From positions 1 to 43,490 of the forward strand of contig JAUNHA010000019.1 of NCBI GenBank assembly GCA_030524135.1: a stretch of 43,490 bases of DNA. Reading direction: 5' to 3'. This DNA comes from Eubacteriales bacterium (GTDB lineage Bacteria > Bacillota > Clostridia > Lachnospirales > Lachnospiraceae). Positions within the stretch are counted from its first letter, which is position 1. The number at the start of each line of letters is the position of its first letter. Made by a program: the position numbers and the translations under genes. A model generated the notes under the pieces. The model ran no database searches, was not told the origin of the DNA, and saw only the letters and a list, made by a program, of their open reading frames with translations. Shown here in pieces: positions 1 to 43,490 of the stretch.

Positions 1-5
1 ATCAT

Positions 6-803
6 ATGACGAAAATTGCATTTATTACGGGGGCTTCCAGCGGAATGGGGCAGCGCATGGCGTATCTGCTTTCACAGGGAAAGTCTGCACCGGATGAGGT
101 ATGGCTTCTTTCGCGCAGAGAGGAGCGTCTTTTAAAGCTTTCCGAAACGCTTGAGAGACGAAATCCGGGTCTCAAGGCAAGGGTGATCGCAAAGGATCTT
201 ATGGAGCCGGAAGACATACAGGAGGTCGCAGCGCTTTTAGAGGAGGAACGGCCGGAAATCATGTTCCTGGTAAATGCTGCGGGCTTTGGTAAGATCGGAA
301 GCGTGGAAGAGCTCCCGCTTTCCGCACAGACCGGCATGGTACGCCTTAACTGCGAAGCGCTTACGGCGGTAACGCGCCTGTGCCTTCCATATATGCTGAA
401 AGGCAGGGGACGCATCATCAACTTCGCTTCAGCGGCAGCCTTCCTGCCGCAGCCGCGTTTTGCCGTTTATGCGGCGACAAAGGCATTTGTGCTGAGTTTT
501 TCTCGGGCGCTTTCGGAGGAGCTGTCAAAAGACGGGATCGCTGTGACGGCAGTCTGCCCGGGTCCTGTCAGGACAGAGTTTTTTGACATTGCAGAGGAGC
601 TGCACGCGGTGCCTCTCTACAAAAAGCTTGCGATGGCGGATGCGGACAAGGTGGCTGCGCGTGCGCTCCGGGACAGCATGAAACGAAAGAGGGTTTCGGT
701 ATACGGTATGACCATGCGTCTCTTTGCGCTCTCTGCAAAGCTGCTTCCGGCGGGTTTCTTTTTTTTCTTTATCCGGATCATCAACAGCCGGAGAAACGGG
801 TAA
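6..803 (+). CDS. SDR-family NAD(P)-dependent oxidoreductase
   Basis: The 265-residue protein is a classical short-chain dehydrogenase/reductase. The N-terminal cofactor loop TGASSGMG lies at residues 8-15, NAAG at 90-93, a catalytic Ser at about 142 and the YxxxK pair at Tyr155/Lys159, followed by the CPGPVRT segment. These show a complete Rossmann fold with all active residues; the substrate cannot be told from sequence. The last 25 residues are very hydrophobic with a run of Phe, so the end may lie against the membrane. The ATG is only five bases from the window edge, so its upstream signals cannot be judged. It is followed after four bases by the pseudouridine synthase gene, suggesting co-transcription. 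Confidence 0.9.
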   Translation: MTKIAFITGASSGMGQRMAYLLSQGKSAPDEVWLLSRREERLLKLSETLERRNPGLKARVIAKDLMEPEDIQEVAALLEEERPEIMFLVNAAGFGKIGSVEELPLSAQTGMVRLNCEALTAVTRLCLPYMLKGRGRIINFASAAAFLPQPRFAVYAATKAFVLSFSRALSEELSKDGIAVTAVCPGPVRTEFFDIAEELHAVPLYKKLAMADADKVAARALRDSMKRKRVSVYGMTMRLFALSAKLLPAGFFFFFIRIINSRRNG

Positions 804-807
804 CGGT

Positions 808-1818
808 ATGCAGAAGCTTACAATCAGCGCTGCGGAGGCGGGACAGCGCATTGACAAATTTCTTCTGAAGTATCTGAACGCGGCATCCAGAGGATTCGTA
901 TTTAAGATGCTCCGGAAAAAGAATATTGATCTGAACGGCAAAAAGGCAGACCCATCGGCGCTCCTTCGGGAGGGCGATCAGGTAAGCCTCTGGCTGTCGG
1001 ATGAAACCATCGCCGCGTTCCGGAAACAGGAGATGCTGCCGGCACGGAAGAAGAAAACCAAACCGGCATCCGGCGGCGATCCGTACAGGATCGTATACGA
1101 GAATGATGATATCATCATCGCGAATAAGAGCTGCGGGATCTTAAGCCAGAAGGCGGATCCGGGGGATATCAGCCTGAATGAGCTGCTGCTCGCCCGCGTC
1201 CGGGAGACTTCCGGAAAAGCGGATTTGTCGCTTCGCGCGTTTACGCCGTCCATCTGCAACCGGCTCGACCGGAATACAAGCGGTCTTATTACATTTGCAA
1301 AAACCTATCCTGCGGCGCGACTGCTTTCAGAGCTGTTTGCGGACAGGTCTCTGCATAAATACTATCTCGCGCCGGTCCTCGGCGAGGTCAGGGCAGCAGA
1401 GCACTTTTCAGCCTGGCTCAGAAAGGATGAAACGGATAATCGTGTCGTCATAAGCCGGGAACACATTGCAGGCGCTTCGCTCATCGAAACAGCCTATGAG
1501 CCGGTGGTCTGTTCCGGCGATTATACGCTTTTAAAGATACTTCTCATCACGGGAAAAACGCATCAGATCCGGGCGCATCTTGCGGCCCTCGGACATCCGG
1601 TTCTCGGAGATGCAAAATACGGAAATGCGGCGGAAAATAAGAGCCTCAAAAAGAAATACAGCCTTTCGCACCAGCTTCTGCATGCGTATGAGCTTCACTT
1701 CCCGGAGAAGCTTCCGGAGCCGCTTTCTTCCCTGTCAGGACAGTGTTTCCGGGCGGAGCCGCCGGAACTGTTCCGTTCTGTTCTGAAAGATTGCTTTTCG
1801 GGAAAAATCCCGGTCTGA
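808..1818 (+). CDS. RluA-family pseudouridine synthase with S4 domain
   Basis: The 336-residue protein isomerises uridine to pseudouridine in rRNA or tRNA. An S4 RNA-binding domain covers about residues 12-65 (starts AGQRIDKFLL), and the RluA catalytic signature NRLDRNTSG is at 151-159 with catalytic Asp154. The usual His at the head of the motif (HRLD) is Asn here. The segment GKTHQIRAHLAALGHPVLGD, typical of the family, lies near residue 250. The reading frame is open further upstream, but the ATG at 808 fits the S4 domain start and follows the SDR stop by four bases. Whether the target is 23S rRNA (RluC/RluD-like) or something else cannot be decided. Confidence 0.9.
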   Translation: MQKLTISAAEAGQRIDKFLLKYLNAASRGFVFKMLRKKNIDLNGKKADPSALLREGDQVSLWLSDETIAAFRKQEMLPARKKKTKPASGGDPYRIVYENDDIIIANKSCGILSQKADPGDISLNELLLARVRETSGKADLSLRAFTPSICNRLDRNTSGLITFAKTYPAARLLSELFADRSLHKYYLAPVLGEVRAAEHFSAWLRKDETDNRVVISREHIAGASLIETAYEPVVCSGDYTLLKILLITGKTHQIRAHLAALGHPVLGDAKYGNAAENKSLKKKYSLSHQLLHAYELHFPEKLPEPLSSLSGQCFRAEPPELFRSVLKDCFSGKIPV

Positions 1819-1828
1819 TAAGTCTGGT

Positions 1829-1851
1829 TCCGGCTGCTTTAAGCGGCCGGA
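1829..1851 (+). terminator. Probable terminator hairpin after the RluA-type gene
   Basis: The arms 1829-1838 and 1842-1851 pair over 10 bp with one G.U pair and a 3-base loop. The sequence after it is T-rich (runs at about 1875-1893) but the T run does not directly follow the stem, so strength is uncertain. The rest of the 1819-1985 gap holds no convincing gene, and no clear promoter was recognised in it. Confidence 0.5.
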
Positions 1852-1985
1852 GCGGTCTTCGCTTCTTTCGCTGTTTTTTCTTTCCTTTTTTCTGATACAG
1901 TTTCTTACACAATCATATTTTCTCATACAAGCTTAAGTTTCATTTTATTCATATCTGATACCATATCCAGGAGGTAATACCAATC

Positions 1986-3548
1986 ATGTTTGCAAGAATC
2001 AAATGCGCCGGTCTTTTTGGCGTACAGGGCTTTTTTGCCGAAACCGAAGCCGACTGCGGAAACGGGATTCCCGGCTTTTATCTTACGGGGGCCCTGTCCC
2101 AGGAAACAAAAGAAGGACAGTACCGCGTTTCCACTGCGATCAAAAACAGCGGGATCCGTCAGAAACCGCAAAAGATCACGGTCAATATTTCCCCTGCGTT
2201 CAGACGCAAGGAGGGGACGGCCTTTGATCTTTCTATTCTGATGGCTGTGCTGTGTGCGCAGGATCTGCTGCCGCCGGAGGAGTATCCGCTGATTGCGGAC
2301 GGGTTTCTCAATAAATACGCGTTTCTTGGAGAACTGGGACTTGACGGCGGACTGAAGGGTGTGCGCGGTGTGCTTCCGATGGCGGATATGCTTAAGAAGA
2401 GCGGCATGGAGGGCATTGTGGTTCCTATGGAAAATGCCGGAGAGGCGATGCTTGTTCCCGGGCTTCAGGTGATCGGGCAGAGAACGGTCGCGGGACTGCT
2501 CCGGTTTCTCCGCACGGGAGAAAGAGAGCCTTATACGAAGGAAAGCTCTAAGTCTTTGCACGGGGAAGAGGGCTGTGTCGATTTTTCTGATATCCGCGGT
2601 CAGAGGTATCTGAAGCGGGCGGCTGAGATCGCTGTAAGTGGCCGGCACAATCTGCTTTTGTCGGGTGCGGCGGGAAGCGGAAAAACGATGATCGCAAGGC
2701 GCATTCCCACGATTATGCCGGAGCTTACGAGAGAGGAACAGATCGAGCTCAGCAAGATATACAGCATCTGCGGGCTTCTGCCGCCGGGAGAAGCGCTTGT
2801 GAAGAAAAGACCGTTCCGCGCACCGCATCATGTAAGCTCAGCCGCGGCGCTGATCGGAGGAGGGAGCTGTGTGCGGCCCGGGGAAGTATCGCTTGCCTCC
2901 AAGGGCGTGCTGTTTTTAGATGAACTTCCGCTTTACCGCAGGGAGACGATCGAGGCGCTGAGAGAACCGCTTGAGGAACGCCGCGTGCTGCTTACACGCC
3001 TCAAGGGTGTATATGAATTTCCCGCGGATTTTGCGCTGGTGGCTGCCTGCAACAACTGCCCGTGCGGTTTTTATCCTGATACGGAACGGTGCCGCTGTAC
3101 AAAGGCGCAGATCAGGATGTATCAGGGCAGGCTTTCAAGACCTATTCTCGAACGCATTGATATCTGTGCGGAGGCGTTGCCGATCCGGTTTGAAGACCTT
3201 AAGGATAAGGCGGCATCAGAATGCTCAGCTGAGATCAGAAAACGTGTGGAGCGGGTGTACGGGATCCAGAGGATGCGGTTCCGGAATATACCGGGAAGGC
3301 TTTACAACAGTGAAATGACGGCCGGGGAGACAGAGCAGTTCTGCAGACTTTCTTCTGAGACGGAGACTTTTCTGCGGGAGGTATTTATCAAGATGGGATT
3401 TTCCGCGCGAACCTTCCATAAGGTTCTCCGTGTGGCACGGACGATTGCCGATATGGAGGGCATGGAAGAGATTGAAACAAGGCATATTTCGGAGGCTGCC
3501 GCGCTGCGCTCCTTTGAAAACCGGCTGTGGGGAGGTGCCGGAGCATGA
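1986..3548 (+). CDS. comM: YifB/ComM-type AAA+ Mg-chelatase-like ATPase
   Basis: The 520-residue length matches the family. An N-terminal Lon-protease-like fold (about 1-180) is followed by an AAA+ core: Walker A GAAGSGKT at 227-234, the FRAPHH segment near 277-282 and Walker B VLFLDE at 308-313. A Cys cluster (355, 358, 360, 369, 371) fits the usual CNNCPCG zinc-like segment. ComM is a hexameric helicase that promotes branch migration during natural transformation in Gram-negative bacteria; in clostridia its role is inferred only from homology. A strong AGGAGGT site (1968-1975) precedes the ATG. The stop overlaps the dprA start, so the two recombination genes are translationally coupled. Confidence 0.93.
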   Translation: MFARIKCAGLFGVQGFFAETEADCGNGIPGFYLTGALSQETKEGQYRVSTAIKNSGIRQKPQKITVNISPAFRRKEGTAFDLSILMAVLCAQDLLPPEEYPLIADGFLNKYAFLGELGLDGGLKGVRGVLPMADMLKKSGMEGIVVPMENAGEAMLVPGLQVIGQRTVAGLLRFLRTGEREPYTKESSKSLHGEEGCVDFSDIRGQRYLKRAAEIAVSGRHNLLLSGAAGSGKTMIARRIPTIMPELTREEQIELSKIYSICGLLPPGEALVKKRPFRAPHHVSSAAALIGGGSCVRPGEVSLASKGVLFLDELPLYRRETIEALREPLEERRVLLTRLKGVYEFPADFALVAACNNCPCGFYPDTERCRCTKAQIRMYQGRLSRPILERIDICAEALPIRFEDLKDKAASECSAEIRKRVERVYGIQRMRFRNIPGRLYNSEMTAGETEQFCRLSSETETFLREVFIKMGFSARTFHKVLRVARTIADMEGMEEIETRHISEAAALRSFENRLWGGAGA

Positions 3549-4723
3549 TGACAGGTGAGGTTAAAACAGGGAAAATGGCAGGAACGGATGCGGATTACAG
3601 AGAGGCTGAGCGGACGGAACGCGAACGTCAGGGACTGTTTCTGTTAAATAACGTCGGGGGCATGTATCACGGCCTCTTAAGAAAAATGTATGACTATGCC
3701 GGCGGCTTCGAGGAGGCTTACCGGATCCCTGCGGGAGAATATCTGAAATGCGGGATTCTCAGAAATAACGAGCAGGGAAAAGCCGTGCTTATGGCCTATG
3801 ACAGGCGGCATGAACAGGAGGATCTGCTGATGCGGGAATATCACGGTCTCTCCCGTGAGGGCATCAGGATCGTGACGATCTTTGACAGGACCTATCCGAA
3901 GCGCCTTTCAGGGATGGAAGACAAGCCTTTCCTGCTCTATGTAAGAGGCAGGCTTCCGGAGGAGACAAGACCCGCGGCAGCCGTGATCGGTGCGAGGCGC
4001 TGCTCGGAATACGGCAGGGACTGTGCGCGCTATTTTGCATCTGCGCTTTCTGAAGCCGGCGTGCAGGTCGTGAGCGGAATGGCAGCCGGCATTGACGGTG
4101 AGGCGCAGAGGGCAGCGCTTGAAGCTTCGGGAGAGAGCTTCGGGGTACTGGGCAGCGGCGTGGATATCTGTTATCCGCAGGAAAACCGGGACATCTACCG
4201 GCGAATGGCAGGCGGTGCCGGAGGCGTGGTCTCGGAATTTCCGAGGAACAGTCAGGCGCTTCCGTTTCATTTCATTTTGCGTAACAGAATCATTGCGGGG
4301 CTCTGTGACGTGCTGCTTGTACTGGAGGCGCGCGAGAAGAGCGGAACGGGGATCACTGTGAGCAATGCGCTCGATCTGGGAAAGGATATTTTCGCGCTTC
4401 CCGGCAGGATCAGCGATCCCCTCGGGCGCGGCTGCAATGCACTGTTAAAGGACGGCGCAATGGTGCTGACCTCTCCTGAAGACGTGCTGTCTGTCCTGCA
4501 GATCCCTGTTCAAAAAAAGAGGGACGGGATGGAAAAAGATATTTCTGTGCTTGCAAATGAAGAAAAATTGGTGTATAGTTGCCTCGATTCAGCCGAGCAG
4601 CATATTGAGACGCTTTCGGAGCGCGCGAATATGGAGATTTCCGAGATGACAGATCTTCTCGTCAGACTGGAGCTGAAGGGCTTCTGTGCCTCCGTAACGC
4701 AGGGCTGCTACCGCAGATTGTAA
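3545..4723 (+). CDS. dprA: DNA-processing protein DprA
   Basis: The protein (392 residues from this start) is DprA/Smf, which binds incoming single-stranded DNA and loads RecA in transformation. The central Rossmann-like domain shows VIGARRCSEYGR, SGMAAGID, and later SEFP, LPFHF and RNRIIAGL, then SGTGITVSNALDLGKD and ALPG, all family signatures. An N-terminal helical region and a C-terminal winged-helix-like segment flank it. The frame is open to a GTG at 3527, but GGAGGT at 3531-3536 lies eight bases before the ATG at 3545, which overlaps the comM stop as ATGA. Confidence 0.93.
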   Translation: MMTGEVKTGKMAGTDADYREAERTERERQGLFLLNNVGGMYHGLLRKMYDYAGGFEEAYRIPAGEYLKCGILRNNEQGKAVLMAYDRRHEQEDLLMREYHGLSREGIRIVTIFDRTYPKRLSGMEDKPFLLYVRGRLPEETRPAAAVIGARRCSEYGRDCARYFASALSEAGVQVVSGMAAGIDGEAQRAALEASGESFGVLGSGVDICYPQENRDIYRRMAGGAGGVVSEFPRNSQALPFHFILRNRIIAGLCDVLLVLEAREKSGTGITVSNALDLGKDIFALPGRISDPLGRGCNALLKDGAMVLTSPEDVLSVLQIPVQKKRDGMEKDISVLANEEKLVYSCLDSAEQHIETLSERANMEISEMTDLLVRLELKGFCASVTQGCYRRL

Positions 4724-4794
4724 ACTTCGGCTTTGCAAGGATGCCGAACTGGTAAGGAAAGAAACAGCAGATTAATAATCGGAATTGAGGGTTT

Positions 4795-6792
4795 ATGGCA
4801 GAAAATTTAGTGATCGTTGAGTCTCCGGCAAAAATGAAGACCATCAAAAAATTTCTGGGCTCTAATTATATGGTGGATGCCTCCATGGGACATGTGAGAG
4901 ATCTCCCGAAATCAACGCTTGGAATTGATGTTAAAAATAATTATGAACCGAAATATATCACCATCCGCGGAAAAGGCGAGCTGCTTTCCGCGCTCAGGAA
5001 GGACGTGAAAAAGGCAGACTGCATTTATCTTGCGACCGACCCGGACCGCGAGGGAGAGGCGATCAGCTGGCATCTGATTTCCGCGCTTAATCTGGAAGAT
5101 CAGAAGGATAAGAAGGTATACCGCATCACGTTTAACGAGATCACAAAAAATGCGGTAAAAAATGCGATCAAACATCCGCGCGAGATCGATATGAACCTGG
5201 TGGACGCCCAGCAGGCAAGACGCGCGATGGACCGCATCGTGGGCTATACGATCAGCCCTCTGCTCTGGGAAAAAATAAAAAGAGGTCTGTCTGCCGGCAG
5301 AGTGCAGTCGGTTGCGCTCAATCTGATCTCGGAGCGGGAAGCGGAGATCGCGGCGTTTAAGCCCGAGGAATACTGGAGCATCGACGGCATTATTAAAAAC
5401 GGGAAAAAAGAGATCCATGCGGCTTATTACGGGGAAGACGGAAAAAAGACCGCGGTTACGAGCGGAGAGCAGGCAGAACGGATCGTTTCCGATGTAAAGG
5501 GAAAGCCGCTCACCGTGACAGAAGTAAAGAATGCGGAGCGCGTGAAAAATGCACCGCTTCCGTTTACCACCTCCACGCTGCAGCAGGAGGCTTCCAAATA
5601 TCTGAATATGTCCACGCAGAAGACGATGCGCATTGCGCAGAAGCTGTATGAGGGCGTGGAGGTAAAGGGACACGGAAGTATCGGTCTGATCACCTACCTC
5701 CGTACTGATTCTGTACGTATTTCGGATGAGGCGCTTCTGGCATCCTCTGAGTATATTGCGAAAAACTACGGGGAAAGCTATGTTTCCCATTCGAAGCCGC
5801 AGGTGAAGGCAAAGGCCGGCGTGCAGGATGCGCACGAGGCGATCCGTCCGACCTATCTGGATCTTACGCCGACGAAGCTGAAGGAGGAGCTTGACCGGGA
5901 CGAATGGAGACTGTACCAGCTGATCTGGAACCGGTTTCTTGCCTGCCGCATGACGCCGGCAGTTTACGCGACCATCCAGGCAAAGTTCAGATCCGGCAGC
6001 CATGTATTTACGGCATCCGGCTCAAAGCTTAAGTTTGACGGCTTCATGGCGGTATACTCCAATTCGGAGGAGGTCGTGGAAAAGCAGGATCTGTCTGCCC
6101 TGTCAGAGGGTGAGAGCGTGATATTCGACAAGGTGCTCGGCACGCAGCATTTTACGGAGCCGCCGGCACATTATACGGAGGCATCACTTGTCAGAAAGCT
6201 GGAGGAGGACGGCATCGGAAGACCGTCCACCTATGCGCCGACGATCACAACGCTTCTGCAGCGCCATTATATTACGAAGGAAAAGAAAAACCTGTTTGTG
6301 ACGGAACTCGGACAGGCGGTCAATGAAATGATGGTCCGTTCCTTCCCGTCGATCGTAGACAGTAAGTTTACCGCAAATATGGAGTACATGCTCGACTCGG
6401 TCGCGGAGGGCAAGCTTGGCTGGAAGACCGTCATCGAGAACTTCTATCCGGATATTGAGGAAGCGGTCGAAGAGGCGAGAAAGAACCTCGACAAGGTGCA
6501 GGTGGCGGATCAGGAAACGGATGTCATCTGCGATAAGTGCGGCCGCCATATGGTCATAAAATATGGTCCGCACGGAAAGTTCCTTGCCTGCCCGGGATTC
6601 CCGGACTGCCGCAATACGATGCCGTTTGTGGAAAAGATCGGCGTGAAATGTCCGAAATGCGGTGCGGAGCTGATCAAGCGGCGCAGCAAAAAGGGCCGTC
6701 TCTTCTATGCCTGTGAAAATAAGGACTGTGATTATATGAGCTGGCAGAAGCCGAAGGACGGAGACGGAAAAAAAGAAGGAGAAACAGCTTAA
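4795..6792 (+). CDS. topA: DNA topoisomerase I (type IA)
   Basis: This 665-residue enzyme relaxes negative supercoils. The TOPRIM domain starts at the N terminus, with the acidic motif DPDREGE at 82-88. The nicking tyrosine is Tyr301 in ITYLRTDS. Two C-terminal four-Cys zinc modules lie in the last 95 residues (CDKC...CPGFPDC and CPKC...CENKDC). Catalytic core and zinc modules are complete. A GAGGG site sits just before the ATG. The 71-base gap after dprA contains a 6-bp hairpin (4726-4748) without a T run. In many clostridia codY follows topA; here the translation operon follows directly. Confidence 0.96.
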   Translation: MAENLVIVESPAKMKTIKKFLGSNYMVDASMGHVRDLPKSTLGIDVKNNYEPKYITIRGKGELLSALRKDVKKADCIYLATDPDREGEAISWHLISALNLEDQKDKKVYRITFNEITKNAVKNAIKHPREIDMNLVDAQQARRAMDRIVGYTISPLLWEKIKRGLSAGRVQSVALNLISEREAEIAAFKPEEYWSIDGIIKNGKKEIHAAYYGEDGKKTAVTSGEQAERIVSDVKGKPLTVTEVKNAERVKNAPLPFTTSTLQQEASKYLNMSTQKTMRIAQKLYEGVEVKGHGSIGLITYLRTDSVRISDEALLASSEYIAKNYGESYVSHSKPQVKAKAGVQDAHEAIRPTYLDLTPTKLKEELDRDEWRLYQLIWNRFLACRMTPAVYATIQAKFRSGSHVFTASGSKLKFDGFMAVYSNSEEVVEKQDLSALSEGESVIFDKVLGTQHFTEPPAHYTEASLVRKLEEDGIGRPSTYAPTITTLLQRHYITKEKKNLFVTELGQAVNEMMVRSFPSIVDSKFTANMEYMLDSVAEGKLGWKTVIENFYPDIEEAVEEARKNLDKVQVADQETDVICDKCGRHMVIKYGPHGKFLACPGFPDCRNTMPFVEKIGVKCPKCGAELIKRRSKKGRLFYACENKDCDYMSWQKPKDGDGKKEGETA

Positions 6793-6818
6793 GGCATGCG
6801 TTTAAAATGTATTTTTAC

Positions 6819-6847
6819 TTGCATATCGCGTGATTTGGTGTTATAGT
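6819..6847 (+). promoter_or_regulatory. Sigma-A promoter of the rimP-nusA-infB operon
   Basis: TTGCAT (6819-6824) and TATAGT (6842-6847) are separated by exactly 17 bases. Transcription would start near 6854, twelve bases before a strong leader hairpin and 130 bases before rimP. Confidence 0.75.
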
Positions 6848-6865
6848 AGACAATGTATTTGAGTT

Positions 6866-6895
6866 TTGGGGAGTGGACGCAGGTTCACTCCTCAA
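6866..6895 (+). promoter_or_regulatory. Leader hairpin of the rimP-nusA operon
   Basis: The arms 6866-6878 and 6883-6895 pair over 13 bp without mismatch (two G.U pairs) around a GCAG tetraloop. There is only a short mixed TCTTTT after the stem. The hairpin lies about 12 bases from the predicted transcript start, in the place where other bacteria carry regulatory leaders before rimP-nusA. It could stabilise the 5' end or act as an anti- or pre-terminator; the sequence alone does not decide. Confidence 0.65.
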
Positions 6896-6983
6896 TCTTT
6901 TGCGAAGAGATGTAAGCAGCAGGGATTTCTTCTGCATGCTTCGCACCGGCCGGAAGAACCGGCAGAAGGATATCAGCACAGGT

Positions 6984-7391
6984 ATGAATACGGGAAATTA
7001 TACAAAACGGACAGAAGCGTTTTTAAACACCTTTCTTGAAAAAGAGGGATACAGTCTGATCAGGACAGAGTTTGTCGAAGAGGATCATAACTGGTATCTG
7101 CGGGCATATATCGACCTGACTGCGGAGGAGTACGAAAAACGGCTGAAAAAAAAGCAGGAGGCGCTGGCTGCAGAAAAGGGAGAAGCTGCTGAAGCGACAG
7201 AACCTGCAGGGACTGCGGATGAGGCGCTTCTCCAGGATGCATCGGCAGAGGATGAAGCGGAAACGGAGCTTCCGGGCATCGGCATCAATGACTGTGTCAA
7301 GGTATCGAGACGTCTCAGCAAATGGCTGGATCAGGAAGATTTTATTAAGGAAGTTTACACACTCGAGGTGTGTTCCAAAGGATTCCTTTAA
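6984..7391 (+). CDS. rimP: RimP-like ribosome maturation factor, C-terminal domain missing
   Basis: The 135-residue protein is recognised as RimP, which helps 30S assembly, from the N-terminal part (YTKRTEAFL..., NWYLRAYIDL at about 37-45), the segment INDCVKVSRRLSKWLD (101-116) and YTLEVCSKG (125-133), which stands for the family motif YxLEVSSPG. Two things are odd. An Ala/Glu-rich insert of about 50 residues (46-97) splits the N-terminal domain. The protein also stops right after the SPG-like motif, so the C-terminal SH3-like domain is absent. nusA begins 26 bases later with its own ribosome site, so no room is left for the missing part. The frame is open to a GTG at 6873, but that lies inside the leader hairpin and adds no family-like sequence. 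Confidence 0.8.
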   Translation: MNTGNYTKRTEAFLNTFLEKEGYSLIRTEFVEEDHNWYLRAYIDLTAEEYEKRLKKKQEALAAEKGEAAEATEPAGTADEALLQDASAEDEAETELPGIGINDCVKVSRRLSKWLDQEDFIKEVYTLEVCSKGFL

Positions 7392-7417
7392 AAAACGAAA
7401 CGGAGGAAGGACGCAAT

Positions 7418-8620
7418 ATGAACAACGAACTTAAGGACGCGATCGAATATCTCGGAAAAGAGAGAAATATTCCGAAGGAGGCGCTTCTCGAAGCAATCGA
7501 AAATGCGCTGCTGACAGCCTGCAAGAACCATTTCGGCAAGGCTGATAACGTAACGGTTTCCGTCGATCCCGACACCTATGACTACCGCGTGATCCAGCAG
7601 AAGGAGGTCGTGGAGCAGGTAGAGGATCCGGCGCTTGAAATCAGCCTTCCGGACGCGCTCATGATAGATAAAAAGGCAGCGATCGGCAGCATGGTGGACA
7701 TCCCCATTGATTCACAGAAATTCGGACGCATCGCCACGCAGAATGCAAAGGGCGTGATCGTCCAGAAGATCCGTGAGGAGGAGCGCAATTCCCTGTACCG
7801 CGATTTCTTTGAGCATGAGCACGGCATCATGCGCGGTGAGGTGCAGCGTTTCCTTGGGAAGAATATTTCCATCAATCTCGGAAAGGCGGATGCGATTCTT
7901 TCCGAGGGTGAGCAGGTGAAGGGCGAGACGCTCAAGGTAGGACAGCGCGTCGAGGTATATCTGCTTGAGGTAAAAAATAATCCGCGCGGACCGCGCATTT
8001 CCGTATCCCGTACGCATCCGGATCTTGTAAAGAAGCTGTTTGAGCAGGAGGTTGCAGAGGTCAAGGACGGCACGGTCGAAATCAAGGCGATCGCGCGCGA
8101 AGCCGGTTCCCGTACAAAGATGGCAGTGATTTCCTATGATGAGAACGTGGATCCGGTCGGCGCATGTGTCGGCGTAAACGGTACGCGTGTGAATTCCGTT
8201 GTGGATGAGCTCGGCGGAGAAAAGATCGATATCATCAACTGGGATGAGAATCCGGCATATCTGATCGAAAATGCACTGAGCCCGGCGAAGGTGATCTTTG
8301 TTGTGGCGGATGAGGATGCAAGAGAGGCAAAGGTCATTGTACCGGATTACCAGCTTTCCCTTGCGATCGGCAAAGAGGGTCAGAATGCCCGCCTTGCCGC
8401 AAAGCTTACCGGCTATAAGATCGATATCAAATCAGAGACACAGGCACAGGAATCCGGGCTCTTCGAGGAGCTCGGCGTAGAGGCACCGTCTGCAGAGGCG
8501 GGCGAGGCTGCCGCTGAATATGATGAGAATGGCTATGCGGAAGACGGCTATGCACAGGAGCTGTATTCCGGTGAGGAAGCAGCCGGCGGAAACGGAGCAG
8601 AAGACGAGACGAATGAATAA
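7418..8620 (+). CDS. nusA: Transcription termination/antitermination factor NusA
   Basis: The protein (400 residues) binds RNA polymerase and nascent RNA and modulates pausing and termination. The N-terminal polymerase-binding domain covers about 1-125, S1 about 135-200, KH1 about 205-275 (VGACVGVNGTRV) and KH2 about 280-345 (LAIGKEGQNARLAAK). The last 50 residues form an acidic tail rich in Glu, Ala, Gly and Tyr. GGAGGAAGG at 7402-7410 sets the ATG at 7418; the frame is open to a GTG at 7370 but that would overlap rimP without a ribosome site. The next gene overlaps by 8 bases, and the rnpM/ylxR gene usual at this place is not present. Confidence 0.96.
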   Translation: MNNELKDAIEYLGKERNIPKEALLEAIENALLTACKNHFGKADNVTVSVDPDTYDYRVIQQKEVVEQVEDPALEISLPDALMIDKKAAIGSMVDIPIDSQKFGRIATQNAKGVIVQKIREEERNSLYRDFFEHEHGIMRGEVQRFLGKNISINLGKADAILSEGEQVKGETLKVGQRVEVYLLEVKNNPRGPRISVSRTHPDLVKKLFEQEVAEVKDGTVEIKAIAREAGSRTKMAVISYDENVDPVGACVGVNGTRVNSVVDELGGEKIDIINWDENPAYLIENALSPAKVIFVVADEDAREAKVIVPDYQLSLAIGKEGQNARLAAKLTGYKIDIKSETQAQESGLFEELGVEAPSAEAGEAAAEYDENGYAEDGYAQELYSGEEAAGGNGAEDETNE

Positions 8621-8957
8621 TGGAGAGAACCGGAAACTTTGCGGTCTTCTCGGACTTGCGGCAAAAGCCGGAAAGGTCCAGTCAGGGGAATTCTGCACGG
8701 AAAAATCCCTGAAATCCGGGCGTGCGAAGCTCTGCATCGTCGCAGCGGATGCATCCGGACCGACAAAGAAGAAATTTGCGGATATTTGTGCATTCCGCAA
8801 GATCCCGATGGAAAGCGGGATCTTTGACAAGGAAGCACTGGGACATGTGATTGGGAAGGAAATGAGGGCATCTGCCACGGTGGAAGACACCGGATTTGCA
8901 GAAGGGATGCTCTCGCTGATAGAAGGAGGAAATGCGGATGACAAACGAAAGCAATGA
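8613..8957 (+). CDS. ylxQ: YlxQ-type L7Ae/L30e/S12e/Gadd45 RNA-binding protein
   Basis: This 114-residue protein belongs to the L7Ae-like family. [17 protein letters not shown] at the start, followed by [10 protein letters not shown] and the C-terminal [17 protein letters not shown], match the YlxQ group, which sits between nusA and infB in Firmicutes and is thought to bind structured RNA. I chose the ATG at 8613, which overlaps the nusA stop and gives the normal N terminus; the open frame extends upstream inside nusA. The 3' end overlaps infB by 20 bases, so the three genes are likely coupled. Confidence 0.88.
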
Positions 8958-11694
8958 AAAGAATTTAAAGAAGCCGGCGGAGGGGGCGGAAGCAGCACCG
9001 AAGGCGCCGGCAAAGAAAAAGCTGAGCGTTGTATTTAAGCCGCAGAACTCCTCGAATATCAAGGAGCTTCCGAAGGGGCTTAAAAACGCGCTTCACGGCG
9101 GTAAGCCGGCGAAGGAAGGAAACGGCGCAGCGCCGCAGAAAAAGGGACCGAGACCGCTTCCGGCAGGAACAAAGCCGGTTAAGCCGGCGGTTTACGGCGA
9201 GGTAAAGGAAGAGCCGGTAAGGGCGGCAGCGCCGCAGAGACCGCAGGAGACACAGGGACAGTCTCAGACGGCGGCACAGTTCCAGAGCGCTGAACCGAGA
9301 AGAACCTTTGCAGGCGATCGGAGCGGAGCGGCTGGAAGCCAGCGTCCGCAGACTTCGTCCGGTGCTGGAAGACCGCAGTCCGGTGAGCGTACGGAGAGAA
9401 GCTTTTCGGGAGAGCGCAGAGGCGACAGACCGCAGCAGGGAGAAAGAAGCGACAGACCGCGCAGCTTTGGAAATGCTAACAGGGGTCCGAGACCTGCAGG
9501 CGGTTTTAACCGCACGGGAGACGGTCAGAGAAGAGACGGGCAGCAGCGCCCGCAGGACGGAGAGAGAAGACGTACCTTCGGTCAGCGTCCGCAGGATGGC
9601 GGTCAGGGTACGGGCGGACGTCCGGCAGCAGGCTCCGGCATGGGCCGCGGTCCGAGACCGGCAGGCGGACCTGGAGCAGGAAGACCGCAGGGCGGCGGAA
9701 GACCGGGTGCCGGAAGAGGTACGGGCAGTGCGCCTGCACCGGCATTTGATCCGGCAAAGAAGAATGCCGGAAACCGCGGAAAGAACGCGCAGAAGAAGGA
9801 TGTGCGCCACGATAAGAAGGATAAGTACAGAGATGACTTTGCCGCTGCAAAGACGCAGAAGACCGGAAAGGGCGCGTTCATAAAGCCGGAGCCGAAGAAA
9901 GAGGCACCGGAGGATGATATCAAGGTAATCACGATCGGGGACAGCCTTACGATCAGGGAGCTTGCGGATAAGCTGAAGCTTCAGCCTTCTGTCATCATCA
10001 AAAAGCTTTTCCTGCAGGGAAAGATGGTAACGCCGAATACGGATCTCAGCTACGAAGAAGCGGAAGAGATCGCAATGGAATATGACATCCTCTGCGAGAA
10101 GGAAGAAAAGGTAGATGTGATCGCGGAGCTCCTGAAGGAAGACGAGGAGGATGATAAGGACATGGTTCCGAGAAGTCCTGTCGTCTGCGTCATGGGTCAC
10201 GTTGACCATGGTAAGACCTCCCTTCTGGATGCGATCAGAAATACGAACGTAACCTCGCACGAGGCCGGCGGAATCACGCAGCATATCGGTGCTTCCGTGG
10301 TAAAGGTCGGGGACAGAAAGATCACCTTCCTCGATACGCCGGGTCACGAGGCGTTTACCGCGATGAGACTGCGCGGCGCGCAGGCAACGGATATTGCCGT
10401 GCTTGTCGTTGCTGCGGACGACGGCGTTAAGCCGCAGACGATCGAGGCGATCAGCCACGCAAAGGCTGCAGGCGTCGAAGTCGTAGTTGCGATCAACAAG
10501 ATGGACAAGCCGGGCGCGAATCCGGATAAGGTAAAGAAAGAGCTCGCGGAGCAGGGGCTGATCGCCGAGGACTGGGGTGGTTCCACGACCATGGTTCCGG
10601 TATCCGCAAAGAAGGGCGAGGGCATCAATGAACTGCTTGAGATGATCCTGCTCGAGGCGGATGTGATGGAGCTCAAGGCAAACCCGAACAGAAAGGCAAG
10701 AGGTCTTGTGATCGAAGCCCAGCTTGACAAGGGCAGAGGTCCGGTGGCGACCGTGCTTGTACAGAAGGGTACGCTCAAGGTCGGCGACAGCATTGCAGCA
10801 GGCTCCTGCTATGGTAAGGTCCGCGCAATGCTCGATGACAGAGGAAACCGCGTAAAGAAGGCAGGTCCTTCCACTCCGGTCGAGATCCTGGGTCTCAATG
10901 ACGTGCCGAATGCGGGTGAAGTATTTATGGGCTGCGATAACGAGAAGGAAGCGCGCTCGATCGCGGAGACCTTTATCTCTGAGCACAAGCAGAAGATGGT
11001 GGAAGAGACGAAGCAGAAGATGAACCTGAATGATCTGTTTGATGAGATCAAGGCAGGCAATGTCAAGGAGCTTCCGATCATCATCAAGGCGGATGTGCAG
11101 GGTTCCGTGGAGGCTGTCAAGCAGTCCCTCGGCAAGCTTTCCAACGAGGAAGTGGCTGTCAAGGTGATTCATGCGGGCGTCGGCAATATCAACGAATCGG
11201 ATGTCAGCCTTGCTTCCGCGGCAAATGCGATCATCATCGGCTTTAATGTAAAGCCGGATGCGACCGCAAAGAGCATTGCAGAGCATGAGAAGGTAGATGT
11301 AAGGCTTTACAAGGTCATCTATCAGGCGATCGAGGATCTTGAGGCAGCGCTTACGGGCATGCTGGCTCCGGTATATGAGGAAAAGACGATCGGACGCGCG
11401 ATTGTGCGCCAGATCTTCAAGGCCTCCGGTGTTGGAACGATCGCAGGCTGCTTTGTAACGGACGGTGTGATCGAACGCGGCGCGAAGGCGCGCATCACCA
11501 GAGGCGACAAGCAGCTGTTTGATGGAAATATCGCATCACTTAAGCGCTTTAAGGATGAGGTAAAGGAAGTTAAGACAGGTTATGAATGCGGCATGGTATT
11601 TGAAGACTTCGGAGATCTTTCCGAGGATGATAATATCGAAGTATATAAGATGGTAGAGGTACCGCGTACACCGAAGACATCGGGCGCTTCCTAA
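8938..11694 (+). CDS. infB: Translation initiation factor IF-2
   Basis: IF-2 is a GTPase that places initiator tRNA on the 30S subunit. The protein has about 918 residues. The first 300 are a low-complexity region rich in Arg, Gly, Pro, Gln and Lys. An IF2-N domain follows (about 332-376, [15 protein letters not shown]). The G domain has G1 GHVDHGKT at about 420-427, DTPGH near 466 and NKMD near 520. Domains II, III and the C-terminal fMet-tRNA-binding domain follow. AAGGAGGA ends at 8930, one base before an ATG at 8932 and seven before the ATG at 8938, so the latter is preferred. Confidence 0.96.
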
Positions 11695-11720
11695 AGAAGT
11701 GTCAGAAGAGTGAGAGAAAA

Positions 11721-11781
11721 GGGCGGAAATCCGGGATGGACATGCTTTCATTCCGGGTTTCTGCCCGTCTCCGTAAGACGG
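11721..11781 (+). promoter_or_regulatory. Two overlapping hairpins between infB and rbfA
   Basis: In the 118-base gap, 11721-11737 pairs with 11750-11766 over 17 bp (all paired, with G.U pairs) around a 12-base loop. A second stem, 11765-11770 with 11776-11781, shares two bases with the first. There is no T run, so neither is a normal intrinsic terminator. They may mark an RNA processing site or moderate read-through into rbfA; function is unknown. Confidence 0.5.
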
Positions 11782-11812
11782 AAACGGTACCCTTCAGTTG
11801 GGATGAAAATCA

Positions 11813-12208
11813 ATGAAAAAAGGCAGTATTAAAAATAACAGAATCAACGGCGAGGTGATGCGGGAGCTTTCCTCCATTCTGCGCGAGGTGAAGGACCCGA
11901 GAGTGGATCCTTTGCTCAGCATTACCAGGGTAGAGGTGACACCGGATCTGCAGTTCTGCAAATGCTTTATTTCCACCTTTACGGGCGGGGATTCCCTTGA
12001 GCGTTCGGTGGAAGGCCTTCGCAGCGCCGAGGGATATATCCGCAGAGAGCTCGCACAGCGCGTCAATCTCAGAAAGACGCCGAAGCTCCAGTTTGTGGAG
12101 GACCGCAGCATTGAGTATGGCGTGGAAATGGCAAAACGGATTGAGGAGCTCGCGGAGGAAGACCGCAGACGGCATCCGCATGCAGAGGAGACGGAGGAAG
12201 CGGACTGA
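11813..12208 (+). CDS. rbfA: Ribosome-binding factor A
   Basis: The 131-residue protein has the RbfA pattern: RINGEVMRELSSILREVKDPRV at the start (positions about 10-31), the central SITRVEVTPDLQFCKCFIST, and LAQRVNLRKTPKLQFVED near the end. RbfA is a KH-fold factor needed for maturation of the 30S subunit, acting with IF-2 and RimP encoded just upstream. The C-terminal 25 residues are acidic and charged. The stop overlaps the start of nrnA by one base (TGATG), indicating translational coupling. Confidence 0.93.
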   Translation: MKKGSIKNNRINGEVMRELSSILREVKDPRVDPLLSITRVEVTPDLQFCKCFISTFTGGDSLERSVEGLRSAEGYIRRELAQRVNLRKTPKLQFVEDRSIEYGVEMAKRIEELAEEDRRRHPHAEETEEAD

Positions 12209-13197
12209 TGCAGGAGGCGGATAAAAAAGAACTGTTTAACCGGATGATCAGAGAAGCGGAGAGCATCTGTATCCTCGGACATGTAGGACCGGACGGGGAC
12301 TGCGCGGGTTCGACACTCGGCACGCTTGCCTATATCGGGACCATGTCCGAAGCGCTTGGTATGAAAAAAGAGGTACAGGTCTATCTGGAGGAGTTTTCCG
12401 CAAAGTTTTCCTATCTGCCGGGATATGATGGTGTTTCACATGATCCTGACACGGGGAAGCACTATGACCTGTGTATCGTATGCGATTGTGCGGACGAGGC
12501 AAGACTGGGGAAATTCAGCCGTTATCTTTTATCAGCAAAAACAAGCTTCTGCGCGGATCATCATGCGACAAACGGAGGATTTGCCGATGCGTTCGAGATA
12601 AGACCGCATGCATCCTCCACCTGCGAGGTGCTCTGGGATCTTTTTGATGAGGCATATTTAAGCCGCGATCTTGCGCTGTGCATCTATACGGGTCTGGTGC
12701 ACGATACGGGCGTGTTCCGCTATTCCTGCACCTCAAGTCATACGATGCAGATCGCGGGACGCTGCATGGATTTTGACATTCCGTTCGGGGATATCGTGGA
12801 TGATTCGTTCTTTGCAATGAACTACAACCAGAAGCTCGCGCTTGGAAGGGCGCTTTCGGAGATGCAGTCCTATCTCGGCGGCAGACTGATCGTATCCTGG
12901 ATCGATGCGGGGACGATGAAGCTCTACGGTGTGACGAACAAGGATATGGACGGCATTATTGACCAGCTCCGGACGACAAGGGGAGCGCTCTGCGCGGCAT
13001 TTATGTATCAGACACAAAACCGCCAGTACAAAGTGAGCCTCCGGTCCAATTCGGATCATCTGGATGTCAGCAGGATCGCACAGGCATTTGGCGGCGGCGG
13101 GCATATAAAGGCGGCAGGCTGTTTTATGTCGGCAAGTCCGTCACAGAATGTGGAAAAGCTCATTGCGGAGCTGGAAAAACAGCTCGGGACGGCCTGA
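12208..13197 (+). CDS. nrnA: DHH/DHHA1 phosphoesterase, NrnA-type oligoribonuclease/pAp phosphatase
   Basis: The 329-residue protein has the DHH superfamily motifs GHVGPDGDCAGS (24-35), CDCAD (92-96) and the ADHHATN motif with DHH at 117-119. The C-terminal DHHA1 motif FGGGGHIKAAGC lies near 293-304. Members degrade nano-RNAs to mononucleotides and dephosphorylate 3'-phosphoadenosine 5'-phosphate. Location directly between rbfA and truB is the standard Firmicutes order. All metal-binding motifs appear intact. Confidence 0.9.
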   Translation: MQEADKKELFNRMIREAESICILGHVGPDGDCAGSTLGTLAYIGTMSEALGMKKEVQVYLEEFSAKFSYLPGYDGVSHDPDTGKHYDLCIVCDCADEARLGKFSRYLLSAKTSFCADHHATNGGFADAFEIRPHASSTCEVLWDLFDEAYLSRDLALCIYTGLVHDTGVFRYSCTSSHTMQIAGRCMDFDIPFGDIVDDSFFAMNYNQKLALGRALSEMQSYLGGRLIVSWIDAGTMKLYGVTNKDMDGIIDQLRTTRGALCAAFMYQTQNRQYKVSLRSNSDHLDVSRIAQAFGGGGHIKAAGCFMSASPSQNVEKLIAELEKQLGTA

Positions 13198-13290
13198 GGA
13201 CAGCGAGGCGGCAAGAATGCCGCGACAGAAAAAGACAGACACAGGGGATGGAACCGCGGACGGACAGCTTCCGCGGAAGACAGCAGGGAT

Positions 13291-14943
13291 ATGCAGCAGA
13301 CAGATAATTATCAGCCTTACAACGGCTTTCTCAATGTATATAAAGAGGCGGGCTACACGTCCATGGATGTGTGCGCGAAATTAAGGGGTATTCTCCGCAT
13401 GAAGAAAATCGGGCATGCGGGCACGCTTGATCCGATGGCAGAAGGCGTGCTTCCCGTGGCGCTCGGACGGGCGACCAAGGATGTGGACCGGATCGGAGAC
13501 GGGACGAAGACCTACCGGGCGGGAATGCTGCTCGGCATCTCCACGGACACACAGGACATTACGGGACAGAGGACCGGCGGGAAGGAAGAAGCGCTTAAGA
13601 AGATTACGGAAGCAGAGATCCGCACTGCCTGCGAAAGCTTTCTTGGACAGTATGAGCAGCTTACGCCGATGTATTCAGCCCGCAAGGTGAATGGAAAGAA
13701 ACTCTATGAATACGCACGCGCAGGAAAAGAGGTGGAACGAAAGACCAAGCAGGTCGAGATCCTCTCACTGCAGATCGAAAGCATCGTGCTTCCGCATGTG
13801 ATTTTTACCGTGCGCTGCACGAAGGGCACCTATATCCGGACGCTCTGCCATGACATTGGCGAAAAGCTTGGCTGCGGAGCCTGCATGGAATCGCTCGTCC
13901 GCACTGAAGTGGGGGACTTTCAGATCGGAACGGCAGTAAAGCTTTCAGAGATCGAGGAAGCCAGAGACAGAGGAGCAATCGACAGCCTTCTTACGGTAAA
14001 ATCCCCGACAGCCGTCGCGCTCGGCAAATTTGACGGAACGCACAGGGGACATCAGAAGCTGTTTTCAGAGCTCCGGAAGCTGGGACAGGAAAGGAAACTC
14101 CGCACACTCGTACTGATTCTCGATATTGGAAAAAAGATGATCGAATCAAGGGAAGACCGGCGCAGGGAGATTTACGGGGAAGGAATCGACTATATCATTG
14201 AGCTTCCTCTTACGGAAGAGATGCGGCATATGCATGCCGAGGATTTTGTAAGGGATATTCTCGTAAAAAAGTTTTCCATGAAGGCGATCGTCGGAGGTCC
14301 GGACATCGGCTTTGGACACCATAAGCGGGGAAATGCCGAGCTGCTTTACGAGCTCTCAAAGGAATATGGCTTTGAGGTGAAGCTGATCGAAAAACTCCGG
14401 GTAACCGAGGAAAACCGGTCAGAGGCGGAGGAACTCAGCTCCACGCTTGTAAGGGAAGCGCTCAAGGCGGGCGAGATGGAGCGCGTCACGGAGCTTATGG
14501 GAAAGACTTACGCGATTCCCGGACGCGTCGTGCACGGCCGTCATCTCGGACAGTCGGTGCTCGGGTTCCCCACAATGAACCTGATCGTGGACAAAAGACA
14601 GGAGCTGCCGCGCTTCGGTGTCTATGCAACGCGTACGACGATCTTTCCGGAGCAGGGAAAGGCCGGCAGAAAAGAGCTTCCGCTCGTCTATGACGGTATT
14701 TCCAATATCGGGCTTAAGCCGACCATGGATTTCAGGGCGGATTATGAGCCGGAGCGGGTCGATCTTGAGACCAATCTGTTTTCCTATCACGGAGACGCAT
14801 ACGGCAGGGAGATCAGGGTGGAGTTTCTCCATTTTATCAGACCGGAGCGGAAATTCGGGAGCATTGAGGAGATCAGGGAACAGCTTTTAAAACATGACGT
14901 GGAAGAGGCAAAAAAGGCGCTTGCCAAAATTGAACGGTCATGA
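13291..14943 (+). CDS. Fused TruB (tRNA U55 pseudouridine synthase) - RibF (FAD synthetase/riboflavin kinase)
   Basis: One uninterrupted 550-residue ORF holds two enzymes usually encoded by adjacent genes. Residues 1 to about 236 are Tru[17 protein letters not shown] (41-56, catalytic Asp47), TYRAGMLLG (74-82) and the [14 protein letters not shown] segment (177-190). It ends without the usual C-terminal TruB domain. From about 240 it is Rib[14 protein letters not shown] (243-255), GPDIGFG (336-342), SSTLVREAL (383-391), then the riboflavin kinase part with [10 protein letters not shown] (411-420) and LGFPTMN (424-430). The Phe-x-Pro-His-Pro-like motif of the adenylyl domain is not recognisable. 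No stop, start or ribosome site separates the halves. It would make Psi55 in tRNA and convert riboflavin to FMN and FAD. The start is supported by the conserved [12 protein letters not shown]; the ribosome site is weak. Confidence 0.93.
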
Positions 14944-14949
14944 TATGAT
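14921..14949 (+). promoter_or_regulatory. Probable rpsO promoter
   Basis: TTGCCA (14921-14926) and TATGAT (14944-14949) are 17 bases apart, at the very end of the truB-ribF gene. A transcript would start near 14956 and have a leader of about 118 bases before rpsO. Confidence 0.6.
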
Positions 14950-15017
14950 AAAGCACGTTGCAGCGCCCCGACATGGTTTTTAGGTTCTCCGCCGGAAACT
15001 CTGCCGCGGGTCAGTGA

Positions 15018-15046
15018 GCGGATGGCACAGGAAGGTGCCTGTCCGC
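15018..15046 (+). promoter_or_regulatory. Structured 5' leader before rpsO
   Basis: In the 14944-15073 gap, 15018-15022 pairs with 15042-15046 and 15024-15028 with 15035-15039 around a six-base loop with a small internal loop. Ribosomal protein S15 represses its own mRNA through leader structures in several bacteria, so this stem is a candidate; no known S15-binding fold was confirmed by eye. Confidence 0.4.
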
Positions 15047-15073
15047 AGAAGTAAATATCAGGAGGAAATCAAA

Positions 15074-15340
15074 ATGATCGCAAAAGACAAAAAGCAGGAA
15101 ATTATGAAGAACTATGGCCGTAAGGAAGGCGATACCGGTTCACCGGAGGTTCAGATCGCAGTTCTTACCGCAAGAATCAACGAGCTCACCGAGCATCTGA
15201 AGCAGAACCCGAAGGATCACCATTCCAGAAGAGGTCTTCTGATGATGGTAGGACGCAGAAGAGGTCTTCTCCAGTACCTTGCAAAGAAGGATCTGAACTG
15301 CTACAGAGAGCTTATCGCAAAGCTTGGCATTCGTAAGTAA
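15074..15340 (+). CDS. rpsO: 30S ribosomal protein S15
   Basis: The 88-residue protein matches S15 over its whole length: [17 protein letters not shown] in the first third, [20 protein letters not shown] with the rRNA-contacting DHHSRRGL core, and a Lys/Arg-rich end. It binds 16S rRNA early in 30S assembly. GGAGGA at 15061-15066 lies seven bases before the ATG; the longer open frame upstream has no family similarity. The rpsO-pnp order is widespread in bacteria. Confidence 0.97.
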
Positions 15341-15362
15341 TTCCTTTTATAAAATCATGACA

Positions 15363-15403
15363 GAGAAGCGGGTTCCGTGTGGAATCCGCTCTCTTTCATT
15401 TTT
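15363..15403 (+). terminator. Intrinsic terminator after rpsO
   Basis: A 10-bp stem (15367-15376 with 15381-15390, one G.U pair, GTGT loop), extendable on the outside by GAG/CTC, is followed by the T-rich run 15391-15403. Confidence 0.85.
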
Positions 15404-15419
15404 CGTAAAGAAAAAGAAC

Positions 15420-15447
15420 TTGTAAATCCCTGTGAATCGTTTAAAAT
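15420..15447 (+). promoter_or_regulatory. Possible pnp promoter
   Basis: TTGTAA (15420-15425) and TAAAAT (15442-15447) are 16 bases apart, directly downstream of the rpsO terminator and about 50 bases before pnp. Confidence 0.5.
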
Positions 15448-15499
15448 AGAGAACGGACAACAATGGGTTAGAAAGAATAAGAAAGGAATTACAAAGATT

Positions 15500-17785
15500 A
15501 TGTACGATGAATTCGGAACGTACTCCAGACAGGCAAATAAGGAGTACAAGACCTATTCCATGGAACTGTGCGGCAGAACGCTTTCTGTCGATATCGGAAG
15601 GGTTGCGGCGCAGGCCAACGGAGCGGCGCTGATGCATTACGGAGATACGACCGTGCTCTGCACGGCGACGGCTTCCAAGGAGCCGAGAGACGGGATCGAT
15701 TTCTTCCCGCTTTCTGTTGAATACGAAGAAAAATTATATGCCGTGGGAAAGATCCCGGGCGGTTTTAATAAGAGAGAGGGAAAGCCGAGCGAGCATGCGA
15801 TCCTCACGTCACGCGTGATCGATCGTCCGATGCGCCCGCTGTTCCCGAAGGATTACAGAAACGATGTAACGCTTAACAACCTCGTACTGTCAGTGGATCC
15901 GGACTGCGCGCCGGAGGTGACCGCCATGATCGGTGCGTCCCTTGCGACCGCAATTTCCGATATCCCGTTTGACGGTCCCTGCGCGGCGACGAACGTTGGC
16001 CTCATCGGCGGCGAGTTCATTATGAACCCGACAAACGACCAGAAGCTGATCTCCGATCTTGCGCTTACCGTGGCATCCACGAGAGACAAGGTCATCATGA
16101 TCGAGGCAGGTGCGAATGAAGTCAGCGACGAGGTGATGATCGAAGCAATCTACAAGGCGCATGAGGTAAATCAGCAGATCATCGCTTGGATGAATCAGAT
16201 CGTTGCTGAGGTCGGTAAAGAAAAGCACGGCTATCAGTCCTGCGCAATTCCGGAGGAGCTCTTTGCGGCGATCAGGGAAGAGGTTCCGCAGGAGGAGATG
16301 GAGACTGCCGTATTCTGTGACGACAAGCAGCAGAGAGATAAGAATATTGATGCGGTAACCACAAGACTTAAGGAAAAGTTTGCCGATAACGAAGAGTGGC
16401 TTTCCATGCTCGGAGAGGCGATCTATCAGTATGAGAAGAAGACGGTCAGAAAGATGATCCTCAGGGATCACAAGCGTCCGGACGGACGTGCGGTAAGCGA
16501 GATCCGTCCGCTTGCTGCAGAGGTGGACGTGCTTCCGCGCGTACACGGATCGGGTATGTTTACGAGAGGACAGACGCAGATCCTTAACATATGCACGCTG
16601 GCTCCGCTTTCCGATGCACAGAAGGTAGACGGCCTGGATGAAAATGTAACCTCCAAGCGCTATATGCACAACTACAATTTCCCGTCCTATTCCGTAGGAG
16701 AAACCAAGGTTTCAAGAGGACCGGGCAGACGTGAGATCGGACACGGCGCACTTGCGGAAAAAGCGCTGCTTCCGGTGCTTCCGAGTGAGGACGAGTTCCC
16801 GTACGCGATCCGTACGGTTTCCGAGACGATGGAATCAAACGGTTCCACCTCCCAGGCATCTGTCTGCGCTTCCTCCCTGTCCCTGATGGCGGCGGGCGTT
16901 CCGGTGAAGACTGCGGTTGCGGGCATTTCCTGCGGCCTTGTAACCGGTGATACGGATGATGATTATATCGTACTGACGGATATTCAGGGTCTTGAAGATT
17001 TCTTCGGAGATATGGACTTCAAGGTAGCCGGCACCCATAAGGGCATCACGGCGATCCAGATGGACATCAAGATCCATGGCCTGACCCGTCCGATCGTGGA
17101 AGAGGCGATTCATCGTACGCATGAAGCAAGACTTTATATCATGGATGAGATCATGGCGCCGGTGATTTCCGCGCCGAGACCCGAGCTCTCGAAGTATGCG
17201 CCGAAGATCACTTCCATCAATATCGATCCGTCCAAGATCGGCGATGTGGTCGGCAAGCAGGGCAAGGTCATCAACAAGATCATTGAGGAGACCGGCGTGC
17301 AGATCGATATCGAGGATGACGGCCGCGTATCCGTATGCGGTACGGATCAGGAGATGATCGAAAAGGCCATCTCCATCATTGAGAACATCGTAAGAGAGAT
17401 CGAAGTAGGACAGATCATGACCGGAAAGGTGGTAAATCTGCTTTCCTTCGGCGCTCAGGTAGAGCTTGCGCCGAACAAGAAGGGTCTGATCCACGTATCG
17501 AAGCTTGCGGACAGCCGTGTCGGAAAAGTTGAGGATGTCGTAAATGTCGGCGACGAGGTAACGGTGCGCGTGATCAAGGTCGACGTAGTCGGCGGAAAGA
17601 TCGATCTGTCCATGCGTCCGTCTGACATCAACTGTGAGAACTGGGTTCCGCAGGAGGAAGAAGGACGCGAGCGCAGAGGCGACCGCAGAAACGACCGCGG
17701 AAGAGACGGACGCAGAAATGACAGGGGCGATCGCAGAAATGACCGCGGCCACAGACGCGACGAAGGATTTACCCTTGAAGACTGA
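15500..17785 (+). CDS. pnp: Polyribonucleotide nucleotidyltransferase (PNPase)
   Basis: The protein (761 residues) degrades RNA 3' to 5' using phosphate. Two RNase PH-like domains are seen (the first with GRTLSVDIGRVAAQANG at about 23-39, the second with TRGQTQ and GPGRREIGHGALAE), then a KH domain (GDVVGKQGKVINKI) and an S1 domain (GQIMTGKVVNLLSFGAQVEL). The end is an added Arg/Asp/Asn/Gly-rich tail of about 35 residues with repeated RRNDRG-like units. AAAGGA lies 12 bases before this ATG. An ATG at 15560, nearer the conserved region, is an alternative. Confidence 0.95.
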   Translation: MYDEFGTYSRQANKEYKTYSMELCGRTLSVDIGRVAAQANGAALMHYGDTTVLCTATASKEPRDGIDFFPLSVEYEEKLYAVGKIPGGFNKREGKPSEHAILTSRVIDRPMRPLFPKDYRNDVTLNNLVLSVDPDCAPEVTAMIGASLATAISDIPFDGPCAATNVGLIGGEFIMNPTNDQKLISDLALTVASTRDKVIMIEAGANEVSDEVMIEAIYKAHEVNQQIIAWMNQIVAEVGKEKHGYQSCAIPEELFAAIREEVPQEEMETAVFCDDKQQRDKNIDAVTTRLKEKFADNEEWLSMLGEAIYQYEKKTVRKMILRDHKRPDGRAVSEIRPLAAEVDVLPRVHGSGMFTRGQTQILNICTLAPLSDAQKVDGLDENVTSKRYMHNYNFPSYSVGETKVSRGPGRREIGHGALAEKALLPVLPSEDEFPYAIRTVSETMESNGSTSQASVCASSLSLMAAGVPVKTAVAGISCGLVTGDTDDDYIVLTDIQGLEDFFGDMDFKVAGTHKGITAIQMDIKIHGLTRPIVEEAIHRTHEARLYIMDEIMAPVISAPRPELSKYAPKITSINIDPSKIGDVVGKQGKVINKIIEETGVQIDIEDDGRVSVCGTDQEMIEKAISIIENIVREIEVGQIMTGKVVNLLSFGAQVELAPNKKGLIHVSKLADSRVGKVEDVVNVGDEVTVRVIKVDVVGGKIDLSMRPSDINCENWVPQEEEGRERRGDRRNDRGRDGRRNDRGDRRNDRGHRRDEGFTLED

Positions 17786-17799
17786 TAAAGGATTTAGGG

Positions 17800-19044
17800 A
17801 TGTATAAAAAAACATTGAAAAAAAGAGCCTTAACGATGCTGCTTGCGGGAGCCATGAGCCTTATGCCCATGGCTTCTGCCTATGCGGATGTCTATTATAT
17901 GGGCGGAGACCCGGATGCGGTAGGACCCGGCGTGGGACTCGTGGAGGGAACGCGCGCTGCGGATGATACCGTAAGCCTTGACGCGGCTGACTATGCCTCG
18001 ACAGGGGGACTGGGACTGGGCGGAATGAGCATTTCGTCCTCGCTTCCTTCAGGCTATGCGGCGGTATCGGATGTCATTGAGGTGCCGGATGCCGTCGTCA
18101 AGACGCCGGAGGTCTATACCTACGACTACATGTTCCACGACATGGATACGCTGTCGCAGAAGTACCGCGGCAGGATGAGCTACAGAAGCGCCGGGACAAG
18201 CCGTGACGGAAGACAGATCTATGAGATCATTCTGGGCAACCGGAATGCGCAGACGCATGTTCTGTTCACCGCCGCGATTCACGCAAGAGAGTATATTACT
18301 TCAAATCTGGTCATGAAGCAGGTGGAATATCTGCTTTACGCGGATGCGAACAAATACGCGTTTGACGGAAAGCCGGTTTCGGACTGGCTGAATGAAGTCT
18401 GCATTCATGTCGTACCGATGGCAAATCCGGACGGCGTGTCGATCAGTCAGTCCGGCATTGACGGTCTCAGGAACGATTCCCTGAAGACGGCGCTCCGCAA
18501 CTGCTATAATTATGATCTCGCAAACCAGCGTACCTCCTACAGCTTTGAGGAATACTGCAGGCGGTTTAAGGCAAATGCGATTGGCGTGGACCTCAACCAG
18601 AACTTTGACGGGGCATGGAGCACCGCTTCCGGAACCGCCACACAGGGTTCCTTTTCGGGCTATAAGGGGCCTGCCGCGGTTTCCGAGCCGGAGAGCAGGG
18701 CGCTCGTCGGCATTTACAGCGCCAGAAAGTACAAGGCAGTTGTAAATTACCATGCGCAGGGACAGGTCATTTACTGGGATATCGCGCATAATAAGCTCAG
18801 AGAACATTCGAGGGATCTCGCACACAATCTGGCGGCGCTTACAGGCTACCGGATGCTCTTTTCTGCCGGCGGCGGAGGCTTTAAGGATTATGTGCAGCTT
18901 GGAAACAATCCGTCCACATCCGTGACGCTCGAGATCGGAAAGACAGCGTGTCCCGTACCGTATACGGAGATGACGGAGATCTGGGCGCAGAACAAATATG
19001 TGCCGTTTTACACGATGAAATGGGCAAAGGAAAAAGGAAAATAA
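17800..19044 (+). CDS. Exported M14-family zinc peptidase
   Basis: The 414-residue protein has a lysine-rich start, a hydrophobic core and an AYA cleavage site near residue 29, so it is exported. After a Gly/Ser-rich stretch the M14 domain starts near residue 105. Zinc ligands are His161 and Glu164 in AAIHAREY and His318 in VNYHAQG; the catalytic Glu378 is in TLEIG. The motif usually read as DLNRNF is DLNQNF here, so the Arg that holds the substrate's terminal carboxylate in carboxypeptidase A is Gln. The true substrate may be a peptidoglycan peptide rather than a protein end. AAAGGA at 17787-17792 precedes the ATG. It lies 14 bases after pnp and 15 before gltX. Confidence 0.88.
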   Translation: MYKKTLKKRALTMLLAGAMSLMPMASAYADVYYMGGDPDAVGPGVGLVEGTRAADDTVSLDAADYASTGGLGLGGMSISSSLPSGYAAVSDVIEVPDAVVKTPEVYTYDYMFHDMDTLSQKYRGRMSYRSAGTSRDGRQIYEIILGNRNAQTHVLFTAAIHAREYITSNLVMKQVEYLLYADANKYAFDGKPVSDWLNEVCIHVVPMANPDGVSISQSGIDGLRNDSLKTALRNCYNYDLANQRTSYSFEEYCRRFKANAIGVDLNQNFDGAWSTASGTATQGSFSGYKGPAAVSEPESRALVGIYSARKYKAVVNYHAQGQVIYWDIAHNKLREHSRDLAHNLAALTGYRMLFSAGGGGFKDYVQLGNNPSTSVTLEIGKTACPVPYTEMTEIWAQNKYVPFYTMKWAKEKGK

Positions 19045-19059
19045 GGGGATCGGAATAAG

Positions 19060-20520
19060 ATGAAAATACGTACGCGTTATGCCCCCTCTCCGACGGGGCG
19101 CATGCATGTCGGCAATCTCAGAACCGCGCTTTATGCATATCTGATCGCAAAGCATGAGAACGGGGATTTTCTTCTCCGCATTGAGGATACGGATCAGGAG
19201 CGCGAGGTGGAGGGCGCCGTTGATATCATTTACAGGACGCTTGAGGATACCGGACTGAAGCACGACGAGGGACCGGATAAGGACGGCGGTGTCGGGCCAT
19301 ATGTCCAGTCCGAGCGCCAGGCGCAGGGCATCTACATGAAATATGCAAAGCAGCTTGTGGACAGGGGCGAGGCATATTACTGCTTCTGCACGCAGGAGCG
19401 GCTTGAGACGCTGAAGACCACTGTAAACGGCGAGGAGATCATGCAGTACGATAAGCACTGCCTTTCTCTTTCAAAGGAAGAGGTAGAGGAAAACCTAAAA
19501 AAGGGTCTTCCGTATGTGATCCGTCAGAACAATCCGCGGGAGGGTCAGACGACGTTCCATGACGAGCTCTACGGAGATATCACCGTTGACAATTCAGAGC
19601 TCGATGACATGGTGCTCATCAAGTCGGACGGTTTCCCGACCTATAACTTTGCCAATGTCGTGGATGATCACCTCATGGGAATCACGCATGTCGTGCGCGG
19701 AAATGAGTATCTTTCCTCCGCGCCGAAATACAACCGTCTCTATGAGGCGTTCGGCTGGGAGGTGCCGGTCTATGTGCACTGCCCGCTGATCACGGATGAA
19801 AATCATAAAAAGCTTTCGAAGAGAAGCGGACATTCCTCCTTTGAAGATCTTGTGGAGCAGGGCTTTCTTCCGGAGGCGGTCGTAAACTTCGTGGCGCTTC
19901 TGGGCTGGTCCCCGGAGGGAGACGAAGAGATGTTCACGCTCGAGGAGCTCGTAAAGCAGTTTGACTACCACCGCATCTCAAAAAGTCCGGCGGTATTTGA
20001 TATGGTGAAGCTTCGCTGGATGAACGGGGAGTACATCAAAAAGATGGATTTTGACCGTTTTTATCAGCTTGCGGAGCCTTACCTGACAGAGACGATCAGC
20101 CGGCCGCTCGATTTAAAAAAGATCGCGCAGATGGTGAAAACGAGAATAGAGGTGTTCCCGGATATTCCTTCCCATATAGACTTTTTTGAGGCAGTGCCGG
20201 AGTATGACCTGTCGCTTTACGAGCATAAAAAGATGAAGACAGATGCTGCAAAGGGGCTTGCTCTTCTTCAGGAAGTGCGTCCGCTGCTTGCATCCATGGA
20301 AGCGTTTGATAATGACTCTCTCTTTGAGGAGCTGAAGGCCTTCGGTGAGGAAAAAGGCTACAAGACAGGCTATATTATGTGGCCGATCCGCACCGCGCTT
20401 TCCGGAAAGCAGACGACGCCTGCAGGAGCGACGGAGATTGCGGATGTGCTTGGAAAAGAAGAAACGTTAAAGCGCATTGATGCGGCGATCGAAAAGCTCG
20501 GGGCGGGGGCAGCCGTTTAA
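19060..20520 (+). CDS. gltX: Glutamyl-tRNA synthetase
   Basis: The 486-residue class I synthetase charges tRNA-Glu. The HIGH-type motif is in [12 protein letters not shown] (7-18) and the KMSKS-type loop is KLSKR at 251-255. The segment [20 protein letters not shown] is the family active-site signature. Length is normal for the bacterial enzyme. Whether it is discriminating (tRNA-Glu only) or also charges tRNA-Gln cannot be read from the sequence. It is the last gene before a strong terminator. Confidence 0.96.
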
Positions 20521-20581
20521 TCTTAAAAAAAACGTAAAAAAAAGAACCGACAGTTTTAAACACAATAAAAGGCGTTTATGG

Positions 20582-20624
20582 TATGATAGTCACAATATAG
20601 TAATTGTGGCTATCATATTTTTTT
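20582..20624 (+). terminator. Strong intrinsic terminator after gltX, overlapping a possible -10 element
   Basis: The arms 20582-20596 and 20603-20617 pair over 15 bp (one G.U pair, ATAGTA loop), followed by seven T residues (20618-20624). The left arm begins with TATGAT (20582-20587), a good -10 sequence, with only a poor -35 (AACACA at 20559-20564, 17-base spacing). The next gene starts 22 bases after the T run, so its promoter must lie in or before this structure. Confidence 0.88.
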
Positions 20625-20646
20625 GAATGAGGAGTAAGCGCTGAGG

Positions 20647-21651
20647 ATGAGAAAAACAAGAGCAATGATGTTTGGACTTCTGCTCTGTATGCTGGGGAGC
20701 GCTCCGGCTTATGCGGTGACGGAAGGGACCTGGACGGCGGATGGAAAAATGTTCCAGAAGGCGGACGGCTCTATCGCAAAAAATGAATGGATCGAGGGCG
20801 AGAACGGCTCTTATTTCTATGTGGGCGAGGACGGTCGTTATGTGACCGGATGGCAGACGATCAGGGAACGCGGTTCGGATGCCGTGCACGAGTATTATTT
20901 CAATCCGGCGGACGGTGCGATGTTTTATGAGAATTACACGCCCGACGGCTACTGGGTCAATATGGACGGTGTAAAGACGGAGAACCGCTCCGGAATAGGT
21001 GATCTTCCGGCAGAACCTGCCGGTCAGAGCACTGAAACAGAGGCAGATGCACCGGCAGAGCAAACCACAGAGAGCAGCCAGCAGACGGAGGAAAGCGCTC
21101 CGGCACCGGCAGAAGAAGCTGAAGAGACAGCCGGACAGGCAGCAGATACGGCTGAGGACGGCGGGAGTTATTCGGAAGCAAACGCGAATACGCTCATCGC
21201 ACTCCTTAATCAGAGACGCCGTCAGGCAGGCAAAGGGGACCTTCCGGTGGATGCGGATCTGAGCGCCGCCGCAGCCATCCGTGCAAAAGAGATCGCCGGT
21301 TATGCGGATGACAGCAGCATTTACTTAAGACCGGAGGCACATTATCTTGCAGAGGCGGCCGGAAGCGGGAATGAGATGACGACCTCTTCCGTAACTGCGG
21401 TATCAGCAGAGGCAAGAGCTGCTTTTACGAACGGCAGAAGCATCATGATCACGGAATCTGCCGCATGGGGTGTTTCCAATCCGAGAGAAGCCGTTGAGGA
21501 CTGGTTTGCAAAAAACAGTGACGGCAATGACAAATCTAATAAAACCTTCATTCTCGACACGAAGGATAACGGTTTCAACGCCATCGGCGCAAGCTGCTTT
21601 ATAAAAGACGGAAAGCAGTATTACAGCGTGTTCATCGGCGTCAGAAAATAA
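20647..21651 (+). CDS. Exported CAP/SCP-like protein with wall-binding repeats
   Basis: The 334-residue protein has a signal peptide with a likely AYA cleavage near residue 23. Residues about 25-115 carry choline-binding-like wall-attachment repeats of the W-x-x-x-NGSYFY...YVTGW kind. A Glu/Ala/Thr/Pro-rich linker follows (about 118-175). The C-terminal 155 residues resemble a CAP/SCP domain: helix LIALLNQRRRQAG, AAAIRAKEIAG, a WFAKN segment and a final YYSVFIGV strand. CAP proteins in clostridia are surface proteins of uncertain function. AGGAG lies 12 bases before the ATG. Confidence 0.78.
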   Translation: MRKTRAMMFGLLLCMLGSAPAYAVTEGTWTADGKMFQKADGSIAKNEWIEGENGSYFYVGEDGRYVTGWQTIRERGSDAVHEYYFNPADGAMFYENYTPDGYWVNMDGVKTENRSGIGDLPAEPAGQSTETEADAPAEQTTESSQQTEESAPAPAEEAEETAGQAADTAEDGGSYSEANANTLIALLNQRRRQAGKGDLPVDADLSAAAAIRAKEIAGYADDSSIYLRPEAHYLAEAAGSGNEMTTSSVTAVSAEARAAFTNGRSIMITESAAWGVSNPREAVEDWFAKNSDGNDKSNKTFILDTKDNGFNAIGASCFIKDGKQYYSVFIGVRK

Positions 21652-21816
21652 TTCAGACAGATCAGGCATATCGGTTTATTCCACTGGAACGTACAACAGA
21701 AAATGACCGCAGGAGCCGCAGGCAGCCTAAGGGCAGGCCTGCGGTTCCGGGCGGTGCCTAAACAGCAGTTTCCCTCCTGCAATATCGGAGAGGGAGGGGG
21801 CGGACAGGGGGGCAAT

Positions 21817-23265
21817 ATGGCTTTAAACCCCGCGCAGCAGCGCGCAGTTCATCATACGGAGGGACCGATGCTGGTGCTTGCCGGTCCGGGGAGCGGAAAG
21901 ACGACCGTGATCGTAGGAAGAATCAGATACCTGACAAAGGAGTACGGTATCTCTCCGGAAAAGATCCTTGTGATCACCTTTACAAAGGCCGCGGCTCTTG
22001 AAATGCAGGAGCGCTATGAAAAAGAGACAGGCAGGGGAAATGGCCTCCTGCCGGTATTCGGCACGTTCCATTCGGTGTTTTTTTCCATCCTGCGGGACAG
22101 ATGCGGCTTTACGGCAAAAAGCATCGTAAGCCTCCGGGAACAGCAGCAGATTCTTAAAAAGATACTGGACAGGACAGAACTTCCGCTGATCTATACGGAT
22201 GATCTTGCGGAGGTGCTGCTTGCGCGGATCAGCCGGACGAAAAATGCGGGAGGCCTGTCTTCTGCGGCTGGAGGACAGGGAGAAGGCTCCGGATGTGCGG
22301 AGGATGCGCTTCCGGAAGCGCTCTTTGCTTACATCTATCAGGAATATGAGCGGATGATGCGTTTTATGAACCGTCTGGATTTCGATGATATGCTGCTGCG
22401 CTGTCTTTTGCTGTTGCGGACCGAGAAAGAGGTGCTCGCGGAAGAAAGAAAACGCTTCCGCTATGTGCTTGTCGATGAGTTTCAGGATATCAATTCCATC
22501 CAGTATGAGATTCTTAAGCTCCTCTGCGTGGAGCACCGCAATCTGTTTATCGTGGGGGATGACGATCAGAGCATCTATGGCTTCCGGGGTTCAGAGCCTG
22601 AGATCATGCTGGGGTTTCCACGTGACTATCCGGGCTGCCGGACGGTGCTGCTCGGTACGAATTACCGTTCCGGGAAACAGATCGTGGACCGGGCGCAGAA
22701 GCTGATCCGGCACAACAAAAAGCGCTTTCGGAAAGAGCTTCAGGCAGGGAGGGATCTTTTGTCTTCCGTTTCCATCGAAAGCAGTGAGACCGAGGCGGAA
22801 GAGACAGCGCTTCTGATAAAATATCTCAGGGAGTACCGGGCAGGAGGACTTGCATGGTCGGAGATGGCCGTGCTCTGCCGGACGGGCGCCGGATTTGCGC
22901 AGCTGTTAAAAGCCCTCAGGGATGCGGATATCCCTGCCGGCGGAAAAAAACAGGAAGAAGGCTGTGCTGACAGGGTGATGCTTTCCACCTTTCACGGTTC
23001 AAAGGGACTGGAATTCACAGCCGTCTTTATCATGGATGCAAATGAGGGAATCACGCCGCACAGAAAGGCAGCTGCGGATGAAAAAACGCTTTCCGAAGAG
23101 CGGAGAATGTTCTATGTGGCGGTCACAAGGGCAAAACAATTCCTTCACATTTTGCACACAAAGAGCCGCTACAATAAAATCCAGAATATATCGAGATTTG
23201 TTTTGGAGATGACGGAGGAAAAAAAGACCTTATATGGAAGAGTTAAAGGTATTGGTGGTAGATGA
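21817..23265 (+). CDS. Short UvrD/PcrA-like SF1 helicase lacking the 2B domain
   Basis: From the chosen ATG the protein has 482 residues, against roughly 700 or more for UvrD/PcrA. Motif I GPGSGKTT is at 23-30, Walker B DEFQD at 220-224, motif III GDDDQSIYGFRG at about 247-258, motif V STFHGSKGLEF at about 390-400 and motif VI FYVAVTRAK at about 432-440. Between RDADIPAGG and motif V only about ten residues remain, where UvrD carries the whole 2B domain. All ATPase and helicase motifs are intact. The open frame extends to 21703 but the AGGGGGG just before 21817 and the normal ALNPAQQRAV start favour this ATG. The 3' end overlaps the response regulator by 32 bases. The 165-base gap upstream contains a 10-bp hairpin (21714-21746) without a T run. 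Confidence 0.87.
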   Translation: MALNPAQQRAVHHTEGPMLVLAGPGSGKTTVIVGRIRYLTKEYGISPEKILVITFTKAAALEMQERYEKETGRGNGLLPVFGTFHSVFFSILRDRCGFTAKSIVSLREQQQILKKILDRTELPLIYTDDLAEVLLARISRTKNAGGLSSAAGGQGEGSGCAEDALPEALFAYIYQEYERMMRFMNRLDFDDMLLRCLLLLRTEKEVLAEERKRFRYVLVDEFQDINSIQYEILKLLCVEHRNLFIVGDDDQSIYGFRGSEPEIMLGFPRDYPGCRTVLLGTNYRSGKQIVDRAQKLIRHNKKRFRKELQAGRDLLSSVSIESSETEAEETALLIKYLREYRAGGLAWSEMAVLCRTGAGFAQLLKALRDADIPAGGKKQEEGCADRVMLSTFHGSKGLEFTAVFIMDANEGITPHRKAAADEKTLSEERRMFYVAVTRAKQFLHILHTKSRYNKIQNISRFVLEMTEEKKTLYGRVKGIGGR

Positions 23266-23908
23266 TGAGATCCGTATGAGAAAACTCATCAATGACTTTT
23301 TATCCGCAAAGGGTTTTCAGGTGATCGAGGCGGCGGACGGCGAAGAGGCTGTTGACAAATTCTGTGCGGACAAGGACATCGCGCTGATTCTGCTCGATGT
23401 CATGATGCCGAAGATGAACGGATGGGAAGTTGTAAAGACGATCCGCAAGATCTCACGCGTACCGATCATCATGCTGACGGCGCGCGGAGAGGAACAGGAT
23501 GAGCTCCAGGGCTTTCAGCTCGGCGTGGATGAATATATCTCAAAGCCGTTTTCTCCGAAGATCCTGACAGCGCGCGTGGATGCCATTTTAAGAAGGACAC
23601 GCCACGGCGAAAGCGAGACGATCAGATGCGGAAAAATAGAACTTGACCGCGCCGGACATACGGTGCGCACGGACAGCGGAACTGTGGATCTCAGCTATAA
23701 GGAATTTGAGCTTCTGGATTATTTCATGCAGAATAAGGGAATCGCGCTCAGCCGGGAAAAGATCCTGAACAACGTCTGGGATTATGACTATTTCGGAGAT
23801 GCGAGGACCATTGATACGCATGTCAAGAAGCTGCGCGCAAAGCTTGGCAGTGCGGGAGAGCAGATCAAGACGATCTGGGGAATGGGCTATAAATTTGAAG
23901 AACAGTAG
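23234..23908 (+). CDS. OmpR/PhoB-family response regulator
   Basis: The 224-residue protein has a receiver domain (VLVVDDE near 7-13, phosphoacceptor Asp in LLDVMMPKMNGWEV at about 55, Thr in IIMLTARGEE, Lys in ISKPFSP) and a C-terminal winged helix (LSYKEFELL, TIDTHVKKLRAKLG, GMGYKFE). It is a DNA-binding transcription factor activated by a histidine kinase. No kinase gene is adjacent; the only one in the window starts at 34316. Coding overlaps the helicase by 32 bases, so the gene is probably read from the same transcript, with GGAGGA at 23214-23219. Confidence 0.93.
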   Translation: MEELKVLVVDDEIRMRKLINDFLSAKGFQVIEAADGEEAVDKFCADKDIALILLDVMMPKMNGWEVVKTIRKISRVPIIMLTARGEEQDELQGFQLGVDEYISKPFSPKILTARVDAILRRTRHGESETIRCGKIELDRAGHTVRTDSGTVDLSYKEFELLDYFMQNKGIALSREKILNNVWDYDYFGDARTIDTHVKKLRAKLGSAGEQIKTIWGMGYKFEEQ

Positions 23909-23944
23909 GAGAGGCTCCTTCGGATCCGCCTCCTGACAGAGTGT

Positions 23945-23995
23945 AAAAAATGCGGTGTAAAACGGACGGTTTTTCGTCAGTTCACCGCATTTTTT
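23945..23995 (+). terminator. Terminator after the response regulator, probably bidirectional
   Basis: A perfect 13-bp stem, 23945-23957 with 23983-23995, is A-rich at its start and ends in a run of six T residues. The 25-base loop can form a smaller GACG/CGTC stem. Confidence 0.85.
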
Positions 23996-23998
23996 CAG

Positions 23999-24027
23999 TT
24001 GCACGGGGTTTCGGCAGGAAGTATAAT
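23999..24027 (+). promoter_or_regulatory. Promoter of the HAD-aminopeptidase-MATE operon
   Basis: TTGCAC (23999-24004) and a perfect TATAAT (24022-24027) are 17 bases apart, directly after the terminator and 28 bases before the HAD gene. Confidence 0.8.
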
Positions 24028-24054
24028 AAAGCAGCGAACAGAGAGGGCGCTATT

Positions 24055-24888
24055 ATGGCGAAAAAAAACGCAATTGTATGCTTTGATCTTGATCATACAC
24101 TTCTGGACAACAGCAAAAATGAGATCTGCGCTTCGGCAAGAGAGGCAGTCTCACGTCTCCGGGAGTCGAGTTATATCGTGATCGCGAGCGGTCGGGATAT
24201 GGATAATTATTACAGCTATATGTTCCGGGATATCGTAGAGCCGGATGCTGTCATTCATCAGAACGGAACGCGGATATCCGTAAGGGATGATACGCTGCCT
24301 TATGATGCCCGGAAAGGGGCGGAACAGTACAGGACGATCTACGAGCATTTTATGGAGCCCGGGCTTGTAAAGGCGATCATCGGATATGCGGAGGCGAACG
24401 GTCTTTGTATCGGGACGACGCTTTGCGGAAAGGATTATTTCGTAAATCCTGAGTTAAAGACAAAGGCGGATAAAAGCTACAATAAGTTTTTAAAACGGAG
24501 ATATGTTTCAGCGGATGATCTGTGGAAGCTTCCTGTGCGCGCGCTTTCCTATGCGGGAAGGGACGGCGCGGAAAGGAAGGCTTTTTTAAAGGCATTTCCG
24601 GGTGTGCGGCTTCTTTCCTTTTCTTCGGGAGAGGGTGCGGACCTCGTGGAAAAATGCTGTTCAAAGGCAAGCGGCCTTGAACGGCTCTGCGCGTATTATG
24701 ACGTGCCGCGGGAGCATACCTACGCGTTTGGAGATTCGGAAAATGACATCGATATTCTGGAGGCGGCAGGAACCGGGATCGCGGTCGGAAATGCGATGGA
24801 AGAGGTTAAGCAGGCGGCAGATCTTGTGACGGACGACATTTGGCATGACGGAATTTACAAGGCGTGCGTGAAGCTTGGTTTATTTTGA
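24055..24888 (+). CDS. HAD-superfamily (Cof-type) hydrolase
   Basis: The protein (277 residues from this ATG) is a class IIB HAD phosphatase. Motif I is FDLDHTLLDN near residues 9-18, motif II is IASGRD near 43-48, and motif IV is FGDSENDIDIL near 225-235 followed by GIAVGNAMEEVKQAADLVTD. Members dephosphorylate sugar phosphates, nucleotides or cofactors; the substrate is not predictable. GAGAGGG lies seven bases before the ATG. The open frame continues upstream through the promoter, so the longer version is not real. Confidence 0.88.
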   Translation: MAKKNAIVCFDLDHTLLDNSKNEICASAREAVSRLRESSYIVIASGRDMDNYYSYMFRDIVEPDAVIHQNGTRISVRDDTLPYDARKGAEQYRTIYEHFMEPGLVKAIIGYAEANGLCIGTTLCGKDYFVNPELKTKADKSYNKFLKRRYVSADDLWKLPVRALSYAGRDGAERKAFLKAFPGVRLLSFSSGEGADLVEKCCSKASGLERLCAYYDVPREHTYAFGDSENDIDILEAAGTGIAVGNAMEEVKQAADLVTDDIWHDGIYKACVKLGLF

Positions 24889-24927
24889 AATAGGATATGA
24901 ATACGCATAAATGATCAGGAGGGGGAT

Positions 24928-26733
24928 ATGAGAGAACAGATTACAAAGCTGCGTGCCGCAATGAAAAGTGCGGGAATAGATATGTATTATGTGACGATGG
25001 ATGACGATCACCAGTCGGAGTATGTGGGCGCATACTACAGGGAGATCGCGGAGCTTACCGGCTTTACCGGATCAGCCGGAAAGCTTCTTGTGACGGATGA
25101 GGAAGCGGCGCTCTGGACGGATGGTCGTTATTTTGTTCAGGCTGCTGCACAGCTTTCAGGAAGCGGGGTACAGCTTATGAAGCAGGGGGAACCGGAGACA
25201 CCGGAGCTTTCCGCCTATGCAGCCCTGCACATACCTGAGGGCGGCGTTCTTGGATTTAACGGAACCTGCGTATCTGATACGGAAGCGAAGGCGCTGATCG
25301 CGGCACTTTCCGGCAAGCATGTTTCTGTCTGCTGGGAAAAGGATTTGCCGGATGAGGTATGGGAGGGGCGTCCTTCCCCGGAGGAGGCACCGCTCTTTAT
25401 TCTGGAAGAAAAGTATAGTGGAAAAAGCGCTTCGGAAAAGCTTGCCTGGCTTCGCGGGGAGCTTGCAAAATGCGGTGCTTTTGCGCATGTCATCACATCG
25501 CTTGATGACATTGCCTGGCTTCTCAACCTGCGTGGAGCGGACGTGCCCTGCAATCCCGTATTTCTGTCATTTTTTATGATGGACGGGGATGAAATGAGGC
25601 TTTATCTGACGGAAGGACATCTGACAAAAGAGGTGCGGGAGTATCTGAACGCGCTGCATGTAACACCTGTAACAAAGGTAAGTCAGGTCTATGCGGATGT
25701 GGCAGCCCTTTCCGGAAAAGCGGTTCTTATGGAGCGGGAGAAAACAAATTTCGCCCTCATCTCCTCTGTGGCAGAGGATTGCACGATCGTGGACAGAATG
25801 CTGCCTACGACCATTGCGAAGGCAAAAAAGAATCCGGTCGAGATGGAAAACCTGCGTCTTGCGCATATCAAAGACGGCGCGGCGCTTACCAGATTTGTCT
25901 ACTGGTTCAAGCAAAACATCGGAAAGACAGAGATGACGGAGTGGAGCGCGGCGGAAAAGCTGCATACATTCCGTGCGCAAAATGAGCATTTCCTCGGGGA
26001 GAGCTTTACGACGATCGCGGCTTACGGTGCAAATGCGGCCATGTGCCACTATGCGCCGACGAAGGAGCAGCACGCCGAGATCAGGCCGGAGGGCATGTTC
26101 CTCGTTGATTCAGGCGGCCAGTATCCGGAGGGAACAACGGATGTGACCCGTACGATTGCCTGCGGGAAGGCAAGCGCGGAAGAAAAACGGGATTTCACAC
26201 TCAGCGTGATCGCAAACCTCCGCCTTGCGGATGCCAGATTTCTTGAGGGCACCTCGGGACTTGTGCTTGATTATATCGCGCGCGAGCCGTTCTGGACCAG
26301 AGGCCTTAACTACAACCACGGAACCGGTCACGGCGTTGGCTTCTGTCTCAATGTCCATGAGCGTCCGGTCGGGATCCGCTATAAGATGATCGCTGCGGGC
26401 AGGGACGGAAGCCCGATGTCAGAGGGCGCATTCGTTTCTGATGAGCCCGGCCTTTATATTGAAGGCAGTCACGGCGTGCGGACCGAAAACATGCTTATGT
26501 GTGTGAATGACTACAGCAATGAATACGGACAGTTCTGCAGGTTTGAGACCTATACGCTCTGCCCGATGGACAGGGATCTTCTGGATCTCTCCATCATGAC
26601 GGACAGGGATATTGAGCTTCTGAATGCATATCATAAAAAAGTATGTGAAACGCTGCTTCCGCTGCTTAATGCGGAGGAGGGCGCATGGCTTCGGGAAGCA
26701 TGTGCGCCTGTGGAAAGAAAAGAGAGGAACTGA
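24928..26733 (+). CDS. Aminopeptidase P family protein (M24B, Xaa-Pro aminopeptidase)
   Basis: The 601-residue protein has the three-domain form of long aminopeptidase P: two creatinase-like N-terminal domains (about 1-310) and a C-terminal pita-bread metallopeptidase domain. Metal ligands are visible as Asp in LVDSGGQYPEGTTDVTRTIA (two Asp), His in NHGTGHGVG, Glu in SDEPGLYIEG and Glu in GVRTENM. It releases N-terminal residues preceding proline, in the cytoplasm (no signal peptide). AGGAGGGGG stands just before the ATG. It follows the HAD gene by 39 bases and precedes the MATE gene by two. Confidence 0.92.
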   Translation: MREQITKLRAAMKSAGIDMYYVTMDDDHQSEYVGAYYREIAELTGFTGSAGKLLVTDEEAALWTDGRYFVQAAAQLSGSGVQLMKQGEPETPELSAYAALHIPEGGVLGFNGTCVSDTEAKALIAALSGKHVSVCWEKDLPDEVWEGRPSPEEAPLFILEEKYSGKSASEKLAWLRGELAKCGAFAHVITSLDDIAWLLNLRGADVPCNPVFLSFFMMDGDEMRLYLTEGHLTKEVREYLNALHVTPVTKVSQVYADVAALSGKAVLMEREKTNFALISSVAEDCTIVDRMLPTTIAKAKKNPVEMENLRLAHIKDGAALTRFVYWFKQNIGKTEMTEWSAAEKLHTFRAQNEHFLGESFTTIAAYGANAAMCHYAPTKEQHAEIRPEGMFLVDSGGQYPEGTTDVTRTIACGKASAEEKRDFTLSVIANLRLADARFLEGTSGLVLDYIAREPFWTRGLNYNHGTGHGVGFCLNVHERPVGIRYKMIAAGRDGSPMSEGAFVSDEPGLYIEGSHGVRTENMLMCVNDYSNEYGQFCRFETYTLCPMDRDLLDLSIMTDRDIELLNAYHKKVCETLLPLLNAEEGAWLREACAPVERKERN

Positions 26734-26735
26734 TC

Positions 26736-28085
26736 TTGCAGTTAGACATGACGAAGGGGAATCCTGTACCGCTAATGCTGCGGTTCATGCTCCCCCTGCT
26801 TTTGGGAAATATTTTTCAGCAGCTTTATAATATGGCGGATACGATCATTGTTGGGCGCTTTGTCGGAAGCGGAGCGCTTGCGGCGGTCGGATCGACCGGA
26901 ACGATCATGTTCCTGATCAACGGCTTTGCACAGGGCATTACGTCCGGCTTTTCCGTACTGACCGCGCAGTATTTCGGCGCGGGTGACAAAGAGGGTATGA
27001 AGCGGAGCGTCGGAAACGGAATGACACTTGCTTTTCTGATCACTGCGGTCATGACCTTGTTATGTGTGCTGCTGATGAAGCCGCTGCTTACGCTGATGCA
27101 TACGCCGGCGGATATTTTTGAAGATGCATATACCTATATCAGCCTGATTTCATACGGCTTGTTTGCGACCGTGCTCTACAATCTGACCTCTGCTTTTCTG
27201 CGTGCGATCGGAAACAGCAGGGTGCCGCTTTATACGCTTTTGTTTTCAGCGGCATTGAACGTTGCGCTCGATCTCGTGCTCATTATCAATGTCGGGATGG
27301 GAGTTGCGGGAGCTGCCGTGGCGACTGTGATCTCGCAGTTTCTTTCCGGTGTGATCTGCTTTGTTTATATCAGAAAAAATGAACCGCTTCTCCGGGCAGC
27401 GCGCAGGGATTTCCGCCTGAACAAAAGGGATACGAAGCGGCAGCTTGCGATCGGCGTTCCGATGGCGCTGCAGTTTTCCATCACCGCCTGCGGTACGATG
27501 ATCATGCAGACTGCGATCAATTACTTCGGGTCGACCGCAATCGCCGCGTATACGGCGGCGTGCAAGCTTCAGAACATTCTGCAGCAGGGCATGGTGGCGA
27601 TGGGACAGATGAGCGCCACCTACGCCGGACAGAACGCCGGAAAGCAGGATTTCGGAAGAATCCGCGAGGGCGTGAGGGCTTCGCTTAAGATCGATACGGT
27701 CTATTCGCTTGCGGCGGCATTCATTATGGTAATGATCCTGCCGAACGGGATCCGTGCATTCTTTTCCGGGGATATTTCGGAGCTTCTGCCTTACGCGAGA
27801 ATCTACATCAACATCAGCGTCGTATTCTATATTCCGCTCAGCTTTATCTTCATTTTCCGGAATTTCATGCAGGGGGCGGGCTACAGCCTGATGCCGATGC
27901 TCGGCGGCGTGGTTGAAATGTTTGCGCGTCTGATCTTTGCATTTCTTGCGATCTATACGCACAGCTTTGTCCTCGCGTGTTTCTGTGATCCGGCAGCCTG
28001 GCTGTTTGCCGCAGTCTTTCTTGCGGTCGCCTACCGCGGTGTGGCGAGGAAGATGCAGGTGGCCTGGGGATATCCGCTTCACTGA
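26736..28085 (+). CDS. MATE-family multidrug/metabolite efflux transporter
   Basis: The protein (449 residues) has about 12 membrane segments and the MATE signatures MTKGNPVPLMLRFMLPLLLG at the N terminus, QQLYNMADTIIVGRF, and AFLRAIGNSRVPL. It would export organic cations or other compounds using an ion gradient. The start is not simple. AGGA at 26725-26728 lies seven bases before a TTG at 26736, which begins the protein QLDMTKG; the next ATG (26748) lacks a ribosome site and the upstream open frame overlaps the preceding gene. I chose the TTG. Confidence 0.9.
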   Translation: MQLDMTKGNPVPLMLRFMLPLLLGNIFQQLYNMADTIIVGRFVGSGALAAVGSTGTIMFLINGFAQGITSGFSVLTAQYFGAGDKEGMKRSVGNGMTLAFLITAVMTLLCVLLMKPLLTLMHTPADIFEDAYTYISLISYGLFATVLYNLTSAFLRAIGNSRVPLYTLLFSAALNVALDLVLIINVGMGVAGAAVATVISQFLSGVICFVYIRKNEPLLRAARRDFRLNKRDTKRQLAIGVPMALQFSITACGTMIMQTAINYFGSTAIAAYTAACKLQNILQQGMVAMGQMSATYAGQNAGKQDFGRIREGVRASLKIDTVYSLAAAFIMVMILPNGIRAFFSGDISELLPYARIYINISVVFYIPLSFIFIFRNFMQGAGYSLMPMLGGVVEMFARLIFAFLAIYTHSFVLACFCDPAAWLFAAVFLAVAYRGVARKMQVAWGYPLH

Positions 28086-28124
28086 GCGGAAAAAAGTCTA
28101 CTTTTGCACAAAACAGCTTTTCGC

Positions 28125-28154
28125 TTGACATAAGGGTACAAAAGGATTTAAAAT
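28125..28154 (+). promoter_or_regulatory. Promoter of the SipW-type surface operon
   Basis: A perfect TTGACA (28125-28130) and TAAAAT (28149-28154) are 18 bases apart. The transcript would start near 28161 and have a leader of about 264 bases before the signal peptidase gene. Confidence 0.75.
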
Positions 28155-28166
28155 GAGCACACTTCA

Positions 28167-28218
28167 GGAAATGAAACGTCTTCATTTCCGGGGTGTGTTT
28201 CTTTATACACATCTTTTT
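28167..28218 (+). promoter_or_regulatory. Leader hairpins, possible attenuator, before the surface operon
   Basis: A perfect 9-bp stem (28167-28175 with 28181-28189) near the predicted transcript start is followed by a 6-bp stem (28193-28198 with 28205-28210) and then a CTTTTTC run (28213-28219). The second stem plus T run resembles a weak intrinsic terminator inside the leader. The rest of the 28086-28424 gap contains the 16-bp repeats listed separately and no convincing gene. Confidence 0.45.
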
Positions 28219-28311
28219 CATTTCACGGATGCACAAGACGCGTCCTCAGACGCTGCGGTTTGCGGCGTGTTTTTAAGACCGGTGCTTCATTGCCGGGTAT
28301 CATCAGGTTCA

Positions 28312-28375
28312 GATCAGATAAAATTAAGATCCAACAAAATTCAAATCCAACAAAATTCAGATCGGACAGAATAAC
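28312..28375 (+). repeat. Four imperfect 16-bp tandem repeats before the signal peptidase gene
   Basis: Units start at 28312, 28328, 28344 and 28360. The two central units differ in one base (GATCCAACAAAATTCA and AATCCAACAAAATTCA); the outer two share the ATC at positions 2-4 and the central A-rich core. They are AT-rich in GC-rich surroundings and lie 50-113 bases before the start codon. They could be a binding array for a regulator in DNA or RNA, or simple replication slippage. Confidence 0.7.
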
Positions 28376-28424
28376 TGCTGTCAGGAACGACGTGGTTATT
28401 TGCCGTCTGCAACAGGAGACTGCC

Positions 28425-28910
28425 ATGGAGAGGAACAGACCGGGACGGGCTTTTTTTCGCATGCTTACTTTTTTGATCAATATGGCTGCATTGCTGTTTG
28501 CGGCTGTGCTTCTTTGTTTTGCGCTTCTTCCGGGAATCGGTTTTTCCTTTGAAGAGGTGCTGAGCGAGAGCATGCGTCCGGCATTTTCCACTGAGGATCT
28601 TCTTCTATGTGATCTTCGGGAGCGGGAGCTTTCTGCCGGGGATATTGCCGTCTTTCAGAAGGGCGGGATGCGCATTTTTCACCGGGTCCTCGAAAAAACG
28701 CCTGAGGGGTACCGGACCGGAGGGGATGCAAACGGGGCGCCTGACGGATTTACTGTCAGGGCAGAGGAAATAGAAGGACGCTGTATCAGCGTGATCAGAG
28801 GCGGGAAGTATTTTCTCCTCTTTATCAGGTCACCTTACGTTTTTGCGGCCGCCGGCCTGCTGATCATTCTGCAGGGAATAGCCGGCCGTCTGCGGACGGA
28901 GGAAATATAA
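28425..28910 (+). CDS. SipW-type signal peptidase I
   Basis: The 161-residue protein has an N-terminal membrane segment (about 15-40), the catalytic Ser motif SESMRPAF near 49-56 and the strand MRIFHRVLE near 83-91. His stands where ordinary bacterial enzymes have the catalytic Lys, as in the ER/SipW type. A second membrane segment lies at the C terminus. In Bacillus SipW processes the matrix proteins TasA and TapA. Here the next gene encodes a TasA/CalY-like protein with a matching signal sequence. AGGAGA at 28414-28419 precedes the ATG; an open frame to 28260 runs through the tandem repeats and has no similarity. Confidence 0.87.
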   Translation: MERNRPGRAFFRMLTFLINMAALLFAAVLLCFALLPGIGFSFEEVLSESMRPAFSTEDLLLCDLRERELSAGDIAVFQKGGMRIFHRVLEKTPEGYRTGGDANGAPDGFTVRAEEIEGRCISVIRGGKYFLLFIRSPYVFAAAGLLIILQGIAGRLRTEEI

Positions 28911-28929
28911 TATCTGCGGGAAACCGCTG

Positions 28930-28953
28930 TGCCGGAAAACGGCAGGAAAGGAG
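28930..28953 (+). promoter_or_regulatory. Hairpin joined to the ribosome-binding site of the TasA-like gene
   Basis: A 5-bp stem (28930-28934 with 28940-28944, loop GAAAA) runs directly into AGGAAAGGAG (28944-28953), six bases before the ATG. The same arrangement occurs twice before the small gene at 39870. It may set the translation rate of this one cistron. Confidence 0.55.
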
Positions 28954-28959
28954 TTTGTC

Positions 28960-29736
28960 ATGCGACAGGAGAAGGAAATGAAGAAGGGGAAGCTACAGAA
29001 GAAGGGAGGGAGAAGAACGGGCAGCAAAGGACGCCTCAGGCAGACGGCTGTCGCGGCGGCGGTGCTGCTTGCCGCGGGAACGGCTGTCGGGGCCGGATAT
29101 GCGGCATTCTCTTCCAGAGGTGAAGCGGCTGAAAACGTATTTACGATTCAGGCAGGCGAAGCGGGCGGAGAGATCGAAAATGATAAAAACAAGGGAACCG
29201 GCGTGGTGGAGCCGGACTGGCCGACAGAGGATACGAACAACAACGGCGTTCCCGACCGCGCGGAAAATCTGCAGCCCGGATCGGTGGTCCCGAAAAATCC
29301 GAAGTTCGTGTCACCGCTCTCCTATGACGCATGGGTGGCGCTTAAGGTAGAGGTGCCTGCCGCTTCGTTCAGAATCGCCGGAGAGGATGCCGATGCCGTA
29401 CATGACTGCGTGACGCTGGAAAAACTGAATGAGGACGGCAGATGGGAGCTGCTTAACAGTACCGTTTCCAAAACAGAGGGAAAGAATTCCGTCTATTACT
29501 ATGGCTATAAGAGCATCGTAAAGGGAAAACAGAAAGGTGAGACGAAGGGCGGCGAAACGAGTTATCTGTTTCAGAACATCCGGGTTCCGGACATTACTTC
29601 TCTCAGCCTTAAGGCGGATGGAACCGGATTTTCGGGAAGCGTAAAGGTGACGCCTTATGCAGTGCAGGCAGAAGGCTATGAAAACGTACAGGCAGCACGC
29701 GGGATCCTCATGGAGGTTGCGGAAATAAAGGGGTGA
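28960..29736 (+). CDS. TasA/CalY-like exported protein with SipW-dependent-type signal
   Basis: The 258-residue protein has a long basic N terminus, a hydrophobic segment (about 29-50) and the sequence YAAFSSRGEAAENVFTIQAG. This fits the SipW-dependent signal pattern (AxFxD/S...NxFTxG) seen in TasA and camelysin. A stretch DTNNNGVPDRAE near residue 90 looks like a Ca-binding loop. The rest is predicted beta-rich, with PLSYDAWVALKVEVP typical of TasA-type sandwiches. It probably forms a surface fibre or matrix subunit after cleavage by the peptidase encoded 49 bases upstream. No LPXTG motif is present. The assignment rests on signal type, size and neighbourhood. Confidence 0.72.
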   Translation: MRQEKEMKKGKLQKKGGRRTGSKGRLRQTAVAAAVLLAAGTAVGAGYAAFSSRGEAAENVFTIQAGEAGGEIENDKNKGTGVVEPDWPTEDTNNNGVPDRAENLQPGSVVPKNPKFVSPLSYDAWVALKVEVPAASFRIAGEDADAVHDCVTLEKLNEDGRWELLNSTVSKTEGKNSVYYYGYKSIVKGKQKGETKGGETSYLFQNIRVPDITSLSLKADGTGFSGSVKVTPYAVQAEGYENVQAARGILMEVAEIKG

Positions 29737-29741
29737 TCAGA

Positions 29742-31367
29742 ATGAAAACCAGAGCTGCCGCGGGAAGCATTTGCCTGATTCTGCTGCTTGGAAGCAGGGC
29801 ACCGCTCACTGTGTTTGCGGGAACCGGGGGACTTGGCGCAGGTGCGAAGGCGAGACTTTTTACAGGCGGTGTACAGGCGGAGCTTCAGATCGAAACGGAT
29901 GAGAGCGCAGAGCGTCTGCAGCCGGGAGGCAGCGCCTGCTACCGCATGACTTTGACAAATCAGAAAAAACGGGCCTGGGTGAGGGTAAAACTGGAACTTG
30001 AGGCGGGAGATGCACTCAGAGAGCAGCTTCCGGTCATCCTTAGCGGGATGTCCGGATATGCGGTGATGCGCGGCGATTATCTGTACTGCACAAAGGCACT
30101 TTCAGAGGGGGAAAGCATTCTTCTGTGCGAAGGGATAGAGATCCCGGATCTGACATTTGTACCGGAGGAGGAACACTTTCTGCTGCGGGCAGTACCGGAA
30201 GCCATGCAGGACAGCGGGCTTGTCCCGAATTTCTGGTCATCCGAGCCCTGGGAACAGATGCTGAGTTCAACGGTCTCGCCGGATGGAACGATCTTCCGGA
30301 GGACGGAGGGCGGACCTGTACTCAGATTTGAAAAAGAAAAACAGGTATTATCCGGCATCCTTTTTGAAGGCATGGGAGCGCTGATGCCGGGGGAAACTGT
30401 AACGGAAACCTTACAGATCGAAAATGCGGCAGGCGGTTCATACTATGTGAGGATGAAGCTGCATCCGGACGGGCTTTCCGATAAGGAACAGAAGCTTCTT
30501 TCTGCGCTGAAGCTCCGGATCGAACGGGACGGTGCAGTGCTTTACGAAGGGAGTATGCTGGATAATGCGCTGAAAAACGGGATCGGATTAGGCTACTGTG
30601 CAAAGGCATCGGAGAAGCTCGAGCTTACCGTAGAGGTTCCAAAGGATCTTTCCAATGCGCTTTCAGATACCGAAGCCTGTCCGCAGGTATCCTTTGAAGC
30701 AGTAAGACGCAGCGGCTCCGGCGGCTCCGGCTCAGGATCGGGAAGCAGACCATCTGGACAGAGCGGAAACAGCGGAATGGAAACCCTGATCTATGACGAG
30801 CCGGATGCTTCCGTAAAGAACGGGATCAGCGGAGGAACCTGGACACTTCTTGATGAAAAAACACACAGATGGAGTTATACGCTGCCCGGCGGAAAACAGG
30901 CGGCAGATGGATGGCTGTATCTGTTTAATCCGTATGCATCAGGCGGTCAGGGGGAGAATGCGTGGTTTAAATTCAATCCGGAAGCGGTTATGGAGTACGG
31001 ATGGATCCGCTCTGAAAACGGGAACTGGTACCACTGCAGCGACCGGACGGACGGGTCGCTCGGACAGCTCGAAAAGGGCTGGCACAGAGATGAGACGGCT
31101 TTGCAGGTCTACTATCTGGATCCGGTGAGCGGTATTATGCAGACGGGATGGAGAAAGATAGACGGAAGAGAGTATTATTTTGCGTCACTTGAGGATATTC
31201 CGGAGCAGACCTGGTATTATGAGGCGTTCGACAGGACGTTTGGTGAGACGTCGTTCGGGAAATGGATCTATAAACGGATCGGCGTGCGCTCTTATGGAAG
31301 CATGTACTGCAATGAAAGGACACCGGGCGGAAGCATGGTGGATGAAACGGGTGCAAAAAAGGTATGA
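29742..31367 (+). CDS. Large exported surface protein with TasA-like sandwiches and wall-binding repeats
   Basis: From this ATG the protein has 541 residues. A signal peptide (about 1-26) is followed by two beta-sandwich-like regions, about 35-190 and 200-325, each with the pattern LxPGxxxxxxLxxxN seen in TasA-type domains (LQPGGSACYRMTLTNQ; LMPGETVTETLQIEN). A Gly/Ser linker (about 330-350) leads to choline-binding-like wall repeats (WLYLFNPYASGG, MEYGWIRSENGNWYHC, GWRKIDGREYYF). It is probably a wall-bound anchor or assembly partner of the TasA-like protein. AAGGGGTGAT lies before the ATG; a GTG at 29733 is possible. The stop overlaps the next gene as ATGA. Confidence 0.75.
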   Translation: MKTRAAAGSICLILLLGSRAPLTVFAGTGGLGAGAKARLFTGGVQAELQIETDESAERLQPGGSACYRMTLTNQKKRAWVRVKLELEAGDALREQLPVILSGMSGYAVMRGDYLYCTKALSEGESILLCEGIEIPDLTFVPEEEHFLLRAVPEAMQDSGLVPNFWSSEPWEQMLSSTVSPDGTIFRRTEGGPVLRFEKEKQVLSGILFEGMGALMPGETVTETLQIENAAGGSYYVRMKLHPDGLSDKEQKLLSALKLRIERDGAVLYEGSMLDNALKNGIGLGYCAKASEKLELTVEVPKDLSNALSDTEACPQVSFEAVRRSGSGGSGSGSGSRPSGQSGNSGMETLIYDEPDASVKNGISGGTWTLLDEKTHRWSYTLPGGKQAADGWLYLFNPYASGGQGENAWFKFNPEAVMEYGWIRSENGNWYHCSDRTDGSLGQLEKGWHRDETALQVYYLDPVSGIMQTGWRKIDGREYYFASLEDIPEQTWYYEAFDRTFGETSFGKWIYKRIGVRSYGSMYCNERTPGGSMVDETGAKKV

Positions 31368-31825
31368 GAAAGGCAAAAAGCTGCAGGGCGGGAAAGAAAT
31401 TTACGCTGTTGATTACCGTTTTGTCTCTCGCGGGAGGTATTCCCCAGACGGCGGTCGCGGCGTACAGCCACGGGGGTACCGCAGAGAGCAATGCGTTTTC
31501 CCTGATGGCGGTGCTTGATTACGAGGCAGAACTCCGGCTTCATTTCCTTTCGGGAAAGGGGGAAAAGACGGAGGTGTTCTGGTATGAACGGACAGGAGAA
31601 ACCGAACGCGTTATAAAACAGGAGGTGATCTCACCCGGGGCAGCGGGGAAGGCAGCGGAAACGTCTCTTACGGTGCAGATCAGCGCATCCGACGGAGAGA
31701 AACGGTACCGCTGCGAACTGAAAAACGAGGCCGGTACCATTCGGTCCGAGTGCTTCGTACTGCGGGTCTCGGAGAATGGAAGTTCCGTCTTATGTGAGCG
31801 GGAGAAGGATTGGCAGACATCATGA
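31364..31825 (+). CDS. Small exported Ig-like protein of the surface operon
   Basis: The 153-residue protein begins with a basic stretch and hydrophobic segment with an AVAA site near 29-32, so it is exported. Residues about 45-140 look like one immunoglobulin-like fold: a VFWYERTG strand (about 71-78), and RYRCELKNEAGTIRSECFVL near the end, where Tyr-x-Cys is the classic Ig strand F. I do not recognise a specific family. Start and stop both overlap neighbours by four bases (ATGA), so it is coupled to both. Confidence 0.65.
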   Translation: MRKAKSCRAGKKFTLLITVLSLAGGIPQTAVAAYSHGGTAESNAFSLMAVLDYEAELRLHFLSGKGEKTEVFWYERTGETERVIKQEVISPGAAGKAAETSLTVQISASDGEKRYRCELKNEAGTIRSECFVLRVSENGSSVLCEREKDWQTS

Positions 31826-32799
31826 AAAGAAAAAGGAAAAGCATAGCAGAGCTTGCGAGAAGCTGCATTCTCCTGTGCGCGCTTCTTACGACAGTTATGT
31901 CCGCCGGCGGACAAACCGTATACGGGGCAGTCAAAGGCAGCGGAACAAAGGAGGATCCGGCAGCAGGCTCACCGGAGCTGAAAAACGGAGATACGATAGC
32001 GCCCGGGGCCTGGTTCTGGAAACTGAGCGGTGTGAATGGAAAGGAGCTTACGTTTCAGGCTGTATTTGAAGCGCGCCGCTACCAGCTTCTGTTTCATGCG
32101 AACGGAGGCAGATTTCCGGGTTCCGGTGAGACGAAGACGGTAAACGTCCGCTATAACGACGGCAGCGGAGCGGCGGCGGATACGATCGCGCTGCCGGAAA
32201 ATCCGGTTCGTGACGGATATCTGTTCTGCGGATGGTATCTGAAGGGAAATGACGCGGCCGGGAGTACGCTTCTTACGGAAAAAAGCCGGTATATGATCGC
32301 ACTGGAGGATGGCGAAGACCGGAAGAAGGCGGAAGTACAGGAGGAAAAAGCCGTTGCAAGGGCGCTTTGGAGAAAGGCCTCCGTCACGGAGCCCGATGAC
32401 GGAAACGGGCCGGATATCCCGCCCGACGGAAAAGATCCGGATGACAGCTGGTCGGAATCGCACAGCCGAAATCACGTGATCGAAAAACGACAGGAGGCGC
32501 CGGACAGAACGACCTACCGCAGACTTTACGGAAAAACGGCATGGCAGTACGGCCGCATCCTGTTTGACGCAAAGACAAGCGAGGCCGCGTCTTACCGCTG
32601 GTATGTAAACGGGAAGGAACAGAGCGGTACGGGAGAAACTTTTCTGCTCAGCGATATTAAAAGATCGCTGGACGGAGCGGAAGTACGCTGCGAGGTGCTG
32701 CTGACAGACGGAAAAACAAAGCTGACGCATAAAACACGGATCACGGTATATCATCTGCCGGAGATCACGGAAACCGGATTTTCCTTCCGGGCGGTCTGA
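31822..32799 (+). CDS. Exported protein with InlB B-repeat-like and Ig-like modules
   Basis: The protein (325 residues from this ATG) has a basic start and a signal peptide (about 10-37). Residues about 75-150 match the Listeria-Bacteroides (InlB B-repeat) module: LLFHANGGRFPGSG and ENPVRDGYLFCGWYLKG. A Pro/Asp-rich disordered linker (about 195-225) leads to an Ig-like C terminus with YRWYVNGKEQ and AEVRCEVLL. Such modules are found in adhesins. A TTG at 31810 is in frame, but GAGAAGGA and the ATGA overlap with the upstream stop favour 31822. Confidence 0.68.
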   Translation: MKRKRKSIAELARSCILLCALLTTVMSAGGQTVYGAVKGSGTKEDPAAGSPELKNGDTIAPGAWFWKLSGVNGKELTFQAVFEARRYQLLFHANGGRFPGSGETKTVNVRYNDGSGAAADTIALPENPVRDGYLFCGWYLKGNDAAGSTLLTEKSRYMIALEDGEDRKKAEVQEEKAVARALWRKASVTEPDDGNGPDIPPDGKDPDDSWSESHSRNHVIEKRQEAPDRTTYRRLYGKTAWQYGRILFDAKTSEAASYRWYVNGKEQSGTGETFLLSDIKRSLDGAEVRCEVLLTDGKTKLTHKTRITVYHLPEITETGFSFRAV

Positions 32800-32857
32800 A
32801 CTGGACCTCTGAGATTGGTATATCGGAACACAATTGATGTGAAGGGAGAAAAAAGCT

Positions 32858-34165
32858 TTGAAAATACATGCAAAACAGCAGAGGAAGGCGGTCGGGCAGC
32901 TGAAGATGTGCCGGGCGAATCTGTACAGAAGGACGGGGCTTGGTCTGATCTGCCTTGCAGTTCTGTTACAGAGTTTTTCCGTTCCCATGCGTATACAGGC
33001 AGCTTCCGGACAGGAGGGCAGGGAGACGGTTCCGGAGATGGATGAGAACCTCTCCGGCCTCTCTGCCACGCCTTCTGTGGCCTGGGCGACGCCATCCGGT
33101 GCGACAGTATCGGTTCCCATGCGCGAGAATGGAATCATGCCGCTCGGTGCGGGCAGCAGCGGAACTCCGGATTTTATTGTGGATCCCGGATATTTCGCGA
33201 ATTACGTAAAAAACCTGAAGCTTTCGATTGAGAAAAACACTGCCGGAAATCTGGTATTCCGTATCACCGGGCGCGTGAAGGGTCCCTACTGGGAAAGTGT
33301 GGGATATTATCATTATTACTGGGGGCCTTATATCGCATTTACGGCATACGGGAATAAAGCGGCGCCGGGACTGATTCCGAACGCAAACAATACAAACATA
33401 AAAAAATATCATATCATCCCGGATCTGCATCATGAGAGCAGTATGGGAAGCTATAAGCGCAGGGTATTCATCAATCAGACGGACATTCTGACCGCGCAGG
33501 ACACGGGCATTCTCGCGGCGGGAAAAAAGATCAGCATGTATCTCTCAGAGAGCCATGTTGACGGAGATAAGTGCAGATATCCAAAGACGGATATTGCGCA
33601 TGTCGTCGCCTATTCCGACAATACGCCGGCGGAGGATAAGGAGGGAAGCAGCGAATATGATCTGGATATCAGACTGGAGCTTTCCGACATACACGAGGCG
33701 GTCACAGGCGTTTATGTAGGTGCTTACGAATATGGTTATTACAGCGGAGCAGGGACAGACAAACAGGCAAACTACCGTGTCAGCAGCAGTATTCTGGACG
33801 GGAGCGAAGCCTTTGAAAGTGCCAAAAAAGGCAGGGTAAAACTGGAATTTCGTCCGGGCAGCGGAAGCGGAGGTCCGGGAACGGTGGAACTTACGGCGGG
33901 GAGTACGTATTCGCCCGCAGCGCCGACACCGCCCTACGGCAGCAGATTCCTGCGCTGGAACGGCTGGAACGGAACCGTTCCCCGAAGCAATACCGTATAT
34001 GATGCCGTTTATGAGGAAAACAGCTACCATCTGCGTTTTGATACCGCAGGCGGAAGCAGCGCGGCAGCAATCAGGAATGTGAGATATTCCGATAAAAGCC
34101 GGACCTTTCCGGTGTCGGTCAAAAAGGGCTATGAGCTTAAGGCGTGGAAATACACGGGAAGTTAG
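32858..34165 (+). CDS. Exported surface protein ending in an incomplete B-repeat
   Basis: The 435-residue protein starts with TTG, with AAGGGAG nine bases upstream. It has a signal peptide (about 24-48, ending RIQA) and a Ser/Thr/Pro-rich linker. A large domain (about 105-330) of unknown family follows; it begins DPGYFANYVKNLKLSIEK and has a cluster of Tyr and His. The end resembles InlB B-repeat sequence: RFLRWNGWNGTVP, YHLRFDTAGGSS, then KKGYELKAWKYTGS and stop. The last repeat seems to end before its normal final strand. This is the last gene of the surface operon; no terminator follows before the next promoter. Confidence 0.62.
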   Translation: MKIHAKQQRKAVGQLKMCRANLYRRTGLGLICLAVLLQSFSVPMRIQAASGQEGRETVPEMDENLSGLSATPSVAWATPSGATVSVPMRENGIMPLGAGSSGTPDFIVDPGYFANYVKNLKLSIEKNTAGNLVFRITGRVKGPYWESVGYYHYYWGPYIAFTAYGNKAAPGLIPNANNTNIKKYHIIPDLHHESSMGSYKRRVFINQTDILTAQDTGILAAGKKISMYLSESHVDGDKCRYPKTDIAHVVAYSDNTPAEDKEGSSEYDLDIRLELSDIHEAVTGVYVGAYEYGYYSGAGTDKQANYRVSSSILDGSEAFESAKKGRVKLEFRPGSGSGGPGTVELTAGSTYSPAAPTPPYGSRFLRWNGWNGTVPRSNTVYDAVYEENSYHLRFDTAGGSSAAAIRNVRYSDKSRTFPVSVKKGYELKAWKYTGS

Positions 34166-34174
34166 GACACAAAT

Positions 34175-34204
34175 TTGACAGCCGCCGTTTCGGAACGCTA
34201 TAAT
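34175..34204 (+). promoter_or_regulatory. Consensus promoter of the histidine kinase gene
   Basis: TTGACA (34175-34180) and TATAAT (34199-34204) are both perfect, 18 bases apart. The transcript would have a leader of about 100 bases containing a CTGCCGCGGCAG palindrome near 34289. Confidence 0.85.
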
Positions 34205-34315
34205 GATTTGCAGAAAAACCGGATCAGGCAGGACACAATTTAAACATAGGGAGCGGATATACTGCTTCTTATAGCTGAAAAGTGCCCTGCCGCGGCAGCG
34301 AAACGGAGTTTGCGG

Positions 34316-36004
34316 ATGAAACAGGCTGATTTAGAGAAGGCAGGCAGGGCGGAAAGGTCAGGCGGCTTTCGAATGAAAAATTCCATCAGGACGAGATTTA
34401 CGCTTATATTTATCGGAATTATGGCACTTGTTATTTTCGGCATGTATGCGATAAATAACTATTTCCTGGAAAAATACTATATGAATCAGATGGTAAAGGG
34501 GCTTCAGACGGCGTATGAGACGGTCGACCACCTGCTTACAGATCTGGAGAGCAGGGGCGAAACGCTCACCGAGGTGGTGAAGGCGGAGCTTGGACAATCG
34601 TCTGCCGACACATCGGCGGCTTCCGTTTTCCGGGAACTCAACGACAACTCCAATATCAATGTTGTGCTGATCGATGCGGACCATTCGACTGTTATATCGG
34701 CTTCCCGTGAAGGAAACTGGCTTCTGAAAAAGCTGGAGTTTTACCTTGACAACAGTGAAGCGATCAGAAACGGAGAACTTCCGGCTGAGGATATCATGGG
34801 GAACCCTGTCTCCGGTGAACATACAAATCCGGGACTGATCCCGAGGCCGATCGTGAAAAATGACAGATATTGCATCATGCAGTCGGTGGACTGGCGTTCC
34901 ATGTCGGCGTATCTCGAGAGCTGGGGATATCTTTCAGACGGGAAAACGACCTTCCTGATGTCCATGCCTGTGGCGCTCATTCATGACAGCGTGGCACTTA
35001 CCAACCGCTTTCTGATGATCGTGGGAATCGTACTTCTTCTTGCCGGAAGCGCGCTTGTCTATCTTGCGACGAATGCGATCACAAGACCGATCAATCATCT
35101 TGCCGGCATATCGGAGCGCATGACAAAGCTCGATTTTACGGCGCGGTATGCAGGACGCGAAAAGGACGAGATCGGTGTGCTCGGTCGCTCGATGAACACG
35201 ATGTCCGACCAGCTGGAAAAGACGATCGGAGAGCTGAAGACAGCCAACAATGAGCTGAAGCAGGATATCGATGAAAAAAACCGGATCGACGCAATGCGAA
35301 AGGACTTTATCGCAAATGTTTCCCATGAGCTAAAGACCCCGATCGCTCTGATACAGGGCTATGCGGAGGGACTCACCGAAGGCATGGCGGAAGACGCGGA
35401 CAGCAGGGATTATTACTGCAACGTCATTGCCGACGAGGCGCAGAAAATGAACAAGATGGTAAAGCAGCTGACGTCCCTTAATAATCTTGAGCTGGGAAAT
35501 GAAAGGGTGGAGTTTTCTCATTTTGATATCACGGCGCTGATCAGGAGCATTGTTGACGCGCAGCAGCTGATCATAAAAGACAGAGGCGTAAACCTGAGCA
35601 TAACAGGACTGACTGAGGCATACGTCTGGGCGGATGAGTTCAAGATCGAAGAGGTCATCACCAATTATTTCAACAATGCGCTCAATCATCTGGAGGGGGA
35701 CAAAAATATCCGTATCAGCGTTGAAGAGGAGGCGGATAAAAAACGGATCAGGATCGGCGTATACAATGACGGAGAGCCGATTCCGGAGGAGGATATCCCG
35801 CATCTTTGGGAGAAATTCTTTAAGGTGGATAAGGCGCGGACCAGAGAGTACGGAGGATCCGGCATCGGCCTTTCCATCGTAAAGGCGATCATTGAGTCGC
35901 ATGGGCAGGAATGCGGTGTTGAAAATCGTGAGCATGGCGTTTTTTTCTGGTTCACGCTTGATTCAGGCAACGGAAGTCTTGCGATTTCTGATGATCTGCG
36001 ATAA
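34316..36004 (+). CDS. Membrane sensor histidine kinase with HAMP domain
   Basis: From this ATG the protein has 562 residues. The order is a membrane helix (about 29-47), an extracellular sensor of about 180 residues, a second membrane helix (about 232-254), HAMP, a coiled region, then HisKA with the H-box SHELKTPIALIQGYAEGL (phosphoacceptor His337) and an ATPase domain (NYFNNALNHL, NDGEPIPEED, GGSGIGLSIVKAI). GGAG lies seven bases before 34316; an ATG at 34373 giving MKNSIRTRF is a credible alternative with a more typical N terminus. The best partner is the response regulator at 23234. The sensed signal is unknown. Confidence 0.9.
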   Translation: MKQADLEKAGRAERSGGFRMKNSIRTRFTLIFIGIMALVIFGMYAINNYFLEKYYMNQMVKGLQTAYETVDHLLTDLESRGETLTEVVKAELGQSSADTSAASVFRELNDNSNINVVLIDADHSTVISASREGNWLLKKLEFYLDNSEAIRNGELPAEDIMGNPVSGEHTNPGLIPRPIVKNDRYCIMQSVDWRSMSAYLESWGYLSDGKTTFLMSMPVALIHDSVALTNRFLMIVGIVLLLAGSALVYLATNAITRPINHLAGISERMTKLDFTARYAGREKDEIGVLGRSMNTMSDQLEKTIGELKTANNELKQDIDEKNRIDAMRKDFIANVSHELKTPIALIQGYAEGLTEGMAEDADSRDYYCNVIADEAQKMNKMVKQLTSLNNLELGNERVEFSHFDITALIRSIVDAQQLIIKDRGVNLSITGLTEAYVWADEFKIEEVITNYFNNALNHLEGDKNIRISVEEEADKKRIRIGVYNDGEPIPEEDIPHLWEKFFKVDKARTREYGGSGIGLSIVKAIIESHGQECGVENREHGVFFWFTLDSGNGSLAISDDLR

Positions 36005-36025
36005 AATATGACGTATGTGTAGGGG

Positions 36026-36048
36026 AAAACCGCTTATGGCGGTTTTTT
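36026..36048 (+). terminator. Intrinsic terminator after the histidine kinase
   Basis: AAAACCGC (36026-36033) pairs with GCGGTTTT (36039-36046) around a five-base loop, with six T residues at 36043-36048. The following 36 bases before the GTPase gene contain GATATACGATAAAG and AGGAGG but no clear -35. Confidence 0.88.
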
Positions 36049-36084
36049 CCGTGTATCTGGATATACGATAAAGGAGGATTTAAG

Positions 36085-37206
36085 ATGACAAAAATAGATA
36101 TTATCTCCGGGTTTCTGGGAGCCGGAAAAACGACATTTATCAAAAAGCTTCTGGGAGAGGCACTGAACGGAGAAAAGGTTGTGCTGATCGAAAATGAATT
36201 CGGTGAGATCGGTATTGACGGCGGCTTCTTAAAGGATGCCGGAATTGAAATAAGAGAAATGTCCCAGGGATGCATCTGCTGCTCTCTGGTAGGAGATTTT
36301 GAGACAGCGCTTAAGGAAGTAATTGAAAAGTATGAGCCGCAGCGAGTGATCATTGAGCCGTCAGGCGTTGGAAAGCTTTCCGATGTCATGAAGGCAGTGC
36401 AGGATGCTTCTGCAAATCTCCCGGTACAGCTCAATTCGGCAGTTACCATCGTGGATGCCAACAAATGCAAAATGTACATGAAGAACTTTGGCGAGTTCTT
36501 CAACAATCAGGTGCAGTATGCGGGCACCGTTGTCCTGAGCCGCGCGGATGTGGCACCGGAGGAAAAGCTTGATAAGGACGTGGAGCTGATCCGCAGCATT
36601 AACGACAAGGCGGAGATCATTACAACGCCGATCACGCAGTTATCCGGTGAAAAGCTGCTTTCCGTTATGGAAAAGCACGATGATATGACGGAGAAGCTTA
36701 TGGCTGAGGCAAGAGCCGCGGCAGAGGCGCATGCGCATGAACACCATCACCACCATGATGAGGAAGAAGAGCACGAGCATCATCATGAGCATGGAGAGCA
36801 CTGCGGCTGCGGATGCGGCGGACACCATCACCACCATGATGAGGAAGAGGCGCATGAGCACCATCATGAGCATGGGGAGCACTGCGGCTGCGGATGCGGC
36901 GGACATCATCACCACCATCATGCGGATGAGGTATTTACGTCCTGGGGCAAGGAGAATGTGCCCCCGATCAAAAAGGAAAAGCTCGAAAAGCTGCTTGAGG
37001 AGCTTTCTGAGGGGCATACTTACGGACAGATCCTGCGAGCAAAGGGCATGCTGCATTCTGCAGATCAGGAAGGCGCGTGGTATTACTTTGACCTCGTACC
37101 GGGAGAGTATGAGATCAGAGACGGTGAAGCAGAGTATACCGGAAAGCTTTGCGTGATCGGAAGCTCTCTTGATGAGGACGCACTTACAAAGGCATTTATG
37201 GAATAA
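36085..37206 (+). CDS. CobW/G3E-family GTPase with His/Cys-rich repeats
   Basis: The 373-residue protein is a COG0523-type metallochaperone GTPase. Walker A GFLGAGKT is at 9-16, the switch ENEFGEIGID near 36-45, and the metal motif CICC at 63-66. Residues about 214-283 form an extreme His/Glu/Cys region made of two 27-residue repeats and part of a third, each with a His run, a DEEE segment and GEHCGCGCGG. A C-terminal CobW domain follows. Family members deliver zinc, cobalt or nickel or act in metal scarcity. The His/Cys region would bind several metal ions. It follows a terminator and has a strong AAGGAGG; the next gene starts 12 bases later. Confidence 0.92.
   Translation: MTKIDIISGFLGAGKTTFIKKLLGEALNGEKVVLIENEFGEIGIDGGFLKDAGIEIREMSQGCICCSLVGDFETALKEVIEKYEPQRVIIEPSGVGKLSDVMKAVQDASANLPVQLNSAVTIVDANKCKMYMKNFGEFFNNQVQYAGTVVLSRADVAPEEKLDKDVELIRSINDKAEIITTPITQLSGEKLLSVMEKHDDMTEKLMAEARAAAEAHAHEHHHHHDEEEEHEHHHEHGEHCGCGCGGHHHHHDEEEAHEHHHEHGEHCGCGCGGHHHHHHADEVFTSWGKENVPPIKKEKLEKLLEELSEGHTYGQILRAKGMLHSADQEGAWYYFDLVPGEYEIRDGEAEYTGKLCVIGSSLDEDALTKAFME
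36742..36927 (+). repeat. 81-bp in-frame tandem repeat encoding metal-binding units
   Basis: Copy one runs 36742-36822, copy two 36823-36903, and a partial third begins at 36904. The period of 81 bases keeps the frame and encodes 27-residue His/Glu/Cys units. The copies differ by a few bases, so copy number could vary between strains. Confidence 0.9.
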
Positions 37207-37218
37207 GGAACAGAATCG

Positions 37219-38178
37219 ATGGCAGATTATTTAAATGAAAATGAAATACCGGTATTCCTGATCAACGGGTTTCTGGAGGCAGGAAAAACAGCATTTATCA
37301 AGTATACGATGGGAGAGGAGTATTTCCGGATCGAAGGAAAGACCCTGCTCATCGTCTGCGAGGAAGGCGAGGTCGAGTATACCGCAGAGGAACTTAAGAA
37401 AAGCAATACGAGCATGGTCGTGATCGATGAAGAAAGCGCCATGACAAAGCAGTATCTTGCGGAGCTTAACAGCCGTTATCAGCCGGAGCGCGTGATCATC
37501 GAGTTTAACGGCATGTGGAGCATGGACAAGCTGGAACTTCCTGAAGGATGGGCGATCTATCAGCAGGTCACGGTCATGGACGGAACGACGCTTGCACAGT
37601 ATCTTGACAACATGAAAGCGCTGATGGGGCCGATGCTTAAGGGCTCCGAGCTCTGCATTGTAAACCGCTGCGATGATAAGCCGCATGAGCTTCTGGTAGA
37701 CTGGAAGAGAAAGCTTCGTCCTATGCTGCTTTCCGGCTCCGACATCGTATTTGAAAATCAGTACGGAGAGGTGCCGATGGAAATGCTGCCGGAGGAGCTT
37801 CCGTATGATATTGAAGCCGATGTGATTTCGATCAAGCCGGAGGATTATGGTATCTGGTTTTTTGACGCGAAGGACAATCCGGAGCGTTACCAGGGAAAAA
37901 CCGTAGAGTTTACCGCCTGCATCATGAAGTCGGATCAGTTTGAAAAAGACTGCTTTGTTCCGGGGCGCATGGCGATGACCTGCTGCGAAGCAGATATGAG
38001 CTTTATCGGATTCCTCGCGCACAGCGCTGCCCTTGCCTCATTCCAGAATCACGCATGGGTCAAGCTCCGTGCCAGAGTGGAGATTCGCATGAGAAAAGAG
38101 TATCAGGGAGAAGGACCGTTCCTCGAGGTGCTCAGCATGGTACATACCGGCGAGATCGAGACACCGGTCGGATTTTAA
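37219..38178 (+). CDS. Divergent G3E-like GTPase with YcgQ-like C-terminal domain
   Basis: The 319-residue protein keeps a Walker A (GFLEAGKT, 17-24) and the general CobW fold, but the ENEFG switch is replaced by CEEGE and the CxCC metal motif is missing. From about residue 210 the sequence changes. A segment GKTVEFTACIMKSD, then GRMAMTCCEADMSFIGFL (Cys255-Cys256) and AWVKLRARVEI, resembles the end of the YcgQ/TIGR03943 family, whose genes often sit beside CobW-type genes. So it may be a fusion of the two partners. AAGGAA lies eight bases before the ATG. It is probably co-transcribed with the metal-binding GTPase upstream. Confidence 0.7.
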   Translation: MADYLNENEIPVFLINGFLEAGKTAFIKYTMGEEYFRIEGKTLLIVCEEGEVEYTAEELKKSNTSMVVIDEESAMTKQYLAELNSRYQPERVIIEFNGMWSMDKLELPEGWAIYQQVTVMDGTTLAQYLDNMKALMGPMLKGSELCIVNRCDDKPHELLVDWKRKLRPMLLSGSDIVFENQYGEVPMEMLPEELPYDIEADVISIKPEDYGIWFFDAKDNPERYQGKTVEFTACIMKSDQFEKDCFVPGRMAMTCCEADMSFIGFLAHSAALASFQNHAWVKLRARVEIRMRKEYQGEGPFLEVLSMVHTGEIETPVGF

Positions 38179-38181
38179 GGA

Positions 38182-39057
38182 ATGAATATTAAAACCAGAC
38201 ATACGATTTATCTGTTTGTCACAGCCATGATCTGGGGCGCCGCCTTTGTGGCGCAGTCGGCAGGCAATGTCATGGGGCCGTTTACCTTTAACTGCCTGAG
38301 AAATATTCTTGGCGTTCTGGTGCTGATTCCGTTTATCCGGTTTTTCTATGGGGATTTAAGAATCGACAGACTGACGCTTACAGGCGGCATTCTGTGCGGA
38401 TTCTTTCTGTTTCTGGCAAGTAATGTCCAGCAGATGGGCCTGCTGTACACGACTCCGGGAAAAGCCGGATTCATCACGGCAAGCTATATGATCCTCGTGC
38501 CGATCGTCGGCATTTTCTTCGGAAAAAGGATCAGCGGGCGTATTCTTACGGCAGTGGTGCTTGGAGCACTCGGACTCTATTTTCTCTGTATTCCGCAGGG
38601 AGAGGGCTTTTCCAATGTTAACCGTGGAGATCTTCTGTGCATGGGCTGTGCGCTCCTGTTTACCGGGCATATCATGTGCATCGACCATTTTGTCCCGAAG
38701 ACACAGGGCGTAAAAATGTCCTGCATCCAGTTCTTTACGGCGGCAGTGCTGAGCGGCATACTGATGCTTTTATTTGAGACGCCGGATGCGGCGGCAGTCA
38801 AAAGCGGACTTGTTCCGCTTCTGTATGCGGGAATCATGTCGACGGGCGTCGCATACAGCATGCAGATCGTCGGACAGAACGGCGTCGATCCCTCTGTTGC
38901 CGCCCTGATCCTAAGCCTGGAATCCTGCTTTGCGGTGCTTGCCGGATGGGTCTTGATGCACAATGCGATGAGTACAAGGGAGCTTGCAGGCTGTGCGCTT
39001 ATGTTTGGAGCAATCATACTGACGCAGCTTCCGCAGGGCGGAAATAACAAAGCTTAA
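38182..39057 (+). CDS. EamA/DMT-superfamily transporter
   Basis: The 291-residue protein has about ten hydrophobic segments in two EamA repeats. The first begins IYLFVTAMIWGAAFVAQ, with LRNILGVLVLIPFIRF after it; the second ends with ESCFAVLAGWVLMHN and GCALMFGAIILTQL. It is a drug/metabolite transporter of unknown substrate. The ATG follows the previous stop by three bases, and the only Shine-Dalgarno-like sequence (AAGGA, 38177-38181) touches it, so translation probably depends on coupling with the upstream gene. Confidence 0.9.
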   Translation: MNIKTRHTIYLFVTAMIWGAAFVAQSAGNVMGPFTFNCLRNILGVLVLIPFIRFFYGDLRIDRLTLTGGILCGFFLFLASNVQQMGLLYTTPGKAGFITASYMILVPIVGIFFGKRISGRILTAVVLGALGLYFLCIPQGEGFSNVNRGDLLCMGCALLFTGHIMCIDHFVPKTQGVKMSCIQFFTAAVLSGILMLLFETPDAAAVKSGLVPLLYAGIMSTGVAYSMQIVGQNGVDPSVAALILSLESCFAVLAGWVLMHNAMSTRELAGCALMFGAIILTQLPQGGNNKA

Positions 39058-39067
39058 GAGGAATATC

Positions 39068-39727
39068 ATGAGCGGATACCGGATCATAACGAAACTTTCG
39101 GAAGCGGAAACAGAAGTAAAAAAATCACGTTTTCTTGCCGCGCTCGCACCATGCCGGAGCGAGGAGGAGGCGAGGGCATTTCTGGAAAGTGTGAAAAAAA
39201 AACATTATGACGCCCGACACAACTGCTTTGCATTCCGGATCGGGGATCCGGAGCAGGTATTTGAACGTCAGAGTGATGACGGGGAGCCTCAGGGAACGGC
39301 GGGGAAGCCGATGCTCGAGATCCTGAAAGGAAATGCACTGTACGATGTATGCGCAGTTGTAACGCGCTATTTCGGGGGAACACTGCTTGGAACGGGCGGT
39401 CTGCTGCGTGCATATTCCGATGCGCTCAGGGAAGCGCTCAATACAGCTCCCAGTGAGGAGTTAAAGCGCGGTATCCGCCTTCGTATCGCATGTGATTATG
39501 CAATGGCAAACCGGGTGAAAAGCCTGGCAGCCCGTTCGGAGCTTTTCACGGAACGTGAAGAATATGCGGAAAACTGTACGCTTTATTACCTTCTGCCGGA
39601 AACGGAAGAGCCTTCTTTTTCGGAAAAGGTCAGGGAAATGAGCGCGGGAAAGGCGGAAACGGAACGCCTTTCTGCGGTGCTGTATTATGGGATGGAAAAA
39701 CCGGAAGTGTACAAAATCCTAGAATGA
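39068..39727 (+). CDS. yigZ: YigZ/IMPACT-family protein
   Basis: The 219-residue protein matches the UPF0029/IMPACT family. The N-terminal domain has KSRFLAALAPC, HYDARHNCFAFRIG, SDDGEPQGTAGKPML and TRYFGGTLLGTGGLLRAYSDA, all signature segments. A C-terminal ferredoxin-like part follows. The function of bacterial members is not settled; eukaryotic IMPACT regulates translation through GCN1. AGAGGA precedes the ATG, which lies 10 bases after the transporter stop. Confidence 0.92.
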   Translation: MSGYRIITKLSEAETEVKKSRFLAALAPCRSEEEARAFLESVKKKHYDARHNCFAFRIGDPEQVFERQSDDGEPQGTAGKPMLEILKGNALYDVCAVVTRYFGGTLLGTGGLLRAYSDALREALNTAPSEELKRGIRLRIACDYAMANRVKSLAARSELFTEREEYAENCTLYYLLPETEEPSFSEKVREMSAGKAETERLSAVLYYGMEKPEVYKILE

Positions 39728-39736
39728 TGATATACT
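39708..39736 (+). promoter_or_regulatory. Possible promoter of the small ORF - TPR gene pair
   Basis: TGTACA (39708-39713) and TATACT (39731-39736) are 17 bases apart, overlapping the end of yigZ. The transcript would start near 39743 and contain both hairpin copies of the leader. Confidence 0.5.
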
Positions 39737-39784
39737 GATGCGATATTTGTGCAGCATCAGGTGCGTGCCGCAGGGGGATGCCCC

Positions 39785-39868
39785 ATGCGCTGAAAAACAG
39801 CGCAGGAAAGGAGAAATCCCGCAAGGGGATACCTCCATGCGCTGAAAAACAGCGCAGGAAAGGAGAAA
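39785..39868 (+). repeat. Duplicated hairpin plus ribosome-site leader
   Basis: A 32-base sequence is present twice without mismatch, at 39785-39816 and 39837-39868. The copy continues upstream with small changes from 39768 and 39819 (CCGCAGGGGGAT, CCGCAAGGGGAT). Each copy holds a 6-bp stem with an AAAAA loop (39787-39803; 39839-39855) directly followed by AGGAAAGGAG. Only the second copy is followed by a start codon (39870); the first has no ATG nearby and would be a decoy ribosome site or a remnant of tandem duplication. Confidence 0.85.
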
Positions 39869-39869
39869 C

Positions 39870-40028
39870 ATGATTGAGTTTCAGGAGGAGATCAGACGCT
39901 TTAAGCCTTCGCTTGACGTCGAGGATATTGAAGATGCGATTGCAAAATCGGATCTGACAGATATGAATGATATCATGATGCAGCTGGTACAGGACGGCAT
40001 TGCCGCGGGAAGAGCCCATGAAATATAA
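39870..40028 (+). CDS. Small 52-residue hypothetical protein
   Basis: The short acidic protein begins MIEFQEEIRRFKPSLDVEDI and ends GIAAGRAHEI. It has no signal peptide and looks wholly helical. I do not recognise a family. It is supported as a gene by AGGAAAGGAG four bases before the ATG, by codon use like its neighbours, and by its 11-base overlap with the TPR gene, which suggests translational coupling. The duplicated leader lies immediately upstream. Confidence 0.7.
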   Translation: MIEFQEEIRRFKPSLDVEDIEDAIAKSDLTDMNDIMMQLVQDGIAAGRAHEI

Positions 40029-41322
40029 TGTAACACTCAACCGCATTGCAAACGTATATTATAATCTGGGTCTTGAACGGGCAAAGCTGCATGATCTGAG
40101 CGGCGCGGCTGAGCTTCTCAAAAAATCACTGCATTTTTCAAAGTATCAGACAGATGCCAGAAACCTGCTCGGTCTTATTTATTATGAGATGGGAGAGACT
40201 GCAGACGCCCTGATTCAGTGGGTCATCAGCATGAACCTTCAGCCGGCCTCGAACCGCGCGGATTACTATCTGGAGGAGGTGCAGAGAAAGCCGGGCCAGC
40301 TTGAACTTGCTTCCCAGATGGTAAAGAAATTCAATCAGGCGCTCTGGCAGGCGCAGCATGAAGGCGAGGATCTCGCAATTCTGCAGCTGAACCGCATCAT
40401 CGACGAAAAACCCTATTTTGTTAAGGCGCATATTCTGCTCTCGCTTCTGTATATGCAGAAGGAAGATCATGTGCGTGCGGGCCGCTCTCTGATGAAGGTA
40501 CTGAAGATCGACCGCAATAATCCGAAGGCGCTCATTCTCATGGATGAGGTAAAACGCCGGACAGGACGCGCGGAAATCGAGCAGAATAAGCTGAAGAATG
40601 CATTTTCCCACAGGCAGATGTCTGATGATGATGTGATCCTGCCGCAGATCAAGGCGCAGGCGACGGCAGGACAGGTCGTAAGGTATCTGTCTGTCGGCCT
40701 CTGTCTCGGTCTTATAAGCTTCTGGCTTCTGCTTCTTCCTTCGATTCGCAGAAAGATCAATGTACAGGCGAATCAGCAGGTGATCACCTACAGCCAGGAG
40801 CTTTCGGATAAAAATGCGAGCCTTACGGAGCTTCAGACAAATTACGATGCTCTCCAGGAATCCTATAATGATGTCTCAACACGGCTGGCTGCGTTTGAGC
40901 AGCAGAACGCAGACTTCCTCGGGCTGTACCAGAAACTCAGTTCGATCCGGTCTAATTATCAGAGCGGGAATCTGACACAGGCAGTGACGGATTATATTTC
41001 GATTGACCGTTCACAGGTGACGGAGGAGCCGCTGCTCAGTCTGATGAATGAAATTACGCAGTATATGCAGAATGAAGGTTATGATACGCTTACGAGCCTC
41101 GGAACCTCTGCATGGAACGGAGGAAATACGGCGCAGGCAGAAGCGTATTTTGATCAGGCGATCTCCATCCGGCCGGATGAGCCGGAGGCACTGTATCTGA
41201 AGGCCAGAATCCTTCAGACAAATGGCCAGACTGCGGAGGCAAATGCGATCTTTGACCGCATTGTAGGAGAACATCCGGAAAGCAGTTATGCGGAACGTGC
41301 GCAGACGGCGCGGGGATATTAG
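40018..41322 (+). CDS. Membrane-anchored TPR-repeat protein
   Basis: The protein (434 residues from the ATG at 40018) has TPR-like helices in the N-terminal 200 residues (GAAELLKKSLHFSKYQTDARN, then units ending near 195), one membrane helix at about 228-246 (LSVGLCLGLISFWLLLLPS) and an outer part with a coiled coil (about 255-305). It ends with further TPR units (AQAEAYFDQAISIRPDEPEA). So it would span the membrane with TPR units on both sides. The role is unknown; TPR scaffolds bind other proteins. An open frame to 40000 (TTG) is less likely, since the ATG overlaps the small ORF. Confidence 0.85.
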   Translation: MKYNVTLNRIANVYYNLGLERAKLHDLSGAAELLKKSLHFSKYQTDARNLLGLIYYEMGETADALIQWVISMNLQPASNRADYYLEEVQRKPGQLELASQMVKKFNQALWQAQHEGEDLAILQLNRIIDEKPYFVKAHILLSLLYMQKEDHVRAGRSLMKVLKIDRNNPKALILMDEVKRRTGRAEIEQNKLKNAFSHRQMSDDDVILPQIKAQATAGQVVRYLSVGLCLGLISFWLLLLPSIRRKINVQANQQVITYSQELSDKNASLTELQTNYDALQESYNDVSTRLAAFEQQNADFLGLYQKLSSIRSNYQSGNLTQAVTDYISIDRSQVTEEPLLSLMNEITQYMQNEGYDTLTSLGTSAWNGGNTAQAEAYFDQAISIRPDEPEALYLKARILQTNGQTAEANAIFDRIVGEHPESSYAERAQTARGY

Positions 41323-41345
41323 AGAATTTGTTTGCAAAAGAAAAC

Positions 41346-41374
41346 AGCCGGAGGCCTTGACTTTCCGGCTTTTT
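41346..41374 (+). terminator. Intrinsic terminator after the TPR gene
   Basis: AGCCGGA (41346-41352) pairs with TCCGGCT (41364-41370), followed by a run of five T residues (41370-41374). Confidence 0.8.
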
Positions 41375-41376
41375 AC

Positions 41377-41405
41377 TTGCATAGAGAGAGCGATTATTAT
41401 ATAAT
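41377..41405 (+). promoter_or_regulatory. typA promoter
   Basis: TTGCAT (41377-41382) and a perfect TATAAT (41400-41405) are 17 bases apart, directly after the terminator and about 43 bases before the start codon. Confidence 0.85.
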
Positions 41406-41447
41406 TAACGATTGTGTTTGTTGTTATTAATCAGAAAGAGGTGCTGT

Positions 41448-43280
41448 ATGGCAAAGAGAGAGGATATCAGAAATGTCGCGATCATCGCGCACGTCGATCA
41501 CGGCAAGACCACGCTTGTGGACGCGCTGCTTCATCAGAACGGTGTATTTCGTGAGAATCAGGAAGTAATGGAGCGCGTCATGGATTCAAATGCGATCGAG
41601 CGTGAGCGCGGAATTACGATTCTTTCCAAGAATACGGCGATTCATTATAACGGATATAAGATCAATATTGTTGATACGCCGGGACACGCTGACTTCGGCG
41701 GAGAGGTAGAGCGCGTACTGAAGATGGTAGACGGTGTCGTACTGCTTGTTGACGCATTTGAAGGTCCGATGCCGCAGACAAAATTCGTACTTGGAAAGGC
41801 GATGGAGCTCGCACTTCCGGTCGTAGTCTGTGTTAATAAGATCGACCGCCCGGAGGCACGTCCGGATGAGGTGGTAGACGAGGTTCTTGAACTTCTTATG
41901 GATCTTGGCGCTTCTGACGAACAGATCGACTGCCCGTTTGTATTCGCGTCCGCAAGAAGTGGCTGGGCGTCTATGGATGCCTCTGTACAGGGCAGCGATA
42001 TGAAACCGCTGCTTGATACGATCATTTCCCATATTCCGTGCCCGGAAGGGGATCCGGATGCTCCGACCCAGATGCTGATCTCCACGATCGACTATAATGA
42101 ATTTGTAGGCCGTATCGGTGTCGGAAAGATCTCAAATGGCTCCGTGAGCGTGAATCAGCAGGTCGTGCTCTGCAATCACCATGACAAGGACAAGGTCATC
42201 CGTACGAAAATCTCCAAGCTCTATGAGTTTGACGGCTTAAAGCGCGTTGAGGTACAGGAGGCGAAGTTCGGTTCGATCGTTGCGATTTCGGGTATTCCGG
42301 AGATCCACATCGGGGATACGATCTGTGCGCCGGAAAAGGTAGAGGCCATTCCGTTCCAGAAAATATCAGAGCCGACGATCGCCATGTACTTTATGGTAAA
42401 TGATTCTCCGCTTGCAGGGCAGGAGGGAAAATATATCACCTCACGCCATCTGAGAGACCGCCTCTACCGGGAGCTGAATACCGACGTTTCGCTCCGCGTG
42501 GAGGATACGGAGGCTGCGGACTGCTTTAAAGTATCAGGACGCGGCGAGCTGCATCTGTCTGTCCTGATCGAAAATATGCGGCGTGAAGGCTATGAATTTG
42601 CGGTTTCCAAGGCAGAGGTTTTGTACAAGACAGATGAGCGCGGCAAAAAACTGGAGCCGATGGAGATCGCTTATATTGACGTGCCGGAGGAATTTACCGG
42701 AACCGTCATCCAGAAGCTGACCCAGAGAAAGGGTGAACTCGCGGGTATGACCCCGATGAACGGAGGCAATACGCGCCTTGAGTTCAACATTCCTTCGAGA
42801 GGTCTGATCGGTTACAGAAATGAATTCATGACAGATACCAAGGGCAACGGTATTCTGAACACGGCATTTGAAGGCTATGGTCCGTATAAGGGAGATCTGT
42901 CCTACCGTCCGACAGGCTCGCTGATCGCGTATGAGGCAGGCGAGGCGATTACCTATGGTCTGTTCAATGCACAGGAGAGAGGTATCCTGTTTATCGGACC
43001 GGGCACAAAGGTATACAGCGGAATGGTCATCGGCCAGTCGCCGAAGGCTGAGGATATCGAGATCAACGTCTGCAAGACGAAGAAACTGACCAATACGCGT
43101 TCCTCATCCTCTGACGAGGCGCTGCGTCTTGTACCGCCGAAGATCATGTCTCTGGAGCAGTGTATGGACTTTATTGATACGGACGAGCTGCTGGAGGTTA
43201 CCCCGACTTCGCTGCGTATCCGCAAGAAGATTCTGGATCCGCTTCTCAGAAAACGCGCGGGCTTTAAGAAGAACGTATAA
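41448..43280 (+). CDS. typA: GTPase TypA/BipA
   Basis: The 610-residue protein is a translational GTPase of the EF-G/LepA group, with G1 AHVDHGKT at 14-21, the switch ERERGITILSKNTAI, DTPGHADFGGEVERV and NKIDRPEARPDEV. The C-terminal BipA-specific region includes EALRLVPPKIMSLEQCMDFI and RIRKKILDP. TypA binds ribosomes and helps assembly and growth under stress or cold. AAAGAGGT lies before the ATG; the upstream open frame lacks similarity. It has its own promoter and terminator, so it is a single-gene unit. Confidence 0.96.
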   Translation: MAKREDIRNVAIIAHVDHGKTTLVDALLHQNGVFRENQEVMERVMDSNAIERERGITILSKNTAIHYNGYKINIVDTPGHADFGGEVERVLKMVDGVVLLVDAFEGPMPQTKFVLGKAMELALPVVVCVNKIDRPEARPDEVVDEVLELLMDLGASDEQIDCPFVFASARSGWASMDASVQGSDMKPLLDTIISHIPCPEGDPDAPTQMLISTIDYNEFVGRIGVGKISNGSVSVNQQVVLCNHHDKDKVIRTKISKLYEFDGLKRVEVQEAKFGSIVAISGIPEIHIGDTICAPEKVEAIPFQKISEPTIAMYFMVNDSPLAGQEGKYITSRHLRDRLYRELNTDVSLRVEDTEAADCFKVSGRGELHLSVLIENMRREGYEFAVSKAEVLYKTDERGKKLEPMEIAYIDVPEEFTGTVIQKLTQRKGELAGMTPMNGGNTRLEFNIPSRGLIGYRNEFMTDTKGNGILNTAFEGYGPYKGDLSYRPTGSLIAYEAGEAITYGLFNAQERGILFIGPGTKVYSGMVIGQSPKAEDIEINVCKTKKLTNTRSSSSDEALRLVPPKIMSLEQCMDFIDTDELLEVTPTSLRIRKKILDPLLRKRAGFKKNV

Positions 43281-43296
43281 GGAATAAAGGCAAAGT

Positions 43297-43328
43297 AAAA
43301 GGCCGTTCCGGTATGGGAGCGGCCTTTT
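43297..43328 (+). terminator. Terminator between convergent typA and MFS genes
   Basis: The arms 43297-43309 and 43316-43328 pair over 13 bp with one G.U pair, beginning with four A and ending with four T residues, so it can serve both strands. Confidence 0.8.
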
Positions 43329-43350
43329 CCAATGGAATTGCTGATAAAAT

Positions 43351-43490
43351 TCAGGATATTTCAGTCTGTCGCTGAAGTGCCTCGTATGATCCCGTCATCA
43401 CGAGCAGTGCGGCACACAGATAGAAAGGAAGAAGCGCGGCGCTGATATATTCGGCAATGAGACCGAAGAGAGGAGGCATGATGCAGGTGC
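43351..43490 (-). CDS. MFS transporter, C-terminal fragment
   Basis: On the - strand a frame enters from the right edge and stops at 43351. The visible 45 residues begin TCIMPPLFGLIAEYISAALL and end LQRQTEIS. The MPPLFGLIAE segment followed by a hydrophobic helix is typical of the last membrane helices of major facilitator superfamily sugar-type transporters. The start lies outside the window. It converges on typA, sharing the terminator at 43297-43328. Confidence 0.7.
   Translation of the reverse strand, partial: TCIMPPLFGLIAEYISAALLPFYLCAALLVMTGSYEALQRQTEIS

Follow-up and report, generated by a model that had tools for sequence, protein, structure and literature searches.

A SipW-type operon of a Lachnospiraceae genome with candidate shaft, starter and base proteins of a TasA-type fibre

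A set of six genes in the genome of a gut bacterium of the Lachnospiraceae is read here as an operon that would export and anchor a TasA-type surface fibre, with P2 as the shaft, P4 as the starter, P3 as the holder and P5 and P6 as accessory parts; the probability of this reading is put at about 0.6. The set lies in the window, that is, the whole stretch of 43,490 nucleotides analysed, which is contig 69 of a draft genome of 2.23 Mb (92% complete). The kind of system is already known from tapA-sipW-tasA of Bacillus subtilis and, in the account of PMC7395162, from sipW-bsaABCRSD of Clostridium perfringens. New by literature search, as far as searches show, are clusters of the family with a two-sandwich base protein and the exchange of the tail of that protein for choline-binding repeats. 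There is as yet no agreed view of what keeps TasA-type fibres on the cell, and the operon offers a candidate base protein whose body occurs with two different tails. Its compactness would also allow initiation and anchoring to be tested separately.

Layout and conservation of the gene set

The six genes occupy positions 28425–34165 of the plus strand and likely form one operon, with the following features:

28125..28154, plus strand: promoter-like site TTGACA-18-TAAAAT, likely the operon promoter (promoter scan; kept in G018, a relative of the same genus)
28160..28424, plus strand: leader folding into stable hairpins, of which those at 28190 and 28250 are terminator-like (fold z=-3.2; terminator scan)
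28425..28910, plus strand: SipW-type signal peptidase (Ser49/His86), 161 aa
28960..29736, plus strand: P2, TasA/BsaA class of SipW substrates, putative major fibre subunit, 258 aa
29733..31367, plus strand: P3, putative base or anchor protein with two TasA-like sandwiches and choline-binding repeats
31364..31825, plus strand: P4, SipW-type N-terminus with a P2-like strand, and a putative Ig-like domain; TapA-like layout, 153 aa
31822..32799, plus strand: P5, B-repeat (PF09479) and C-terminal Ig-like segment (by eye), ordinary signal peptide, 325 aa from ATG
32858..34165, plus strand: P6, secreted, weak C-terminal B-repeat-like module, 435 aa from TTG
34175..34204, plus strand: consensus promoter of the downstream histidine kinase; likely operon end (promoter scan)

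The first-pass annotation had described several ATGA overlaps, and two are present, accompanied by one GTGA: the junctions are, in order, a gap of 49, a GTGA overlap, two ATGA overlaps and a gap of 58. Promoter-like sites in the region number 6 against a shuffle mean of 6.8. As counts alone show no excess, the operon frame rests on the two best promoter sites and on the conservation of the first in G018, where TTGACA and a stretch resembling a -10 element stand at the equivalent place. The leader matched no Rfam family. The downstream histidine kinase was rejected as a member of the operon: it has its own promoter, matches at 1e-60 are found in 24 of the 25 genus genomes, and in five opened genomes besides G018 (G002, G005, G006, G017, G021) it stands without an adjoining operon.

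A complement of all six classes is present in 11 of the 25 genus genomes searched, at two sites, and the conservation of the set in relatives expected by the first-pass annotation is thus borne out. The first site, between a MATE gene and the histidine kinase, is that of the window and G018. The second lies beside uvrB and is used by G001, G002, G003, G009, G012, G015, G019, G023 and G024, with the order P3, SipW, main subunit, P4, P5, P6; uvrB, like CobW, is a provisional gene name. Contig ends cut the set after its first three genes in G004 and G013. G011 and G020 share a variant that comprises a B-repeat-bearing SipW-type protein and a further secreted protein, then SipW and a P2 relative; in G011 a P3 relative comes next, and the contig of G020 ends before that place. 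In G014 the uvrB place is taken by a sipW-like gene on its own, and giant surface proteins fill the space between MATE gene and kinase in G006. The set was not seen in nine of the 25 genomes, a count that applies to incomplete drafts and to those matches to the P3 repeats that were opened; six of these nine (G005, G007, G010, G017, G021, G022) contain no match to the peptidase model.

The peptidase and its two candidate substrates

Replacement of Ser/Lys by Ser/His in the SipW-type peptidase, claimed by the first-pass annotation, was confirmed: Ser49 and His86 are invariant in all 15 aligned members, that of the window included. The window protein matches TIGR02228 at 53.7 bits and reaches 33 bits with the NCBIfam equivalog SigPepSipWBacil, for which the cut-off is 190 bits. 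Judged by these scores, the peptidase is related to the Bacillus SipW equivalog and different from it.

P2 is matched at E=4.2e-22 by a profile of nine SipW substrates from other genera, from which P2 itself was excluded, and the only other window ORF among the matches listed lies at E=0.41; the nine had first been collected with a P2-based profile, so that the match tests mutual similarity and is not a blind discovery. When P2 and its G018 relative (65%) alone were aligned with the class by hhalign, the probability was 99.5% (E=3e-22, 177 columns). Compared directly with the subunit of the uvrB-site sets, P2 reached a probability of 10%. A profile of P2 and three relatives (A19) found matching proteins in 39 of 397 sampled family genomes, its own included. 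Eight of the proteins so found were scanned. TIGR04090 matches five of them, at 8e-12 to 2e-5 and in each case below its cut-off; four of the five also match TIGR04088 above cut-off, and the three nearest to P2 (L116, L117, L119) match neither. P2 alone hits no Pfam family and no SipW-substrate model of NCBIfam, with nothing at E<=1 for TIGR04088 or TIGR04090, and sequence searches of the subunit classes against solved structures returned nothing convincing. P2 is, on this profile evidence, a homologue of the TasA/BsaA class that falls outside the curated models. Two checks proposed at the outset gave no direct confirmation: TIGR04088 has zero matches in the genome of the window, and AlphaFold modelled the 258 residues of P2 with a mean pLDDT of just 34, for which reason the fold of P2 is taken from homology.

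The first-pass annotation gave a SipW-dependent type of signal to a single protein, P2, of TasA-like size. The membership of P2 in the class stands by profile, but the restriction of the signal to P2 does not, and the TapA-like layout of P4 had been missed. Inspected by eye in the 11 complete sets, the N-terminal sites of P2 and P4 are of the SipW type and those of P3, P5 and P6 of the ordinary A-x-A kind. The mature 16-mer of P2 was moved stepwise along the N-terminal 100 residues of P3, P4, P5 and P6 of the same genome and scored against shuffles: for window P4 none of 2000 shuffles was as good, the fraction for G018 was 0.018, and values below 0.025 were obtained in seven of the 11 sets, the match being not significant in G019, G003, G015 and G023. 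None of the 33 comparisons with P3, P5 and P6 fell below 0.025, and three fell below 0.05. A leave-one-out HMM of the P2 class ranked P4 above P3, P5 and P6 in eight of the nine uvrB-site sets; the same HMM barely separates P4 in the window (0.3 bits, P3 0.2) and in G018 (0.6 bits, P3 0.4). The P4 N-terminus is second among the window matches of the A19 profile (E=0.1), and a rough motif misses window P4.

The remainder of window P4 is Ig-like by weak sequence matches (I-set, E=0.048; titin, E=0.015) and has its equivalent in the C-terminal region of the longer P4 proteins from other sets (97%, E=4e-11). TapA is described in PMC10151520 as a SipW-type strand followed by an Ig domain; the layout of window P4 is, as far as its sequence goes, TapA-like. 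Whether P4 would initiate the fibre has to be weighed against a different role, that of a minor adhesive subunit or cap whose N-terminus does nothing more than make it a SipW substrate. Such a subunit could sit inside the fibre, as the uvrB-site P4 carries an extra N-terminal part related to the main subunit (hhalign 94%), and the TapA model TIGR04087 leaves window P4 unmatched, just one of the 11 P4-class proteins matching it, at E=0.14. In the window and in G018, however, the subunit-related stretch is gone and the SipW-type N-terminus and the Ig-like domain remain, leaving the TapA layout. The subunit or cap is a rather unlikely alternative.

A candidate base protein with two kinds of tail

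The first-pass annotation had proposed two TasA-like sandwiches and choline-binding-like repeats within one protein, and P3 agrees with this description: the sandwiches span approximately residues 40–190 and 203–312, the repeats approximately residues 366–544, and TasA is the best non-repeat structural match of the second sandwich. With an HMM built from 16 homologous bodies of other genera of the family, all of them tail-anchored, P3 scores 8.9e-32 and is the sole window ORF matched up to E=10. The SipW-substrate profile in turn matches all 16 bodies, at 5e-14 to 4e-4 and chiefly within their first sandwich, and each body lies no more than 5 kb from sipW and at least one TasA-like gene, an arrangement with which the window operon agrees. 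Clusters combining sipW, TasA-like and tail-anchored two-sandwich genes were encountered in 14 of the 397 sampled family genomes, and a literature search found no paper on them.

The two forms differ at the C-terminus. All 16 bodies end in a hydrophobic tail, 15 have a KTG-like motif and none has the repeats; window P3 is the opposite, with choline-binding repeats and no hydrophobic tail (highest 17-residue mean -0.15 versus 1.5 or more in the 16 others). The tail is probably of sortase type. Because it ends every one of these homologues, the P3-type body probably serves there for cell attachment.

P3 repeats might instead tie a secreted matrix polymer to polysaccharide, extracellular or of the host, and not to the wall of the producing cell. 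By structural match they are similar to repeats of glucosyltransferases and other sugar-binding proteins (glucan-binding TIGR04035, E=0.027), and the polymers of C. perfringens BsaA are, according to PMC7395162, mainly extracellular, its authors suggesting no tight wall binding. This alternative is nevertheless unlikely, given the attachment indicated by the hydrophobic tails and the finding that the best solved relative of the repeats is pneumococcal choline-binding protein J. P3 was rejected as a toxin: its repeats match those of clostridial toxins through a shared repeat fold, and the scans gave no other toxin-like match.

Attachment of a fibre through P3 does not appear to call for a sortase in this genus. 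Sortase matches number three in the genome of the window, whose bacterium may thus have a sortase, and at least one is found in 14 of the 25 genus genomes. G002, G019 and G023, which are 95% complete or more, possess the full set without a sortase match; a sortase as a need of the system was rejected for the genus on these grounds, and the presence of the set in these three fits attachment by the repeats. The tail-anchored form coexists with a sortase in 12 of its 14 genomes, and the two others are under 90% complete.

Proposed assembly and related systems

The sequences establish how P4 is laid out and that SipW, P2 and the body of P3 are homologues of parts found elsewhere; from this we infer the following course. 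After cleavage of P2 and P4 by SipW, the N-terminal strand released from one P2 would complete the sandwich of the next, generating the fibre. P4 may donate the first strand, the role of TapA, and its Ig domain should need no partner strand. P3, presumably exported by ordinary signal peptidase, would take up the fibre end with its sandwiches, and its repeats would bind the wall and hold the fibre on the cell surface, replacing the transmembrane, probably sortase-type tail of related base proteins. P5 and P6 may be accessory or adhesive parts. The strand steps have established precedents in Bacillus: donor-strand exchange builds the TasA fibres (PMC9674648), and an initial strand is supplied by TapA (PMC10151520). 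TapA has been described variously as an anchoring protein, a nucleator and a chaperone. The export of a fibre or matrix with a repeat-bearing anchor, as the first-pass annotation envisaged, is supported by the P2 profile, the homology of P3 and the conservation of the set within the genus. A wider proposal, put forward tentatively and at slightly less than even odds, is that the two-sandwich base protein of Lachnospiraceae accepts the fibre and has an interchangeable tail, sortase-type in several genera and, in this genus and a small number of others, made of choline-binding repeats. With the TapA-like initiator that this genus also encodes, starter, shaft, base and accessory parts would be a Gram-positive counterpart of chaperone-usher pili.

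The operon resembles tapA-sipW-tasA of B. subtilis in pairing a SipW-type peptidase with a TasA-class subunit, and P4 resembles TapA, as described in PMC10151520, in being a second SipW-type protein with a subunit-like N-terminus and, in P4, a putative Ig-like domain. It differs in its six genes, in the lack of a TapA model match in P4 and in P3, P5 and P6, which have no counterpart there. The first-pass annotation, for which the known model had only three genes, overlooked sipW-bsaABCRSD of C. perfringens with its four secreted proteins (PMC7395162). There too, sipW comes first and is followed by a BsaA-class subunit and more secreted proteins, of which BsaB and BsaC support the pellicle, according to the same account. 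That operon includes its own two-component system, whereas the kinase is separate here; no repeat-bearing protein is mentioned in the descriptions of it drawn from PMC7395162, BsaB, BsaC and BsaD being compared by description only. Likened equally by description, sipW-calY1-bc_1280-calY2 of Bacillus cereus encodes one SipW with several related substrates, and the account in PMC10151520 names no repeat or B-repeat proteins among them.

Of the two proteins to which B-repeat-like modules had been attributed, P5 carries one B-repeat over cut-off, and the C-terminal module of P6 is sub-threshold. P5 was discarded as a family-wide marker: among the 397 sampled genomes it is found at full length only in that of the window, and the other 23 matching genomes cover at most about half of it. 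The sixth gene is equated across sets mainly by position and less by proven descent, because the resemblance of P6 in the window and G018 to that of the remaining sets is limited to a weak match at the C-terminus. This weak relationship, and a SipW-dependent look limited to P2 and P4 alongside ordinary signals in P3, P5 and P6, would suit a loose surface-protein operon in which SipW serves P2 (and P4) and the rest are unrelated exported adhesins without joint assembly, but the upkeep of the set in 11 genomes at two sites and the P3-type bodies near sipW and TasA-like genes in other genera make this quite improbable. The eight named records of genus relatives are all uncultured Lachnospiraceae, among which the operon places putative TasA-type fibres, and four of the eight come from goat, cattle or roe deer.

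Possible exchange at the MATE-to-kinase site

In one genome of the genus (G006; L109) two open reading frames of 4,326 and 1,210 amino acids, and not the operon, occupy the interval flanked by these MATE and kinase genes. The longer has a sortase-like match and the shorter a repeat-type end. The space between the MATE and kinase genes is perhaps an exchangeable surface-gene site. The kinase gene bordering it in the window has its own promoter:

34175-36004, gene for the histidine kinase and its consensus promoter

Matches to this kinase were found in 24 of the 25 genomes of the genus. A response regulator adjoins the kinase in four of the genomes examined (G002, G005, G017 and G021); none is adjacent to it in the window or in G018, the relative sharing its operon site.

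SipW-like genes and P6 at other loci

Two genomes (G008 and G014; L060, L061 and L063) harbour a SipW-like gene adjoining four tandem genes, whose products of ∼260–320 amino acids bear signals of the A-W-F/Y type: this arrangement is a further multi-subunit SipW cluster. G014 also contains a solitary sipW-like gene at the uvrB site (L065, 4741-5289), without the remaining operon genes.

All nine P6-class proteins encoded at the uvrB site (L044-L048, L050-L053) share a zinc-ribbon-like pattern of eight invariant Cys/His residues, which was not seen in the window P6.

Flanking features

Attenuation is possible at the leader preceding sipW:

28160-28424, structured leader separating sipW from the likely promoter, with two hairpins that resemble terminators

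Further downstream, the product of 36085-37206, presumably a CobW-like GTPase, contains long histidine-rich runs.
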